Of a stretch of 64,000 nucleotides of DNA, positions 1 to 64,000 are shown piece by piece. Made by a program: the position numbers and the translations under genes. A model generated the notes under the pieces. That model ran no database searches. It had not been told where the DNA came from and was given only the letters and a program-made list of their open reading frames with translations. The DNA is taken from NCBI GenBank assembly GCA_938075675.1, contig CALJHE010000021.1, positions 1 to 64,000 of the forward strand, read 5' to 3'. The DNA is from Candidatus Poseidoniaceae archaeon. Lineage in GTDB: Archaea; Thermoplasmatota; Poseidoniia; Poseidoniales; Poseidoniaceae. Every line of letters starts with the position of its first letter. Within the stretch, counting starts at the first letter, position 1.

Positions 1-128
1 TGTGTGCACAAGGGGTTCTCCATAACACCCTTGCACACACTATGCATGTTTCCAAGGGTTTGCAGTCCGTCCTGTTCGTCCCTACTGTCGTAAACGCCCG
101 CATACACATGGGGCCCCCTTGTGTACGC
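1..128. repeat. Two inverted pairs of a TRYACAAGGGG-like box
   Basis: Non-coding DNA with four related boxes. Box A (1-15) reads TGTGTGCACAAGGGG. Box B (26-40) is its inverse with a 2-nt deletion. Boxes D (103-113) and C (114-128) form a near-perfect palindrome around 103-125, with TACACA on the left and TGTGTA on the right of a GGGG/CCCCC centre. Boxes ending in a G-run and set in inverted pairs resemble archaeal origin recognition boxes in general form, but an operator or a terminator for a gene to the left is equally possible. No Cdc6/Orc1 gene is visible. Confidence 0.6.
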
Positions 129-308
129 AAAACCCTGAATAAACGAAAGTGAAATTATTCCTCGCCGACGTAAACACACGGGCGGAGGAGAAGAATTGAC
201 GAATACGGTTCATTTCTTCCACCAACAAGCAAGGCATCCGGCGAGTATAAACAAAATCGTCCCTGAAATACTAAGCACATTGAAGAGTCACACGGTTTAG
301 CAACATCC
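129..308 (+). promoter_or_regulatory. Leader region of the hydrolase with a possible TATA box
   Basis: This stretch has no gene. A TATA-like GTATAAAC at about 245-252 would place transcription start near 273, giving a leader of about 35 nt before the ATG at 309. Nothing else is recognised here. Confidence 0.3.
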
Positions 309-1196
309 ATGGGCGAAAAATTGACAGTACATTCTCGTTCTCCTTTTGAAATCCATCACATACTCACCGGCTTGGAAAAAACTTCGGAGACCACGGTAGA
401 TGCGGAATTATTTCTTCCCAAAGGAGAAGGTCCGTTTGGTTGCATTATTGCCCTTCACGGGAGCATGGGCTGGGGCTCTCATCACCAAGACCACATCGAC
501 GGTTGGCTCGCTGAAGGACTTGCAGTTTGCAAGGTTCATTCGTTTGCTTCCCGTTCGGTTGATTCTACAGTTGATGATCAACTCACTGTGACGCATGCGA
601 TGATGCTCGTTGACGCTTTTCGCACCCGCTCGTTACTCGAACAAGATTCTCGAATTGGGAAGATTGGAATTACGGGTTGGAGCCTTGGAGGTACCGTGGC
701 TTTGTATTCGTCTTGGTTACCAATTTGTGATGTTTTGGGTGAGCCCTTTGATGCCCATTTACCCTTTTATCCAGCGGCTCATCTGCGCCCTGAGATACAA
801 AAGTGGTCTGATTCACCGATTTTGATTCTTCATGGCGAAGCAGATGACTGGACTCCCCTTCATTTCGTGGAGAGTCTCATGCCTCAGCTTCCGAATGCGA
901 ACTTGCACACGTATTCTGATGCGCACCATTCTTTCGACAGTGAGAGGGAATACGAACTGCTTCCAAAGGCTGTTCACTTGAACAAGCGAACAGCCCGCAT
1001 TGATAAGAACGGTCACATGTCAGGGAATCTTTTCCTCGGCATACGATGGCCGTTGAATGAACGCTGGCACCGTCGATGGGTCATACGGATACTGCGCAAC
1101 AGGGGGGCTCACGTTGAGGGTAATCCTGCAGCGCGTGCAGATTCATTGGAGCGTGCTCGAGATTTCTTCGTCGAGCAACTTTCCCACGTAAAGTGA
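309..1196 (+). CDS. Dienelactone hydrolase-like alpha/beta hydrolase
   Basis: A 295-residue soluble protein of the alpha/beta-hydrolase fold, closest in pattern to the dienelactone hydrolase family. The nucleophile elbow is GWSLGG (about residue 122), so the nucleophile would be serine, not the cysteine of classical dienelactone hydrolase. The acid lies in HGEADDWTP and the catalytic histidine in DAHHSFD, both in the expected order and spacing. An oxyanion-type HGSMGW motif lies near residue 50. The last 50 residues are basic and extend past the fold. No signal peptide is seen, so it should be cytoplasmic. The substrate cannot be read from sequence. It stands alone, with about 250 nt to the next gene. 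Confidence 0.8.
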   Translation: MGEKLTVHSRSPFEIHHILTGLEKTSETTVDAELFLPKGEGPFGCIIALHGSMGWGSHHQDHIDGWLAEGLAVCKVHSFASRSVDSTVDDQLTVTHAMMLVDAFRTRSLLEQDSRIGKIGITGWSLGGTVALYSSWLPICDVLGEPFDAHLPFYPAAHLRPEIQKWSDSPILILHGEADDWTPLHFVESLMPQLPNANLHTYSDAHHSFDSEREYELLPKAVHLNKRTARIDKNGHMSGNLFLGIRWPLNERWHRRWVIRILRNRGAHVEGNPAARADSLERARDFFVEQLSHVK

Positions 1197-1445
1197 GGTT
1201 GTTTCAGAACTTCGTTCAATTTCCACAGCCGCATCCAGTGGTTTGGCAAGATGCGTCAGCGGTCTCAGCAACTGGCTTTTGGACGGTCTCTTTCTTTGGA
1301 CGTCGGCGGATAATGGATGGCATTCGAACTTTACGCTGGTTTTGAGCAGTACGGCGGTTCATGTTCTGTCGTTGCGCCACTCAAATAATAACCTTGTCCA
1401 AATTGGTAAAATCGCACATGGAATCTGTTCGTTGTAATACATGTC

Positions 1446-2462
1446 ATGAAGAGCAAACATTTGTTTCCGTGCAAGGGGATGTTTCACCCAAGTCGACGTG
1501 TACATGCTGTCAAAGAGTTTTCAAGTAACCGGCTTGCGGCTTTCATCATGGTTGACCTTCTAGGCTACGGCGAGAAGGACTCAACGCCTCAAAGTCTCTT
1601 CACTTTGGCTTTGATTGCAGGATTGACTCTGTTCTTTTTTTTCCAGTGGGAAATGAACGACTTGTTGATTGACTCTTTCCCGTCCTTCCATTCCTCGACG
1701 TTACCACTTTCTTTGGTTTTCATTTGGAGGCTTCTTTGTCTGGTGGTTGGTGCAAGTGCCCTCATCTACATGTATCGGATGGAGACGGGTAGGATGATTG
1801 TTCTCGATCACGAGTCGCGAGAAGAACGGTTGACGCACCCAGTGAAATCCGAGAAGTTCGTTACATTCAGCAGTTGGACCCTTCTCTCGAACTTTGCATA
1901 CTTTCTATTTGCATCCATCGCTACATACTTGATACTCGGCAAACACGATGTGCCAAAATGGGTTGAGATATTCCAAGTTGCTTTTTTTTCAACAGCCATT
2001 GGTGCTGCTTTCCTCACATCGACCATTGTACGCTTGGTGATTTTACCTGGAGAGGTTCATCAGCGACGCAATCACGATCATCAATTTCTGTTCCACAACC
2101 AAATCATGCACAACTTTGCTGCGATTTTCCTTGCCGTTGAAATCCTTCTCGCCCAACCTGAACTCCAACCGGAGTTTGCTCTTTTCGGACTGTTGCTTGG
2201 CGTAGTTTATGCGGCATTTGCATATCCATTTGCAGCGTTTTGGAAAGGTTACTATGTCTACGGCTTCATCGATCCGCGATTGAAGTATGCCCCTTTCCTG
2301 CAGGCTGGATTAGCAGGTGCCATTTCGGTGTTCTATCTCGGTTTGTGGCTTAGTAGTGAATTGGTTTCATACAACTTCATACTCGGATTTCTTGTTCTTT
2401 TCTTATGGGTCTATCGAATTGTGCAATTCAAATCAGCACTCCCAAGGGAGTCTGAATTATGA
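1446..2462 (+). CDS. Multi-pass membrane protein, unknown function
   Basis: A protein of up to 338 residues with about eight hydrophobic segments, in pairs separated by short charged loops. Examples are a segment around residues 55-72, another around 92-110, one starting SNFAYFLFASIATYLILG, and three closely spaced ones near the C-terminus. No catalytic motif is recognised. The first 34 residues are basic and not membrane-like, so translation may instead begin at the internal ATG at 1548 (sequence MVDLLGYGEKD). Neighbours give no functional clue. The open frame, hydrophobic periodicity and codon use like its neighbours support a real gene. Confidence 0.65.
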   Translation: MKSKHLFPCKGMFHPSRRVHAVKEFSSNRLAAFIMVDLLGYGEKDSTPQSLFTLALIAGLTLFFFFQWEMNDLLIDSFPSFHSSTLPLSLVFIWRLLCLVVGASALIYMYRMETGRMIVLDHESREERLTHPVKSEKFVTFSSWTLLSNFAYFLFASIATYLILGKHDVPKWVEIFQVAFFSTAIGAAFLTSTIVRLVILPGEVHQRRNHDHQFLFHNQIMHNFAAIFLAVEILLAQPELQPEFALFGLLLGVVYAAFAYPFAAFWKGYYVYGFIDPRLKYAPFLQAGLAGAISVFYLGLWLSSELVSYNFILGFLVLFLWVYRIVQFKSALPRESEL

Positions 2463-2481
2463 GTTCTTCTTCATCAGTGGC

Positions 2482-2637
2482 TCATACAAAGTAAAAGTAC
2501 ACTGGAACTAAGGAAAATACTGCAATGTAGATGAGTGCTTTTAGTGGCCGAACCCACCACCGATTTTCTTCGGCATCCATAAACTCTCCAACGGCATCAG
2601 CAACATGACTCAGCGGCAGCAGTGGTTCAACGGCCAT
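2482..2637 (-). CDS. Possible small single-pass membrane protein (51 aa)
   Basis: A short open frame within the otherwise empty 2463-2775 interval. It encodes 51 residues: a polar N-terminal half with MDAEENRWW, then one hydrophobic helix (LIYIAVFSLVPVYFYF) running to the stop. This tail-anchored layout is plausible for a real small protein. No clear Shine-Dalgarno sequence precedes the ATG and no homologue is known to me. The rest of the interval (2638-2775) shows nothing else. Confidence 0.3.
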   Translation of the reverse strand: MAVEPLLPLSHVADAVGEFMDAEENRWWVRPLKALIYIAVFSLVPVYFYFV

Positions 2638-2775
2638 GTGCAGTTTTTGACACCGGATTAAATGAAACTTGTTCCGTTTTCATTCGATTCTCTCATCTTT
2701 CGCCAACTTACTGATAAGCGAATCGTACACTTCATTGCTCGTATCATCTGGGCTCGAATCTTCCAAAGTATCTCT

Positions 2776-3408
2776 TCACTTGTGAGGGTAATCATGCCAA
2801 AACTTGTCCCATTTCGATGGCATCATGACGTAATCGTAGTCAAATCCACTGCCAGTACCGTGGGAATTGAAGCAAAATATGCTGTGCGACGCAACCTTTT
2901 GCCCTTCCATTTTGCTAAGGGCGAAATACGTCCAACACAATGTGCCTGAATGGTTCCAAATTTGGTTTGGTTCGCCAAACTCGTCTCGAACTTCCTCTTG
3001 AGTAGAGCCATAGAACTCGTATATTTCTTGTGGGGTGTAGGTCTTGCTTCTTTTTCTGTGCACGGTAGAGATGAGATGCGGGTCGTAAGGTACGGTCGGA
3101 TTGAGCATGTTGGCAATGGAGGGTATATTTTCCCACCCGTTTCCATGGAAGAATACACTCCATTCTCCATTTTCTTTCTGACAACATGCGATGACGTCCT
3201 GGTGTGAAAATCCACTGGTCGCAATTCGCACGGGCGCTTCTGGGCGATTGAACGAGCTGCATGTGACTTCAAGCCAGTAAATACCCTCACTCGAGATGAC
3301 TTCATTCAGTCTCCAACGACCGTCTGCATCCGGAAACAAGCCTTTGCACATTTTTTCAAAATGTGGTTTGAAATCGACCATGCCCAATCTGCCATCGTGT
3401 TGTGACAC
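2776..3408 (-). CDS. Hypothetical protein, 210 aa
   Basis: An acidic to neutral soluble protein rich in aromatic residues (Trp, Tyr, Phe) and histidine. It has no signal peptide, no membrane segment and no motif I recognise. The frame could start at GTG 3408 or at ATG 3381 (sequence [10 protein letters not shown]). It runs divergently from the cold-shock gene, about 140 nt away if that gene starts at 3546. The amino-acid composition looks protein-like while the two overlapping frames on the same strand do not, which is why this frame was chosen. Function unknown. Confidence 0.55.
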
Positions 3409-3514
3409 AGGCAGCGGTGCAGTTGTCGAACTATCAATACATCGTCTTTAATGCACTCGCCGCTCAAATCCTTACTCTGCTGAAACAAGGTTTGCGTGGG
3501 GGTATTGTCACTCA

Positions 3515-3525
3515 ACATAATATAC
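3515..3525 (+). promoter_or_regulatory. TATA box of the cold-shock gene
   Basis: The sequence CATAATATACC centres near 3520, about 26 nt before the GTG at 3546. This spacing predicts a leaderless transcript beginning at or next to that start codon, and so supports the short cold-shock protein over the longer open frame. Confidence 0.5.
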
Positions 3526-3545
3526 CACTTGTTGAAGCACAACCC

Positions 3546-3737
3546 GTGGCACAAGGTACAGTAAAGTGGTTTAACCAAACAAAAGGATACGGATTCATTG
3601 AACGAGAGGGCGGAGACGACCTCTTCGTTCACATCTCCGAAGTAGAAGGAGAAATCCAAGACGGTGATACCGTCAACTTCGAAGTCGGTGAAGGTCCAAA
3701 AGGACCGAACGCCGTGAGTGTCAGCAAAGTTGAATGA
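3546..3737 (+). CDS. cspA: Cold-shock domain protein (CspA family)
   Basis: A single cold-shock domain of 63 residues that should bind single-stranded RNA or DNA. RNP1 (KGYGFIE) and RNP2 (DLFVHIS) are both intact and the protein ends [10 protein letters not shown], as family members do. The open frame extends back to 3402, but the extra 48 residues are unlike the family. A TATA box 26 nt before GTG 3546 points to that codon as the start. Cold-shock proteins of this type are common in bacteria and in marine archaea but absent from many other archaea. The stop codon overlaps the ATG of the cutA frame by 4 nt. Confidence 0.88.
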
Positions 3738-4114
3738 GCATAACAAGTATTGAGGGCTTCAAGTCCTCACCTCTGTTTATGTCCGAACAATTGTTGATCG
3801 TCCTCACGACACTCCCTTCTGAATGGGAGGAGTTCCGCGTTGGCTCTTTTGCACAACTTCTTCTTGAATCTGGCGCAGCCTGTGTTGAATATTCACCTAT
3901 ACGGTCTGTTTACAGATGGGAAGGTAAAGTAACGTCGTCTAAAGAGTGGAAACTCGAAATTAAGTCTTCGTTGTCCTCTAAGACGCGACTTTTGGACGCC
4001 TTGAACCTCAACCACCCATATGATGTGCCGCAACTCGTTTACTTGTCTGCAGAAACATCAGAACTCTACGCGACTTGGGCCGCCCAAGTTCTGCCTGAAA
4101 ATGGCGGAGCATGA
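3734..4114 (+). CDS. cutA: CutA1 divalent-cation tolerance protein
   Basis: A small protein of the CutA1 family, which forms PII-like trimers and has been linked to copper and other divalent-cation tolerance, though its exact role is unsettled. The family signatures are present: the opening strand LIVLTTLP, the block [19 protein letters not shown], and the late motif [11 protein letters not shown] followed by a conserved Trp. The 126-residue frame begins at an ATG overlapping the cold-shock stop (ATGA), which suggests translational coupling. The family core starts at MSEQLLIVL (ATG 3779), so this second ATG may be the true start. Confidence 0.85.
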
Positions 4115-4308
4115 GTCTGAAATTTTGGTCCGATGTTTGGAGCGAAGTTGGAGTGGAAACGCACCTTCGTCCAGTGTAGTTTCTACATTCAAAAACCGGC
4201 CTTTATAGTCTATGGCTCAAACCTTCGTTTAACAGACAACTGAGCCACTTTTTAGCATTGGTAAAACGCTCGCGAAAACGGTATCCTGCATCGCGATTTG
4301 GGGGAGAA

Positions 4309-4318
4309 CATTATACAC
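4309..4318 (+). promoter_or_regulatory. TATA box of the nrdBA operon
   Basis: CATTATACAC lies about 60 nt before nrdB and predicts transcription starting near 4340. The resulting leader of about 33 nt carries a G-rich ribosome-binding site, GAGGGGG (4359-4365), in good position before the ATG at 4373. Confidence 0.45.
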
Positions 4319-4372
4319 TTCCTCGGAGGGCAAATAAATTCCAGCGCGTGAAAGAAACGAGGGGGATGAGTC

Positions 4373-5419
4373 ATGGTAATAGAACACGGTAATAAATCGA
4401 GCCAAACTGATGGATTTGAATTGGATCTTTCACAAGAACATATTGAGCCAATGCTCCAAGAGAACTTGGATCGTTTCGTGTTGTTCCCAATTCAACATTC
4501 AGATATATGGGAGATGTACAAAATGGAACAAGCTTCATTCTGGACAGCTGAAGAAATCGACCTCGCTGAAGACTTGAAGGACTGGAAGGAACTGAATGAG
4601 AATGAGAAGCATTTCTTGAAGCACATTCTCGCATTCTTTGCAGCAAGTGACGGTATCGTTAACGAGAATCTTGTGATGAACTTTTCCAACGAAGTCTGTT
4701 GGCCAGAAGCCCGAGCATTCTATGGTTTCCAAATCATGATGGAGAACATTCACGCGGAGACTTATTCTCTTCTTATTGATACCTACATTACTGACGAGAA
4801 CGAAAAGGACCACTTGTTCAAGGCACTGGAAACCGTACCTTCAGTAAAGAAGAAGGGCGAATGGGCAATGCGATGGCTCTCCCGTAAGCGAGGTTCGTTT
4901 GCAGAGCGACTTGTTGCGTTTGCGGCCATCGAAGGAATTTTCTTTTCTGGTTCGTTCTGTGCAATCTTTTGGCTCAAGAAGCGCGGGCTCATGCCAGGAT
5001 TGACCTTCTCGAATGAACTGATTTCCCGCGATGAAGGTTTGCACTGTGACTTCGCTTGCTTGTTGCACAACAAGTTGCTGAAGGGTGCTGGTGAAAACGT
5101 CATTCGTAGCATCATCGCTGAAGCAGTGGAAATTGAAATCGAGTTCGTCACCAACGCTCTCCCTGTATCTCTTATCGGAATGAACTCGGATCTGATGAAA
5201 CAATACATCCAATTCGTTGCTGACCGATTACTAATTGCTCTTGGCGCAACGAAACTCTACAATGTTGGGAACCCGTTCCCTTGGATGGAAATGATTTCAA
5301 TGCAAGGAAAGACGAATTTCTTCGAAAAGCGAGTCGCCGAATACCAGAAGGCTGGCGTCATGGATAATTCATCACTTGGAAGTGTCCAACAGCGCTTCTC
5401 TGTAGACGAAGACTTTTGA
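4373..5419 (+). CDS. nrdB: Ribonucleotide reductase class I small subunit
   Basis: The radical-generating R2 subunit that lets NrdA reduce ribonucleotides to deoxyribonucleotides. By comparison with the eukaryotic R2 pattern, all diiron ligands are present: D93 (ASDGIV), E124 and H127 (ENIH), E187 (AIEGIF), E221 and H224 (DEGLH). The radical tyrosine is Y131, four residues after H127. The protein is strongly eukaryote-like: [16 protein letters not shown] and [10 protein letters not shown] match the animal R2 pattern as I remember it, and the C-terminus ends in Phe, the residue that docks on the large subunit in eukaryotes. It is 348 residues, a usual length. nrdA follows after 59 nt. Confidence 0.96.
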
Positions 5420-5478
5420 ACCGTATTCAATTATAGGAACTTACTGCGAATTCACTGAGAACACATGGAGGACGAAAA

Positions 5479-7872
5479 ATGACAATGCAAGTTGTAAACA
5501 GAAAAGGAGAACGAGAAGATGTGCGGTTTGACGCCATTCATGATAAATTGAAGACACTCACGTACGGTCTTGATCCAAACTGGATTGACCCAGGTCACGT
5601 TACGAAGTTGACAATTGAAGGATTGTATGATGGAGTCACCACCCGTGAACTCGATCAACTCGCTGCTGAGACTGCTGCCTCCCTTGCGTCCCAGCATCCT
5701 GACTACAGCCGCCTCGCAGCTCGAATTTGTGTCGACGACCTCCATCGCTCGACGAAATCAACTTTTACTGATGTCATAACAGACTTGCGAGAATACATTG
5801 ACCCCGAATCTGGTAAGCATGCACCTCTCATCTCAGAGGAAGTATTTGCCATCATCATGGAGAATGCAGAAGTTCTCAACAACCATATTGATTACAAGCG
5901 TGACCACAACTACGACTACTTCGGTTTCAAGACCTTGGAACGCTCTTACCTTTTGCGATTGAATGGAGAAATTGCAGAGCGTCCTCAGCACATGCTCTTG
6001 AGGGTCGCAGTTGGAATCCACCATCACAACATCGGTAAGGCATTGGAAACCTATGACTTGATGAGTCAAGGATATTTTACCCACGCAACTCCAACTCTCT
6101 TCAACTCGGGAACACCAACTCCACAGATGTCTTCGTGTTTCCTACTGACCATGCAAGATGATTCCCTCGACGGAATCTATGACACGCTCAAACAGTGTGC
6201 ATTGATTTCAAAATCCGCAGGAGGCATTGGATTGTCGATTCATCACATCCGTTCAAAGGGTTCGTACATCAAAGGAACCAATGGACAGAGCAATGGAATT
6301 GTCCCTATGCTTCGCGTATTCAACGACACAGCGCGTTATGTTGACCAAGGTGGCGGCAAGCGTAAGGGTTCAATCGCAATCTATCTCGAACCTTGGCACC
6401 CAGATATCCTTGCCTTCCTCGACTTGAGGAAGAACCACGGTAAGGAAGAACTCCGTGCTCGTGATCTCTTCTACGCCCTTTGGACACCTGACTTGTTCAT
6501 GGAACGTGTTGAGCAAAATGCTGACTGGTCCTTCTTCTGTCCGAATGAATGCCCAGGTCTCCAAGACTCCTACGGTGAAGATTTCAGAGAACTCTTTGAA
6601 TCCTATGAAGCTCAAGGATTGGCTCGTGAAACTCTTCCAGCACGTGTTGTTTGGGACAAACTCGTTGAATCTCAAATCGAAACAGGTACACCTTACATGT
6701 TGTATAAAGACGCAGCAAACAAGAAATCGAATCAAAAGAACTTGGGGACAATCCGTTCTTCGAACCTTTGCACTGAGATTATGGAATACACTGCTAAAGA
6801 CGAAGTCGCTGTTTGTAACCTTGCATCGATTGCACTCAACAAGTACGTTGATGTGGAAAATAAAACTTTCAACCATCAACTCCTTTACGATGTCACCTAC
6901 CATGCTACTGGAAACTTGAATCGAGTTATTGATGTCAACTTTTACCCCGTTGAAGAGGCTCGCAACTCCAACATGCGTCACCGACCAATCGGTCTTGGTG
7001 TCCAAGGTCTTGCAGATACGTTCGCCCTTCTCAAGTTGCCCTTCGAAAGCGTCGAGGCTCGACAACTCAACAAAGAAATTTTTGAAACGATTTACTTTGC
7101 AGCTTGTACCGCTTCTAAGGACGCAGCAATTGCTGAAGGCCCATATTCGACTTTCGCTGGCTCACCTGCCAGCCGAGGCGAACTCCAATTCGACCTTTGG
7201 GGAATGAACGACCACAGCGGTCGTTGGGACTGGACTTCTTTGAAGGCCGAAATCGTCGAAAAGGGAATGCGTAATTCACTTCTTGTAGCACCAATGCCGA
7301 CTGCTTCGACCTCCCAAATCTTGGGTAACAACGAATGTTTCGAAGCCTTCACTTCGAACCTCTATGTGCGTCGAACACTTTCGGGTGAATTCATCGTACT
7401 CAACAAGCACTTGGTTCGTGATCTGATCGAACTTGGCCTTTGGGGACTTGAGATGAAAGATGAAATCCTTCGTCACAAGGGCTCGATTCAAAACATCTCA
7501 GGAATCCCAGATTCTGTCAAAGAGTTGTACAAAACCACTTGGGAAATCAAGCAACGGCACGTTCTTGACATGTCTGCCGACCGTGGAGCATACGTTGACC
7601 AAAGCCAATCACTCAACATCCACATGGTGGATGCAAATCCGGCCAAGGTTACTTCTATGCACTTTTACGGTTGGAAGCAAGGTCTGAAGACAGGAATGTA
7701 CTACCTCCGAACAAAGGCTGCTGCAGACGCAATTCAGTTTACTGTTGAAGCCAAGAAGTCCGATGACCAGACGGTTGGTGGATTGGCTGGACGTGCAGAA
7801 GACATCTCGAGTCTTGAAGCAATTGCTTGCTCACTTGACACTCCGGATGACTGTCTAAGTTGCGGTTCATGA
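5479..7872 (+). CDS. nrdA: Ribonucleotide reductase class I large subunit
   Basis: The catalytic R1 subunit (797 residues). Residues 1-90 form an ATP-cone regulatory domain, suggesting dATP inhibition. The active-site cysteine lies in QMSSCFLL, the Asn-Cys-Glu triad in [10 protein letters not shown], and the redox-active pair at the very end (CLSCGS). The radical-transfer region reads [10 protein letters not shown], like the eukaryotic enzyme; blocks such as [17 protein letters not shown] and PMPTAS also match that type. A GGAGGA ribosome-binding site at 5467-5472 fixes the ATG. It forms an operon with nrdB and ends before a convergent terminator-like hairpin. Confidence 0.97.
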
Positions 7873-7934
7873 TTCAACTTGGTTGAAGTTTATACAGTCT
7901 CGAACAAGTAAGAACTTACTCGGGGGTTTCAAGC

Positions 7935-7994
7935 CCTACGGGTAAGGCCCTGAGTGCGTTGTTTAGTCTCACGCTTCTTTTCCTTGCCCGTAGG
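7935..7994. terminator. Inverted repeat between convergent nrdA and lpdA
   Basis: CCTACGGGTAAGG (7935-7947) pairs with CCTTGCCCGTAGG (7982-7994); only one G-T pair breaks perfect complementarity. The 34-nt loop lies in the gap between two convergent genes, which suits a bidirectional terminator or mRNA 3'-end element. Confidence 0.5.
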
Positions 7995-8005
7995 CACCTT
8001 TCACT

Positions 8006-9436
8006 TCATGCTGAGTGAATCGCATGACCGAGTGTCGCAAGAACGCCTTCATGTGTCATTTCAGTCATGGTTGGGTGAGCATGAATTGTGCCGGCAATAT
8101 CTTCCAATAACGCGCCCATTTCAAGAGCAAGCGTCCATTCACCGACCAATTCACTGATGTGTGTTCCAACGCCTTGGATACCAAGGATTCGATGATCGTC
8201 TTCACGAGCACAGACACGGATGAAACCGGCAGTTTTCTCAGCCTCTTGAGTGAGAGCACGGCCGTTCGCACCAAGCGGGAACTTTCCAGTGATGACTGGG
8301 TGACCTGCTGCTTTTGCTTCTTCAGGCGAAAGTCCAACGGAGACAATCTCCGGTTCGGTAAAGACGATTGCAGGAACGGCAACAGGGTCGTAAGCACGCT
8401 TGTGACCCGCAATAATTTCAGCAACCATTTCACCTTGGAACGATGCAACGTGTGCAAGCATTTCACCAGAGTTGCAGACATCACCAATGGCGTAGACTCC
8501 ACGCATATTGGTTTCACATCGGTCGTTGACTTTGACAAATCCACGTTCATCCAGTGCTACACCTGTTGGAGCAAGTGCTGCTGAATTTGGTTTGCGTCCT
8601 ACAGTGACGAGAACTTTGTCGACGACAACATTCTGCATTTTCTTCTCATCCTTTTCGTTCTTGTCGATAAAATTGAGTTGGCAACGTCCGTCTTTTGTTG
8701 ATTCAACGCCCTTGGCAAAGACGCCGAGATGGGTCTTGATTTTTTGCTTTTTGATGGCCATTTCCAATGGCCGTCGCAATTCTTTGTCGAAAATTGGTAG
8801 GACGCTGTCCATTGCTTCAACGACGGTGACTTCTGAGCCGAGCATTCGGAAGGTGATTCCGAGTTCCAGGCCGATGTATCCTCCGCCAACAATTGCGACA
8901 TGCTGGGGTAATTCCTCAAGTGACAGTGCTTCACGGGAGGAAATGACATCTTCAGAATACGGCATGAATGGGAGTTCAATCGGAACCGAGCCGTTCGCCA
9001 GAATGACATGTTCCGCTTGAATAATTGTTGCATCCTTTCCTTTTCCAACTTTGACGGTCTTCGCATCTTGGAACTCCGCCCACCCAGTGATGAGTTCGGC
9101 ACCGGCATTCTTCAAAAGGTGTTCAACACCTTTGTTGAGACGCGTAACAATACCTTCTTTCCAGCCGACCAAGTTTGCCATGTTGAGTTCAGCAGGTCCT
9201 GGTATCGATATTCCCATGTGTCCATCGTTGGAAGCATGCTTGGAAAGGCTGTGGAACTTGTGAGCAGCGTGAATGAGTGCCTTTGAAGGTATACATCCAC
9301 GAATCAGGCAGGTGCCTCCGGCTTTTTCTCCTTCGACGATGATGGTTGAGAGGCCAAGTTGTCCAGCACGAATTGCTGCAACATAACCTCCGGGGCCGGC
9401 TCCGATAACAAGAACTTGACATTTTTTCGTTTGCAT
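8006..9436 (-). CDS. lpdA: Dihydrolipoyl dehydrogenase (E3)
   Basis: Flavoprotein that reoxidises dihydrolipoyl-E2 and reduces NAD. Seen in order: the FAD-binding motif VIGAGPGGYVAAIRAG, the redox disulfide in GGTCLIRGCIPSKAL, the NAD-binding glycine motif VAIVGGGYIGLELG, the second FAD motif VYAIGDV, and the C-terminal active-site histidine in HAHPTMTE. At 476 residues it has the usual length. The open frame extends to 9526, but a GAGGTG ribosome-binding site just before ATG 9436 and the family alignment place the start there. It is the last gene of the dehydrogenase operon, 10 nt after the E2 gene. Confidence 0.96.
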   Translation of the reverse strand: MQTKKCQVLVIGAGPGGYVAAIRAGQLGLSTIIVEGEKAGGTCLIRGCIPSKALIHAAHKFHSLSKHASNDGHMGISIPGPAELNMANLVGWKEGIVTRLNKGVEHLLKNAGAELITGWAEFQDAKTVKVGKGKDATIIQAEHVILANGSVPIELPFMPYSEDVISSREALSLEELPQHVAIVGGGYIGLELGITFRMLGSEVTVVEAMDSVLPIFDKELRRPLEMAIKKQKIKTHLGVFAKGVESTKDGRCQLNFIDKNEKDEKKMQNVVVDKVLVTVGRKPNSAALAPTGVALDERGFVKVNDRCETNMRGVYAIGDVCNSGEMLAHVASFQGEMVAEIIAGHKRAYDPVAVPAIVFTEPEIVSVGLSPEEAKAAGHPVITGKFPLGANGRALTQEAEKTAGFIRVCAREDDHRILGIQGVGTHISELVGEWTLALEMGALLEDIAGTIHAHPTMTEMTHEGVLATLGHAIHSA

Positions 9437-9446
9437 ACAAAGCACC

Positions 9447-10736
9447 TCACATGAAGATGGTCGCTGGATGTTCGAGGTAGGACTTGATGAGTTGAACCAA
9501 GCTCGCACCGTCGTGACCATCCACAACTCGGTGGTCCCAGGAGGACGAGAGATTCATGATTCTACGAATGACAATGTTTCCATCTTTAACGACAGCACGG
9601 TCTTTTGCGTTGTGGACGCCAAGGATTCCGACTTCGGGTTTGTTGATAATTGGTGTGGCGCCTAATCCTCCAAGCCGTCCGAGGCTTGTGATTGTGAATG
9701 TCGAGCCTGACAAATCATCAGCAGTTGCTTTTCCATCGCGAGTTGCGCTGGTGACTCGAGTCATCTCAGTAGCAGCCTGCCAGATATCCATCGCTTCGAC
9801 GTGCTTGACAACAGGGACAAACAATCCTCGGTCGGTTTGCGTTGCAATACCGAGGTTAATTGCTTCATGCCGGGTGACTACATTGGAATCGTCATCGTAA
9901 AGGGCATTGCATTCCGGTCGTTCATCGAGTGCCTTAACCAGTGCCTGCATGATGAAAGGTAAGTAAGTGAGTTTTGGTGCACCTTCCGGGCGTGTTGCAT
10001 TGAGGTGTTGCCGTAGTTCTTCAAGAGCGGTGACATCGACCTCTTCAAAGTAAGAAAAGTGAGGGATGGTCGAGTAGGATGAAACCATACCTTCTGCAAT
10101 CTTTCTTCGCAATCCGATGACTTTGATGTCTTCAGTTCCGTTCTTCTCTACTCGAGCAGAAGCGCCCATTGGTCGGGCACGGCTTGCTCCGTTCGCTCCG
10201 CCTGCGATGTGTGCATCGAGGTCAGCATGACTGATGCGTCCTGCAGGACCAGAGCCGGCAACGAAATTGAGGTCAACGTTTGCTTGACGTGCTCTTTGGC
10301 GTACGGCTGGACTTGCCAAGGCCTTTGTTCCTGGCGCACGCTCGACTACCGCTGGAGCAGGAGCAGGCGTAGCAGCCGGTGCTGGAGTTGGGGTTGGGGC
10401 AGGTGCCGGTTCCGCCTTTGGCTTAGGTGCTGGGGCAGATTCAGCCTTCGCTTCAGGAGCGGGAGCAGGGGCAGATGCGGATGCATTTCCGTCCCCATCG
10501 ACTTCAAACTCGATGCAAACGACACCAACTGGTAGGATGTCACCGGCTTCTCCGATGACCTTGGTCACCTTACCATCAACCGGTGATGGGATCTCTACAG
10601 TTGCTTTGTCGGTCATCACAGAAAGAATAGGATCGTCTTCTTTGACGCTGTCTCCTACAGCGACCATCCATTCTACGACTTCACCTTCGACGACGCCTTC
10701 TCCGATATCTGGCATTTTAAATGCAAATGTTCCCAT
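9447..10736 (-). CDS. 2-oxoacid dehydrogenase E2, lipoyl acyltransferase
   Basis: Core acyltransferase that passes the acyl group from lipoyl-lysine to CoA. One N-terminal lipoyl domain (residues 1-78) carries the modified lysine in MTDKATVE (K44). An Ala/Pro-rich flexible linker follows, then the E1/E3-binding domain (about 140-180, with ASPAVRQRAR and GPAGRISHADL) and a catalytic domain ending in WDHRVVDG, which holds the active-site histidine and aspartate. Neighbours mark it as part of a branched-chain type complex, although pyruvate cannot be excluded. AGGAGG precedes the ATG. The gap to the E1beta gene is only 2 nt. Confidence 0.94.
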   Translation of the reverse strand: MGTFAFKMPDIGEGVVEGEVVEWMVAVGDSVKEDDPILSVMTDKATVEIPSPVDGKVTKVIGEAGDILPVGVVCIEFEVDGDGNASASAPAPAPEAKAESAPAPKPKAEPAPAPTPTPAPAATPAPAPAVVERAPGTKALASPAVRQRARQANVDLNFVAGSGPAGRISHADLDAHIAGGANGASRARPMGASARVEKNGTEDIKVIGLRRKIAEGMVSSYSTIPHFSYFEEVDVTALEELRQHLNATRPEGAPKLTYLPFIMQALVKALDERPECNALYDDDSNVVTRHEAINLGIATQTDRGLFVPVVKHVEAMDIWQAATEMTRVTSATRDGKATADDLSGSTFTITSLGRLGGLGATPIINKPEVGILGVHNAKDRAVVKDGNIVIRRIMNLSSSWDHRVVDGHDGASLVQLIKSYLEHPATIFM

Positions 10737-10738
10737 AC

Positions 10739-11749
10739 TTATTCCTCCTGTGTTTTCTTTATTGCTTCAGCGATTCGCGCTGGACTTGGGATGTAATCCC
10801 ATTCTGTAGTGTGAGGGAAGGGTGTGTCCCATCCCGTCACTCGAGTAATAGGTGCTTCGAGGTGATAGAAGCAACGTTCTTGAATCGATGCACTCATTTC
10901 AGCGCCGAAACCACTTGTCTTCGGTGCTTCATGAACGATAACGCATCGTCCGGTTTTCTTGATTGAATTCACGACAGTATCTCTGTCCCATGGAACCAAT
11001 GTCTGCAAATCGATGAGTTCGCAATCGATTCCAGAGTCTTTGATGGCTTGCTCACTCACATGGACCATTGTTCCCCACGCAATCACGGTGCAAGCACTGC
11101 CTTCGCGTACGATTCGTGCTTCTTCAAGAGGTACAGTGTAGTGTTCTTCTGGCACATCGCTATCAGGATGTCCTGCCCAGGTTGGGACATTGTGTGGGTC
11201 GCCGTAAAACGGGCCTCGATAGCACCGCTTTGGCTCAAAGAATATGACTGGATCGTTGGATTCTATTGCCGATGTGAGCAATCCCTTTGCATTGTAAGGA
11301 TTCGAACAGTAGACCACTTTGAGGCCGGGTGTGTGCGTGAATTGTGCTTCGGGCGATTGTGAGTGGTGGTGTCCACCCTTGATCCCACCACCAGCGGGTG
11401 TGCGGAACGTCAACGGTGCGGTAAACTCTCCACCCGAGCGGTGACGGAGCTTGGCAATTTCATTGACGATTTGGTCGTATGCAGGGAAGATGTAATCTGC
11501 GAATTGAATCTCTGCCACAGGTCGCAAACCATTGAGGCCCATTCCCATTGCAATGGCGGCAATGCCGCCTTCTGCAAGAGGTGAATCAAAGACTCGATGT
11601 TCTCCAAATTTCTTCTGCAGTCCATCCGTTACTCGGAATACACCGCCAAAAAATCCGACATCTTGGCCGAAAATAACGACATTCTTGTCTTTTGTAAGTT
11701 GAACTTCGAGGGCCGAGTTCAGTGCTTTTATCATGTTCATTTCTACCAT
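10739..11749 (-). CDS. 2-oxoacid dehydrogenase E1 beta subunit, branched-chain type
   Basis: Beta subunit of the thiamine-diphosphate decarboxylase, 336 residues. Family blocks seen include FGQDVGFFGGVFRVTDGL, the TPP-activating glutamate in PLAEGGIA, and IQFADYIFPAYDQIVNE. The last resembles the branched-chain oxoacid enzyme of mitochondria more than pyruvate dehydrogenase. The HHSQSPEA block and the C-terminal DTPFPH are also typical. A GAGGTG ribosome-binding site precedes the ATG. It sits between E1alpha and E2 with gaps of 9 and 2 nt, and the two E1 subunits should form an alpha2-beta2 tetramer. Confidence 0.94.
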   Translation of the reverse strand: MVEMNMIKALNSALEVQLTKDKNVVIFGQDVGFFGGVFRVTDGLQKKFGEHRVFDSPLAEGGIAAIAMGMGLNGLRPVAEIQFADYIFPAYDQIVNEIAKLRHRSGGEFTAPLTFRTPAGGGIKGGHHHSQSPEAQFTHTPGLKVVYCSNPYNAKGLLTSAIESNDPVIFFEPKRCYRGPFYGDPHNVPTWAGHPDSDVPEEHYTVPLEEARIVREGSACTVIAWGTMVHVSEQAIKDSGIDCELIDLQTLVPWDRDTVVNSIKKTGRCVIVHEAPKTSGFGAEMSASIQERCFYHLEAPITRVTGWDTPFPHTTEWDYIPSPARIAEAIKKTQEE

Positions 11750-11758
11750 ATTAGCACC

Positions 11759-13000
11759 TCACTTGCCGAGTTCCTCACGTTGTTCTTGAACATGCCACGG
11801 AACGGTTTCGTAGACTTCAGTAAAAATGGTAGAGGCAGGAGGATATGGTCCACTTGCTAAGTCTCCAAATTCACACGCAGCCTTGTATGAAGTCATGACT
11901 TCATCATCGATTTTCTCTGCCAATGCAGCATGACGTTCTTCATCCCAGAGTTCGGCTTTAACCAAGTGCTCTTTCAGTCGGAGAATTGGGTCGCCGCCCG
12001 GCCATTGTTTGAATTCATCTTTAGGCCTGTACGCAGAGGAATCGTCAGAGGAAGAGTGTGCGCCTGCTCTGTAGGTGTAGACTTCGATATGAGTTGCGCC
12101 AAGCCCAGCAGCAGCGCGTAGACGTGCCCATTTCGTTACACTGTAAAGGGCGAGAAAATCGTTGCCATCGACTCTGATTGATGGAATGTCGTAAGCAAGA
12201 CCACGCTCAGCGAATGTTCGTCCGCCGGTTGCTAGGTTTGCGTGGGTAGAGATTGCCCACTGGTTGTTAACGACATTAAGAATCACTGGCGGTTTGAAGG
12301 TCGAGGCGAAATTGAGGGCGTAATGGTAATCTCCTTGTGCGGATGTTCCATCGCCGAGCCACGAAATACAGACTTCGTCGTCGCCTTTGTAGGCGCTTGC
12401 CATTGCGACTCCAACCGCTTGTGAGAATTGAGTGCCGACAGGAGATGAAATCGAAATGAATCGACCTTCTTTCCAGGTATAGTGAACTGGCATTTGACGC
12501 CCTTTCACATTGTCTTCTGTATTTCCGATGCAGTGGCAAATCATACTGACCATATCACGGCCTCGGACAAACTGGGCACCTGGTTGTCGGTAAGAGGGGA
12601 AGATCCAGTCTTGAGTCTCAAGTGCCATTGTTTGAGCAATAGCGATTGCTTCTTCTCCGAAGGAACGCATGTAAAAGGAGAGTTTACCGGTTCGTTGCAT
12701 CTTAATCATACGGTCGTCGAAAATCCTCAAGCGCATCATGTATTCAAGACCTTGAATCATCGTTTCTGCATCAAGCATTGGATTCCACTCGCCGCTTGCA
12801 ACGCCGTTGTCATCAAGAACACGGACTAAACCGGATGCGTGAGCAACCGTATCTTGAGCTGTGCATGTGATTGGGTCAGGCCGATGAAGGTCTCCGGGCT
12901 GTTCAGTAAACTTACCACCGAAATCAGCATCTTCGCCGGGTCGGAACGGCGGACGACCGATTGTGTACGGCTTGGTTGTGGCAGTCACTCTCTCGGTCAT
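11759..13000 (-). CDS. 2-oxoacid dehydrogenase E1 alpha subunit, branched-chain type
   Basis: Alpha subunit binding thiamine diphosphate, 413 residues. The TPP/Mg motif runs from GDGTSAQGD to the following VVNNQWAIST. Branched-chain oxoacid dehydrogenase features are MMRLRIFDDR, SFYMRSFGEEAI, KGRQMPVHY and the phosphorylation-loop-like HSSSDDSSAYR; the last matches the region regulated by a kinase in mitochondria, though no kinase is seen here. The likely substrates are oxoacids of Val, Leu and Ile. An N-terminal extension of about 60 residues is present. GAGGTG precedes the ATG. It lies 9 nt after lipA in the same operon. Confidence 0.94.
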   Translation of the reverse strand: MTERVTATTKPYTIGRPPFRPGEDADFGGKFTEQPGDLHRPDPITCTAQDTVAHASGLVRVLDDNGVASGEWNPMLDAETMIQGLEYMMRLRIFDDRMIKMQRTGKLSFYMRSFGEEAIAIAQTMALETQDWIFPSYRQPGAQFVRGRDMVSMICHCIGNTEDNVKGRQMPVHYTWKEGRFISISSPVGTQFSQAVGVAMASAYKGDDEVCISWLGDGTSAQGDYHYALNFASTFKPPVILNVVNNQWAISTHANLATGGRTFAERGLAYDIPSIRVDGNDFLALYSVTKWARLRAAAGLGATHIEVYTYRAGAHSSSDDSSAYRPKDEFKQWPGGDPILRLKEHLVKAELWDEERHAALAEKIDDEVMTSYKAACEFGDLASGPYPPASTIFTEVYETVPWHVQEQREELGK

Positions 13001-13009
13001 TGTTCCACC

Positions 13010-14068
13010 TCACTCCATCTCTGTCTTAAGTGGTGTCGGTGAATCGCTTTGGTGTTGAGCGACGTAGACATACGCACCAGGCATCGTTTCTTGATTGTTT
13101 GAATCGAGCGTCTTTCGCAGCAGTAATCCCGCTTTGAATGAAGAACGGACAAGGGGTCCACTGGCAATGCCAGCAAAGCCCATTTCAATAGCGTCTTTCG
13201 CCCATACATCGTACATTTCGGGTTCTGGGAATCGGTCCACAGTAAGATGTTTTGAGGACGGTGCCAGGTATTGGCCGATGGTGATCAGGTCGACGTTGGC
13301 ATCACGTAGGAGTTGCAAGGCTTCGGTAATTTCCTCATCCGTCTCTCCGACGCCAACCATCAGTGAAGATTTGGTAATAATGTCGGGTCGAAGCACTTTG
13401 GCTTGACGGAGAATTTCGAGCGACTGGGAGAAGGAAGCGCGATGGTCTCGTACGGTCTTGTCCAGCCTTGGGACGCATTCAACGTTGTGTGCAAACACAG
13501 ACAGTGGGCTGTTGCGCAAGAGATGTTCGAGAGCCTCATGGTCGCCTGCCAAGTCAGAGCACAACAACTCAATTGTGATTTCAGGTCGGCGAAGGTGAAC
13601 TGCGTCGATGCATCGTTTGTAATGCTCAGCACCACTGTCCGGTAAATCGTCTCTGTTGACAACCGTGATTACGACATGACGTAGATTCATAGAATCTACA
13701 GCGTCTGCGAGTTGTTCAGGCTCGTTTGTATCGAGTGGAGGGGGTATTTTGATTGTTCCAACTGCACAGAATCGGCATCCTCTGGTACATTCCTGTCCTG
13801 CGATCATGAATGTCGCATCGCCACTTGCCCAACAGTCGTGAATATTCGGACAGCGTGCCTCTTGACAAACGGTGTGGAGTGCGTTGTCTTTTACTGCAGC
13901 CTTCGTTTTGTTGAAGAGTGCTTGTTCTTTACCGGAAGGAAGCGACGTCTTGAACCATGAGGGCAAGCGTTCTCGCTTCGGTTTGGCACGCAAAGCAGGT
14001 GGCGTTTTACTCGCCATCGGAAGTTGTTTGCCCGACACCTCTGCTCCCCCTTGATTACTCCGAGGCAT
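13010..14068 (-). CDS. lipA: Lipoyl synthase
   Basis: Radical-SAM enzyme that inserts two sulfurs into octanoyl-E2 to make the lipoyl cofactor. Both iron-sulfur sites are intact: the auxiliary cluster motif Cx4Cx5C (CQEARCPNIHDC) and the radical-SAM motif Cx3Cx2C (CTRGCRFC). Other family blocks, such as HVVITVVNRDDLPDSGA and the final GPLVRSSF, are present. It is the first gene of the dehydrogenase operon, which explains its role in maturing the E2 made downstream. The start may be ATG 14068 or the internal ATG 14017 (sequence MASKTPPAL). No octanoyltransferase (LipB or LipM) is in the window. Confidence 0.95.
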   Translation of the reverse strand: MPRSNQGGAEVSGKQLPMASKTPPALRAKPKRERLPSWFKTSLPSGKEQALFNKTKAAVKDNALHTVCQEARCPNIHDCWASGDATFMIAGQECTRGCRFCAVGTIKIPPPLDTNEPEQLADAVDSMNLRHVVITVVNRDDLPDSGAEHYKRCIDAVHLRRPEITIELLCSDLAGDHEALEHLLRNSPLSVFAHNVECVPRLDKTVRDHRASFSQSLEILRQAKVLRPDIITKSSLMVGVGETDEEITEALQLLRDANVDLITIGQYLAPSSKHLTVDRFPEPEMYDVWAKDAIEMGFAGIASGPLVRSSFKAGLLLRKTLDSNNQETMPGAYVYVAQHQSDSPTPLKTEME

Positions 14069-14116
14069 TGCCTCTCAAAAAGGTGTACTTTGCACCGCAA
14101 TTGCAATGCTCATCAA

Positions 14117-14126
14117 TTTTTAAATT
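14117..14126. promoter_or_regulatory. Shared TATA element between lipA and the SDR gene
   Basis: TTTTTAAATT lies in the gap between two divergent genes and reads as a TATA box on both strands. On the minus strand it would start the lipA operon near 14095; on the plus strand it would start the reductase transcript near 14146. Confidence 0.4.
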
Positions 14127-14188
14127 TCCAACATTCACACTGTTCTTGTCTAACAGCATTGATGAGGGTTGAACGGTTCGTAGTAAAT

Positions 14189-14935
14189 ATGGGGCAACGA
14201 GTAGCGCTGATTACCGGCAGCGGTAAGCGAATTGGGGCTGCAACCGCTGCCAAACTTTTGGCAGATGGTTGGTTTGTGTTTCTTCATGTGCGCAACTCGG
14301 TGGAAGATGCCCAAAAGTTCCTTGAATCTTACCAGCGCGAAAATGGCACCCCTGCATCTGCAGAAATTGTCAGAGCTGACCTTGATAGCGACGAAGAACT
14401 TGAACAACTCATCCAACATGTTCTCGCCCACGATTCCGTGAAAATCAACGGTGGTTTACACGGATTAATTCACAACGCATCAATCTATAATTCAATGAAC
14501 TTCGAGGAAGTTTCTCTTGAAGAACTTCGCTTGAACAACCGAATACACGTCGAGGTTCCCTTCCTTCTCACTCAACGGCTAGTTGAGCCACTCAAAACTG
14601 CGAACGGCTGCGTTGTTGGGTTGATTGATACATCTCTTGGGCGGGCTTGGAAAGGCCTCTCGCATTATACATCAAGTAAAGCGGCTCTTCGCCAACTCAT
14701 GATGAATCTCGCTGGCGACTTAGCCCCTGATGTTCGAGTGAATTGCGTTGCCCCTGGGGCAATCATGGCAGCTGAATGGGAGGCCGAACACTTTGCTTCA
14801 GTCCTCGAAAAGATTCCCCTTGGGCGAGCAGGAGAGGTTGAAGACGTGGCGAATGCCATCTCGTTCCTGCTCGATTCACCGTATTTGTCCGGCCAAGTTA
14901 TCGAAGTTGATGGCGGCTGGTCAGTAGCGCCTTAG
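14189..14935 (+). CDS. Short-chain dehydrogenase/reductase, pteridine-reductase-like
   Basis: A 248-residue Rossmann-fold NAD(P)-dependent oxidoreductase. The cofactor loop reads TGSGKRIG, with a basic residue following as in NADP-preferring enzymes. HNAS stands for the usual NNAG. The active-site Ser is in LIDTSLG, and Tyr and Lys follow as YTSSKAA. The end (YLSGQVIEVDGG) is typical of the family. TGSGKRIG together with HNAS resembles pteridine reductases and FolM-like dihydromonapterin reductases, but the substrate is uncertain. The open frame extends upstream to 14024, overlapping lipA; the family start matches ATG 14189. Confidence 0.85.
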   Translation: MGQRVALITGSGKRIGAATAAKLLADGWFVFLHVRNSVEDAQKFLESYQRENGTPASAEIVRADLDSDEELEQLIQHVLAHDSVKINGGLHGLIHNASIYNSMNFEEVSLEELRLNNRIHVEVPFLLTQRLVEPLKTANGCVVGLIDTSLGRAWKGLSHYTSSKAALRQLMMNLAGDLAPDVRVNCVAPGAIMAAEWEAEHFASVLEKIPLGRAGEVEDVANAISFLLDSPYLSGQVIEVDGGWSVAP

Positions 14936-14984
14936 GCAAGTGTCGAAGGGTTTTCTTCAAATCCTCTTAACGGTACGGTTGCCT

Positions 14985-15071
14985 GCAGGGGTGGCTGAGG
15001 TGGTCAAAGGCGCCGGGCTTAAGATCCGGTCCCGTATGGGTTCGTGGGTTCGTATCCCACCCCCTGCACCA
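14985..15071 (+). tRNA. tRNA-Leu(UAA)
   Basis: A type II tRNA with a long variable arm. The acceptor stem pairs GCAGGGG (14985-14991) with CCCCTGC (15061-15067). The anticodon loop CTTAAGA carries TAA, the T arm is GTGGG-TTCGTAT-CCCAC, and the discriminator is A. The CCA end is encoded in the DNA (15069-15071). A G-C rich terminator hairpin follows 16 nt later. Confidence 0.95.
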
Positions 15072-15086
15072 AACCAATTTCAATCC

Positions 15087-15109
15087 CCCCCCTCGAAGAG
15101 GGGGGTTTT
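15087..15109 (+). terminator. Hairpin plus T-run after tRNA-Leu
   Basis: CCCCCCTC (15087-15094) pairs perfectly with GAGGGGGG (15098-15105) across a GAA loop and is followed by TTTT. It has the form of an intrinsic terminator, although archaeal termination may rely mainly on the T-run. Confidence 0.65.
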
Positions 15110-15158
15110 GGTGAACAACCAATGCAAAACCGTTTAACACTCGGCGGGACAGGCCGAG

Positions 15159-18116
15159 ATGGTGAACAGGGTGTCCTCTCAACATTCAACTTCCGTGAAT
15201 CGTCTTTTGCCAATGCTACTTGTAGTCCTCATGGTCGGCTCAGTACTGCCAATGTCCGTTCCTCAGGACGTTGTGTCCGGCGAGGAAAATACGCTGGCTG
15301 AAGAGCCTACCATCTCTTCTGCGGGAAGCGATTGTTCATCGTGCCAATCCTACGACCTTTATCTTGACGAAATGACATCTGAGAGCGGTGGCGACGGCTC
15401 AATCACTACTCAGGAACCTTCCGGGTCGCACCAAGAAGAAAGCGCCCTTGGTGGCATCACCTTCCAATCAAACGAGATGATTTCTGATTTGCAAGTCTAT
15501 GGTCGTGGTAGCACCGACATCGTCACACTGTCGTTGTACATTCAGTTCAGAGGCACAACCGGCTCAACAGCAGACATCACCTATTCGCTCGGTGCTGGTG
15601 GTAGTGAAATTGATTCGTTCTCCGAGACCATTGAAGACCCTTGCACCGGCGGCACATTCGGTACAAGCGCCTGTCCGTGGACGTTGAGCGTCATCGATTT
15701 TGATATTCCTTCGAGTGGCTTTACCGTTGAAAACGGCAAGCAAATCGAACTTGACATCGATGCACAAGCCACCTGTGAAAGCAGTGGTGGCGGCGGCATT
15801 GGCGGAGACAACTGCGAAGTCAATGTGGCATTCGGAGACGTTGAGCAAACCAACGGATTCTCGAAACTTGAACTCAAAGCCAATGCTCTGGCAGACTCCT
15901 CGGTGAAGGTCCACAGGCCCGGCGCGAGTTTCACAGACCCTGAAGTTACTGAATGGTCACCAAACCACCGCCCTGAATTTCGCACTATGCAGTTCACAGT
16001 GGATGTCCGTGACGCATTTGGCCGCGATGACATCCAAGGCGTTGACCTCATATTGAGTACGCCAAACGGTGCGAACTCCGTCTTCGACAAATCGTTTGAA
16101 GACGATGATTTGAAACTTGACAACGAAGGTCTCATCGGCAATTTCACATTCATATACGACTCTGGTACTACAGCAGGTGATTATCCACTTCAACTTGAAA
16201 TCAGTGACCTTCAAGGCCATACTCTGGTGTTTGAACACCCTGGGATAACGTTCATTGAATACGATATGTATCTCTCACTTCCTTCATCTCAACCGGACAC
16301 AGTGCTCATTGCACCCGGTCAAACCTCGAGCATTGAATTCATGATTGAACATACAGGTTCGACCTCTTCTTCGATGAATGTTATCTTCGATTTGGTTGGC
16401 TCGCCTTTCCCGAGTTCATGGTCTGACCCTGTTTGGGATCAATCCGGCGGCTACACCCTTAACGGAGGAGGTTCATTTGCTCGACCTATCCTTTCTTTTG
16501 ATGTTGTTGATGGTGACTTGACTTCCGCTCCGAGCAGCATTGAAATTGAAGCTAGAGCTTATGCAGATACTGAAAACGCTCAAAACGACCAAGTCACAAT
16601 CAAGACCATCACGCTCTCCATAGAAGAATCTGAAGTTCTTGCACCGCCTCGAATTTCAGTCTTTGAGGACTTTGAGCACCAAATACAAATTGCAGATTCA
16701 ACCCGTCCAGAGGCGTACGACGAGTCCCTCTCACACTATGTTGATGCTGGCGATACCAAAGGCGAATTTTTCGTTGATGTGTTCAATGCCGGATTCATTA
16801 CAGATGCTTTCCGCCTCCGAGTTACAGACTTACCCGATGCATGGCAATACAAGTTCTACGACAACGATACTGGAATGGAACTCACCGAAGAGGGCATTTA
16901 CTCATTAACTCCAGATATTGGTTCCAATCAAATCCTTACCGTTCGTTTGGATGTGTTCCCTCCAAGCGAACGTGATGCACAGGATATTGGTCTGGTTGCT
17001 TTTTCAGTATCGAGTACCAGTGATACTGAACTGAGTACAGATGTAGCGTTTACCGTTCATCGAACGTTTGGAATTTTGGTCGAAGTGATCGCGGATTCGG
17101 ATGGCGGTACGCTTGGCACTGTAGGTCCAGTTGCTCCTGACAGCAGCGTGTATTACAACATGCGAATAACCGACTCAACAGAAGGCCTTGGACAAACCAC
17201 TTGGAGAATTATCAATCCAAGCGACCTTGAACGCAACACAGAAGAACCAAACGGCGACCCTATGTACGGTACTTGGGATTACGAACTTTCAAACGGTACC
17301 GAATCGAACATGGTTGTCGTCTACCTGGAACAAGATGAATACGTCGACCTCAAATTGGATTTGACGCTCGGTAAGAACGTTGAAGCAGGTATGCACACGG
17401 TCTTTGTACGGGTTATTGAAGAAGGAGTTGACTCTGATGAAGCACGGTATTTTGACCTTCCAGTCACGGTTGAAGTTCGTGAAGAAGTTGTTGCTGGACG
17501 AATCACTATTACAGACTCAAGCAGCGAACTCATTCAATTTGAATCCAATGAACAGAGGAATATCAACTACAAAATCTCGAATGACAACAATATCCCTCTC
17601 GATGTAGTCATCACTCTTGAGGAACCTGACGGTTGGGATGGAGTTATCCGGGCTTCTTCTGACCAAGCCGGTGGTAGTTTCTTGTTGCTGACTTTACCTG
17701 CATACTCCGACAAAGACTTCTCAGTCTCAATAACGCCACCCGGAAACCTGAAAGATGGGCAGATGATTAAATTCACACTCACCGTTACGCCGATGGACGA
17801 AGAAGTGCCTTATGATGCTGAATTCACACAAATAGTTCCGTTTACCTACATGACAAACTGCGACGGTATTGGCTGTTTTATGAACGAACTTGCGAACCCG
17901 AGTTTGCAAACCTTAGCGCTCGGAGCAGGGCTTGTTCTCGTGTTGGTATTCGCAGTTTATCGGCGAGGCCAATCGTCGGGAGTCATGCACGAAGCAAAGT
18001 TAAACTGGGAGGACGAGGAGTTTGAATCCAATATGATTCCTGAAGAGACAATTCCTGAGCCTGTGGTTGAAGAAGACGATGACCTCGAACTTCTTGATGA
18101 ACTCTCTGATTTGTGA
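15159..18116 (+). CDS. Secreted cell-surface protein with C-terminal anchor, 985 aa
   Basis: A large exported protein. A signal peptide (about residues 15-37, MLLVVLMVGSVLPM core) is followed by a Cys-containing stretch (CSSCQSYD), several beta-rich Ig-like or alpha-galactosidase-NEW3-like segments rich in Asp, Ser, Thr and Gly, and one membrane helix near the C-terminus (LALGAGLVLVLVFAVY). A short acidic cytoplasmic tail ends EEDDDLELLDELSDL. This is a typical archaeal cell-envelope layout. No enzyme motif is seen; adhesion or an envelope structural role is an inference. It is followed after about 175 nt by the giant surface protein on the same strand. Confidence 0.8.
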   Translation: MVNRVSSQHSTSVNRLLPMLLVVLMVGSVLPMSVPQDVVSGEENTLAEEPTISSAGSDCSSCQSYDLYLDEMTSESGGDGSITTQEPSGSHQEESALGGITFQSNEMISDLQVYGRGSTDIVTLSLYIQFRGTTGSTADITYSLGAGGSEIDSFSETIEDPCTGGTFGTSACPWTLSVIDFDIPSSGFTVENGKQIELDIDAQATCESSGGGGIGGDNCEVNVAFGDVEQTNGFSKLELKANALADSSVKVHRPGASFTDPEVTEWSPNHRPEFRTMQFTVDVRDAFGRDDIQGVDLILSTPNGANSVFDKSFEDDDLKLDNEGLIGNFTFIYDSGTTAGDYPLQLEISDLQGHTLVFEHPGITFIEYDMYLSLPSSQPDTVLIAPGQTSSIEFMIEHTGSTSSSMNVIFDLVGSPFPSSWSDPVWDQSGGYTLNGGGSFARPILSFDVVDGDLTSAPSSIEIEARAYADTENAQNDQVTIKTITLSIEESEVLAPPRISVFEDFEHQIQIADSTRPEAYDESLSHYVDAGDTKGEFFVDVFNAGFITDAFRLRVTDLPDAWQYKFYDNDTGMELTEEGIYSLTPDIGSNQILTVRLDVFPPSERDAQDIGLVAFSVSSTSDTELSTDVAFTVHRTFGILVEVIADSDGGTLGTVGPVAPDSSVYYNMRITDSTEGLGQTTWRIINPSDLERNTEEPNGDPMYGTWDYELSNGTESNMVVVYLEQDEYVDLKLDLTLGKNVEAGMHTVFVRVIEEGVDSDEARYFDLPVTVEVREEVVAGRITITDSSSELIQFESNEQRNINYKISNDNNIPLDVVITLEEPDGWDGVIRASSDQAGGSFLLLTLPAYSDKDFSVSITPPGNLKDGQMIKFTLTVTPMDEEVPYDAEFTQIVPFTYMTNCDGIGCFMNELANPSLQTLALGAGLVLVLVFAVYRRGQSSGVMHEAKLNWEDEEFESNMIPEETIPEPVVEEDDDLELLDELSDL

Positions 18117-18291
18117 TTTCATCTTCTTTCAGCGGTGTTTGCTCACCTCAAAACCCAACAAGAACCTCTCATCGAGTCTTCTCCGCTTTATGTTTTGAAA
18201 ATGGCAGTGCTGCGAGACTGTTCGTTCCTTGATGCGCTCGATCTTGAAGTTCGTAAAAGGAATATTGTATGAACATCGCACCATTTCCCTT

Positions 18292-21200
18292 ATGAGGCAT
18301 CAAACCAGCCCAGCATTAGTGAAAGCAATGCGCACGACAATTTCCCCCTCCGAGCCGCGCTTCCAATGGCAGAATGTTCAGCACCGAAATGCCTTCAAAT
18401 CAGTGGCGTTAACGGTCATGATGTTGCTCTCGACATTTGCTGCAATTCCATATATTTCGATTGATGTTCGCGCAGCATCAGACCAAGATGGAGATGGATT
18501 GACGTATGGCCTTGAGTATCTCATGAATACAGCTCCTAACGACCCGGACTCCGACAACGACGGTCTTCCAGACGGTTGGGAATGGAAATACGGGCTTGAC
18601 CCACTATCGAGTAACGGCGTTGATGGCGCAGTTGGCGACCCAGACGGCGATGGCATGTCGAATTTGCAGGAATACTCTTACCTCCAACCATCGGGTTGGG
18701 ACAGTTCATCAACTCCGAGTCTGCTTGACCGAGGTGTATGGTGGAACGGTACAGTTCCAGTCAATGACTGGAACGAGGAAGACGCTCTTCAATACAACCG
18801 CCCTGGGTGTGGTGACAGCGGCTCTGACGGGCAAGGCAGTGTGATACTTTGCGATGAAGATCCGGTTGGCAACATTTGTACAAACGGCTTCGACGACGAC
18901 AAAGATGGCTTGGTCGATTCCGCAGACCCCGACAATGATGGTGATGCTGACTGCTCTTCAAACGACGACGACGGTGATGGGATAGCAGACGAAGATGTTG
19001 CTGGATGGGATACCGATGGAGACGGAATGGATGATGGTTGGGAAGCCGCAAACGGTCTCAATGCAACATCCCCCTCCAATGCAGATGGTCCGAACGGTGA
19101 CCCTGATGGTGATGGTTTGATCAATCTCCTCGAGTATGTCAATCCTACATGGACTACAATGTGCGGTGCATCTCCTTGTTTTAGAAACGGGCCTGACGGT
19201 TTGGTGACCGAGACGACTTCTCCGTGTGACCCTGTTGATGGAATTGGTCCGGGCGGATGTGCGACATTCACTGCGGAAGTTGATGGAATCACCTCAACGA
19301 ATCCTCAAAGAGCGGATTCTGATGGTGATGGATTGAACGACTCATACGAAGCATTGACGTTACTCACCGACCCGACTTCTTCCGATACCGACCGTGACGG
19401 TATTCCTGACGGCGTTGAAATCAATGGCCAATACGGAAATCCACCTCAAGCAAGTAACCCTCGAAGCAACAACACCGATGGGGACGCGTTCGACGACGGA
19501 GATGAAGATACCAACTTCAACGGCGTTCTTGACGCAGGCGAAACCGACCCCACAAGAATGGAAGATTCCGGTGACGAAGACAACGATGGTATTCAGAACT
19601 GGGAAGAGAACCTTTCCTGTACTTCATGGGACATTGCCGATACGGACTTTGGCGGTATCAATGACGGTGATGAGCGAAATGTATCTCACGGAACTGACCC
19701 ATGTGATTCGTTGATTAATTTTGAAACCACGATTGTGACTTGGAACTCAGGCAATGGGCAACTGGAATTATCCGATGGCTCTGGATTTAACCCAAGCGGT
19801 GGTGTTGGTTGGTTCAACACTTCTGGGACTTGGATTCCGTTTGCTTATGCTGCTACCGTGAATAATTTCGTTCAAGGTGTCGCACCAGGTCCTCTGGCAG
19901 GTGTAACTCAAGTCGCAAATCGCAACGGTTCGTTCTGTCATACCTCTGCGACAGCTTCGGGAACAATCGCAACGACCCAACAGTATTGCGACGATGACTA
20001 CACTGATTCAGATGCTGATGGTTTGGCAGACTGGCAAGAATTGCTTGGAACTTTTGGTTGGTTCTCGAACCCAACCCTCGCAGACACCGATGCAGATGGC
20101 GTAAGTGATTTCGACGAAGTATTCGACAATACCGACCCCAACGAACCGTGTTTAAACCTCCTCGATGATGACTCGGATGGTCTCAACAATTACTTCGAAA
20201 CAACGACCGGATGTCCACTTTCATTCATCGGAATTCTCAATGGTTCAGCCGATGTATGGGTCACAGACGACCTTGATTTGGATACAGACGCTGGTGGTGT
20301 TAGTGATCGAGACGAGTACTTCGATGGAACGAACCCCGAAAACGACCCAACTGATGACCTTCTTCCTGCAGACTTTGACGGTGATGGCGTCCCTGATGCT
20401 GTCGAGAACCAAACTGGAACAGATTGGACAAATCCTGACACCGACGGTGGTGGAATGAGTGATGGAATGGAGTGCGCTCAAGAATTTTGGATACTGGGTT
20501 GTGAAGGTTCACCCTTTGACCCGTTCGACCCTTCCGATGACATCACTCCTACTGAAATCGTCTTTTGGGCAAACAACACATCCGGTGCAGTTGACATCAA
20601 CAGTATCCACCGTTGGAGAATGACCACATACGATTTCTACACGGGCACAACATACGCACACCTTGAAGCAGTACATCCGTATGAAGACGTGGTTTTGCCA
20701 TCTTCGAATCTCACACACTTGGCCGACTTGACTTTCTCAAACGAGACATTAGACTGGCTCATCAAGTATCAAAACCCAATCAATGTCGGCAGCCTACCTG
20801 TCCCGTATTCTCTTTCGAACATGTCGTTCATCGTTGATTCAGCCGGTGAATTGCAACGCTCTACCGACTCTCACAACATTCGAGTTGTTACCGGACCAAT
20901 TCAAGAAATCTATACACAGCAACCAGAGTATTACTTTGACTGGGCAACGATTGCTTCGACGACCGTCCCAGGCTCAAATTCAACGTATGAACTTGAACTT
21001 CCTGCCTCTTTCAACGACCCGACGAACAGCAGTTCATACTTGCTGAATGTTACGAATGCAGTCGTCACTGAATCCGGTGCAACCAACGCATACGACAGCG
21101 CATTGGCCATACAGGATTTCTTGGTCAACGGAAATTCTTCAACCGAGTTCAAGCGTAATTACAACGGTTCTGGCATTCCAACTACGGAAGACTTGAGCAT

Positions 21201-24200
21201 GGAACTTGTTCGAACAGTTTTCGAGGGTACATGTTCAGAATTCAATACTGCCTTCGTAACGATGGCTCGTCTCGCTGGACTGCCTGCGCGTAAAGTTTCT
21301 GGATTCTCTGGAGGCACTTGGAACGGCAACGGCTACACAGTTTACTCGACAGATTTGACCACATGGGGTGAAGTTCGATTGCAACAGAATGCCGCAAACG
21401 GCGATACCGACCTTGGCTGGATTGCTTTCGACGCATGCCCTGAGGCAGAGCAAGTCGAAATAGTCAATCAGAGCATATCCACGCTTGTTTACGACCGCGA
21501 TGCGAGCAACACGTTGTCCATCTCTGGTCAACTCCGCTTTACCGAAAACTCCAGTGCAATTCCTCTGCTTCCAGTCGTGGGATATTTGGTTCCAGTCGGT
21601 CTTGAGACTCAGGTGCCAGGCGCAGCTTCAATTACCAATTACCAAATTGGCTCGGAAGTAACGCTTTTGAACGGTAGTTTCAACTTTACAGGTTCACCTC
21701 CAGAACTTACTGGTCCTGGAATGTACCGTGTCGTGGTGAAACTTGATCAACAGGGCTATGTTTCAGAGTCAGGGATTGTTTACGATGGTTATGTGAACGT
21801 CACAGACGATTCAGTCATCACCCATACTGGTCCGAATGCTATTGATGCCCCGATTGCAGGCGCAGGGGCTCTCACCATCATCGAAGGTACTCTGAAACTG
21901 GAAAGTCCTCCATTTGACTCCATTCAAAACGTAGGAGCACTCGATGATTTCCCACCGGAAGTCTGGCTTTCTTTCACCTCGTCAGTCAACGGTTTCACAA
22001 ACTTGAGTACCCCCATCAATCCAGATGGTTCTTGGAGCCTTGAATTGGACCTTGATCCATTGGAAACCAAGACCAATGTTTCGGCAACACTCGGCTTTTC
22101 AGGCTGGCAGGATACACAAGTCACTGGTATCACTCCGGTCCAATTCCACTTGCGTCCAACAACCAAAGCGATTCTCATCGATGTCCGAGATGCCCCGAAC
22201 TTGACTGCCACCCTTGAAGGACCGTTGACGAACAAGAGTATTCTTGTCATCAACGACGACCTTTGGGTGAACGGTAGTGCGTTGACCACGGGTGCTTCAC
22301 CAGTTGCAATGGCTGGTAACCTCTCGTTCTCTATTCGTCAAAACGGAACCTCCGACGAATGGCTTCAAGTGTTTAACCGCTCAGTGAATGGTGCATTCAA
22401 TCTGCAGCACCTCTTAGGTACTGCCGAGGCACAAGTCTTGGCAGGAGAGATTGAGATTCAACTCCGATTCTTCCCGGACGCAATCGAAGCGACCGATGAT
22501 GCGAATTTGTCTTCGGGCGCTCCGTACCTGTTGCAAGGATTCCTTGACTTCGAAGTTCAAGCCACTTCCCAACTTCGAGGTTCTGATTCAGCAATCTTAG
22601 TGACTGTCTTCGACCATCGCGGTCTTTCAAGCGACCTTTTCCTCTCCGGAAACTTTGATTTCTTCTTTAACGGTTCATGGGTCAATACAACCGTCGACCC
22701 TTTATCGGAAACGCTGACAATCAGTTGGAACATTGACTCTACACTTCTTGCTGGAGATTATCCATTCTCGATTTCCTTCAACGGTTCGGATTTGTACCAA
22801 CCTTCAACAGGTGTTTCTTCCATTCGAATTGCTGCTGAAGTTGATTGGAACTTGAGTTTGGCTCAAGATTGGACGCACATCGGTAATACGACTTATCTTT
22901 CCGGAGACATTTTCGATGCTCAGTACCCGAATGTGAAGGTTCTTGGGGATAACATCACCATGCTGACCTTGACAATGTTCACTACAGAAGGGCAACCAAT
23001 TGACCTCTCACAAGGATTCCTCAACAACACGACTGGTAGTTTTAATTTGAGTTTCACCGCACCTACCTTTACTCCCTCGAATGCGTATGATGCCGTTCTT
23101 GGAATGGATTTCGACACGATGGCTCCAGTCGGCGGTCCGTATTATCGATTCGTCGATGCTGCAGTGCCGCCAGCAACTCCAATTCTACCCTCCACATTGA
23201 TTGGAATTGAATCAGAATTTGTGATTGAGCCCGAGAGGGGAGCACTCATTGTTGAAATGAATCAATCTGTTGACTTTGTCGCGAAGGTTACTGATCTTGC
23301 AGACGGTTCGAATGTCTCCAACGCCAACGTTGAATTCATATTCGATTGGGGTAACACAAATGCTTCGATGGGCTTTGCTCTTTCTGATTCGGAAGGGAAC
23401 TCGACCTTGCAATGGACCGCTACTGGAATCAAACCAGGTTACTATGATGTTCTTGTCACTGTATACGATGACCTCACCGACGGCCTTGCAGTCGGGAACT
23501 CTCGAAGAACCGGTAATTCCTCGATTGTTAATTTGACGGTACAAGTTCCGAGTGACATTCGTATCGATTCCATTCCTGCAGTTGCTACTGCGGGAATAGA
23601 CTTCAATGTCCTCGGTCAAGTTCTCGATGCCGATGACCCTACTCGTCCACTTACTTCACCAGTTGAAATGTCGGCGTTTTGGTTGAGCAATCCGGATGAA
23701 TTGCTGGTTGGCTCCTACCAAACTTCTCCGAATGGTACATTCAACATGAGCATTCCAACCGATACCAGTGGCAATGGAACAGAACGTGGTGACAAAACTT
23801 TGGTAATCACAGTCGTAGAAGGCTCATCACCGTTCTATCTTACTGCGACCACTCAATCTGGAATACTCGTGATGGGAGTTAGTCAATTCAACAACATTCA
23901 GCCGCTCAACCCCATTACTGTGAACCGCGGCTCAACAGTCAATATCACTGCACGGTTGCTTGAATCCTCCAACCTTTTCGCACCACTTTCTGGATACGAT
24001 GTTGACATCCAATTCCACGAAACTTGGCTTGCTGGTACACAGACCGATGGTGCAGGATTTGCTAATTTCAGCCACCTCGTACCATTTTCACATCCATTGG
24101 GATTAATTGTTGTGACTTTGGTATTCAACGGTTCCACGGACTTATTATCGACTCAGGTCAATCTTTCGACAATTACCATACGCTCTACAACCGTCATGAT

Positions 24201-27200
24201 TGTTGATCCAATAGCAGAAAATCCGGTTGCTGGAACTTCATTCAATGTGTCTGGCCAGGTTTTGAGTGACAACGGCAGTGGACTTGAGCAGCGAGACGGT
24301 AGCGTTCTGCCGTCAAACATTCTCTTCAGCATAAATGGGCAACCTGTTGGTTTCACCGTTACGGGAGGAACTGTCACAGCAGGAGGCATTTGGAATGCAT
24401 CGATTTTACTGAGCGAGACATTTGAAGCCGCGAACAACTCTCTGGAAGCGTCGTATGTCCCAAGCGTGAACTTCTACATTGGTTCAGTGAGTAACACTTC
24501 ATTTGACAGCAGAGGTTTCTCGACTCTTGTATTTGTCAAACCTTCTTTGGACGGATTAGGCTCGCCATCTCTCAACGATCGTACTGAACGAGGCCAGAAT
24601 GTCACCGTACAAGTTCTGTTGCGCGACAATACCCTTTCACCGATCTCCGCTCAACAAGTGTTGGTTCGCCTTATTGGAACAGATGTCAGCACAACGTTGA
24701 CTACCTTCGAGAACGGTACTGCATACGGCACTCTTACCGTTCCTGCGAACCAAAGCGTTGGATTCAATGACCTGGAAGTGATTTTCTCAGGAACTCCGGG
24801 TACAACTGGAATCCTCGGCTCGAATGCTTCAACACAATTTGTTGTGCTGTCTCAAACTCAGCTCAGCATCACCTCTTCCCCTTCAACGCTCGTTGCAGGT
24901 GATTCTTTCAGTGTCAACGGCACTCTCATGGACGATTTGAATCAAAGTCTCACCATTGACGGTGTCCCATCACTGGCTGTCGTTCATTTGCTTGTTGATG
25001 GTGTACCTGTCTCAAGTGTTGAGACGAATGCCCTTGATGGCAGTTTCTCGGTTGCATGGACTCTACCGGAGGATACTGCTGCTGGTGCTCACCTCATTGA
25101 GGTGCGCTTCCTCGGCGGCCGAGATTGGGTCGACCCGGTAGGTGTAGGTGACCCTGCAAATCCAGACTACTATTTGCCGAGCAGTGCGCAAGTTGACTTC
25201 AACGTTAGCGTCCCAACCAAGATACTTCTCTTGACAGCAACCGGCGAGGTTGACCGCGAAGCATTGATGACAATCCAAGGCCGTCTATTGGATCTCGTTG
25301 ATTCTCCTCTCGGTGAACTCACCGTGGAAGTTTGGCTTGGAGGCCAATGGATGACAAACGTCACTACAGACGAAACTGGACTGTTTACTGCAGTTTATCC
25401 GGTGCCTGCTGATGCTCAACTTGGACCAATCGACTTGGAAATCCGTTTCACTGGTACGACCTTCTATCTGCCGAGCAATGCTACGGGTACTTGGAATGTG
25501 TACAGTCCAATTCTTGTAAGTGTCACCATGGAGAGTCCAGTGGCCGTAGGTCAGAACACGACCATTACCGGAACAGTTGTTGACAACCAGTTAACTGGAG
25601 TTTCAGGACTTGAAGTTGAACTGGAAGTTGAAGGCTTGGTCATCTCGACCGTTACGACCGATTCTACGGGTGCATTCACGTACGAATGGACGGTTCCGGA
25701 CACCTTTGGATTCGGTAACAACACATTGTTTGCTGTGGTTGATGCTCAAGGTTTCTACCGTTCAAACTCGGGTAATACAACCTTCTTCCTTGCACACCGC
25801 TCAGATGTAACGCTCATCTTTGATGACGGAAAAGATGCTACTCGGGGCAATCTCTGGACACTCTCGGGCCGTCTGTATGACATTGATACTGTGAACAACG
25901 ATGGTCTTGCAGGTATGGAACTCAGCCTACGCCTCGATGATGTGGAACTGATGACTTTGACGACCCAAGAAGATGGAAGTTGGTCTGCAATTGTTCCAGC
26001 AACAATGGACCTTCTGCGTGGCAACCACCTCTTTACGATTTACTTTGAAGGCACGCAGGCTCACTTGGGTACGCAATCAACTGGAACTGCAACGGTTTGG
26101 GCAAACGCTCAAATTACGATTGATGAAACATCATCGAACATTGTTGTCCGCTCTGACTCGACCTTTGCTCCAATTGTCCTCACTGGCTCAATTTCAGAAA
26201 TCGGTGGACTGGGAGAAGTTTTCGATAACGTGACTTTGTACCTCGGTAATGGCTCGCAGTGTGTGGCTCAAAAAGACGGAGCCCGTTGCCTGAGCGACCT
26301 GCTTATCGATTGGGCGAATGGAAACTTCACGCTTACCGCTACTGCCCCACCGTTCCTCTCGTCAGGCTCTCAATACCTTCACTTGGAGACGCCACGTCAC
26401 GATGAGCACTACCTCAACGCTGCGAGTTCAACTCACCCAATCTATGTGAAAATTAACGCAGAGATTGAAGTGTTTTTGGATGAAATAGTCGAAAACAAAC
26501 AGGAAGATATCGGCGGTTCAATTTTGATTACTGCCGAAGACACCCAGCAAGGTGTTGCGGGAATCACAGTGACCGTTTACATGTATTCCGAGAACGGAAC
26601 ACAACTGTCGAATCCACTGCAACCGCTAACCGATGCTAACGGTGTTGCAGAGTTTGATTTCAATTCCGACCCACCGTTTGGAGATGTTGACGAATGGGGA
26701 AGAGTTACACTTGAGATTTTAATCAACGACCCTCGTCTCTCTCAACAAACCTTAGATGAGTTTGCTTCCAATTCTGGTGAAGCATCGATGTTGTCGTACA
26801 AGTTCCAAGAGGAAGAAAAGCAAGTGCCTTCGTGGGCATATCTCTTGACACTTCTCGTTCTTGGTCTTGTTGCTGCTGGTGTAGTGACTTACCGCCGCCG
26901 TCAATCTGCAGAGTTGCTCCAAGAAGCTGCGGAAGTCTTCGCTTACACTGCGGAATTACTTGCTGCTGGTGATTCAGTCCGTGAGTCTATCTTCACTTGC
27001 TATCAAAACCTCTGTTCGATTTTCCAGCAGAATGGATTCCTACGACGTGATTTCGAGACGGTTCGTGAGTTTGAAATGGCTATCCGGCAAGCAATGCCGC
27101 AGATTTCCGAAGATGCCCTTCTTGCACTCGACAACATGTTTGAGCAAGCAAGGTACAGCCGTGAAGAAATGGGTGAGCAGCACCAGACTGCTGCAACTCA

Positions 27201-27258
27201 GGCACTCGGTCGAATGGGTGAAGAAATTTCGAATTTGACGAAGATTCCACCACGGTGA
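18292..27258 (+). CDS. Giant surface protein: Ca-binding repeats, transglutaminase-like domain, Ig repeats, anchor
   Basis: About 2988 residues, the largest gene in the window. Order: signal peptide (LTVMMLLSTFAAIPY); a region of roughly 600 residues with many DxDxDG-type calcium-binding repeats; a transglutaminase-like domain with the cysteine in FEGTCSEFNTAFVT and the aspartate in GWIAFDACPE, but Thr where the catalytic His is expected (LTTWGEVRL); then about 1600 residues of Ig-like repeats dense in N-glycosylation sequons; one membrane helix (WAYLLTLLVLGLVAAGVV); and a helical cytoplasmic tail resembling DUF4129. The open frame begins upstream at a TTG; ATG 18292 or 18328 better suits the signal peptide. 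The role is probably adhesion or envelope structure. Confidence 0.85.
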   Translation: MRHQTSPALVKAMRTTISPSEPRFQWQNVQHRNAFKSVALTVMMLLSTFAAIPYISIDVRAASDQDGDGLTYGLEYLMNTAPNDPDSDNDGLPDGWEWKYGLDPLSSNGVDGAVGDPDGDGMSNLQEYSYLQPSGWDSSSTPSLLDRGVWWNGTVPVNDWNEEDALQYNRPGCGDSGSDGQGSVILCDEDPVGNICTNGFDDDKDGLVDSADPDNDGDADCSSNDDDGDGIADEDVAGWDTDGDGMDDGWEAANGLNATSPSNADGPNGDPDGDGLINLLEYVNPTWTTMCGASPCFRNGPDGLVTETTSPCDPVDGIGPGGCATFTAEVDGITSTNPQRADSDGDGLNDSYEALTLLTDPTSSDTDRDGIPDGVEINGQYGNPPQASNPRSNNTDGDAFDDGDEDTNFNGVLDAGETDPTRMEDSGDEDNDGIQNWEENLSCTSWDIADTDFGGINDGDERNVSHGTDPCDSLINFETTIVTWNSGNGQLELSDGSGFNPSGGVGWFNTSGTWIPFAYAATVNNFVQGVAPGPLAGVTQVANRNGSFCHTSATASGTIATTQQYCDDDYTDSDADGLADWQELLGTFGWFSNPTLADTDADGVSDFDEVFDNTDPNEPCLNLLDDDSDGLNNYFETTTGCPLSFIGILNGSADVWVTDDLDLDTDAGGVSDRDEYFDGTNPENDPTDDLLPADFDGDGVPDAVENQTGTDWTNPDTDGGGMSDGMECAQEFWILGCEGSPFDPFDPSDDITPTEIVFWANNTSGAVDINSIHRWRMTTYDFYTGTTYAHLEAVHPYEDVVLPSSNLTHLADLTFSNETLDWLIKYQNPINVGSLPVPYSLSNMSFIVDSAGELQRSTDSHNIRVVTGPIQEIYTQQPEYYFDWATIASTTVPGSNSTYELELPASFNDPTNSSSYLLNVTNAVVTESGATNAYDSALAIQDFLVNGNSSTEFKRNYNGSGIPTTEDLSMELVRTVFEGTCSEFNTAFVTMARLAGLPARKVSGFSGGTWNGNGYTVYSTDLTTWGEVRLQQNAANGDTDLGWIAFDACPEAEQVEIVNQSISTLVYDRDASNTLSISGQLRFTENSSAIPLLPVVGYLVPVGLETQVPGAASITNYQIGSEVTLLNGSFNFTGSPPELTGPGMYRVVVKLDQQGYVSESGIVYDGYVNVTDDSVITHTGPNAIDAPIAGAGALTIIEGTLKLESPPFDSIQNVGALDDFPPEVWLSFTSSVNGFTNLSTPINPDGSWSLELDLDPLETKTNVSATLGFSGWQDTQVTGITPVQFHLRPTTKAILIDVRDAPNLTATLEGPLTNKSILVINDDLWVNGSALTTGASPVAMAGNLSFSIRQNGTSDEWLQVFNRSVNGAFNLQHLLGTAEAQVLAGEIEIQLRFFPDAIEATDDANLSSGAPYLLQGFLDFEVQATSQLRGSDSAILVTVFDHRGLSSDLFLSGNFDFFFNGSWVNTTVDPLSETLTISWNIDSTLLAGDYPFSISFNGSDLYQPSTGVSSIRIAAEVDWNLSLAQDWTHIGNTTYLSGDIFDAQYPNVKVLGDNITMLTLTMFTTEGQPIDLSQGFLNNTTGSFNLSFTAPTFTPSNAYDAVLGMDFDTMAPVGGPYYRFVDAAVPPATPILPSTLIGIESEFVIEPERGALIVEMNQSVDFVAKVTDLADGSNVSNANVEFIFDWGNTNASMGFALSDSEGNSTLQWTATGIKPGYYDVLVTVYDDLTDGLAVGNSRRTGNSSIVNLTVQVPSDIRIDSIPAVATAGIDFNVLGQVLDADDPTRPLTSPVEMSAFWLSNPDELLVGSYQTSPNGTFNMSIPTDTSGNGTERGDKTLVITVVEGSSPFYLTATTQSGILVMGVSQFNNIQPLNPITVNRGSTVNITARLLESSNLFAPLSGYDVDIQFHETWLAGTQTDGAGFANFSHLVPFSHPLGLIVVTLVFNGSTDLLSTQVNLSTITIRSTTVMIVDPIAENPVAGTSFNVSGQVLSDNGSGLEQRDGSVLPSNILFSINGQPVGFTVTGGTVTAGGIWNASILLSETFEAANNSLEASYVPSVNFYIGSVSNTSFDSRGFSTLVFVKPSLDGLGSPSLNDRTERGQNVTVQVLLRDNTLSPISAQQVLVRLIGTDVSTTLTTFENGTAYGTLTVPANQSVGFNDLEVIFSGTPGTTGILGSNASTQFVVLSQTQLSITSSPSTLVAGDSFSVNGTLMDDLNQSLTIDGVPSLAVVHLLVDGVPVSSVETNALDGSFSVAWTLPEDTAAGAHLIEVRFLGGRDWVDPVGVGDPANPDYYLPSSAQVDFNVSVPTKILLLTATGEVDREALMTIQGRLLDLVDSPLGELTVEVWLGGQWMTNVTTDETGLFTAVYPVPADAQLGPIDLEIRFTGTTFYLPSNATGTWNVYSPILVSVTMESPVAVGQNTTITGTVVDNQLTGVSGLEVELEVEGLVISTVTTDSTGAFTYEWTVPDTFGFGNNTLFAVVDAQGFYRSNSGNTTFFLAHRSDVTLIFDDGKDATRGNLWTLSGRLYDIDTVNNDGLAGMELSLRLDDVELMTLTTQEDGSWSAIVPATMDLLRGNHLFTIYFEGTQAHLGTQSTGTATVWANAQITIDETSSNIVVRSDSTFAPIVLTGSISEIGGLGEVFDNVTLYLGNGSQCVAQKDGARCLSDLLIDWANGNFTLTATAPPFLSSGSQYLHLETPRHDEHYLNAASSTHPIYVKINAEIEVFLDEIVENKQEDIGGSILITAEDTQQGVAGITVTVYMYSENGTQLSNPLQPLTDANGVAEFDFNSDPPFGDVDEWGRVTLEILINDPRLSQQTLDEFASNSGEASMLSYKFQEEEKQVPSWAYLLTLLVLGLVAAGVVTYRRRQSAELLQEAAEVFAYTAELLAAGDSVRESIFTCYQNLCSIFQQNGFLRRDFETVREFEMAIRQAMPQISEDALLALDNMFEQARYSREEMGEQHQTAATQALGRMGEEISNLTKIPPR

Positions 27259-27481
27259 AGTTCTCGTTATTCAACTGCAACACCACTCAGTGAACCCCCT
27301 TCTTTGGGACTTTGCGAATGTGCTGCAGTCAATGCTCTTCAGTAGCGGACGACCAGTGCAGATCCATTCGGTTTGCAATGTGGAGATGGAGAACTGGCTT
27401 GGGATGAAATTAGACGCTCATACCTCTTTGTATTCGGACGAAGTCCAGAACGAATCTTCGAGTGAAAGAACAATCAATAGA

Positions 27482-27982
27482 TTACCAACGGAGATGAAGT
27501 CTTCCGTTGATGAAATGGGCCTTTATTTCACCCGCTTCAGCAGGCAATGGTACGACGCGCAAAAGGTCATCATGCTCGGCTTCTTTGACGACCAGTCGGA
27601 GTTTGCGGTGTGCTTCTCCCTGGAGGGTTGAGATTTCGATGTCCTCTTCCTTGGCTCCGTGGAGAGGAATCATCAATCCATCTGGATTGACTGTGCCGTG
27701 CAACTGTTCGACCATCCATGTGAGTTGACGTTCAGGTGCAACTTCGGCGAGATGCGATTCTGGAATCATTCCAGCGGCGACAAGAACTTGCTGATGGTTC
27801 ATCTGAACTTCCGACAGGTGGTCGGCTTGGACCTGAAAGTCAGCATGCAACTGTTCGGGTTGGGCGTCAAGTCCAATTGGGCTTGCATGTGCCTCTTTGA
27901 TGTCTTCAATTTCAGAAGAATCAGTCTGTATTACTACGGGTTCCCATGTCGACATGGTGCTTCGGTTGTGTGCGGCCTCCAT
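27482..27982 (-). CDS. Hsp20-like (alpha-crystallin fold) protein, divergent
   Basis: A protein of 166 residues, acidic and rich in Glu and His. Only the last 30 residues recall the small heat-shock/ArsA-HSP20 fold (LLRVVPLPAEAGEIKAHFINGRLHLRW holds the typical 'GxLxLxW' ending). The N-terminal 100 residues match nothing I know. A GGAGGACG ribosome-binding site favours ATG 27982. It starts 31 nt after the stop of the XPD helicase on the same strand, so the two are probably co-transcribed. The fold assignment is weak; the existence of the gene is fairly secure. Confidence 0.55.
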   Translation of the reverse strand: MEAAHNRSTMSTWEPVVIQTDSSEIEDIKEAHASPIGLDAQPEQLHADFQVQADHLSEVQMNHQQVLVAAGMIPESHLAEVAPERQLTWMVEQLHGTVNPDGLMIPLHGAKEEDIEISTLQGEAHRKLRLVVKEAEHDDLLRVVPLPAEAGEIKAHFINGRLHLRW

Positions 27983-28013
27983 GAACCTTCGTCCTCCGTA
28001 GTTTCTTTTGACT

Positions 28014-30116
28014 CTACACTTCTTCAACGGTGTGGACTCGAGAGAAGAACCTTCGAGCGAAACTGGCCGTTGTCTGTGGGTCGTTGGTGGCGTTCATTCT
28101 CAAGTCACTCGGATAACAACTGATGTAGGTGCGGTCGGTATGACGCTGGTCCAACAACAGAATGAGCGCTCGATCTCCAATCGAGCGTATTGGGCGTCCC
28201 ATCGCTTGAAGAATGGCATTGATTGCTGGTTGCGTAACGGTGTATCTCCAAGCGTTATTTTTCCCGAACCTGTCTCCAGCGTAAGCCTTCAACGAGTCAG
28301 ATAACACCGATGGAGGGGCGTTCGGTATCCCTATGCACGCAACGGCGTCAAGTATCCCTCCGTTGTAATCGATACCTTCGGAAAGTCTTGCGCCATACAC
28401 TCCGCATAACAGTACTCTCTGTCCAGCTTCTTTTTCGGAACGAAGGTTTTCGACGAGTGAGTCGATGTCGTTCTTACTCCATTCTCGGCTTTCCATAACT
28501 TTCCGGATTCCCTTGAACCGATGTTCCGCTAATATTTCCTCCATCATCCTGTATGAGGGGGCGAATACAGCAATGTGGCCTGGAGTCCCGTCGATGAGCG
28601 CTTGGAGGTGATTGCGTATTTTTGACCACATTGCTGGTGTTCTCTGCGTATATTTGGTTGTCACATCACCAGCAACCAAGACAGGTCGGCGTTCTCCGGC
28701 GAATGGAGATGAATAGGCGGTTTTGGTTGTTTTTTCTGCTGGCAGGTCGAGAATGTCAGCATACATCTTCGGTGGATACAGTGTCCCTGACATGAGAATC
28801 GCACCGTGTACCGACTCAAACACAGGCCCAGATACAAGACCAGGGTCAAGAAGGTGAGAAGTGATTCTTCCCTCACGCCCTTTCGAACTGAACACCAGGC
28901 TGAGAGCAGTTGTTTTACCGAACATTTCGATGCATTTCAGAATGTGACCCATCTTGTGCGCGTCCGGCTCCATGGTGTCTTCATCTTCACCCGTTTCGAG
29001 TTCCACTTCAACCCGCAGTAATACGTCAGCGAGTCTCGGCAATCTGTGCGCTCTTTCGACAGCTCGATCTTCTCTGCCGATGTTTTCCCCAAGTATTTTT
29101 TGACCCGTAAGCCCTTCGTATTCGTCGCAAGAGCGGTGTATGATGTCTAGGAAACGTTCAACTTCTACACGCCCCTCTTCCTTGTCACTCACCAAGTCTG
29201 AGTGCAGTTGGCGAAAGAGGTCTGCTGTTTTCGTACGGGCAATTTTCATCACTTCAAACGCCCAAGTAGCCACATCTAACTCAAGGGCGATAGGCACGGA
29301 ATTATTTTGCTGGTATGAAGCAGTGAGTGCTCCGACGTATTCTTCCAATTCCATGGTCGTGTTGCGTGCAATGGTTGGAGTAATGCTGCGTTCCATGGTC
29401 ATTCGAATTCGGTCTGGAAGATTGTGTGCTTCATCGACCACGACAATGATGTCCTTGAGTGAAATCCCCATTGCTTCAAGGCTTGACTGGCGTACTCCCT
29501 CGTCAAAAATGTGGTTGTAATCGCCGACGAACACATCCGCCAGTCCTGCAGCTTCTCGGGCAGCCTTCCAAGGGCATGTTTGAGTAATTTCACCACCGAC
29601 TCTGTGGATTTTGGTTAATTCAACCAGTTCATCGACATGCAGCGGACTGTCAAGAATCCGCTTGGTGAGTCCAGGTGCACTTGTGATCCATGGACGGCAT
29701 GATTTGGTTTTTCTCGCAGTGCTGCACATCATTGAGAATACGAGGTTTGACTCTTTGGCAAACGGTTGAACGCACATTCCAGATTGACCAATCATGTCCA
29801 CGAGCGTGATTGGTTCTTTGCCGGTTCGTCGCTGGTTAATGCGGCGAACGGTATCGACCACTATGCGATGCTGACTTTGTCTCGAGGTGAGAAAAAATAC
29901 GTGTTTCTTCGTAGGTGATTTCTGGGTTATCTCCAGTGCTGCTGACAGTGCCGCAGCCGTTTTTCCTATGCCGGTCGGTGCTGCGGCCAAGTGGTATCCT
30001 CGACTTCGAAGTGCTTCAGTTGATTCACGAATCATCTCAACTTGCCCAGGTCGGGGTTTTTCATGAGCAAGATACTCAAACATCTCAGTTTGGACTTGAC
30101 TCCCCTCCTCTGTCAT
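28014..30116 (-). CDS. xpd: XPD/Rad3-family Fe-S DNA helicase
   Basis: A superfamily 2 helicase, 700 residues, that unwinds DNA 5'-3' in repair. Walker A is AAPTGIGKTAAAL (about 45-57) and motif II is VVVDEAHNLPDR (about 225-236). Between them are the four cysteines that hold the 4Fe-4S cluster: C115, C131, C140 and C181. The later motifs GTLYPPKM, SEGIDYNGG and QAMGRPIRS are also present, the last containing the arginine fingers of motif VI. Length and order match archaeal XPD. A long structured non-coding stretch lies upstream, and the Hsp20-like gene follows. Confidence 0.93.
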   Translation of the reverse strand: MTEEGSQVQTEMFEYLAHEKPRPGQVEMIRESTEALRSRGYHLAAAPTGIGKTAAALSAALEITQKSPTKKHVFFLTSRQSQHRIVVDTVRRINQRRTGKEPITLVDMIGQSGMCVQPFAKESNLVFSMMCSTARKTKSCRPWITSAPGLTKRILDSPLHVDELVELTKIHRVGGEITQTCPWKAAREAAGLADVFVGDYNHIFDEGVRQSSLEAMGISLKDIIVVVDEAHNLPDRIRMTMERSITPTIARNTTMELEEYVGALTASYQQNNSVPIALELDVATWAFEVMKIARTKTADLFRQLHSDLVSDKEEGRVEVERFLDIIHRSCDEYEGLTGQKILGENIGREDRAVERAHRLPRLADVLLRVEVELETGEDEDTMEPDAHKMGHILKCIEMFGKTTALSLVFSSKGREGRITSHLLDPGLVSGPVFESVHGAILMSGTLYPPKMYADILDLPAEKTTKTAYSSPFAGERRPVLVAGDVTTKYTQRTPAMWSKIRNHLQALIDGTPGHIAVFAPSYRMMEEILAEHRFKGIRKVMESREWSKNDIDSLVENLRSEKEAGQRVLLCGVYGARLSEGIDYNGGILDAVACIGIPNAPPSVLSDSLKAYAGDRFGKNNAWRYTVTQPAINAILQAMGRPIRSIGDRALILLLDQRHTDRTYISCYPSDLRMNATNDPQTTASFARRFFSRVHTVEEV

Positions 30117-30469
30117 ATCGTGAGTTCTGCGTCGACACCTCTAAAGGATTGGGGAGCAAATGTATGCAGCGGTTGCACTGCAGTGAATCATTGTGCCCAG
30201 GTATGTGGGGGTCCTGAGCACGTGGGAACCAACCAACTTAGCAAGCCGGTGTGGAATCTGAGTCCCCCCGCCCGTCTTCCGAGGGGAGGTGTGTTGGGTT
30301 TTGGTTCAAAGAACCAGTTCGTCCAGCGCGTGCAAGACGGGCACGCAGACGCAAAGCGGCAAATCCGTACGGCTTGGACATATCCCGTACGGCATTGAAG
30401 GTGGCATCCCGAGACTCGCAATCATCGTTCTGCCAATTCATTCCCATCCCCTCCTGCACTCTCACCCAC
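30117..30469. other. 353-nt non-coding, hairpin-rich stretch
   Basis: The gap between two minus-strand genes. Short open frames exist on both strands, but none is convincing. It holds several perfect or near-perfect stems: TGGTTC-AAA-GAACCA (30302-30316), GCGTGC...GCACGC near 30327-30346, and the 8-nt palindrome CCGTACGG twice, at about 30365 and 30385. A G-C rich TCCCC...GGGGA pair lies near 30262-30286. I looked for RNase P RNA and SRP RNA signatures and found none. It may be an unassigned structured RNA or a long control region for xpd. Confidence 0.4.
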
Positions 30470-30844
30470 TCACTCGTGGTATTCTTCGCGTCGTATCGTT
30501 GAATTCCTTGCTTCCGCAACGAGTTCATCGAGTTGTTGTGTCAATTCAGAACGAGCCTTGATGGCTTGTTCTATGTAGAGTGAAAGCCCTTCTTGGGCTG
30601 CGGCTTCAGGTGTAGTCCCTTGAAGCTCATACAATTGGCCGAGCAACATCTTGTCGCCATAACCGAGAGGTATTCGTATGGAGTCCATTCCAGTAAGCAA
30701 CGGTTGCCCCTTGAGGAATTGCTGAATGGCCATGCGGATGACATCGGATCGATTACGTGCACCGTCGATTCCGACGCGTGCTTCGAGCAAAGCGATTTCC
30801 TCCTCAGTAATTCTGAGCGAGACAAGGTTGCTTGGGTTGGCCAT
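30470..30844 (-). CDS. Ribbon-helix-helix transcription regulator
   Basis: A 124-residue protein whose first 50 residues form a ribbon-helix-helix DNA-binding domain. The beta strand is LVSLRITEEEIALLEA and the second helix includes RNRSDVIRMAIQQFL, the classical CopG/Arc pattern. The C-terminal half is helical and may bind a partner or ligand. GGAGGAATC precedes the ATG at 30844; the open frame extends 10 residues further without support. The palindromes CCGTACGG at about 30365 and 30385 lie downstream of this gene and upstream of xpd, and could be its targets (inference). No toxin partner is adjacent. Confidence 0.78.
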   Translation of the reverse strand: MANPSNLVSLRITEEEIALLEARVGIDGARNRSDVIRMAIQQFLKGQPLLTGMDSIRIPLGYGDKMLLGQLYELQGTTPEAAAQEGLSLYIEQAIKARSELTQQLDELVAEARNSTIRREEYHE

Positions 30845-31047
30845 TTTGATTCCTCCGTAACATTGGGTAGGCAAGACAGTATATGAAAGTTACCTTTTTG
30901 ATGACAATTTGACTTACAGGTGATTACGCCGAAAAAGCGTGGCGTGCGTGGCATATGCTCAAATTTGCGGAGTTTTTTGAGCGAAGAGCCGTATACGCGA
31001 GTTCTGCGGAGTAGAACATTCTAATACGGGTGTCCACAGCACTTTGC

Positions 31048-31494
31048 ATGGCACTCGAACCGTCTCGTGGTCTCTATCTCTATTTGCGAACTTTGACTGT
31101 GGCCATGGAGGATTCAATCCTTACAGACGATGAAGCATCCATTCTGCACATACTCGCAGAAGCTCTTGGTATTCTCCCGAGTGATACAGCGGTTTGCTTG
31201 TCTGTTGTTCGTGGAACTGAGACGAATCCGTTTGATGGCACAGCGTTTGATTATTCAGGTCATCATCCTGGCGATGTTGTGACGTATCAAAGTGCGCTGG
31301 TGGCTGCTCTTGATGATGAAGTCATTACTGAGGATGAATGGGCCATGCTTACCGCTTTGAGAAACATTGTCGGTATTCAAGAAGACCAACATGCAATGAT
31401 CGAGGAAGCCATTCATGCAATGGCGGAAGTCGATGCAAACGGCGTACGAAGACTTGAACGCCTACAACGGTACATGACGGTCTGTCCGTATTGA
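31048..31494 (+). CDS. TerB-like helical protein
   Basis: A small acidic protein (148 residues) built of two similar helical units. Each has an acidic turn, 'ILTDDEASIL' in the first and 'VITEDEWAML' in the second, followed by a helix and LGI/VGI. This is the pattern of TerB-like domains, named for tellurite resistance but of broad and mostly unknown function; acidic residues may bind metal. A TATA-like CTAATACGG at 31021-31029 lies about 26 nt before ATG 31048, favouring that start over the GTG at 31030. Function inferred only from pattern. Confidence 0.55.
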   Translation: MALEPSRGLYLYLRTLTVAMEDSILTDDEASILHILAEALGILPSDTAVCLSVVRGTETNPFDGTAFDYSGHHPGDVVTYQSALVAALDDEVITEDEWAMLTALRNIVGIQEDQHAMIEEAIHAMAEVDANGVRRLERLQRYMTVCPY

Positions 31495-31575
31495 TGCATC
31501 CTCTTTGAGGTTTAAACGAGCGCCTATCCGATACTATCGACGGTAATACTTAGAAAGGGTGTTTCTTTGGGGCGA

Positions 31576-32956
<1,381 letters not shown>

Positions 32957-33029
32957 TTCTGACACCTGTGCCGATGTATGAGCATGTTGCATAGACATGT
33001 CTAATAACTGCTAATTGCTAATTCGCATC

Positions 33030-33572
33030 ATGCCTCAATTGATGGTTGGAGACAATGCTCCTTCAATCGTATTGCCTGCAATCGACGGTTCGACATTCGA
33101 TCTCTCAGCTTACAAAGGAAAACGTGTGATTTTGACTTTCTTCCGATTTGAGTCCTGCCCTTTTTGTAATCTTAGAATCCATCGATTAGTCAAGCGTTGG
33201 GGTGATTTTCCAGAAGATACAGTGATGGTCGGTATCTTTGATGCAAACATCACGAATCTTTCGAAGAAAATGAAAAAGCACAACGTACCCTTTACACTCG
33301 TAGCAGATGAAACATACGAGCATTTTCTCAACAACGGTGTTCGTAAATCACTCTTGCGAGTCATGCTTGCTCCGCTTCGAGCACCACTGACCTTCCTCGA
33401 AACTTTGGTAAAAGGATATGTTCCAATGACGCTCTCGCCGTCGAAGCTTTCTACTTTGCCGGTTGATATCCTCATTGGTGCAGATGGAAAAGTCGTTGAG
33501 GCTCACTACTGTAAAGATACAGTTGACCACATGCCAATTGACAAGTTGGTTTCATTTGCACAGGGCAACTGA
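33030..33572 (+). CDS. AhpC/TSA-type thioredoxin-fold protein
   Basis: A 180-residue thioredoxin-fold protein of the peroxiredoxin-like (AhpC/TSA, redoxin) group. The N-terminal block VGDNAPSIVLPAIDGSTFDL is typical of the family. The redox site reads SCPFCNLR, a CxxC instead of the single peroxidatic Cys after a Thr/Pro pair. This argues for a disulfide reductase-like or atypical peroxidase role. A basic middle segment (RKSLLRVMLAPLRAPLTF) may touch membrane or nucleic acid. ATG 33030 is preferred over the upstream TTG. It ends exactly where the convergent sixA gene ends. Confidence 0.75.
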   Translation: MPQLMVGDNAPSIVLPAIDGSTFDLSAYKGKRVILTFFRFESCPFCNLRIHRLVKRWGDFPEDTVMVGIFDANITNLSKKMKKHNVPFTLVADETYEHFLNNGVRKSLLRVMLAPLRAPLTFLETLVKGYVPMTLSPSKLSTLPVDILIGADGKVVEAHYCKDTVDHMPIDKLVSFAQGN

Positions 33573-34028
33573 TTATTTTCCTTCATCTGGTCTCAAGACC
33601 CGCTCACAGGCCCATCTTCCGTTCGATTCTGAAAGGAATGCGCATGCACCGGGTGGCATTGCATGGTAGATTCCTGTGATTTGATAGAGAACCAATTCAC
33701 AACCGGGATTATGCGTTACAAGAAGTAAAGTTTCATCGCCATGCGTACTCTCGATAAACTCGTGAATGGTTTCTGTCGAGGCGAGGTACAATTCATCTCT
33801 CGCTTCAGTTGGAATTCCATGGTATTCTGCCAACAGTTCCACAGTCTCCATTGTTCGTCTTGATGAACTCACCAATATTCTGTTTGGTGCCCACCCATGC
33901 GAGCGTATGTTAGTTGGTACCTTTTTGGCATCATGCTTTCCTTGATTGGTCAATTCCCTCTCAAAGTCGGTTGGAGCGTTCGGGATGGTTTGTGCATGCC
34001 GCATTAACAATACTCGTCGTTGTACCAT
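33573..34028 (-). CDS. sixA: SixA-type histidine phosphatase
   Basis: A small histidine phosphatase (151 residues) that removes phosphate from phosphohistidine or similar groups. The catalytic RHG-type motif is LLMRHAQT, and the second histidine lies in VTHNPGCE. Both arginines of the phosphate pocket are likely present (RHA and SSRRTMET). The size and single-domain form match SixA. GAGG seven bases ahead supports ATG 34028, although the frame runs back to a TTG at 34052. It follows the calcium-repeat surface protein at once, with no clear functional link. Confidence 0.85.
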   Translation of the reverse strand: MVQRRVLLMRHAQTIPNAPTDFERELTNQGKHDAKKVPTNIRSHGWAPNRILVSSSRRTMETVELLAEYHGIPTEARDELYLASTETIHEFIESTHGDETLLLVTHNPGCELVLYQITGIYHAMPPGACAFLSESNGRWACERVLRPDEGK

Positions 34029-34052
34029 TTGCCTCAACTCAGGCTCAACCAA

Positions 34053-37000
34053 TCATTCTGCTTGGTAAGGAATCCATTGGCCGGTTTCATTGTCGTAGAA
34101 AAACAGGCTTCCATCAGCAGATTTCGACCAATTGACTCCGTTCTCTTCCCATTGTTGAGACTCAGTCTCAATTGCTGGCAAATCTTTTGCAGATTCATCG
34201 TTCATGAACGCTTCAGTTGCGGTATCGCTGTGGTTTTGAGCCGCAAACGGAGAATTATTATCCTGTAGGTTTTGGTTTCTTCGAACGACAAGTAGCGCAC
34301 CTAAGCCACAGACGATGAGCAAGGCCAAGATTGCGTAGATGAGGCCGAATCCACTCGATTCAGCGTCCTGTTCAGATCTGTTTGGATCGTTTGGATAGTA
34401 GTCATAGGTGTCCGATATTCCATCTCCATCTGAATCAGTCGTTTCGTTTGGGTCAAGAGGGAAGTCGTCTTCAGCGTCGTTCACATTGTCCATGTCGGTG
34501 TCCATCTGCGAAAGAGCGCATCCATCATCAAAGACAATTGAACTCTCTGGCGTCAATGGGCAGGTGTCGTCAATGTTGAACACCCCATCGTTGTCATCGT
34601 CAAGTTGGTATCCTGAACATCCGTCTAAGTCGACGCTGTGAGATTCATCTGTATCGGGGCACAAGTCCTTGTCGTTGTTGATGGAGTCGTTGTCTTGGTC
34701 GAGTTGAGATGCAGCACATCCGACGGCATTGACTTGTTGACCACTCGGAGTTGCAGGGCACAAATCTACGGTATCATCGATCATATCGTCATCGGCATCG
34801 CGTTGGTATTCTGCACAACCAAACGAGTCTGTAATGATTCCAATTGCGGTATCTGGGCACAGGTCTGCATCGTTCTTGATAGCGTCACTGTCATCGTCTT
34901 TTTGTGCGTCTGCACAGCCGTTTTCATCCACTTCAGTGTTGACAACTGTCATCGGACATGTGTCCATCATATCGTTGATGCCATCGGTATCAGTATCACG
35001 TTGTGCAGCCGAGCAGCCGACGCCGTTGACTGGCATGTCTGGCGTTGTAGAAGGACATTCATCGAGTTGGTCGTTGATGCCGTCAGCGTCGGTGTCTCGC
35101 TGTGTATCAGCACATCCTGCTGCATCGACTTCATAGCCAAGAGGCGTGAGTGGGCAAGCGTCAAACAAATCCATGACTCCATCGTTATCAGCGTCTTCTT
35201 GAGAGCCAGAACATCCCGTCGTGTCGACGGTTTCACCAGGCGGAGTGGATGGACATGCATCTTCACTGTTTGAGACGCCATCGAGGTCATCGTCTTTCTG
35301 TTGCTCTGAACAACCGTTCAAATCGACAGATTGTCCGGCAGGAGTGTTCAAACACTGGTCGGCTGAAACGCCGTTAGCATTGTCTCCGTATCCGTCACCA
35401 TCAGCATCGAACCATTGTGTTGGTTCTGTTGGGAATTTATCTGCAGCGTTACCGTTTTGATTATCTCCAAAGCCATCTCCATCTTCATCGGACCACTGTG
35501 TTCCGTCCATAGGGAATGCGTCAGGGTCGTTACCGGCTTGGTTGTCCCCATACCCGTCGGAATCAATATCCGCCCACTGCGTACTGTCCGCCGGGAATGC
35601 ATCACCATTGTTGCCGGTGGGGTTGTCCCCGTATCCATCTCCATCTTGGTCAGCCCACTGTGTGCTGTCGGTGGGGAACTCGTCAGGCGAATTTCCAGTT
35701 GGATTGTCCCCATATCCGTCTCCATCTTGATCAGCCCATTGTGTACTGTCTGTAGGAAATTGATCACCGTTGGTTCCGTTCGGGTTGTCTCCGTAACCGT
35801 CTCCGTCTTGGTCTGTCCATTGTGTGCTGTCTGCAGGATACTCGTCAGCATAATTACCTGACGCGTTGTCACCATAGCCATCGCCATCAGAATCAGACCA
35901 TTGAGTCGGGTCGTATGGGAATGCATCAGAATTGTTGCCGCTTTGGTTGTCCCCGTATCCATCGGCATCATAGTCAGACCATTGCGATGAATCGTTCGGG
36001 AATGAATCCGGTGAATTACCAGATGGATTGTCTCCATATCCATCACCGTCCATGTCCGAGTATTGACTTGAATCGTTCGGGAATGCATCGACTTCATCAT
36101 TGTAGCCGTCGTTATCTGAATCTTTTTGTGATAATGCACAACCATCGATATCGACGATTGAACCTGCAGCGGAGTTCGGGCAAAGGTCGACTTCATTTGC
36201 TACCGAATCGTTGTCGTCGTCAAATACAAGGTTGAAACATCCACTGTCACCAACCAGTTGGACATTCGTGTTGGAGTAAAGAAGAGCCTCCGCACAGTAT
36301 GCGCCTGATGTGTTCGGTGTTGAGTAGGTGAAGGTGGGCAGACTCATGTTTTGAGCAGTAGCGGTAAAACTCGTCAATGAGGTTGATGCGATGATTGCAC
36401 CTCCTGCATCGGTAATTCGTATGAGCGACTTGTAGGAATCACCCGGTATCAGATCTGCACCTTTCACATCGACGTTATTTGTTGCCGCGGTGCTGCTTGA
36501 GGAGAAATTGTCAAGGACCAACGAGGGGAGTTGAGGGATGAATGCATCATCATGAATGCCAATAAATCCATCTCCTGTTGTTAGGTTGATTGTAGAGTTG
36601 GCCGTATAGAGTATACCAACCAAGAGATGTTCATCCATGGTTGTAATTCCACTCCAGTTGATAAGCCAACTTTCTGTTGTCGAAGAACTGGTGAAATTGA
36701 TGTATGCTTGGTAAACAGCGGAGGCATTGAGTGCGAGGTTAATGTCATTTGTAGAATTATAATTGTTCTCGAAATCCACATCGTTCAACACGAACCACCA
36801 GAGTGTGTAATCTGTATTGGCGGACAAGTTGGTTGCAGAGTGTGAGCCTGAAGTTGAGGACAACACGGTTGATTGTAGGACTTCAATCGTTGTACATTCC
36901 GAGTCAAAAGAGAGGACTCCGGAGGCGTCTGAAAGAATGACATCAATGCAGTAATCTGATTCTACCATTATTGGACTTTGTACGGTCAAGGTCGTGTTGT

Positions 37001-38162
37001 ATGCAGTGCCGTTTGCAGTGAAATTTATTGTTGAAGAAGGATTTGTCAAAGTGGTCCCGTTGAAGTAGGTCTGACCTGCTGAATAAGTGACTGAATAGTT
37101 TGTACCTGATGTAAGTCCGTTCATTTCTGCCGTTGAAGATGTAAGTGTAGTTTGGAAAACATCAATCGATTCAATGGTTTGACCGCCTCCAGGTAAGTCG
37201 GTCGTTATTTCAATATCATAGACATTAGAAACCGCTCCTGAACTAAATGTAGAATAGTGGTACACCTTGAAATAGTTCGTTGAATTTGATGTAGCAGTGT
37301 ATTCTCCAAACTCATTGTCGGAGGAAGAGCTCATTGAACCGAAATTATTGAACGAAAGAGACATCCCTGTAGAACTTTGTATAGTCGCATCAACATCTCC
37401 ATTGGCATGAGTGAATGTCAAATTGAAGTAATAGGTCACGCCGCTGATCATTTGTATTTCGAAATAATCATCATTTGCGACTGATGCCGAATTTATTTCA
37501 ACACTTAACCCAGTACAATAGACTGGTAATATTGATGCTACGGTTGCAGTTGCAGGAGAGTCGTTTGGTTCTAAGATGTCTGGTGACGTTGCAGTACCCG
37601 TACATGGACTTGGGATGGTGCTTCCATTGCTGCCTCCCGTGCCACTACTTGCCGTGAATTTGGAAAGCGTAAGATTCCAGGTTCCTGAGCCAGAGTATCG
37701 GGTGATCTCGATGTAAACCATGCCGCCTGGCGAGTTGGTATTGTTGGTTGAAAGCGTTTCTGGATTCGATAAGTTTGAGGAACCAAGCCATGTGAGGTTC
37801 GCGTCGTAAAAGGCTAAATCGAAGTCGTTAAAGATCGTAGTTCCGTTTGGATAGGTTACTGACGATGTGAATGACAGAGTGGCAGACAGGCCTTGGTTTG
37901 CGCTCAATGCAACGCGCAGGAAGTCATGGTCGTCGCCATAGTCAAGTTCTCCAGAACCGGAATAGGATGAGGTGAAGATATAGTTGGTAATGCTCACACT
38001 TGTGTTGTCTGGCAGGTCGCCGCCTGAGTTGAGATCATTTTGGTTTACCCCTACGGCTGATGCATTGAAACTCGCAAGGCTGATGCTTGTGAAAAGCAGA
38101 AGCATTGCCATTGTTGCCGCACGAAACTGTCGAGAGTCACCTTTCGCTTGTTGAGAGGTCAT
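34053..38162 (-). CDS. Thrombospondin-type-3 repeat surface protein with WW-like tail
   Basis: About 1369 residues. Order: signal peptide (AATMAMLLLFTSISLASF); about 600 residues of beta-rich prepeptidase-like and Ser/Thr-rich segments; nine 28-residue units with the core DGDGYGDN; about nine cysteine-paired units of the form DxDGxxDxxDxCPxTPxG...GC; a membrane helix (LIYAILALLIVCGLGALLVV); and a cytoplasmic tail ending in a WW-like motif (GVNWSK...FFYDNETGQWIPY). The Asp-rich units should bind many calcium ions and stiffen the protein outside the cell. ATG 38162 starts the signal peptide well; a TATA-like CATAAACC lies about 26 nt ahead. Confidence 0.85.
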   Translation of the reverse strand: MTSQQAKGDSRQFRAATMAMLLLFTSISLASFNASAVGVNQNDLNSGGDLPDNTSVSITNYIFTSSYSGSGELDYGDDHDFLRVALSANQGLSATLSFTSSVTYPNGTTIFNDFDLAFYDANLTWLGSSNLSNPETLSTNNTNSPGGMVYIEITRYSGSGTWNLTLSKFTASSGTGGSNGSTIPSPCTGTATSPDILEPNDSPATATVASILPVYCTGLSVEINSASVANDDYFEIQMISGVTYYFNLTFTHANGDVDATIQSSTGMSLSFNNFGSMSSSSDNEFGEYTATSNSTNYFKVYHYSTFSSGAVSNVYDIEITTDLPGGGQTIESIDVFQTTLTSSTAEMNGLTSGTNYSVTYSAGQTYFNGTTLTNPSSTINFTANGTAYNTTLTVQSPIMVESDYCIDVILSDASGVLSFDSECTTIEVLQSTVLSSTSGSHSATNLSANTDYTLWWFVLNDVDFENNYNSTNDINLALNASAVYQAYINFTSSSTTESWLINWSGITTMDEHLLVGILYTANSTINLTTGDGFIGIHDDAFIPQLPSLVLDNFSSSSTAATNNVDVKGADLIPGDSYKSLIRITDAGGAIIASTSLTSFTATAQNMSLPTFTYSTPNTSGAYCAEALLYSNTNVQLVGDSGCFNLVFDDDNDSVANEVDLCPNSAAGSIVDIDGCALSQKDSDNDGYNDEVDAFPNDSSQYSDMDGDGYGDNPSGNSPDSFPNDSSQWSDYDADGYGDNQSGNNSDAFPYDPTQWSDSDGDGYGDNASGNYADEYPADSTQWTDQDGDGYGDNPNGTNGDQFPTDSTQWADQDGDGYGDNPTGNSPDEFPTDSTQWADQDGDGYGDNPTGNNGDAFPADSTQWADIDSDGYGDNQAGNDPDAFPMDGTQWSDEDGDGFGDNQNGNAADKFPTEPTQWFDADGDGYGDNANGVSADQCLNTPAGQSVDLNGCSEQQKDDDLDGVSNSEDACPSTPPGETVDTTGCSGSQEDADNDGVMDLFDACPLTPLGYEVDAAGCADTQRDTDADGINDQLDECPSTTPDMPVNGVGCSAAQRDTDTDGINDMMDTCPMTVVNTEVDENGCADAQKDDDSDAIKNDADLCPDTAIGIITDSFGCAEYQRDADDDMIDDTVDLCPATPSGQQVNAVGCAASQLDQDNDSINNDKDLCPDTDESHSVDLDGCSGYQLDDDNDGVFNIDDTCPLTPESSIVFDDGCALSQMDTDMDNVNDAEDDFPLDPNETTDSDGDGISDTYDYYPNDPNRSEQDAESSGFGLIYAILALLIVCGLGALLVVRRNQNLQDNNSPFAAQNHSDTATEAFMNDESAKDLPAIETESQQWEENGVNWSKSADGSLFFYDNETGQWIPYQAE
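35350..36125 (-). repeat. Nine tandem 84-bp coding repeats
   Basis: Within the surface-protein gene, 28-codon units repeat nine times with the core DGDGYGDN, a Gly-Asn turn, then FPxDxTQWxD. Neighbouring units are very similar at the DNA level, with long runs identical between units, which suggests recent duplication and possible copy-number variation. Confidence 0.85.
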
Positions 38163-38230
38163 GGACCAACCATTCGCTACAGGTTTATGACAGTATGGAG
38201 TAACGAATTGCAACTTCTTGGTATTTAGGC

Positions 38231-38470
38231 TTAGATTGCAGTTGGAGCAACATGACCTTCTTTTTTGTCAGCAGGTTTTCGAACTCGTGACCAGACTCCA
38301 CCCATCAATTCATCGTGATGTGCGTCGCAGTAGTGGAATCGTCGGTAGGCTTCTCGGAACGAATATGCTTTCTTGCCGGTAGCTACGAGATACCCTTCAG
38401 GAGAAAGTCGAGAAACAATCGTGCCTTCTACACCGCATCCCGGGAAATCACATACAGCTGCGCCGGACAT
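38231..38470 (-). CDS. Small putative zinc-binding protein, 79 aa
   Basis: A 79-residue protein with a Cys/His pattern suited to one zinc ion: CDFPGC near the N-terminus and HYCDAHH in the middle. The C-terminus is basic and hydrophilic. A TATA-like CTTTAAG at 38494-38500 lies 26 nt before the ATG at 38470, implying a leaderless gene and supporting the start. Function unknown. It lies between the surface protein and the biotin carrier gene on the same strand. Confidence 0.6.
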   Translation of the reverse strand: MSGAAVCDFPGCGVEGTIVSRLSPEGYLVATGKKAYSFREAYRRFHYCDAHHDELMGGVWSRVRKPADKKEGHVAPTAI

Positions 38471-38544
38471 GATTGGGTGTAGTGCTGACAGGTCTTTAAG
38501 GGTCGTATCGACTCACAGATTCGATTTCACTTTTACGGGTAGAA

Positions 38545-38946
38545 TTACTCTGTTTCGGGCAGAGGTTCAATGACCAAAAGAGGAATATTTGCTTCAATTG
38601 CCTGACCTTCTTCGCAATGAACGACAGTGACAGTTCCACTTATCGGTGCTTGAATCTCGTTTTGCATCTTCATGGCTTCAAGGATGAGAATGACCTGTCC
38701 CTCTGTAACACTGTCGCCTTCGCTGACTTCAACCGTGACAACTTTGCCGGGGATGTTTGCAGACACGGTTCCGGATTTCTTCTTTTTACCGCTACCGGTT
38801 CTCTTCTTTTTGGCAACAGGCGCTGCATCTGGAATCTCAATCTCAAAGGTCTTGCCTTCAACCGTTGCGGACCAAACCTTTCCTTCACCTTCGATGGTAA
38901 CTTCAAATTCTACTCCGTCAACAATTACTTTTCGTGTTTCAGACAT
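38545..38946 (-). CDS. Biotin carboxyl carrier protein
   Basis: Carries carboxybiotin between a biotin carboxylase and the carboxyltransferase encoded just upstream. It is 133 residues: an N-terminal beta region (1-40), a Lys/Gly-rich flexible linker (45-58), and a biotinyl domain (60-130) with the biotinylation motif EAMKMQNEI, lysine 93. The layout is like the carrier subunits of propionyl-CoA carboxylase and methylmalonyl-CoA decarboxylase. It is the third gene of the carboxylase operon. The biotin carboxylase subunit is not in this window. Biotin would be attached by the ligase domain encoded at 57937-59409. Confidence 0.93.
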   Translation of the reverse strand: MSETRKVIVDGVEFEVTIEGEGKVWSATVEGKTFEIEIPDAAPVAKKKRTGSGKKKKSGTVSANIPGKVVTVEVSEGDSVTEGQVILILEAMKMQNEIQAPISGTVTVVHCEEGQAIEANIPLLVIEPLPETE

Positions 38947-38950
38947 TGTT

Positions 38951-39145
38951 TCACTTCCATGGTGAGCGGCTCGCTCTTCTGTGCATGAGGGAGGATTGTC
39001 CCATGTTCATCCGACGATGGTCCTGCGACCAGGCAAGTCCTGGCTTGCGTGCAACCTGTCCGGGGTCATCGCCGCCCTGTGAGAGCATTGACATGACCGC
39101 AGCAATGGCAGCCATTCGGAGAGTTTCTTTGTTCGTTTTGGACAT
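38951..39145 (-). CDS. Small acyl-CoA carboxylase subunit, PccX/epsilon-like
   Basis: A 64-residue protein sandwiched between the carboxyltransferase gene (10 nt upstream) and the carrier gene (4 nt downstream), so it is clearly part of the operon. A short helix (LRMAAIAAVMSML) is followed by a Gly/Pro turn, a conserved-looking Trp in GLAWSQDHR, and a basic tail. This form recalls the small subunits of actinobacterial and haloarchaeal acyl-CoA carboxylases (AccE, PccX), which help the complex assemble. It lacks the long membrane helix of the sodium-pump gamma subunits. The assignment rests on context and general pattern. Confidence 0.6.
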   Translation of the reverse strand: MSKTNKETLRMAAIAAVMSMLSQGGDDPGQVARKPGLAWSQDHRRMNMGQSSLMHRRASRSPWK

Positions 39146-39155
39146 GTTTTACACC

Positions 39156-40709
39156 TCACAATGGGATGTTGCCGTGTTTACGGGCTGGGCGAAGTTCCTC
39201 TTTATCGATGAGCATTTCGAGTGCCCTGCAAAGTTTACTTCTCGTTTGATTCGGTTCGATGACATCATCGAGGTATCCGAGTGCAGCTGCAGTGTAGGGA
39301 TTTGCGAATTTCTCGTTGAAATCTTCCGTCAAACGTTGTCGTTCTTGTTCCGCATTTCGGGAACTTGAGATTCGCTTACGGTGAATGATTTCTACGGCAC
39401 CGTCTGCTCCCATCACAGCGAGTTCGCCGGTTGGCCATGCGACGTTATAATCGCCTCGAATGTGCTTCGAAGACATGACATCATATGCTCCTCCGTACGC
39501 CTTGCGAAGAATGACTGTGAGTTTGGGCACCGTTGCTTCTGCAAATGCATAGAGTAGTTTTGCTCCGTGGCGTATGATTCCACCCCATTCTTGATTGGTA
39601 CCGGGTAGGAATCCTGGTACATCTTCAAGCGTGACAATTGGGATGTTGAAGGCATCACAGAATCGAACAAACCGTGCAGCTTTATCGCTTGCATCAATGT
39701 CGAGGCATCCTGCTAGAACTTTCGGTTGGTTGGCTACCACGCCAACGGTGTGACCTCCAAGGTGGCCAAAACCGACAACGATGTTTTGAGCCCAATCGGA
39801 TTGAACTTCAAGGAATCCTCCATCGTCTAGAATTTCAGTAATCACATCAACAACATCGTACGCCTTTGTGGCTTGGTCAGGCATGATCGAATCGAGCGCA
39901 TCGCAGGAGCGGTCAATCGGATCGCTGGTTTTCTTCAGAGGCGGGCGCTCAAGGTTGTTTTGCGGGAGAAGGTCACACAAATCCCTCGCCATTTGTATGG
40001 CGGCCTCATCATCGGGAACGGTGAAATGAGATACACCCGATTTCGTTCCGTGTGTCGATGCTCCACCAAGGTCTTCGAAACTGACCTCTTCGTTGGTGAC
40101 CGTCTTGATGACTTCTGGGCCTGTGATGAACATGTAGGACGATTCTTCGACCATGATGATGAAATCAGTGATGGCAGGTGAATAGACAGCGCCACCTGCA
40201 CATGGCCCCATTATGACGGAGATTTGAGGTACAACGCCGGATGCACGAACATTTCGGAAAAAGATTTCAGCATAACTCCCCAGTGATGCAACACCCTCTT
40301 GGATTCTTGCGCCGCCTGAATCGTTCAGTCCAATGACCGGCCGACCCGTTTTGAGCGCCATATCAAGGACCTTGCAAATCTTTAGTCCATGCATTTCGCC
40401 GAGTGAGCCACCGTAGGCGGTAAAGTCTTGAGCGAATGTGAAGACTTGGCGGCCGTTAATCGAACCGTGTCCGGTTACGACTCCGTCGCCAGGTATGATG
40501 TCATTGTCCATGCCGAAGTCTCGACATCGGTGTTCGACAAGCGCATCAATTTCTTGGAACGTGCCTTCATCAAGAAGAACTTCAATGCGTTCTCGCGCCG
40601 TCATTTTCCCTTTTTGGTGCTGCCTGTCAATCCTTTCTTGGCCTCCGCCAATCTCACTGCGAGATTTACGATTACGTAGGTCTTGAAGTCGTTCTTCAGT
40701 CGATGCCAT
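39156..40709 (-). CDS. pccB: Propionyl-CoA/acyl-CoA carboxylase carboxyltransferase subunit
   Basis: Transfers the carboxyl group from carboxybiotin to propionyl-CoA or a similar acyl-CoA, giving methylmalonyl-CoA. At 517 residues it has the normal length and both crotonase-like halves. The first half has [25 protein letters not shown] and [12 protein letters not shown]. The second has [20 protein letters not shown] and the glycine pair in [10 protein letters not shown]. Neighbours (biotin carrier, small subunit, mutase subunit and MeaB across the divergent promoter) favour propionyl-CoA as substrate. It begins the minus-strand operon; about 160 nt separate it from the mutase subunit gene. 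Confidence 0.93.
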
Positions 40710-40869
40710 AGGCTTCCCCGAACGCTCTACGCAAAACCCGCCCTTATGCGTTGCCTATGGATGAATTGAGAAATGTCCGTATTTTCGGGCTTCTTCAAGA
40801 TTCGTGATTTCAATACCTTTTACATCATTACAGGGGTGTGTTGATAGGGAGGCAGCGTATGCAACAACC

Positions 40870-41316
40870 ATGAGCGAACCGTGGCGAATCGTTGTAGCCA
40901 AGCCGGGTTTAGACGGTCATGATCGTGGTGCTAAAGTAGTTGCAAGAGCGTTACGCGACGCTGGAAATGAAGTTATTTACACCGGTCTGCGTCGAAGTGC
41001 ACAACAAATTGTCGACACTGTGCGTGACGAAGACGCTCGATTTTTGGGGTTGTCCTCCCTCTCTGGAGCACATCAGCATCTTTTCCCTCGAGTCTGCGAT
41101 TTACTCAAGCAAGAAGGCTTGAACGATGTCATCGTCTTCGGAGGCGGAATTATTCCAGTCGATGATAGGGATGCCTTGTTTGCTTGCGGAATACGCGCTA
41201 TTTTCGGACCAGGGACGCCGACATCAGAGATTTTACAATTCATCGAAGAAGCAGTGCAAGTAGAAAACTCCGGTGTTGGTGAAGCGAGCGACTGGTATTG
41301 GACCTCATCGGCATGA
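40870..41316 (+). CDS. mcmB: Methylmalonyl-CoA mutase, cobalamin-binding subunit
   Basis: Binds adenosylcobalamin for conversion of methylmalonyl-CoA to succinyl-CoA. It is 148 residues, the size of the separate small subunit of archaeal mutases. The cobalamin motif DxHxxG appears as DGHDRG, with the histidine that replaces dimethylbenzimidazole as axial ligand. Later conserved parts are SLSGAH and VFGGGIIP. ATG 40870 is chosen; the open frame extends 22 residues upstream but the family starts near PWRIVVAKPG. The large catalytic subunit is not in the window. MeaB follows after 9 nt. Confidence 0.92.
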   Translation: MSEPWRIVVAKPGLDGHDRGAKVVARALRDAGNEVIYTGLRRSAQQIVDTVRDEDARFLGLSSLSGAHQHLFPRVCDLLKQEGLNDVIVFGGGIIPVDDRDALFACGIRAIFGPGTPTSEILQFIEEAVQVENSGVGEASDWYWTSSA

Positions 41317-41325
41317 GGTGCTTGA

Positions 41326-42237
41326 ATGACTGCAGAATTTCTCACCGATGCCAAAACCGGAGACCGACGTTCGTTGGCACGAACACTGAGTGCGATTGAA
41401 AACAGGACGCTTCGCCTTGATGAGGCCCTTGCAGTTCTTGGTCCAGTTCCAGTACCTGAAGATGGTAACTGGCAAACATTGGCCATTACCGGTGCACCGG
41501 GAGTGGGTAAGTCGTGCTTATTGGACGGATTGCTGACCTCTTGGGCCAAACAAGGTTTACGTGTCGCTGTTTTGGCAGTTGACCCCTCATCTCCTCGTAC
41601 GGGAGGCGCTCTTTTGGGTGATCGAGTACGGATGACAGTCGTGGATGACAAAGAACTCAATCAGCAAATCTATCTGCGCTCAGTCGCAACTCGTAAAGCC
41701 TCAGGGAGTGTCCCAGTCATCGTCGAAGATATGACCAAAGTTTTGCTCTCACTCGGATGGGAAAAAGTCGTTATCGAAACGGTTGGTGCAGGTCAATCAG
41801 AAGTACGTTGTGCTGCCTTAGCCGACCGTATCGTGGTGGTTGAAGGACCAGCTCGTGGAGATGGCATTCAGGCAGAAAAAGCAGGACTACTCGAACTTGC
41901 AGATGCGGTGCTTGTGAACAAATCAGACCTACCTGGTGCGGAATTACACGCCGATGAAATTCGAGAATCGTTTGAATTGGGTATCGGCTCAACCCCGCCT
42001 GTCGCTCTCACTTCTGCCCTCCACGGTACTGGTATCGATGATGCAGCAACCGTTCTCCTCGGCCTCCCTTCCTCCGGCCGTTCAATTCGTGCGAGGTGGA
42101 GGGAGCGGCTTCTTGCGTTTCATGAACGGAGAATATTGGAGTCTCCAAAACTCGACGATTTACTCCATCAATTAGCGAAGGGTTCAATTGATTTGAATGA
42201 AGCCATATCGCTCATAGGTGCATTTACCGATGAGTGA
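41326..42237 (+). CDS. meaB: MeaB/ArgK-family GTPase, mutase chaperone
   Basis: G-protein chaperone that loads and protects the cobalamin of methylmalonyl-CoA mutase. It is 303 residues. The P-loop is GAPGVGKS (about 54-61), the Mg-binding block AVDPSSPRTGGALLGDR is intact, and VIETVGAGQSE and the specificity motif NKSD follow. A GAGGTG ribosome-binding site precedes the ATG. It sits between the mutase small subunit and an overlapping membrane-protein gene, the usual place for this chaperone. The last eight nucleotides overlap the next gene. Confidence 0.94.
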   Translation: MTAEFLTDAKTGDRRSLARTLSAIENRTLRLDEALAVLGPVPVPEDGNWQTLAITGAPGVGKSCLLDGLLTSWAKQGLRVAVLAVDPSSPRTGGALLGDRVRMTVVDDKELNQQIYLRSVATRKASGSVPVIVEDMTKVLLSLGWEKVVIETVGAGQSEVRCAALADRIVVVEGPARGDGIQAEKAGLLELADAVLVNKSDLPGAELHADEIRESFELGIGSTPPVALTSALHGTGIDDAATVLLGLPSSGRSIRARWRERLLAFHERRILESPKLDDLLHQLAKGSIDLNEAISLIGAFTDE

Positions 42238-42853
42238 ACAAGTCGAACTAACAAATCCCGTTGAACTCTCCGTCGGAGGTATGAAAGGGCATCTTTTTCG
42301 CAGGTCAATCCACCTAGGAATGTCTTTCTTACCACTCATTTACTTTGAATGGGGTGAATCTGTGTCAGATTCGCTTGGATTGACGTTGCCTCAGTTCGTT
42401 TCCACGGTGGTTTTCCTCTTGTTTGCTGCTGAAGCAACCCGCCTTAAGTTTGGGATTACGATTTATGGGCAGAGAGAATACGAGGCGCAACAAATCTCAG
42501 CCTTGGGTTGGGGTGCATTTGGCATTGGTCTGGTCTTCTTATTGGCGCCCACAAAGGAATACATTTGGCCGTTAATTCTCTCGCTTTCACTGGGCGACCC
42601 TTTCCTTGGTGAAATGAGACGCAAAGGGATGGATACCCGTAATGTCATTCTATCTTCGACCGTGTTTCTCTTCGTCGTCTGGGTCGCTTGTTGGCACTTT
42701 GTTCAAACACCATTTTGGTTAGCGTTCCTCTTCGCTCCGCTGTGTGTTGCGTCTGAATGGCCTCGTTTGAGATACATCGATGACAATGCTACGATGGTTT
42801 TGATACCTCTCGGAATGATTCTCTTGCTTGAACCATTCCTCGGCTTAATCTAA
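42230..42853 (+). CDS. Dolichol kinase/CDP-diglyceride synthase-like membrane protein
   Basis: An integral membrane protein of 207 residues with six or so hydrophobic helices. It follows the SEC59/VTE5 (dolichol, phytol and diacylglycerol kinase) pattern: RRSIHLG near the N-terminus, SLGDPFLGEMRRKG in the middle, and DDNATMVLIPLG near the C-terminus, the last close to the 'DDNxxIPL' family signature. Members use CTP to phosphorylate a lipid alcohol. In archaea the substrate could be dolichol or a prenyl alcohol in lipid recycling. AGGTG precedes ATG 42230. The overlap with meaB suggests co-transcription, not shared function. Confidence 0.65.
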   Translation: MSEQVELTNPVELSVGGMKGHLFRRSIHLGMSFLPLIYFEWGESVSDSLGLTLPQFVSTVVFLLFAAEATRLKFGITIYGQREYEAQQISALGWGAFGIGLVFLLAPTKEYIWPLILSLSLGDPFLGEMRRKGMDTRNVILSSTVFLFVVWVACWHFVQTPFWLAFLFAPLCVASEWPRLRYIDDNATMVLIPLGMILLLEPFLGLI

Positions 42854-42915
42854 CGCTCTCTGAGATAGATGATTCCATATGTTCAAATGTCGGTTCTAAC
42901 TGGGAAGGTTGAGTG

Positions 42916-43038
42916 ATGAGGATGAGTGAAGAGGCCAAAGGTTCCGAACCCCCACAGATTACCTATTTTGTCGTGTTTTCTCTGGCCATTCTTTTCTTGG
43001 CTATTTCAATGGTCCAATATCCACTTTGGAATCTTTGA
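42916..43038 (+). CDS. Small single-pass membrane protein, 40 aa
   Basis: A short frame with a good ribosome-binding site (GGAAGG, seven bases before ATG). The 40-residue product has a polar, acidic N-terminus (MRMSEEAKGSEPPQ) and one membrane helix (YFVVFSLAILFLAISMV) that runs nearly to the stop. It lies 62 nt after the kinase-like gene and ends 41 nt before asnB, all on the plus strand. Function unknown. Confidence 0.55.
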   Translation: MRMSEEAKGSEPPQITYFVVFSLAILFLAISMVQYPLWNL

Positions 43039-43079
43039 GAGGGCAATGTTTCAAGAGGGTCGCCTCTGAAGGTCGCTTT

Positions 43080-44864
43080 ATGTGTGGTCTTGGAGGGATG
43101 TTAGGTCGCCCTGACACTTCTGTGATTCGTCGCATGAATACTCTTTTGTCACATCGAGGCCCTGATGGTAATGACGTATGGTCCGATGATTCCGTAGCCT
43201 TGGGGCACACTCGTCTCGCAATTGTCGACCTAGTGGGAAGTGCACAACCCTTGTTCGGTCCAACAGGTGAAGTGCTCATTGTCAACGGTGAAATCTACAA
43301 TCACCGCACAATACGGAGTCAATCACCCCATTATCCTTGGAACACTCGAGGTGACTCGGAATCCATTTTATCGCTTCTCCATTCGGCCAAGAGCAACTCA
43401 AACGATACACTTACTGCTCGGCAGCATGCACACTGGTTGTCGCAGTTGAATGGGATGTATGCAATCGCTCTTTGGGATGCAGAGGCAAAGCAACTCATAC
43501 TTGCTCGAGACCCTATGGGCATCAAACCGCTTGTTCGGACTCAGGTTGACGGCTCCTTGCTGTTTGCCAGCGAAACGAAGGCACTCCGTGCGCATGAATC
43601 TTACATCCCTGCTCTCGATGAGTTGGCTCTTGTGGCACGATTAGCTTGGGAATATCCCCTTGATGGAACGACTTTGCTCAAGGATGTGGTTCAAGTTCGC
43701 CCGGGAACTGTGGAAGTTTGGTGCCTCGATAATGAAGGCCATCCCCATCTGAATGACTCTGCAGTGATTGAACGGCAACGCGTCGAACCTTCTGCTGCAT
43801 GGAATCCAGACACACAATCTGAGGCTCTATTGGAGAGTTTTGTAGCAGGTGTTTCGGAACGGCTTATGTCTGATGTGCCAGTTGGTATCGTACTCTCAGG
43901 TGGCCTTGATTCATCATTGGTCGCTGCCGTGGCACATGAGGCTGCTGAACGAGCGCAGCAACCAGTCCCCGCATGTTGGACCGTTGCAGAAAGTGAAGAC
44001 AACCCTGATTGGATGGCTGCAGAAGAGGTCGCTTCATCCTTCGACCTCGAACACCATCAGCATATTCTTGAACAGGATTCTTTCGAGACCAAGTTACCAG
44101 ATTTAGCGTGGCATGGTGAAGACTTGGATGTGACCGTACTGTTTTTCCAGCCACTTTTTGAGAAGATGTCTGAGCATGTCAAAGTTGGACTCTGTGGGCA
44201 AGGCGCAGATGAATTGCATGCAGGATACCCCCGATATCGTGATTTGAAACAGCACAGTGATTTGATCGATGCACGTTTGGCCTCAATGTCGCATCCTTTC
44301 GCTCGCCAAATTGAGAACAAGGCTCTTCCAATCGGTGAACATTGGTATGTCTCAGACCATACCGGAACAAGCCATACCGATTCGCTCGATGAGTTTCTTC
44401 AATTCGAACTCGATCACGGCCAACTTTCAAATTTCCAACTCCGCTTAGTTGACCGCCATTCTATGGCGCATTCTCTTGAGGTGAGAGTGCCTTTCTTGTC
44501 ATCCTCCCATCGCCAGGCCAGCCACCGGTTGCCGATGGATTGGCGTCTTCCTTCAAACGGTGATGAAAAGGCTGCTCTCCGCTCAGCAGCCGCCCTTACT
44601 TCATTGCCTCGAAACATCGTTCATCGACCAAAACTTCCCGCTGGAAGAGCTACCTCTCCAAGCTTGATAGACTCTTTACTCAACGATTTCAAGCCACAAA
44701 GCGAAGCAATTATTGCGCGATATCCACTGTTGGCTGGGGCATTGAACACTCAACCTGAAATAGCACTTGGATTAGGGCTTTTTGAAGCAATGCATTTGCT
44801 TGGAGATGGGCGACGTAAGCCCAATGGTTCAACATATGATTTGATCAATGAGGTGATTGGATGA
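43080..44864 (+). CDS. asnB: Asparagine synthetase, glutamine-hydrolysing
   Basis: Makes asparagine from aspartate, ATP and glutamine. The start is set by the catalytic N-terminal cysteine: the first residues are MCGLGGM, so Cys2 becomes the nucleophile after Met removal. The amidotransferase half has SHRGPDG, GHTRLAIVDL and NGEIYNH. The synthetase half has the PP-loop GIVLSGGLDSSL and later GQGADELHAGY. It is 594 residues. It overlaps the gshA start by 4 nt and heads a five-gene operon. Confidence 0.94.
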   Translation: MCGLGGMLGRPDTSVIRRMNTLLSHRGPDGNDVWSDDSVALGHTRLAIVDLVGSAQPLFGPTGEVLIVNGEIYNHRTIRSQSPHYPWNTRGDSESILSLLHSAKSNSNDTLTARQHAHWLSQLNGMYAIALWDAEAKQLILARDPMGIKPLVRTQVDGSLLFASETKALRAHESYIPALDELALVARLAWEYPLDGTTLLKDVVQVRPGTVEVWCLDNEGHPHLNDSAVIERQRVEPSAAWNPDTQSEALLESFVAGVSERLMSDVPVGIVLSGGLDSSLVAAVAHEAAERAQQPVPACWTVAESEDNPDWMAAEEVASSFDLEHHQHILEQDSFETKLPDLAWHGEDLDVTVLFFQPLFEKMSEHVKVGLCGQGADELHAGYPRYRDLKQHSDLIDARLASMSHPFARQIENKALPIGEHWYVSDHTGTSHTDSLDEFLQFELDHGQLSNFQLRLVDRHSMAHSLEVRVPFLSSSHRQASHRLPMDWRLPSNGDEKAALRSAAALTSLPRNIVHRPKLPAGRATSPSLIDSLLNDFKPQSEAIIARYPLLAGALNTQPEIALGLGLFEAMHLLGDGRRKPNGSTYDLINEVIG

Positions 44865-46081
44865 CTTTGGTTCACAACTTAACAGATTTGCTCGAAAACA
44901 ACCGGCAGAAAATAACCGAATGGATGGATTCGAAGCGTAAAGAAGTCCCCATCCCCATATACGGAAGCGTCGACATTCGCGACGCAGGATGGAAAATTGG
45001 CGTCGTGGATGCGAACCATTTCCCAGCCGGTTTCAATAATGTCTCCGAAGAAGACAAGCCTACTTTGGCTCAACTGTTACAGAATCACATCAGTAGGGAA
45101 TACGATGACTGCCAATGGGTTCACTTGTATCCAGAATCACATACCCGCAACAAAGGATACGTCGAAAACATTGCAGCTCTAAAGGAACTGCTCCTGCTCG
45201 GTGGCTTCAAGTGTACCGTTGGTTCGCTTGATTTTGAAAATCTAGGGCATTTGCAGGGTCTTTCAGGCCCGCTCAAACTGGATCCAGTATCGTCAGAAAC
45301 TATTGACGGTGAAGATGTCATGATGATTTATGGGGCTACTCCTGATCTTGTGCTGTTGAACAATGACCTCACAGAAGGTTTGATTGAAGAGTTTGGCAAT
45401 CAGGTTGTTTCCCCACCACCCTCAATGGGTTGGCATCGTAGACGGAAATCACAGCATTATGAAGTGCTAGAGGGGTACGTCGAAGAAATTGCTGAACTTC
45501 TTGGCATTGACCCGTGGTTCTTGATGGCAGATTGGTTTGTCTCGAACGATAAATGTCTCGAAAAGGAAGCGTGCAGAAAGGACCTCGCCCGTGAAGTGGA
45601 TACATTTCTCGATTCAATACGCAAGAAGTATGAGGTGCTGGGTATCGAACGAGAACCAGTTGCCTTCATCAAGAACGACCGAGGAACGTACGGACTCGGA
45701 ATCATGGCGGTTCACAGCGGTGCAGAACTTCTTGAACTCTCCAACCGAAAAATGAAGAAACTCATGTATTCGAAAGGCGGCGTTAATGTCGATAATTTCT
45801 TGATTCAAGAAGGAATCCCTACTTTGCTAAAGACAGATGAGGGTGCTCCCGTTGAACCCGTCGTTTATTTGGTCGATGGGCAAGCCAGTTCTTGGTTCTA
45901 TAGAATCAATGCTAAGCGTTCGGATATTGAGAATCTCAATTCTCCAAGTGCTACTTTCGAATCATTTGCTCAATCAGGTCGCCGCTACGGTGAACACGCT
46001 TATGGCTGGCATGCTCTTGTTGCAGAGCTCTCGATGTTAGCAATGGGCAAAGAATTGCTATCGTACGGTAGCAGTGAGTGA
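44861..46081 (+). CDS. gshA: Glutamate-cysteine ligase, GshA (PF08886-type) family
   Basis: Predicted to join glutamate and cysteine to gamma-glutamylcysteine. The 406-residue protein follows the GshA family best known from proteobacteria: SVDIRDAGWKIGVVDANHF at the front, then FPAGFNNV, a central YPESHTRNKGYVENI, and the ATP-grasp-like KNDRGTYGLGIM near residue 270. GAGGTG precedes the ATG, which overlaps asnB (ATGA). A gene for the second glutathione step is not seen here, so the product may be gamma-glutamylcysteine itself, the thiol used by haloarchaea. A ferredoxin is encoded two genes on. Confidence 0.82.
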   Translation: MTLVHNLTDLLENNRQKITEWMDSKRKEVPIPIYGSVDIRDAGWKIGVVDANHFPAGFNNVSEEDKPTLAQLLQNHISREYDDCQWVHLYPESHTRNKGYVENIAALKELLLLGGFKCTVGSLDFENLGHLQGLSGPLKLDPVSSETIDGEDVMMIYGATPDLVLLNNDLTEGLIEEFGNQVVSPPPSMGWHRRRKSQHYEVLEGYVEEIAELLGIDPWFLMADWFVSNDKCLEKEACRKDLAREVDTFLDSIRKKYEVLGIEREPVAFIKNDRGTYGLGIMAVHSGAELLELSNRKMKKLMYSKGGVNVDNFLIQEGIPTLLKTDEGAPVEPVVYLVDGQASSWFYRINAKRSDIENLNSPSATFESFAQSGRRYGEHAYGWHALVAELSMLAMGKELLSYGSSE

Positions 46082-46118
46082 ACCCGCTCTTGCTAAGAGG
46101 AGAACCTCATCGGCAATC

Positions 46119-46793
46119 ATGAACAGGGCGTGGATGTACATCGGGACCATCGCCCTTGGGCTTTGGTTTTCTGCTACATCGTGCAACGGTCTGTTGGCCG
46201 ATGAATACGCTGAATGGCCCGTGAATATTTGGTGTTGGGGCTTGTTTGCTTGGTACTACCGTTCTGGTGAACGGAAGCAGCGTATCGAAATGCTGACGGT
46301 CGTAGCTTTCGCCACACCAATGGAACTCTTCTTCAGCGAAGTGTGGCTTATCTACGAATATCAACGAGATCTGATGCCGTTATTCGTTCCTGCCGGTCAT
46401 TACTTTTTGTTCGACCTTGGAAGGATTTGTGCGGACAAAATCAAAGAGAATTGGGCACTACCAATGCTTCTCCCCCTCGTTCCAGTTGTCTTCTACGGAG
46501 CATGGACCGGCGGAGATACTTCTGCTGTACTACTTCTCGTATTTGTTCTCATCTTCATCCGTTTGGGCCCTCAGCCTCGATTGTATGCCGCAATGGTATG
46601 GGCAGCGTTGGCAATGGAAATCGTCGGGACGTCTCTCGGAAACTGGACATGGGCAAGTGAAGTGCCATGGACGGGCCTTACTGCCTGGAATCCACCTCTG
46701 TTGGTGGGTTCATTCTACTGTTTAGGTGATGTATTGGTTAATTTGGCAGTCGTCAAGTTTGAAGGGAAGGACCGATTGGAGGTTCATGCATGA
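46119..46793 (+). CDS. Multi-pass membrane protein, unknown function
   Basis: About seven hydrophobic segments in 224 residues, Trp-rich, with few charged loops. Two acidic residues lie inside membrane segments (the TPMELFFSEVW region), a feature of transporters or membrane enzymes, but no family is recognised. The start is uncertain: GTG 46074 overlaps gshA, while ATG 46119 has AAGAGGAG about 16 nt ahead. Its end overlaps the ferredoxin start by 4 nt, so it is an operon member. Confidence 0.7.
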   Translation: MNRAWMYIGTIALGLWFSATSCNGLLADEYAEWPVNIWCWGLFAWYYRSGERKQRIEMLTVVAFATPMELFFSEVWLIYEYQRDLMPLFVPAGHYFLFDLGRICADKIKENWALPMLLPLVPVVFYGAWTGGDTSAVLLLVFVLIFIRLGPQPRLYAAMVWAALAMEIVGTSLGNWTWASEVPWTGLTAWNPPLLVGSFYCLGDVLVNLAVVKFEGKDRLEVHA

Positions 46794-47122
46794 CTTCATC
46801 CGATGAGTTGCGAAAGCGCCGTGAGCAAGAGGCGATTCGTATACGAACTTCTCTGAATCGTCTACGGGGCGAACAGCGTGCATCCATCAAAGGGGGAGAA
46901 TCGACAGTAGCCTTTGTCGAAGAACGTCTTTGCATCGGGTGTGACCAATGCACAATCGTTTGTGATGACGATGCTATTGAGATGTACAAGGTGGCAATGG
47001 CAAGCCCACTTATTCAAGTCGAATCGAATCAAAAAGCGAAAATTTTGCGTGATGATTGCACAGGATGTCGACTCTGTGTGTTGGCTTGTCCAACAGACGC
47101 AATCACAATGATAGACAGATGA
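46790..47122 (+). CDS. Ferredoxin with two 4Fe-4S motifs
   Basis: A 110-residue ferredoxin. After a basic, helical N-terminal extension (residues 1-40), two clusters are bound by CIGCDQCTIVCDDDAI and CTGCRLCVLACPTDAI. The first motif has Asp in place of the usual Pro after its fourth Cys. The extension suggests docking to a partner protein. GGAGG precedes the ATG, which overlaps the membrane-protein gene. Being in the asnB-gshA operon, it may deliver electrons to a thiol or membrane enzyme (inference). Confidence 0.88.
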   Translation: MTSSDELRKRREQEAIRIRTSLNRLRGEQRASIKGGESTVAFVEERLCIGCDQCTIVCDDDAIEMYKVAMASPLIQVESNQKAKILRDDCTGCRLCVLACPTDAITMIDR

Positions 47123-47131
47123 GGTGTTTGA

Positions 47132-47422
47132 ATGTCCAAGAATGATAAACAAGATACTGCCCAACGGTTTGGTGGAGAATTTGGTCCTTACCGCAAGGAA
47201 GGGACACCTGGCGTTTCCCTTTCAACTTTCAAGACGCTGGTTTGGACCTCGAACATTGGTGGAATGCTGCTTGTGGTCATTGCGCTTGAAATGCTCTTTG
47301 TGCGACAAATGTTTGGTTGGGGTCTTGCTTCTCTCATTCTCGGGGTTTTGATTGCACTGTTCCCATCGAACTATGAAATCACAGGGATGGACGAGGGCCA
47401 GTCGCCACCATCAGGCGATTAA
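47132..47422 (+). CDS. Small two-helix membrane protein, 96 aa
   Basis: Two adjacent hydrophobic helices (about 44-58 and 62-76) after a polar N-terminal 40 residues with a GGEFGPYRKEG motif, and a short acidic C-terminus. GAGGTG stands before the ATG at 47132, 9 nt after the ferredoxin stop. It closes the operon and abuts the stop of the convergent gene at 47423. No family recognised. Confidence 0.7.
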   Translation: MSKNDKQDTAQRFGGEFGPYRKEGTPGVSLSTFKTLVWTSNIGGMLLVVIALEMLFVRQMFGWGLASLILGVLIALFPSNYEITGMDEGQSPPSGD

Positions 47423-48187
47423 CTATACTCGCATTTCGTTCTGGCACGATGGACATTGTATCTTGCCAGAGTATCCCGCAGGGACCTGAAGTGATGCGCT
47501 GCAATGTGTGCATTGAATCTTGTCTTTGTCGGAAGTCGTGTTTGAATCGAGTCCGAAGGCGCGCTCGATATTTGCCGGCCATCCCGGTTTGAGCTGTGAC
47601 ATGAAAATCGGAAGAGCAACAAGTGCCATGCAAATGAATGAACACATAATGGATGTTAGAATCATTTCTTCCCCCCACGCTACAGACACTGGATTCGGAT
47701 CGTCGCCGTGGAAAAGTACGCTCATCATTCCAGATACAACCAATACACCCAATGTGAAGTAAACACCGTTGCGGTATCCAGCGTAAAGTATGGCTCCACC
47801 AACGAGGAAACCAATTCCAAGAAGGAACGCGGGAATAGAAAGAAGCCAAGAACTTGCGCTGCCTCCAATTCCAATGGAGAATACCATGGCCCAAAACAAC
47901 CTGAAGAAGGCGTAGAGGATGACAAATCCGCCAATGGTCTTGGACATCTCCTCTTTTTGGTTCACTCGGATGTATTGGGGCTGTACATAGCCACCCATCG
48001 GTTGCGCTGGATGCATTTGCATAGGCATAGGTTGTGGAGCAGGTGCAGCATATGTCTGGAAGATATTTGATGCTTCGTCGTTCTCCATCAATCGGATGAT
48101 GACTTCATCTTTGTTTCCGGAAACCCGGAGTCCACGTTCTCTACAGAGTGTTTTCAATTGAACGACGGTCATTCCGCTGTAGTCCAT
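47423..48187 (-). CDS. SAP-domain membrane protein with C-terminal zinc ribbon
   Basis: 254 residues in three parts. Residues 1-40 form a SAP-like helix-turn-helix (VVQLKTLCRERGLRVSGNKD), a motif that often binds nucleic acid. A Pro/Met/Gln-rich linker follows, then four or five membrane helices (about 85-195), and a C-terminal zinc ribbon with CTHC and CPSC. The SAP/zinc-ribbon membrane layout is common in this group of archaea in my memory, but its function is unknown. It ends against the convergent operon with no spacing. Confidence 0.65.
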   Translation of the reverse strand: MDYSGMTVVQLKTLCRERGLRVSGNKDEVIIRLMENDEASNIFQTYAAPAPQPMPMQMHPAQPMGGYVQPQYIRVNQKEEMSKTIGGFVILYAFFRLFWAMVFSIGIGGSASSWLLSIPAFLLGIGFLVGGAILYAGYRNGVYFTLGVLVVSGMMSVLFHGDDPNPVSVAWGEEMILTSIMCSFICMALVALPIFMSQLKPGWPANIERAFGLDSNTTSDKDKIQCTHCSASLQVPAGYSGKIQCPSCQNEMRV

Positions 48188-48237
48188 ACGACGTGTTGTG
48201 TCTACTGCGTAAATATATGTTCTTCCGGTTTAGAGGC

Positions 48238-51066
48238 TTAAGCTTCGACTTCTGTGATTGTGATCACTTCTGTAGCAGCCTTTGCTTTCTTTGCTTCGAC
48301 TTGCCGTGCGAGGAAGGATACAACATCGAGAATTTCAATGTCTTCGTAACGTTCGTCACCCTCAAACTTGAGACATTCAAAGTGAGATACACACTTCGGG
48401 CAGGAAGTAAGCATGGTGTCAGCTCCAGTTGCTCGGATTTCTTCCATGCGAGTTACACGCAGTGAACGAGCATTCTCGTTGCATGACATCATACTGGATA
48501 CACCGCAACACATTGCGTCTTCACCGTGGTGTTCCATCTCAACGATTTCTACACCCTCAACACCGGCAATGAGCTCACGAGGTTCTTCGTAGATTCCCAT
48601 TTGTCGTCCGAGTCGGCACGGGTCGTGGTAGGTCACCGTGGTTTCTTCCTCAGCCTTGAGGTTCATGTCAAATCCGTTTTCGATGAGGAACTCAGTCGTG
48701 TGCATGACTTTGACACCTTCAAGTTCGTAGTCTCGAGCGAAGGTTCGGAAACATTCAGCACAAGAAGAGACGAGAGTGTCAATTCCAGACTGTTCAATCT
48801 TCTTTTGATTGTAGGCCTTGAGTTTCTCAAAGACTTCATCGAGGCCTTGCCACTTTTGATCGTGACCACAGCACTTGAGGAAGTCACGGCCAAGGTAGGA
48901 TACATCCATCTCCATCTCATCAAAGAGCGTGAATGCAGATGTAGTCGCATCGCCAAGGTTCATTTCTCCCTCGTTGACATGTGAGAACACCATTTCTTGG
49001 TCAAGGTAATCCACACAGCCAGGGTAGTAACCGATGTTCGAGGTGAGTGGGTAATCTTTGACAGCGACGAAGTCTTCGTCTGCTGCTTCTTCTGCTTCGG
49101 CAGCAAGAACAGCTTGGAGGACAGTGTGAGCAATTTCTGCTTGTGGTCCACCGACAATGAGTGAGCGACGAATATCGACGTAAGAGTCGTAATTGACCAG
49201 TTGTGGGCAAGCATTGGTACATGCAGTACAGGTTAAACACGAATAGAGAGGAACACCATCATCTTCATTGTTCCATGAGTTGTAGATGATGTTGAGTTTG
49301 TCTCCACCGTTAAACAAACGGACAGGGCATGCATCATCACAAAGGTCACAGCCGTAGCACTTGTTCATCTCAAACTCATATCCTCTACCCATCGAGCGCA
49401 AGACGACGAAGACGATTGCTCCGAAGGTCAAACATGGAATGAACATAGCGTAGGTAAGTTTGGCGTCAAGGGCCTTAGGGTTGGTGTGGTAGGTTGGGTT
49501 TTCAATGGCTGCAAAGCTTGTTCCACCTGCTGCCATGTCTGTCGAACTGGAGAGGTTCACAGTCGTTCCTGCAAGTGCAGCTGGCGCACCTTCTCCCCAA
49601 ACAAGAAGCGGCTGGAAGGTTGCGATTTCGAAGGCAGTCTCTGTTTGGATACTGTTGTTAAGAGCCAGAGCGCCGCTTACTGTGACGGTGTATTCGTAGG
49701 AATAGGTGCCAACTGGTAGTTCTACAGTTGCTCCAGCACAGTTGTCAAAAGTTGAAACGACTTTGCCTTTATTATCGGTCACGGTCAATGTAGTTGCGAT
49801 CATCGATGCTGTAGAGATGTCGTTAATCTTACGCTCTGAAGAACGGTACTCACAGGCGAGGTCTGTCGTAAGCGTCTCGATGGATTCGTGGTGACCGTCA
49901 GGGAAGAGGGATGTGTCTTCGGTTACAGTGAATGTTCCGGTATCGCTCCATCCGTCTCCACCGTTGAAGGTCGTACTGCCAGCAGCAGCATTGATGCCGT
50001 TTGCAGCGTCTTGATGACCGTTTGCATCGTTGAAGTCAATGATGATGTAACGAGCAGGTTGGTAAATCATCCAATCGAGCCAAGCGGTAGTCGGAACTAT
50101 TTCTGTATCACTCCATCCACGTTCGTCGGTAAATTCGTTGGTTGCGTGAACATGAACATCTGTTGGCTGCGTGCGCATTGCCTCAAGTTCAGGGTAGTAG
50201 TCGTGCGTGAGACCCTTAATGGTAAGCAAACCGCCTTGGTCCCAGAATCCATCGTCGTAGGTGTCCCATGTTGCCACAGTTCCTGCTGTTGAAATCAACA
50301 AAGTGCCAATAAGGATTTGCTTGGCATGGCTTGGCTTGAAACCAGCACCCCATGCTTTAACCATCATTCCACGAGCGAGGAAATAGAAACATATCCATAC
50401 TAATACTCCAGTCATTACCCAAGGAATCGTGTTGAAGGCTTCTGCCACCCATGGTTCACGAACACCACACAAGAGGTCGCCGTGACTGTCAAGTTTACAG
50501 TAATCTGAACGGTTCTTTTCATACAGTTCCAAGAAGATATTAATCGAGAACACAGATATGAACCAAATGTGTGCGAGGTAGACTGCACCTGCTGTAGCGA
50601 ACCACGGGTCTTCCACTGGTCGCTTTTCACGTCCGCCGAGGAAAGGTGGTAGTGCGAGGATACTTACTGGGATTCCGGTAAGTGCAGCGCCCCACCATGC
50701 AGCGTTCCAAGGGAACACAGGTTGGCCGACGATTTCACCGATGAATCCCGTTGGGACTGTAAATTGTGGCAAGTATTCTCCCCATCGCAGGTATCCGTAA
50801 GAGAACAACACATACCAATCAGGGAAAACGAAACCAGCTTGAGCATATGGATCTGCTGCACCGTGCAATGGTGGTGGAATCAACCAGGCATAGAACAACA
50901 ATACTGCTGCCATGAACGACAGAAGAATCGTGTCGCGCAGAACTTCATGAGGCCAGAAGCCGTGCCCTGTTCGAGTGCGAGTACGTTTTCCAGCAACCTC
51001 TTGCAATTGTTCTTTCTCCTCCATGTATGAAGAAGCAACACGTCCGAAATTTTCGATTAGTCCCAT
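48238..51066 (-). CDS. Cytochrome b C-terminal half fused to HdrD/GlpC-like Fe-S module
   Basis: A 942-residue fusion. Residues about 42-270 hold the cytochrome b C-terminal (subunit IV-like) membrane part with a quinol-site PDWY at 82-85 and roughly five helices. A 250-residue hydrophilic loop follows, then one more helix (about 528-553). Next come two 4Fe-4S motifs (CYGCDLCDDACP, CLTCTACTNACP; about 568-640) and two CCG domains of the heterodisulfide-reductase type: the first with KCCGHD and SSCAEC, the second with MCCGVSS and SCPKC. GGAGG precedes the ATG. It is the last gene of the Rieske/cytochrome b operon. The known parts argue for a quinol-linked enzyme with a cytoplasmic electron outlet or inlet. 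Confidence 0.88.
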   Translation of the reverse strand: MGLIENFGRVASSYMEEKEQLQEVAGKRTRTRTGHGFWPHEVLRDTILLSFMAAVLLFYAWLIPPPLHGAADPYAQAGFVFPDWYVLFSYGYLRWGEYLPQFTVPTGFIGEIVGQPVFPWNAAWWGAALTGIPVSILALPPFLGGREKRPVEDPWFATAGAVYLAHIWFISVFSINIFLELYEKNRSDYCKLDSHGDLLCGVREPWVAEAFNTIPWVMTGVLVWICFYFLARGMMVKAWGAGFKPSHAKQILIGTLLISTAGTVATWDTYDDGFWDQGGLLTIKGLTHDYYPELEAMRTQPTDVHVHATNEFTDERGWSDTEIVPTTAWLDWMIYQPARYIIIDFNDANGHQDAANGINAAAGSTTFNGGDGWSDTGTFTVTEDTSLFPDGHHESIETLTTDLACEYRSSERKINDISTASMIATTLTVTDNKGKVVSTFDNCAGATVELPVGTYSYEYTVTVSGALALNNSIQTETAFEIATFQPLLVWGEGAPAALAGTTVNLSSSTDMAAGGTSFAAIENPTYHTNPKALDAKLTYAMFIPCLTFGAIVFVVLRSMGRGYEFEMNKCYGCDLCDDACPVRLFNGGDKLNIIYNSWNNEDDGVPLYSCLTCTACTNACPQLVNYDSYVDIRRSLIVGGPQAEIAHTVLQAVLAAEAEEAADEDFVAVKDYPLTSNIGYYPGCVDYLDQEMVFSHVNEGEMNLGDATTSAFTLFDEMEMDVSYLGRDFLKCCGHDQKWQGLDEVFEKLKAYNQKKIEQSGIDTLVSSCAECFRTFARDYELEGVKVMHTTEFLIENGFDMNLKAEEETTVTYHDPCRLGRQMGIYEEPRELIAGVEGVEIVEMEHHGEDAMCCGVSSMMSCNENARSLRVTRMEEIRATGADTMLTSCPKCVSHFECLKFEGDERYEDIEILDVVSFLARQVEAKKAKAATEVITITEVEA

Positions 51067-51083
51067 GATTTAACCTCCGAGTA

Positions 51084-51950
51084 TCAATGTGGTTCTGCAA
51101 TGCCTTGTACCCAGACAATGAATAAGTGAATAATAATCAGAGTTGTAACGATGACTGGCAGAATGAAAACGTGAATAAAGTACATTCGAGTGACGGTACG
51201 TGAGGTCAAAGAGGAACCACTGAACAGCAGGGTTGCGATGTACTTTCCAACCAGTGGGCTCGAGTTCGCCAAGTTGATTCCGATAACTGCCGCACCGTAT
51301 GCAAGCGTATCCCAAGGTAGGAGGTAACCGGAGTAACCAAACACGATGGTCAGAGCCATGAGTGCAACGCCGATTAACCAGTTGAGTTCACGAGGGTTGC
51401 GGTATGCGCCGGTGAAGTAGACGCGGCACATGTGCAGGAACACACTGGCAACCATGAAGTGCGTACACCAGTGGTGGACAGCACGGATAATGTAACCGAA
51501 CGGAAGTTCGGTCATGATGAATTGCATGCTTGCATAGGCAGGTGATGGGTCTCCTTCTCCGCCAGGGACGTAGTAGATGCCGAGCACTGTCCCGGTGACG
51601 ACCAAAATGATGAACGATAGGAATGAAATTCCGCCCAAGCAATAGAGAGGATACCAGTACCAAATGATACGGAGTTTGTATTTTTCAGCGTGTGAGAGTG
51701 GCATTTGGCGGTGCATGTTGTAGTATGCGCCTTTGGACATGTTCCAATAGTCCTGGAGTCGGAAGCGAGTGTCGAGCCATGAAAATACCCAAAGGAACAG
51801 ACGTTCTGCAAAGCCCATTTTGCCGGTTGACTCTACTGCACGTAGAATCTCACGGCGTGGTGTGTCGCTGCTTTCTTGACGAAGCGTCAAAGCAACAAGC
51901 ACCACAACAAAGGCGATGAAAAACCAGAGAACCCAAAACATTGTTGTCAT
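51084..51950 (-). CDS. petB: Cytochrome b N-terminal half (b6 type)
   Basis: The haem-binding subunit of a cytochrome bc/b6f-like quinol oxidase complex. It is 288 residues and closely follows chloroplast cytochrome b6. The haem ligand pairs are H159/H173 and H260/H275, with the b6 spacings of 14 and 15 residues. YCLGGI carries C104, equivalent to the cysteine that binds the extra haem ci/cn in b6f. SGYLLPWD is also conserved. An added N-terminal helix (residues 5-23) precedes the b6 core. GAGGTG precedes the ATG. The C-terminal half is encoded separately by the next gene, as in b6f complexes. Confidence 0.94.
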   Translation of the reverse strand: MTTMFWVLWFFIAFVVVLVALTLRQESSDTPRREILRAVESTGKMGFAERLFLWVFSWLDTRFRLQDYWNMSKGAYYNMHRQMPLSHAEKYKLRIIWYWYPLYCLGGISFLSFIILVVTGTVLGIYYVPGGEGDPSPAYASMQFIMTELPFGYIIRAVHHWCTHFMVASVFLHMCRVYFTGAYRNPRELNWLIGVALMALTIVFGYSGYLLPWDTLAYGAAVIGINLANSSPLVGKYIATLLFSGSSLTSRTVTRMYFIHVFILPVIVTTLIIIHLFIVWVQGIAEPH

Positions 51951-51961
51951 TTATGTTCACC

Positions 51962-52807
51962 TCAGTCACAGTATGTGTACCAGTCGAGATAGTCTACGAT
52001 GCCCTCGATTACATCGCCGTTCAATACAACGGGGATTATGGGGAGTCCAACTGGGGCAGGGCCTCCAGCTTTTCGAATTCCCGCATACTTGAATGTGGAA
52101 CCGTTTGACCGGTTTCGGTTGGTGTTCATTTCCAAAACAGTTGGATCAAACCGTGAAGAGTGACATATGCAGAAGAGTTTGGTCCCACCGTCGTCTCCAC
52201 CGCCAGGCGTCCAAGAGTCTTCAGTAAATGAGTTTGAAACAAGTTGCCATCCAGGAATGCAACAAAGGTGCGTACATCGGCCGAAAATCATCACTAAGTT
52301 GTCAGATGGAAGAAGTCGAGGGTCTGCATCGCTCAAGTCTTCAAAGTGGCCGATGGTTTTTCCGGTTTCATCGACTCCTTCGGTAAATTGGAAACGGGCC
52401 TTGCCGTTTGAGGTTGGAGAGGCAGCGTATTCGCTGTGAGTAACATAGGTGACCACGACAGGTACACCGTTCCAAATTCCAGAAGCGCCCGATGTGCCGG
52501 TGTTGGATTTCGCAGCTTCATCAACAAAATCTTGTCTTGTCATCAGTTGTTCGTGCTTTGCACCGTACCAAGCCTCGTCCTCACGCCCCTTTGCCCAGAA
52601 CTTTACGCCAAGCTCACCTTCGCTGCTGCCTCCAGGTGGGAGCAAAATTGATGCAAATCCGAGGACACCGAGTGATGCAGCCAAAACGCCAGTGGCAGTA
52701 TTGAATCCATAGCGGAGAAATTGGCGTCGATTAATCGACGAGGAGATTGATGCGACACCTGCTTCGCCTGCAGACGGTGCTGGTTTGAGGTCGTATTCAC
52801 GTGCCAT
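51962..52807 (-). CDS. petC: Rieske iron-sulfur protein
   Basis: Takes the first electron from quinol in the cytochrome b complex. A Tat-type twin-arginine (NRRQFLRYG, about 26-34) precedes a single helix, which anchors the protein to the membrane. The 2Fe-2S ligands lie in CTHLCCIPGW and CICHSSRFDP. The first box has Cys where most have Gly (CTHLGC), and the second has Ser where most have Gly (CHGS), changes that may tune the potential. It is 281 residues, longer than usual, with an insertion before the cluster domain. A ribosome-binding GGTGAT precedes it. Confidence 0.93.
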   Translation of the reverse strand: MAREYDLKPAPSAGEAGVASISSSINRRQFLRYGFNTATGVLAASLGVLGFASILLPPGGSSEGELGVKFWAKGREDEAWYGAKHEQLMTRQDFVDEAAKSNTGTSGASGIWNGVPVVVTYVTHSEYAASPTSNGKARFQFTEGVDETGKTIGHFEDLSDADPRLLPSDNLVMIFGRCTHLCCIPGWQLVSNSFTEDSWTPGGGDDGGTKLFCICHSSRFDPTVLEMNTNRNRSNGSTFKYAGIRKAGGPAPVGLPIIPVVLNGDVIEGIVDYLDWYTYCD

Positions 52808-52813
52808 TTTAGA

Positions 52814-53260
52814 TCACCACTTGTATTCCTTCCAGTCTTTCTGGTGTTCCGGAACGAACTTGTTCATTCCGTGCTTGACAATGATGGTGTCAGGCAAAAC
52901 GAATTTGAGGTAAGCCATACCCATCAAGCAGAGCGTGACGAGCATCATGGCGACGTGGTAGGCAAGTTGCTGTTGATCCCAGCCCTTGGCGAGTCCGTAA
53001 ATCATAGAGAACACCCAGAAGCAAGACCAGAAGATACCCCATACGAAGAAAGCCATAATGAGGTTTGAGCCACCTGATGGAGCAAGAGATGCACTGACAA
53101 TAGTGCCGGATTCTGCAAGATTGAAAACGCCGTGGTCAATCGCAGATTGCATTTGGTCTTCGGTAAGAGATGCATCTTCCAATGCGGTTCGTGCGTCTTC
53201 CACGCTGACTTTTCCACTGGCGACCTTGCGAAGTAGGGTCGTGATTGTATCGTCCATCAT
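52814..53260 (-). CDS. Small membrane subunit of the cytochrome b operon
   Basis: 148 residues. A helical soluble N-terminus (1-60), then two membrane helices (about 67-90 and 102-125), and a basic C-terminal tail (HGMNKFVPEHQKDWKEYKW). No known family. It lies 6 nt before the Rieske gene and overlaps the upstream gene by 4 nt, so it is probably an accessory or structural subunit of the same complex. Confidence 0.72.
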   Translation of the reverse strand: MMDDTITTLLRKVASGKVSVEDARTALEDASLTEDQMQSAIDHGVFNLAESGTIVSASLAPSGGSNLIMAFFVWGIFWSCFWVFSMIYGLAKGWDQQQLAYHVAMMLVTLCLMGMAYLKFVLPDTIIVKHGMNKFVPEHQKDWKEYKW

Positions 53261-54096
53261 TGGTCACCTCTTCGCATGAGTTTGTATCGTAATCGGAGTT
53301 GATTGGTTCGTCCAGAGTAAGATGTGGAGAAACTGTATCGCAGCATGAATCCGGCGAAAATAATCACGAGAATAACTGCGCCAAATCCGAGTAGACCGAG
53401 CCAGTGTGCTCGAAGTTCAGCACCCATGTGTTCGAGGTCCACGCCGCTGTGTGCTGGCTCTGGAGGACTGACGTTTCCATCACCGGCAAAGAGTGTTCGA
53501 GTGCCAAGCGCTGTTGTAGAATCGCTCCCCTCTTGGAGGGTGAAGAGCAATTGATTCCACTTGTCTTCTTGGCCGCCTGCGTTGTTGAGTTGGTCGCCGT
53601 TCACGGCGTTCCCAGTAATCCAAAAGTTGACGACTCCAGAGTCGGATGCAGGTGCTTGCCATGTGATTGTCCAAAGCCGTTCTGGCTCATCTGCAGTTGC
53701 TTCTGTGTGGGTAAGTGTGGTGACGTCTTCGTCCCAATTTTGAACTCCTTCTCCTCCAAGAACGCCGTCCGTTGTGCGAATTGCGAATCCTGCGGTGTAG
53801 ACGCCTGATGCCGGTGGTCCTCCGATTATTTGGAGCGTCATGGTGTATGTTTCTCCACCAATCCATCCGTAGGGGACATCGTCGAGGATGATTTGAACAG
53901 AGTTGTCGGCTGCTTCGTTGTGGCAAAGACAACCTTCCTTCGCAACATCGTCGATGGTTTCTCCAGCATTGTCTTGAGCACCTCCTACGCCGCTGTGAAG
54001 CGAAGTCGCAAAGCCCGGGACGAGCAGTAAAATCGCTAGCGCGAGCACTACTCCGGAACGTGTGGAAAATGAGTTCCTTAGCATAGCCTCACCCAT
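53257..54096 (-). CDS. Exported choice-of-anchor-V/Reelin-like protein with a CxCH motif
   Basis: 279 residues: a signal peptide (VVLALAILLLVPGFATS), an external beta domain of the choice-of-anchor-V type (GGETYTMTLQI and GFAIRT are family-like), a helix near 232-255 and a basic cytoplasmic tail. In many relatives the segment before the first strand carries a CxxCH haem-c motif; here it reads EGCLCHNE, that is CxCH. It is the first gene of the respiratory operon, where a cytochrome c partner would be expected, and none is otherwise seen. A TATA box 26-30 nt ahead supports a leaderless start at 54096. Confidence 0.7.
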   Translation of the reverse strand: MGEAMLRNSFSTRSGVVLALAILLLVPGFATSLHSGVGGAQDNAGETIDDVAKEGCLCHNEAADNSVQIILDDVPYGWIGGETYTMTLQIIGGPPASGVYTAGFAIRTTDGVLGGEGVQNWDEDVTTLTHTEATADEPERLWTITWQAPASDSGVVNFWITGNAVNGDQLNNAGGQEDKWNQLLFTLQEGSDSTTALGTRTLFAGDGNVSPPEPAHSGVDLEHMGAELRAHWLGLLGFGAVILVIIFAGFMLRYSFSTSYSGRTNQLRLRYKLMRRGDQ

Positions 54097-54122
54097 GTGA
54101 TTAGACCCACCAGTAAGTGCCC

Positions 54123-54129
54123 CTTAAAC
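54123..54129 (-). promoter_or_regulatory. TATA box of the respiratory operon
   Basis: On the minus strand GTTTAAG lies about 28 nt before the ATG at 54096, predicting a leaderless transcript for the five-gene cytochrome b operon. Confidence 0.45.
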
Positions 54130-54303
54130 ATTCCCAGCAAAAACCATCGGCAACATCGACGCAGTGAGTCGATTATACGCGAAATCGGGGGTACTTAAAC
54201 CGTTCGTTGTCGACACCTACCTTTCCTTTGAAATTTCACTGTTTTGAGTACTTTTGACACGAGAGTTCATCTATCGAAGGCATCTGGGGTGAATGGGTAT
54301 CGC

Positions 54304-54597
54304 ATGGCAGCACATTTTGACAACACCTACGAACTTTCTCCCGAACAACTTGAGCAACTCGATCAGGCTGAGGAAATGATGCTGCGCAATGACCTTGGGG
54401 CGGCGGAAAGGCTTCTGCTCTCGATGCTTGAGGCTGATGGTGAATGCATCCCCGTCTTATCCAATCTTGGACATCTTTACGGCCGCCATCTTTCTGAATT
54501 TGAAACCGCCATCGAGTATTACGACCGAGTCCTCTCGCTCGAGCCGGACAATGCATGGGCAAGAGACGCTCGTCGACGATATCTCCGTTACATTTGA
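54304..54597 (+). CDS. TPR-repeat protein, 97 aa
   Basis: A small helical protein with about two tetratricopeptide repeats. The second is clear: FETAIEYYDRVLSLEPDN. It should serve as a protein-binding scaffold. The open frame extends to a TTG at 54244, but ATG 54304 (MAAHFDNTYEL) is more likely. It is divergent from the respiratory operon and 50 nt before the FtsZ-like gene, a possible operon. Confidence 0.7.
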   Translation: MAAHFDNTYELSPEQLEQLDQAEEMMLRNDLGAAERLLLSMLEADGECIPVLSNLGHLYGRHLSEFETAIEYYDRVLSLEPDNAWARDARRRYLRYI

Positions 54598-54647
54598 ACA
54601 CGGCAATCACGGCCAAAGTTCATTGAGGTTCGGTTGAATGGTCGTTC

Positions 54648-55565
54648 ATGGAAGCCTCTCACATCCTCATTGCTGGTGTGGGCGGACTTGGCTGTTCGTG
54701 GGCCAAAGGTGCTCACCTTCGTTGCGAAGGAAATGCCGACCTCTGTTTGGTCGATGCGGATGATGCGAGTTTTACCGACAGTGGCTCTGCACATCTTCTT
54801 CGGCTTGGCCATGCCCTTGATTCGGTCGGTTGTGCGGCACTCCCCCCGCTGGCTGAACAAAGGATGCGGGGTTACTCTTCTCTAGCCCGAACGGTACTCG
54901 AACCTGTCGAGTTGGTCTTGCTGTTGACTGGACTAGGTGGCGGAACAGGCACGGGTGCTGCCCATGAATTTGCTCGCCAAGCACGGCAATCCGGGGCAAT
55001 TGTAGTTGCCGTTGCCGCTCTTCCGTTTGATGTCCAAGAAACACGTGCCGAAATCGCTCAGGAAGGTCTTCAGCGGCTTGAGAAAATTGCTCATGTGACC
55101 GTTCGCCTGTCTTTGGAGCGTCTTGCACGGCAAGCGCGAGAGCGAGGAAAAGCGTGGCAAATGGGAGCCGAATGGGTTGAAGACTTGGTGGAAGGATTGG
55201 TTCGAACATTGATGCGTATGGGACTCATCAATCTGGACCTCATGGATTTGCGGGCCATCGTCGAAAAAGAAGGCGAGGCTACACTTCTGGTCGGTACCGG
55301 TCGACCTGACGACCCGGAGGGCATCTTGCAATCTGCTCTTATGGCACCACTGGCTGAACTGGATGTGGGTGGTGCTCAGGGCTGCTTGATTCAAGTTGAA
55401 GGTGGTATTGGTATGACGATTGGTCAAGTCGATGAAGTTGCAAACATGTTTACTGAGGCACTGGACCCGAATGCTCAGGTCATTTTGGGAGCTCGAGTCA
55501 GCGAAGATCTTGAAGATACTATCCGAGTCGTAACTTTGCTCTCAGGCATCAGTAGTGATGCTTAG
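54648..55565 (+). CDS. Divergent FtsZ/tubulin-superfamily GTPase
   Basis: 305 residues. The tubulin signature is intact (LTGLGGGTGTGAAHEFA, about 90-106), followed by the family-like VAALPFDVQETRAEIAQEG. The T1 loop is altered (VGGLGCSW for the usual VGGGGNN). The synergy (T7) loop reads GLINLDLMD, keeping aspartates that could trigger GTP hydrolysis. Compared with FtsZ it is short and has no C-terminal tail for SepF or FtsA binding. It is neither typical FtsZ1 nor FtsZ2. Cell division or shape is the natural guess, but the role is open. Its stop overlaps the convergent gene's stop. Confidence 0.78.
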   Translation: MEASHILIAGVGGLGCSWAKGAHLRCEGNADLCLVDADDASFTDSGSAHLLRLGHALDSVGCAALPPLAEQRMRGYSSLARTVLEPVELVLLLTGLGGGTGTGAAHEFARQARQSGAIVVAVAALPFDVQETRAEIAQEGLQRLEKIAHVTVRLSLERLARQARERGKAWQMGAEWVEDLVEGLVRTLMRMGLINLDLMDLRAIVEKEGEATLLVGTGRPDDPEGILQSALMAPLAELDVGGAQGCLIQVEGGIGMTIGQVDEVANMFTEALDPNAQVILGARVSEDLEDTIRVVTLLSGISSDA

Positions 55566-56926
55566 TCGTCCAATTCGATGACCTTGTTCCATTCAACATC
55601 TTCGCCGATGGTATTGCCAACTTCACCGCTCCATTGCACGTCTTCGTCTTCTTGCCAAACTTCATCGTTTTGCTCTTCTGTGGCGGGTTTAACCTCAACT
55701 TCTTGTTGATTCAAAACGACGGACTTGGAGGCGTGTGCATCAATTCGTCGCTGAACATCAACTTCCACATCGTGCTGGGAAAGCACCTTGTTGAGAATAC
55801 TTCGTTGCATCCAGGTAATGGTAAGGAACGCAATGATGTGACCAGTGACCATGACATAGGTGATGTCGTCGAGAGCTGTAGCCAGCATAGCGACGCTTCC
55901 AGCGTATGCATAACCGAACGCCAAGCCCCAAGGCAAGGCGTTTTCTGTGGAAAGGAGTTTGAACTTCGGGCCGATTGATCGGGATGTAAGTGTCCAAATA
56001 GCCATAAAGACGGTGAACATCATGAGCAGGACTTCTTCGATAAATATCTCGATGGTTTGTTGCGACATCACCAATTGTCGCCATACGGTGAGCAGATGCC
56101 AAGTGGCAAAAATGTGAGCAAAAAGCGTCCAACGGCGTGTGAACTTCTTCAAAGCCTTGTCATGCATGGCGGTCCGTCGTGCCTCACGGGTCCAGAATGC
56201 GGTTAGCCCATAGGCCGCAGAAGCGATGGCGAGGAATACGACGTTCGATACAACAGCGTTCGCGATGTCCCATTCTTTCTCGTAAAGAAACTCAAACCCA
56301 ATCAGTCCAATGAGTGAAAGGGACAGGATCACAGTGTATTGAAACACGGCCAGAGTCACGATATTTCCAGTCGTGGCTTGCTTGTCAGGGAGATTCTTGG
56401 CGGAAAGCGATGATGCCCATGAACTGAATGAGCGTCCTTGAGCGATCGCCCATATGACAAACAATGAGGCAAGGCTGATTGGAAACACGGCTGGAAGGTC
56501 GGTTGCAGAGTCCTGACTGAACAGAATCATAATGAGAATTCCAATGGCGATTGCAACAGCGAGTGGGAATGCACAGATTTTGAGGCTGGCTTTCACTTTT
56601 TGGAAAATATTGAATTGGGATACATCCGCATTGCCGGTGACGGTAATCCAAGATCGAACCATCTCATTGGCAGAGAATATTGCGGTGACGGCATATCCGA
56701 GTGAGAGAGAAATAAAACCAAGCGCTGCAATATCTCCTCCGTTATTGGAATTCGCTACAAAATATAGGGCCGTTGACATGAGTACAATCATGAACAAATG
56801 TGGCATTGTTTTGGGGGACAGGAGTGTTTTGAGGAGAGCGAGTAAGGACGTCTCATTCGCAGCGAGTTCTTTCAATAGATTTTCAGGAGAGCTCGTGCTT
56901 CGTTCGACGCTCGATTCGCCCTCCAT
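55562..56926 (-). CDS. Multi-pass membrane protein, unknown function
   Basis: 454 residues with about ten membrane helices and a soluble, acidic C-terminal tail of about 70 residues (EDVQWSGEVGNT, EDVEWNKVIELDD). No transporter or enzyme motif is recognised. A GAGGAG ribosome-binding site supports ATG 56926. It lies convergent to the FtsZ-like gene with overlapping stop codons and divergent from the Pop5-like gene. Confidence 0.7.
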   Translation of the reverse strand: MEGESSVERSTSSPENLLKELAANETSLLALLKTLLSPKTMPHLFMIVLMSTALYFVANSNNGGDIAALGFISLSLGYAVTAIFSANEMVRSWITVTGNADVSQFNIFQKVKASLKICAFPLAVAIAIGILIMILFSQDSATDLPAVFPISLASLFVIWAIAQGRSFSSWASSLSAKNLPDKQATTGNIVTLAVFQYTVILSLSLIGLIGFEFLYEKEWDIANAVVSNVVFLAIASAAYGLTAFWTREARRTAMHDKALKKFTRRWTLFAHIFATWHLLTVWRQLVMSQQTIEIFIEEVLLMMFTVFMAIWTLTSRSIGPKFKLLSTENALPWGLAFGYAYAGSVAMLATALDDITYVMVTGHIIAFLTITWMQRSILNKVLSQHDVEVDVQRRIDAHASKSVVLNQQEVEVKPATEEQNDEVWQEDEDVQWSGEVGNTIGEDVEWNKVIELDD

Positions 56927-56988
56927 GTATGCTCCTCGGATTCCTCTATTTTCATACTATCCACGATTTCAACATCAAAGGTATTGAA

Positions 56989-57002
56989 GGAGGTGCACCT
57001 CC
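56989..57002. promoter_or_regulatory. Perfect 14-nt palindrome holding the ribosome-binding site
   Basis: GGAGGTGCACCTCC is fully self-complementary. Its left half is an ideal anti-16S site for the gene starting at 57011. It could act as a protein-binding operator, or at RNA level hide the ribosome-binding site by dimer pairing; the lack of a loop argues against an ordinary hairpin. Confidence 0.45.
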
Positions 57003-57010
57003 AATCAACC

Positions 57011-57397
57011 ATGGCTAAGCGCTTGTCCAAAGCATTGCGCGGCAAACGAAGATGGATGGGGGTCGCATGTTCGCCCGAATTCGAAAACCGCTCCTCGCTC
57101 CAAGCTCACATGGAGCAACTTTGGAACGTGCTTGGTATTGACTCGAACATTCGATTAATGGAATTCTACCCTGCATCTTCTCTCGAAGTGGAACAGATTA
57201 CTGCGACCCTCGATGCATCTCAGCCGTTCGCATACGCAGTTCTCCAAGTGCCTCATCCTTCGTTTGCACTGCTTCGCACCTTTATCGAAGGTGAAGACTC
57301 CATGTCCACGCACAAACTTCGCAGTTGCACCAGCAGTGGGAAAATCAGATTGGTGCGCGAACGCATGGGTATGCCAAAGCCATCGAGAAAACGGTAA
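57011..57397 (+). CDS. rnp2: Probable RNase P protein component 2 (Pop5/Rpp14 family)
   Basis: A basic 128-residue protein. The pattern RRWMGVACS, LWNVLGI, AVLQVPHPSFALLRTFI and a late SSGKIRLVRERMG follows the archaeal Pop5 layout, where the last block corresponds to the 'SGTIKKAKRK' segment. Pop5 helps fold the RNase P RNA for tRNA 5'-end processing. ATG 57011 is used; the frame runs back to a TTG at 56984. The assignment rests on weak pattern similarity; the gene itself looks secure from its ribosome-binding site. Confidence 0.5.
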   Translation: MAKRLSKALRGKRRWMGVACSPEFENRSSLQAHMEQLWNVLGIDSNIRLMEFYPASSLEVEQITATLDASQPFAYAVLQVPHPSFALLRTFIEGEDSMSTHKLRSCTSSGKIRLVRERMGMPKPSRKR

Positions 57398-57436
57398 CAC
57401 CGCCACCTTCATTTGTTTACCCTTGCAGGACCAATC

Positions 57437-57940
57437 ATGGCTGGAGGGGGCACTGCACCTGCGATGAAGATGAGTGATTTGTTCATTCTCCTCGGCGTGA
57501 CCTTCTTAGTTGGTGGTTTGTTTATCCATGGACTTGCTTTCGCAGAACCCCTTTCTTCGGAAGATGCTGAACCGTACACCAGCGGAGCATCGTTGATGAA
57601 AGGTGATACATTGGAATTTACAGTTGACGCCGTTAACGAGTCGACTGTCGTAATCGAAATAATGTTTGAAGATGGCGAATCAGTGTACTCGGAATCGATG
57701 GTTCTAGCGCCGGGTGAATCAACATCGGACGCATTTGAGGCAACAGAAGGTGGATATTATTCTTACACGGTGGAGTTTACCATCGGAGAAGGAGAAGTCT
57801 TCGTTGATGTTGACCGCCAACTTCTTGTTGATTTCATCATCTATCCTCTCGGCGCCCTCTGCCTTGTCTTTGGACTGTACAAGAGAAAGGATGAGAATAT
57901 GGGTGAATCCATTGATGCAGTGCTCGAAGATGAAAACTAA
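57437..57940 (+). CDS. Membrane-anchored protein with two helices, 167 aa
   Basis: An N-terminal hydrophobic helix (SDLFILLGVTFLVGGLFIHG) acts as signal anchor, followed by an acidic extracellular beta domain (about 45-130, many Glu, Ser and Val) and a second helix (LLVDFIIYPLGALCLVFGLY) with a short charged tail. No family recognised. AGGA precedes ATG 57437; the frame extends to a TTG at 57413. It overlaps the stop of the convergent biotin-ligase fusion gene by 4 nt. Confidence 0.65.
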   Translation: MAGGGTAPAMKMSDLFILLGVTFLVGGLFIHGLAFAEPLSSEDAEPYTSGASLMKGDTLEFTVDAVNESTVVIEIMFEDGESVYSESMVLAPGESTSDAFEATEGGYYSYTVEFTIGEGEVFVDVDRQLLVDFIIYPLGALCLVFGLYKRKDENMGESIDAVLEDEN

Positions 57941-59409
57941 TTCCGTGTACATTTTGTCCATTGGATGTCTTCGCCGTCATCAATGGAGAACGTACGCTTT
58001 TTTTCGTCGATAAGTACGATATTGCCGTCCATTTTGAGTGCTTCAAAAGCCATCTTTTTATTTCTATAGATTGGTACTCCAAGAAGTGGTAAACTTCTGG
58101 AGAATGTCGATTCAAACAGAGCGTTCACCTCGCTCGTTTTTACAGGGGTAATCCCGCTCTTTTCCTCGAACCATGATGCAACAGCAGCATGGATGATGGG
58201 TGTGAATATTTCCGTTGCTGCATGCTTTGACAATTCATCCAATGCGGCGAGTGAAAAATTATCCTTGTGAGGGTTGGAACTCGACATGTTGCATCCAATA
58301 CCGAGGACGATTCGCGTTTTTTTACCCCTACTGCTGCTTTCGACAAGAACCCCTCCGACCTTACGCGCTTGATCTCCGATGTGCAACAACACATCGTTGG
58401 GCCATTTCAGAGCGACGCATTCGAGAGGTGTATCCATCGCCACAACCGCCTCGTACAGTGCCAATCCTGCTCTCAGTTGCAATTGGTTTGGATTGGGTAT
58501 GCCTCGTATTTCGTCGATGACCCATGATGCGGCGAACGCCTGTTCCTCGTGAATCCAAGATCGCCCTCTTCTTCCGTGCCCCGAGATTTGTCGACCAGCC
58601 TGAAGCATTGTTCCGATTCCGGCCGTTGATTTCAGCAGTTCAGTATTGGTTGAATCTATACTTCCCACATAGTTCGACTCTGCGGCCACATATGGCTTCC
58701 AAACCCCGAGAACCTCCAATCGTTCTCCATCCTCAAAGGTGTTTGATGCGACCGTTCGAACAGCGAATCCATTCGCCAGGCATACAGTTCGTGCTCTACC
58801 GCCTTTCTCGTTCTGAGAAACCAGTAGGAATGCCACCCCGTCCTGCTTGAGGAGCGAATTTGATTTCAAATGCCCCATGAGGCGCGCAACCAGGCCTTTT
58901 TGATCGGTGTCAAGCAGTGCTGCTTCTTCCAGAGGTCCTAACAACGGCGTGTCTTCTTCGTGGGTAAGATAGGGGAGGTTCCACACGATGACGTCGAATG
59001 GTTCTCGACCGGCCCATTGATCCACTGTGCCATCAGTGTTCGGTCCAGGTCCCCCCTCGTGTGCTTTGATGACAACACCGTTTGATGCTGCAGCGTTTCT
59101 GGTTGCTGCCACAGCATAGGGGTTGATGTCGCAAGCAGTAACATCGAAACCGAGTTGTGAGGCGAAAATTGAAATTGCACCCGAGCCACATCCGATTTCC
59201 AACAGACGTTTGCCGCCAGGATTCGGTAACTTCGCAATGGTTTGTGCCATTAGATCTGTGTCTTCTCGAGGAGGGTATACGGTCGGAGGGATGAGGAGTT
59301 CTATTTCACGGGCTTGAGGTGTTCTCCAAACAACATACTTTGCTGTCCTTTCAAACCGTTCAATTTCCTGCTCGGCATCCTTTGGGCCGAATATTTTCTC
59401 GTTTCCCAT
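57937..59409 (-). CDS. PrmC/HemK-like methyltransferase fused to biotin-protein ligase
   Basis: 490 residues in two enzyme halves. The N-terminal half (about 1-225) is an SAM methyltransferase: LLEIGCGSGAISI binds SAM and WNLPYL takes the place of the NPPY motif that methylates glutamine in release factors or an amine in related enzymes. The C-terminal half (about 240-490) is BirA-like: SIDSTNTELL, GRQISGHGRRGRSW (biotinyl-AMP loop), LKWPNDVLL and GVLVES, then GIGCNM. It would charge the carrier encoded at 38545. The first 64 residues of the longer frame look non-coding; ATG 59409 or 59424 is preferred. Confidence 0.88.
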   Translation of the reverse strand: MGNEKIFGPKDAEQEIERFERTAKYVVWRTPQAREIELLIPPTVYPPREDTDLMAQTIAKLPNPGGKRLLEIGCGSGAISIFASQLGFDVTACDINPYAVAATRNAAASNGVVIKAHEGGPGPNTDGTVDQWAGREPFDVIVWNLPYLTHEEDTPLLGPLEEAALLDTDQKGLVARLMGHLKSNSLLKQDGVAFLLVSQNEKGGRARTVCLANGFAVRTVASNTFEDGERLEVLGVWKPYVAAESNYVGSIDSTNTELLKSTAGIGTMLQAGRQISGHGRRGRSWIHEEQAFAASWVIDEIRGIPNPNQLQLRAGLALYEAVVAMDTPLECVALKWPNDVLLHIGDQARKVGGVLVESSSRGKKTRIVLGIGCNMSSSNPHKDNFSLAALDELSKHAATEIFTPIIHAAVASWFEEKSGITPVKTSEVNALFESTFSRSLPLLGVPIYRNKKMAFEALKMDGNIVLIDEKKRTFSIDDGEDIQWTKCTRN

Positions 59410-59564
59410 TTGCCTCGATTTCATCCACCATCGAGTAGCATTTAGCCCTATCCGAGGGCATTGAATCGGGCCACACAGCCAGTAATCCTTATTTTCGGCA
59501 ATTCGCAGGGGTAAGCATCGACTCTTTGTTGCGGTGACTTGTGACGAAACAACACTTGCGTAAC

Positions 59565-59572
59565 CTATAAGA
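59565..59572 (+). promoter_or_regulatory. Possible TATA box for tRNA-Lys
   Basis: CTATAAGA lies about 45 nt before the tRNA gene, predicting initiation near 59595 with a short 5' leader for RNase P to remove. Confidence 0.35.
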
Positions 59573-59612
59573 ACAGTTGGTAAGTCGGGCAAAAAGCCCA
59601 AGTTACTATTTT

Positions 59613-59686
59613 GGGCCTGTAGCTCAGTCAGGTAGAGCGTCGGACTTTTAATCCGATGGTCGCGGGTTCGAACCCCGTCAGGCCCG
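59613..59686 (+). tRNA. tRNA-Lys(UUU)
   Basis: The acceptor stem pairs GGGCCTG (59613-59619) with CAGGCCC (59679-59685), with G as discriminator. The anticodon loop CTTTTAA carries TTT. The D arm has GTAGCTCAGTCAGGTAGAGC and the T arm GCGGG-TTCGAAC-CCCGT. CCA is not encoded, unlike tRNA-Leu in this window. Confidence 0.95.
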
Positions 59687-59730
59687 CCTGACTGGGTTTA
59701 CAGGCTCGAATAGTTGGGCATGAGCGGGGT

Positions 59731-60387
59731 ATGAGGATGGTAGTAAAAAGCGCAACAAAGAAGCGGCTCATGGAGCTTGGAGTCTCTGAAGAATACGCAC
59801 ACAAACTTGCAACTGATCGGAACATGACCGATATCAAGGCAATGTCCTCTGATGAAGTCGCATCCACTCTCGGTGTCTCCAAAGACTCTGAACAATTCAT
59901 TAGCACAATGTCTGTAATCGCAGAACAAGGCTCTCGTCGACGCTCGAAGTCGAAGAGCAAGAAAATCACCATCCGTGCAAAAGCCATTGATGATTTCGAC
60001 CGACCTGAAATCACCATGCGTTTCAACGCACTCAACCACGATCTTGTACCTCATCAAGAACTGGTCGGCGGCGCAAACATCTCTGTCGAAGAACAATTTG
60101 CCATCGAGAGCGAAGAACTCGCCCCATGGGAAATGGTTCAAACCGATGACGAAACCGGTGAGCCTCGTCTTGCCAAGGAATGGCTTCCGAAAATCCTCAT
60201 TACGGACCCAGTCGTTCAAGTCATCAAGGAAACTGCGGAAGCACAAGACAACGCTCGTCTTGCTGCTGACCCAGACCACAAGCCACTCGCTGCAGGTTGG
60301 ATCGCCGACCGCGTACTGAAAGTTATCCGCAAGTCCCCATCTGCGGGTAGAGCAGTTGCCTACCGACTAATTGTAGAGGGTAACTGA
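59731..60387 (+). CDS. rpoH: RNA polymerase subunit H (Rpb5 family) with long extension
   Basis: The archaeal Rpb5-like subunit sits at the lower jaw of RNA polymerase. The C-terminal part is clear: LNHDLVPHQELV, LPKILITDPVVQVI and VIRKSPSAGRAVAYRLIV. Archaeal RpoH is normally about 80 residues; this one has 218. The first 75 residues look like a helix-hairpin-helix domain (LMELGVSEEYAHKLATD, then SSDEVASTLGVS) followed by a basic linker (SRRRSKSKSKK), and there is a further insertion within the C-terminal domain. rpoB follows after 15 nt, the standard archaeal order. Confidence 0.9.
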   Translation: MRMVVKSATKKRLMELGVSEEYAHKLATDRNMTDIKAMSSDEVASTLGVSKDSEQFISTMSVIAEQGSRRRSKSKSKKITIRAKAIDDFDRPEITMRFNALNHDLVPHQELVGGANISVEEQFAIESEELAPWEMVQTDDETGEPRLAKEWLPKILITDPVVQVIKETAEAQDNARLAADPDHKPLAAGWIADRVLKVIRKSPSAGRAVAYRLIVEGN

Positions 60388-60389
60388 GG

Positions 60390-60396
60390 GGAGGTG
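60390..60396 (+). promoter_or_regulatory. Ribosome-binding site of rpoB
   Basis: GGAGGTG stands 7 bases before the ATG at 60403 and fixes the rpoB start. Confidence 0.7.
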
Positions 60397-60402
60397 TAAA
60401 TT

Positions 60403-63400
60403 ATGCAAGAAATCATTCAATCATTTTTCAAAGAACGTAGCCTCGTCAACCACCAACTCGCTTCATACGACGACTGTATCCCGTCTGGCGACAATTCAAT
60501 CTCTCGCATGGAGAAAATCATTCGCAATATCCGCGTTGGAACCGACGAAGAAATCAACGATGACCTTGGCGGTTACATCAAACTTGACGTTGTGGACCAC
60601 GACATCACGATTCGCTTGAAGAACATCAAGCTCGGTGAACCAACCATCCGTGAAGCAAACGGTGCTGAACACCCATCCACCCCAATGGAATGCCGTCTGC
60701 GAAAGCTCACCTACATGTCCCCGGTAACCATTGACTTCCAAATTTCTCGTAATGGTGTACCTTCACCAATCGAGGCTGGAGTTCAAGTCGGAAGCATGCC
60801 AATCATGGTCCGCTCTTCCCGCTGCAATCTTCACGCCAAGCACATTGCTGGAGAACGCCAACTCTATCCTACCACTTCGACTGAAGACTCCGCACTTTGG
60901 GATGATTTGCTCCGAAAGCGTGGCGAAGACCCTCTTGACCCTGGAGGCTACTTCATCATCAACGGAACAGAACGCGTCCTGATTTCGATGGAAGATCTTG
61001 CCCCAAACCGTGTCACTGTTGAAATCAACAAGCGATACGCAAAGCGAACTGAAGTCGCTAAGATTTTCTCACAGAAAGACGGTATGCGTAAACCACTCAA
61101 CGTTGAAAAGCGTCGTGATGGAATGCTCATGGTCAAAATCAGCACCGCTGGAACAACCGCAATTCCTGTGGTTCTTCTCATGCGTGCACTCGGTATAGAG
61201 AACGACCAAGAAGTGTTCCAGACCGTTGCAGGTCCTACAGAGACTTTCAAGTACATCGTTGCTAACCTCAACGAAGTCAACGACAATGAAGAGTATGCTG
61301 TTCAATCACGTGATGAAGCTCACGAATGGTTGCAGAAGAAATTCGCTGCTGGTCAACAAAAGGAATACCGCGAACAGCGAGTGAACCAACTGCTTGACCG
61401 TGAACTTCTCCCTCACTTGGGCGACCAACCAGGAGACCGTAAGAAGAAAGCAATTTTCCTCGGACGTATCGTTCGACAAGTTCTCGAAATGGCTCTTACC
61501 AACCGTGAACCAAACGATAAGGACCACTATGCAAACAAGCGAGTCCGACTTGCTGGTGATTTGATTGAAGACTTGTTCCGTGTATCGAGCGGACAACTCG
61601 CTCGTGACCTCAAGTACCAACTCGAGCGCCACCACAACCGCAAGCGAGAACTGAAAATCACTTCCTGCTTGCGTCCTGATGTCTTGACCTCCAAGATTAT
61701 GCACGCTCTTGCTACTGGGAACTGGGTCGGTGGACGATCTGGTGTCAGTCAATTGCTCGACCGAACGACCTACCTCGCTTCGTTGTCGCACATGCGCCGT
61801 GTCACCTCCCCTCTTGTCCGCAGCCAACCTCACTTCGAGGCACGTGACCTGCACCCGACTCAATGGGGTCGCCTGTGCCCGAACGAAACACCTGAAGGTC
61901 AAAACTGTGGTCTGGTCAAGAACGCTGCTCAAATGATTGACATTTCCGAACACATCAGTGAAGTCGAAGTACGTGAACAACTTGACGAACTCGATGTTAA
62001 CAGTGAACTCGAAGACTGGAGTTCCGGTGACCGTATTCACGTCAACGGTGACATCTACGGTATCCACAAGAACGGTAAGAACTTGGTTCGTCACTTCAAG
62101 TCGGCTCGCCGACGTGGAACGATTCCCGCTGAAGTTTCAATCCGTCACGACAAGGAAAACAAGGATATCTTCATCAACACCGACAAAGGGCGTATTCTAC
62201 GACCTTTGGTCATCCTTTACGATGGCGCACCTCGTTTGACTGGAGAACACCTTCAAGCACTCCGTGATTCAGAAATGACCTTCAAAGACCTCGTCAATGA
62301 TGGTGTCGTTGAATGGGTCGATGCAGAAGAGGAAGAAGACCTTCTCATCGCAGCACGGCCGTTCGTACTACCTGAAACCGTTCCATCCGGTCCTCTCGCT
62401 GGTCGCCCGCTGACCAACGAGAACGTCGAATGGGTCAACCTCGGTGAGCCTGGTGCAACCGAAGCAAAGCTCGTTGCCAAGGTTCGAATGCCAAACGGCG
62501 CTTGGGAATCCGCAGAAATTTCGCTTCCGTTGCTTTACGATGAAGAATACACGCACTGTGAAATCGACCCACAACTCGTTTTGGGTGTTTGTGCTTCATT
62601 GATTCCATACCCGGAACACAACTCTACCCCTCGTGTCACCGGTGGAACAGCAATGGTCAAGCAATCTCTCGGTCTACCGAGTTCGAACTACAGAATGCGA
62701 CCTGATACCCGTGCTCACATCCTCCATTACACGCAACGTTCGATCACTCGAACTGCTGCAATGGAATCGACGCACTTTGACGACCGTCCTGGTGGACAGA
62801 ACTTTATTGTCGCCATCATGTCGCTTCACGGCTATAACATGCAAGACGCAGTCATCATGAACAAGGGTTCAGTCGACCGTGCACTTGGACGCTCGACATT
62901 CAACCGAACTTACAACGCCGAACGCCGCCGATTCCCTGGTGGTCAAGTCGAGGAAATCGAAAAGCCGGGCAGCTCACTGCAAGAAGTCAAGGGACTCAAA
63001 CCTGAAGAGGCCTACCGACATCTCGAAGCAGACGGATTGCCATTACCAGAGATGTACCTCGAAGGTGGCGATGTTTTGGTCGGTAAGACCAGCCCACCTC
63101 GTTTCCTCGAAGAATCCGCTGGTGGTGCTTTCCTCCTTGCTCAAGAACGACGTGAATCTTCGATGCTCGTCCGACACGGTGAGAAGGGATACGTCGACAA
63201 TGTCTACGTGACCGAATCCCTTGACTCAGGCCGCTTGGTCCGAGTTATGGTTCGAAGCCACAAGGTCCCAGAAGTTGGTGACAAATTCGCATCTCGACAC
63301 GGACAAAAGGGTGTTATTGGACGCCTTGTTGAACCTGAAGACATGCCGTTTACCTCTGACGGTATCGTTCCTGACTTGGTCATTAACCCACACGCTATTC

Positions 63401-64000
63401 CATCACGGATGACTGTTGCACACGTTCTGGAAATGATTGGTGGCAAAGTTGGTTCGATGGAAGGCCGTCGTATCGATGCTACCGCTTTCCGTGGAGAAAA
63501 GGAAGGCAGTCTACGTGACGGACTTGTCCGAAACGGACTTGCCCACACCGGCCGTGAAACAATGATTAACGGTGAAACTGGAGAAGTTTACCCTGCTGAA
63601 ATTTTCATCGGCTGTATCTACTACCAGCGTTTGCACCACTTGGTGTCGTCGAAGATTCACGCCCGTTCTCGTGGACGTGTTCAAATCCTCACTCGTCAGC
63701 CTACTGAAGGTCGTGCCCGCCAAGGTGGTCTACGATTCGGTGAAATGGAACGTGACTGTTTGATTGCACACGGTGCATCGATGGTCATCAAGGATCGACT
63801 GCTCGATGAATCGGACGGTATCGACATGTATGTCTGTGCTCAATCCGGTCACATCGCTTGGTACGACCCGAAGCGACGCACCTACGTCAGCCCGATTCAC
63901 GGCGATGGCGCAGAAGTGTACAAAGTACAAACATCCTATGCATTCAAGCTGCTCCTCGACGAAATGAAGAGTTTAGGTGTGGCCATGCGTCTTGAACTGG
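60403..64000 (+). CDS. rpoB: RNA polymerase subunit B (beta), unsplit; 3' end cut
   Basis: The second-largest catalytic subunit of archaeal RNA polymerase. The frame is open from 60403 to the right edge, 1199 full codons. Landmarks: RNGVPSPIEAGVQVGSMPIM near the start, LHPTQWGRLCPNETPEGQNC in the middle, GEKGYVDNVYVTES, KFASRHGQKGVIG, and the C-terminal KLLLDEMKSLGVAMRLEL. That last block lies very near the end in the family, so few codons should be missing. It is one gene, not the split rpoB1/rpoB2 of methanogens and halophiles, as in Thermoplasmatales. It is co-transcribed with rpoH. Confidence 0.97.
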   Translation, partial: MQEIIQSFFKERSLVNHQLASYDDCIPSGDNSISRMEKIIRNIRVGTDEEINDDLGGYIKLDVVDHDITIRLKNIKLGEPTIREANGAEHPSTPMECRLRKLTYMSPVTIDFQISRNGVPSPIEAGVQVGSMPIMVRSSRCNLHAKHIAGERQLYPTTSTEDSALWDDLLRKRGEDPLDPGGYFIINGTERVLISMEDLAPNRVTVEINKRYAKRTEVAKIFSQKDGMRKPLNVEKRRDGMLMVKISTAGTTAIPVVLLMRALGIENDQEVFQTVAGPTETFKYIVANLNEVNDNEEYAVQSRDEAHEWLQKKFAAGQQKEYREQRVNQLLDRELLPHLGDQPGDRKKKAIFLGRIVRQVLEMALTNREPNDKDHYANKRVRLAGDLIEDLFRVSSGQLARDLKYQLERHHNRKRELKITSCLRPDVLTSKIMHALATGNWVGGRSGVSQLLDRTTYLASLSHMRRVTSPLVRSQPHFEARDLHPTQWGRLCPNETPEGQNCGLVKNAAQMIDISEHISEVEVREQLDELDVNSELEDWSSGDRIHVNGDIYGIHKNGKNLVRHFKSARRRGTIPAEVSIRHDKENKDIFINTDKGRILRPLVILYDGAPRLTGEHLQALRDSEMTFKDLVNDGVVEWVDAEEEEDLLIAARPFVLPETVPSGPLAGRPLTNENVEWVNLGEPGATEAKLVAKVRMPNGAWESAEISLPLLYDEEYTHCEIDPQLVLGVCASLIPYPEHNSTPRVTGGTAMVKQSLGLPSSNYRMRPDTRAHILHYTQRSITRTAAMESTHFDDRPGGQNFIVAIMSLHGYNMQDAVIMNKGSVDRALGRSTFNRTYNAERRRFPGGQVEEIEKPGSSLQEVKGLKPEEAYRHLEADGLPLPEMYLEGGDVLVGKTSPPRFLEESAGGAFLLAQERRESSMLVRHGEKGYVDNVYVTESLDSGRLVRVMVRSHKVPEVGDKFASRHGQKGVIGRLVEPEDMPFTSDGIVPDLVINPHAIPSRMTVAHVLEMIGGKVGSMEGRRIDATAFRGEKEGSLRDGLVRNGLAHTGRETMINGETGEVYPAEIFIGCIYYQRLHHLVSSKIHARSRGRVQILTRQPTEGRARQGGLRFGEMERDCLIAHGASMVIKDRLLDESDGIDMYVCAQSGHIAWYDPKRRTYVSPIHGDGAEVYKVQTSYAFKLLLDEMKSLGVAMRLEL

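Follow-up and report, generated by a model that had tools for sequence, protein, structure and literature searches.

Can one polypeptide of a marine archaeon join a quinol-oxidising cytochrome b core to an iron-sulfur module of the heterodisulfide reductase type, and if so, which cytoplasmic couple would it serve? The question arises from an operon in a window of 64,000 nucleotides (contig CALJHE010000021.1 of a Candidatus Poseidoniaceae archaeon). Features lie on the reverse strand unless the forward strand is given.

Architecture of the fusion gene

A single ATG frame of 942 codons (48238-51066), starting 17 nt after petB and preceded by a GGAGG-type ribosome site, encodes a PetD-type cytochrome b C-terminal half, an external beta-domain, a further helix, and an HdrC/HdrB-like (HdrD-like) module. 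The initial annotation had described a frame joining a PDWY-bearing cytochrome b half to an external loop, another helix, two 4Fe-4S motifs and two CCG domains, and each of these parts was confirmed.

The PetD-like membrane part spans residues 34-240 (50347-50967). Because the cytochrome b C-terminal family PF00032 gave no match reaching 0.1 on the fusion protein itself, homology was established through relatives and a profile: PF00032 matches two relatives (7.8e-10 and 1.4e-4), and a profile built from eight relatives recognised the C-terminal half of cytochrome b in solved bc1 complexes (to 1.5e-8) as well as b6f subunit IV (5.6e-6). The PDWY sequence at residues 82-85 (50812-50823), which we take to be a PEWY-type quinol-oxidation motif, was found in 77 of the 78 PetD parts; L153, which lacks it, is a frame that begins at a contig end. 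The AF2 model, of low confidence in this part, places helices at residues 40-62, 122-138, 154-182, and 206-239, the last being an extra helix beyond helix G. Between helices G and H, the AF2 model places an external beta-sandwich domain at about residues 272-530 (49477-50253), with pLDDT of about 80-91 over residues 351-490 except 381-400, and with matches to GOLD domains (Foldseek, E 4.6e-4). The last membrane helix, H, occupies residues 532-559 (49390-49473) and would run from outside to inside according to hydropathy and AF2.

The module beyond helix H comprises two HdrC-like 4Fe-4S motifs found by Pfam (residues 566-622; 49201-49371; C570/573/576/580 and C610/613/616/620), both kept in 73/73 matched relatives, and two CCG motifs with all five cysteines each: motif 1 at residues 680-772 (48751-49029; C684/C732-C733/C769/C772) and motif 2, assigned to PF02754, at residues 811-896 (48379-48636; C817/C853-C854/C889/C892). 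This is the composition of HdrD/HdrCB, and Pfam recovers CCG twice (1.2e-22) and Fer4_8 (2.9e-7). Motif 1 reads CCGH in 52/52 fused loci, and a 34-sequence alignment shows no variation in the motif 2 cysteines.

Unfused PetD proteins end in ..YEFNLNRTYYKVR, and fused ones read ..YEFKLNRCYQCGLC at the same place, so the module sets in where helix H reaches the inner side. Helix parity supports a cytoplasmic module if the N-terminus is inside, in agreement with the side originally proposed. The AF2 model of the whole protein (mean pLDDT 62, pTM 0.39) is poor in its membrane part, too weak there to position the iron-sulfur module.

Operon partners and conservation of the single frame

Next to the fusion are petB, the gene of a Rieske protein, and another two conserved genes. 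The cytochrome b6-type N-terminal half, petB (51084-51950; PF00033, 5e-42), is the only match to that half in the genome; its best solved match is cytochrome b6 (6e-44), and loose haem-ligand His-pair patterns occur in 76/76 PetB proteins. PetB Cys104 (51639-51641) aligns with Cys35 of cytochrome b6, presumably the attachment site of haem ci/cn. A cysteine occupies this position in 50/50 typed full fusions and in one of nine distinct typed unfused loci (L222); it is replaced by serine in 13/19 petD-Fer4 loci, all 13 from Marine Group III. Covalent haem ci is thus neither indispensable nor specific, and the Marine Group III serine rules it out as a universal part of the electron path.

The Rieske protein (51962-52807) matches TIGR01416 at 1.6e-10 (41 of 97 cut-off bits), gave no Pfam match at 0.1, carries CTHLCC...CICH boxes, and has an N-terminus that looks twin-arginine-like by eye; both Cys-His boxes are found by pattern in 67/71 proteins, the misses being L136, L138, L147, and L165. 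It is followed by a two-helix DUF7318-like protein (52814-53260; PF24002, 0.0015, below cut-off; homologues at 4.3e-12 and 6.2e-19) and by p279, a Reeler-like external protein (53257-54096; NF041895, 5.7e-21). With its N-terminal hydrophobic segment, GC-x-CH motif (C58 and H59 invariant, 47/47), and C-terminal membrane anchor, p279 occupies the cytochrome c1/f slot; its AF2 model (pLDDT 84.5) matches Reeler folds at 5.9e-5, and a search of solved sequences gave no match. In the relative L136, a true cytochrome c fills this slot. The earlier remark that the operon lacks cytochrome c1 is at most tentative: none is recognisable, but an anchored GCxCH protein sits in its place. Sigma-70 and terminator scans were at chance level.

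A frame of at least 900 codons is present in 49 of 59 near genomes, the window's own included (41 frames without a stop, plus eight of nine stop-flagged frames found open on re-reading). The copy in G030 is broken (longest frame 537), only fragments occur in G034, G018, G031, G039, G040, G042, and G009, and G011 and G014 have a weak or paralogous match only. Among the named-collection loci, 79 of which were kept from 368 relatives, 52 hold one frame. Over six orthologues pN/pS is 0.03-0.58, with synonymous change exceeding non-synonymous change in all four segments; the external domain is the loosest and fastest-evolving segment, synonymous sites being near saturation. An assembly or sequencing error merging two genes could appeal to the two genes of Marine Group III and to the broken copies in G030 and L165, but it is scarcely conceivable when one frame recurs across many assemblies and selection acts along its whole length, and we reject it. 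The initial annotation had named separate genes in relatives, combined with a frame error, as a finding that would overturn it: such two-gene relatives do exist, and the frame is no error. The check that it suggested, for conservation of the fusion beside petB and the Rieske gene, gave a positive answer in the relatives' genomes.

Relatives and neighbouring electron carriers

The relatives can be arranged in a series that runs from petD alone, through petD-4Fe4S and then petD-4Fe4S with a separate CCG gene (the Marine Group III arrangement), to the full fusion, found in Poseidoniales and two other Thermoplasmatota families. Across the phylum, 286/389 genomes match the fusion at 1e-10, many through CCG domains alone. 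Outside the class, 18 of 80 chosen genomes have a petB match, and a full fusion was read in three (G187, G195, and G200). Of 67 matching records in the plasmid collection, none aligns with more than 80% of the protein. Several kept named-collection records bear bacterial names, presumably as mislabelled bins. A PetB tree of 32 rows, with three label changes, nine open forks and long branches, is compatible with one origin of the full fusion or with several.

Beside the fusion, on the forward strand, lie a 110-aa 2[4Fe-4S] RnfB-like ferredoxin (46790-47122; TIGR01944, 4.2e-12, below cut-off at 46 of 68.7 bits), which is likely the electron-exchange subunit, and a 96-aa two-helix protein (47132-47422) that adjoins the ferredoxin in many relatives. 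Of 52 single-frame loci, 49 have a gene for an RnfB-like 2[4Fe-4S] domain next to the fusion (in L118 it forms the ferredoxin portion of a gene resembling HdrA); for the remaining three, the sequence stops within the fusion or at most 305 bases after it. In all 12 Marine Group III loci scanned (of 13, L134 being left out), the RnfB-like orthologue carries an additional N-terminal domain: a flavodoxin in six (L122, L125, L126, L129, L130, and L133) and a second, zinc-ferredoxin-like dicluster ferredoxin in six (L121, L124, L127, L128, L132, and L101/L135). Two interchangeable low-potential carriers at one place argue for a partner of the ferredoxin/flavodoxin kind. The gene after the fusion in G200 (L098) is a shortened HdrA joined to FlpD (HdrA2, 1.9e-37, far below the model cut-off; FlpD, 1.4e-17, above cut-off). 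The window's lineage encodes this ferredoxin in a convergent gene of its own, without an attached carrier domain.

To our knowledge, a cytoplasmic iron-sulfur module in the same chain, here probably exchanging electrons with ferredoxin or flavodoxin, is a wiring unlike that of ordinary complex III. The complex shares with b6f-like split cytochrome b complexes its PetB, PDWY-bearing PetD, Rieske protein, haem-ligand pattern, and Cys35 equivalent, but differs in the HdrD-like module on PetD, the external domain between helices G and H, and the absence of a recognisable cytochrome f/c1. The module combines Fer4 with two CCG domains, as do EtfD (9ojn), HdrD/HdrCB, DsrK, and GlpC/TfrB, with curated equivalog scores below cut-off (DsrK 38 of 400 bits, TfrB 112 of 385, HdrB 21.5 of 345). 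In EtfD, HdrDE, and DsrMK the known membrane partners are haem proteins of other kinds and do not include a Rieske/cytochrome b core; in the fusion, the membrane partner is PetD itself. The suggestion of a new kind of complex III is not fully supported: the core (petB, petD, Rieske) is an ordinary Rieske/cytochrome b complex, and precedents exist. Anammox (Kuenenia) complexes Kuste4569-4574 and Kustd1480-1485 likewise bear a cytoplasmic iron-sulfur redox module, although, in the accessible part of the source, this is an NAD(P) oxidoreductase module accompanied by p-side multihaem cytochromes c, in place of HdrCB-like domains and ferredoxin/flavodoxin (PMC12954380). For Angelarchaeales, the available text describes, in one genome, complex III with hdrD-like and rnfB-like neighbouring genes, not a fusion, and its authors proposed entry of reduced ferredoxin (PMC9038741); that hdrD-like gene may be the same fusion annotated by its C-terminal half. 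Marine Group II is stated, in the portion seen, to lack the Rnf partners of RnfB (PMC6336850). A one-chain fusion was not found in the literature searched, which left out most subscription journals and all bioRxiv preprints, nor is it described in the accessible parts of PMC6336850, PMC9038741, PMC9239135, PMC5244752, PMC12954380, and PMC13156606.

Direction of electron flow and competing explanations

The reading that we put at the balance point between right and wrong is a Rieske/cytochrome b complex whose cytoplasmic HdrCB-like module takes electrons from ferredoxin or flavodoxin to quinone. The PetD half would run on, just past helix H, into the HdrC+HdrB-like module; the neighbouring 2[4Fe-4S] protein would bring it low-potential electrons from ferredoxin (or flavodoxin), and its clusters would pass them toward the inner quinone site (haem bH, and haem ci wherever the cysteine is present), where quinone would be reduced. 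Quinol would then be oxidised at the outer site, one electron passing by way of the Rieske protein to a carrier outside and on to an oxidase, and the second recrossing the membrane through the b haems. Complex III would thus also be a ferredoxin:quinone oxidoreductase. The original idea of a link to a cytoplasmic couple is supported, and the couple can be sharpened to probably ferredoxin/flavodoxin.

We count for this reading the RnfB-like neighbour in nearly all single-frame loci, the attached carriers, the G200 gene, the onset of the module just past helix H, the haem ci cysteine pattern, and kinship with EtfD, the nearest solved relative of the module and, as we understand it, an ETF:menaquinone enzyme. 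POR_N, of the 2-oxoacid:ferredoxin oxidoreductase family, is present in 9/9 genomes and NuoF is absent in 8/9, so reduced ferredoxin should be formed in such cells, whose complex I seems to be without an NADH module. Against it, two complete CCG motifs, as in HdrB/HdrD, should be more than plain electron transfer needs, and membrane glutaredoxin-like proteins after petD in some unfused relatives hint at thiol chemistry. The PetB serine of Marine Group III with the cysteine of unfused L222, the NuoF of G043, the carrier-free convergent ferredoxin of the window's lineage, and the poor membrane model were also counted against it.

Ferredoxin lies some 300 mV below menaquinol in potential, a gap that would make it harder to reduce than NAD(P). 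This weighs on the reverse direction, in which bifurcated quinol oxidation at the outer site would send one electron through the Rieske protein to oxygen and the low-potential electron, driven with membrane potential, through the b haems and the HdrD-like module to ferredoxin or flavodoxin; moreover, a cell with ferredoxin-reducing POR_N enzymes needs an outlet, not a source. We consider this direction rather improbable, even though it draws on the same parts list, an HdrA-FlpD-like gene adjoins the fusion in G200, and such a direction has been proposed for the anammox complexes, in which a cytoplasmic NAD(P) module accompanies Rieske/cytochrome b and whose Rieske potentials fit in the part of the source seen (PMC12954380). 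A wider formulation, offered tentatively, would give complex III a third redox port: a quinone-cycle machine in covalent union with an HdrCB module that exchanges electrons with ferredoxin/flavodoxin would act as ferredoxin:quinone oxidoreductase or, under membrane potential, bifurcate quinol electrons to oxygen and ferredoxin/flavodoxin. On this view a globally abundant group of marine archaea would have no other complex III, and part of Marine Group III would have swapped ferredoxin for flavodoxin.

The module might instead be a thiol/disulfide enzyme whose noncubane CCG clusters act on a cytosolic dithiol or persulfide, oxidising or reducing it in a reaction linked to quinone (compare HdrDE/DsrMK), with ferredoxin a mere relay. 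The strict conservation of both CCG motifs, the HdrB fold match of the module (1.4e-6), and the glutaredoxin-like proteins that BLAST places right after petD in six, and at a distance of about 1 kb in a seventh, of ten distinct unfused loci (two confirmed as PF05768, and membrane proteins in some relatives) speak for such chemistry, which we nonetheless judge unlikely: in Marine Group III motif 1 is CSGH (14 of the 18 genuine separate CCG genes), no CCG homologue was found next to petD-Fer4 within the available locus of L136, and the partner domains are ferredoxin or flavodoxin. Feeding by another cytosolic dehydrogenase, ETF-type as for EtfD or acting on glycolate, lactate or glycerol-phosphate, would agree with the module's best sequence matches (TfrB, LdhH, GlpC, GlcF and kin, all below cut-offs, and EtfD). 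Yet the genome holds a separate CCG paralogue read as EtfD-like (G000:C6:42481-43461), and the mapped conserved neighbours hold ferredoxin-type proteins, which makes this route very improbable.

Electron transfer from ferredoxin or flavodoxin to quinone through the fusion would let ferredoxin feed a respiratory chain in which complex I seems to have no NADH module. The fusion offers an explanation for two loose ends of Marine Group II noted in the accessible part of PMC6336850, namely that its complex III is non-canonical and that its RnfB lacks partners. If ferredoxin enters at the inner quinone site, these abundant, uncultured ocean archaea would hold, fixed in their genes, an equivalent of the ferredoxin input that is debated for plant b6f, and that mechanism would become testable in a simple complex.

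Structure and distribution of the fusion

The fusion gene (48238-51066, minus strand) is an intact reading frame of 942 codons, whose ATG lies 17 nt beyond petB and is preceded by a GGAGG ribosome site. From N- to C-terminus, its product comprises a PetD-type part (PDWY), extra helices, an external beta-domain, a last helix, two 4Fe-4S motifs, and two CCG motifs. PF00032 gave no score with the window protein alone as query; fusions from two other families matched it (7.8e-10 and 1.4e-4), and a profile built from eight relatives matched b6f subunit IV as well as the C-terminal half of cytochrome b in solved bc1 complexes. In its Fe-S half the protein resembles HdrC/HdrB, with Foldseek matches to EtfD (1.9e-12), LutA (1.0e-9), and HdrB (1.4e-6).

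All 59 genomes searched, and all 145 of a second set, matched the fusion, counts that include fragments and an EtfD-like paralogue. In 49 of the 59, one uninterrupted frame extends over 900 or more codons, bearing out the initial annotation of one continuous frame; nine of the 59 had been flagged by the tool as carrying a stop, and re-reading demonstrated that eight are open and one (G030) is broken. Of 368 relatives in a named collection, 79 loci (L numbers) were kept: 52 encode the full fusion, 18 a petD-4Fe4S gene with a separate CCG gene, one petD-4Fe4S with no CCG in the examined locus, and six petD alone (among them L148, a truncated contig), with one further locus truncated and one broken. 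Conservation beside petB was likewise supported, petB adjoining 50 of the 52 full fusions and the other two starting at a contig end; a ferredoxin domain adjoins 49 of the 52. Full fusions occur in the window's genome families f1 and f2 and in loci named Poseidoniales, Thalassarchaeaceae, or Marine Group II, and the split form in loci named Marine Group III. On this pattern, the window's genome probably belongs to Poseidoniales. The full fusions of L137 (genome G187) and L118/L119 (G195/G200) are shorter and have no external domain.

Fusion point, predicted topology, and operon neighbours

Unfused PetD proteins end in tails resembling ..GYEFNLNRTYYKVR, whereas the equivalent stretch of fused PetD reads ..YEFKLNRCYQCGLC; the module therefore starts where the last helix ends on the inner side. 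PetD of Poseidoniales has an insertion, made up of a helix pair and the beta-domain, between helices G and H. The unfused PetD of L223 (5994-7733) carries a different beta-domain type, a LamG-like insert (PF13385, 7.2e-14), in roughly that position. Helices were predicted at residues 40-62, 122-138, 154-182, 206-239, 245-271, and 532-559, in a model of low confidence in its membrane part. Known PetD has its N-terminus inside; if the same applies here, PDWY and the beta-domain would lie outside and the Fe-S module inside, the orientation originally envisaged.

Upstream on the same strand lie petB, a Rieske gene, and genes for a DUF7318-like two-helix protein and a Reeler-like anchored protein. 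Both Rieske boxes are intact, with a family score under the cut-off and no match in the Pfam scan. The window operon contains no recognisable cytochrome c1/f, and its place is occupied by the Reeler-like protein (53257-54096, minus strand), which has an N-terminal hydrophobic segment, GC-x-CH, a beta-sandwich, and a C-terminal anchor. C58 and H59 are invariant (47/47 aligned), and GC-x-CH occurs in 61 of 65; putative haem binding is a guess. The L222 orthologue has CTSCH, and in L136 this slot holds a true cytochrome c (PF00034, 1.3e-12). The window's genome holds one petB match, two cupredoxins, and two PF01578 cytochrome c assembly genes, read from their lengths as CcmF- and CcmC-like. The CcmF-like gene adjoins a plastocyanin-like cupredoxin gene (G000:C5:128132-130646). 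Divergent from the operon, 54648-55565 encodes a protein with an FtsZ/tubulin-like GGGTGTG motif (by eye); this gene adjoins the operon in 11/11 f1/f2 loci and 0/9 other loci compared. PetB of L096 (788-3613) and L095 (12086-13975) bears bacterial Ig-like (Big_5) repeats at the N-terminus, the former also a GCH motif close to its own N-terminus.

When PetB is aligned with cytochrome b6, its Cys104 falls on Cys35, the haem ci attachment site. Cys occupies this position in 50/50 typed full fusions of the collection, in six petD-4Fe4S loci (Ser in 13), and in one of nine distinct typed unfused loci (L222), after dropping four duplicate contigs, L148, and L165 and with L230/L142, L231, L234, and L236 untyped. 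Of the 18 loci in which CCG is a gene of its own (L120-L135, L140, L144), 13 combine Ser at this haem ci position with Ser for one Cys of CCG motif 1 (CSG), four have Cys with CCG, and one Cys with CSG; because the rows are related, this pairing may represent one or two events.

Probable ferredoxin-type partners and proposed direction of electron flow

The strongest clue to function is the ferredoxin gene. On the other side of the fusion, and convergent with it in the window's genome, a 110-aa RnfB-like 2[4Fe-4S] protein is encoded beside a 96-aa two-helix protein, with a SAP-domain gene (47423-48187) between fusion and pair. The RnfB-like protein is longer in Marine Group III: among 12 scanned loci (L134 left out), six carry a flavodoxin at the N-terminus (PF00258, 6e-20 to 7.5e-29; L122:4850-5860, L125, L126, L129, L130, and L133, including CG-Epi1) and six an N-terminal zinc-ferredoxin-related dicluster ferredoxin (NF041165, 3.8e-21 to 1.3e-16, under the model cut-off; L121, L124, L127, L128, L132, and L135, including CG-Bathy1). 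Iron supply by depth may underlie this alternation, though that is a guess. L095 (the gene of L137) has four 4Fe-4S stretches in its RnfB-like protein, and in G200 the gene overlapping the fusion end encodes a shortened HdrA linked to FlpD (L098:757-2292, family f25), hinting at flavin chemistry beside complex III. Low-potential carriers are thus a recurring feature of this position.

PMC6336850 reports that MGII has cytochrome b and Rieske proteins yet lacks a canonical bc1, and that RnfB occurs without partner genes in many families. PMC9038741 describes hdrD-like and rnfB-like genes adjoining complex III in one Angelarchaeales genome and already suggests ferredoxin entry, so that idea is not original to this analysis. 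In the literature searched, as far as its text was accessible, we found no mention of a fusion within one chain, of how widely it is spread, of the point of joining, or of flavodoxin/ferredoxin tethering.

The intact CCG motifs would also suit a thiol/disulfide role of the module, as would glutaredoxin-like neighbours in unfused relatives, yet we consider this improbable. In these Thermoplasmatota, a gene after or near petD encodes a glutaredoxin-like protein (DUF836) that has membrane helices, supported by Pfam at L228:5725-6174 and L141:5714-6313 and by BLAST at L224:7338-7859, L226:5145-5579, L227:5878-6315, L230:5023-5481, and L225:4599-5072; the window's 96-aa protein may be its helix-only counterpart. 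Flow in the reverse direction, from the quinone side to ferredoxin, is unlikely here, although PMC12954380 proposes this direction for anammox complexes; transfer from ferredoxin to quinone would be downhill. The latter direction fits the gene content: the window's genome has one POR_N gene, and NuoF (PF01512) was not found in it or in seven others, 8/9 genomes searched (G043 has NuoF), whereas PMC6336850 terms the MGII NADH dehydrogenase canonical. We read the module as one that would exchange electrons with ferredoxin or flavodoxin.
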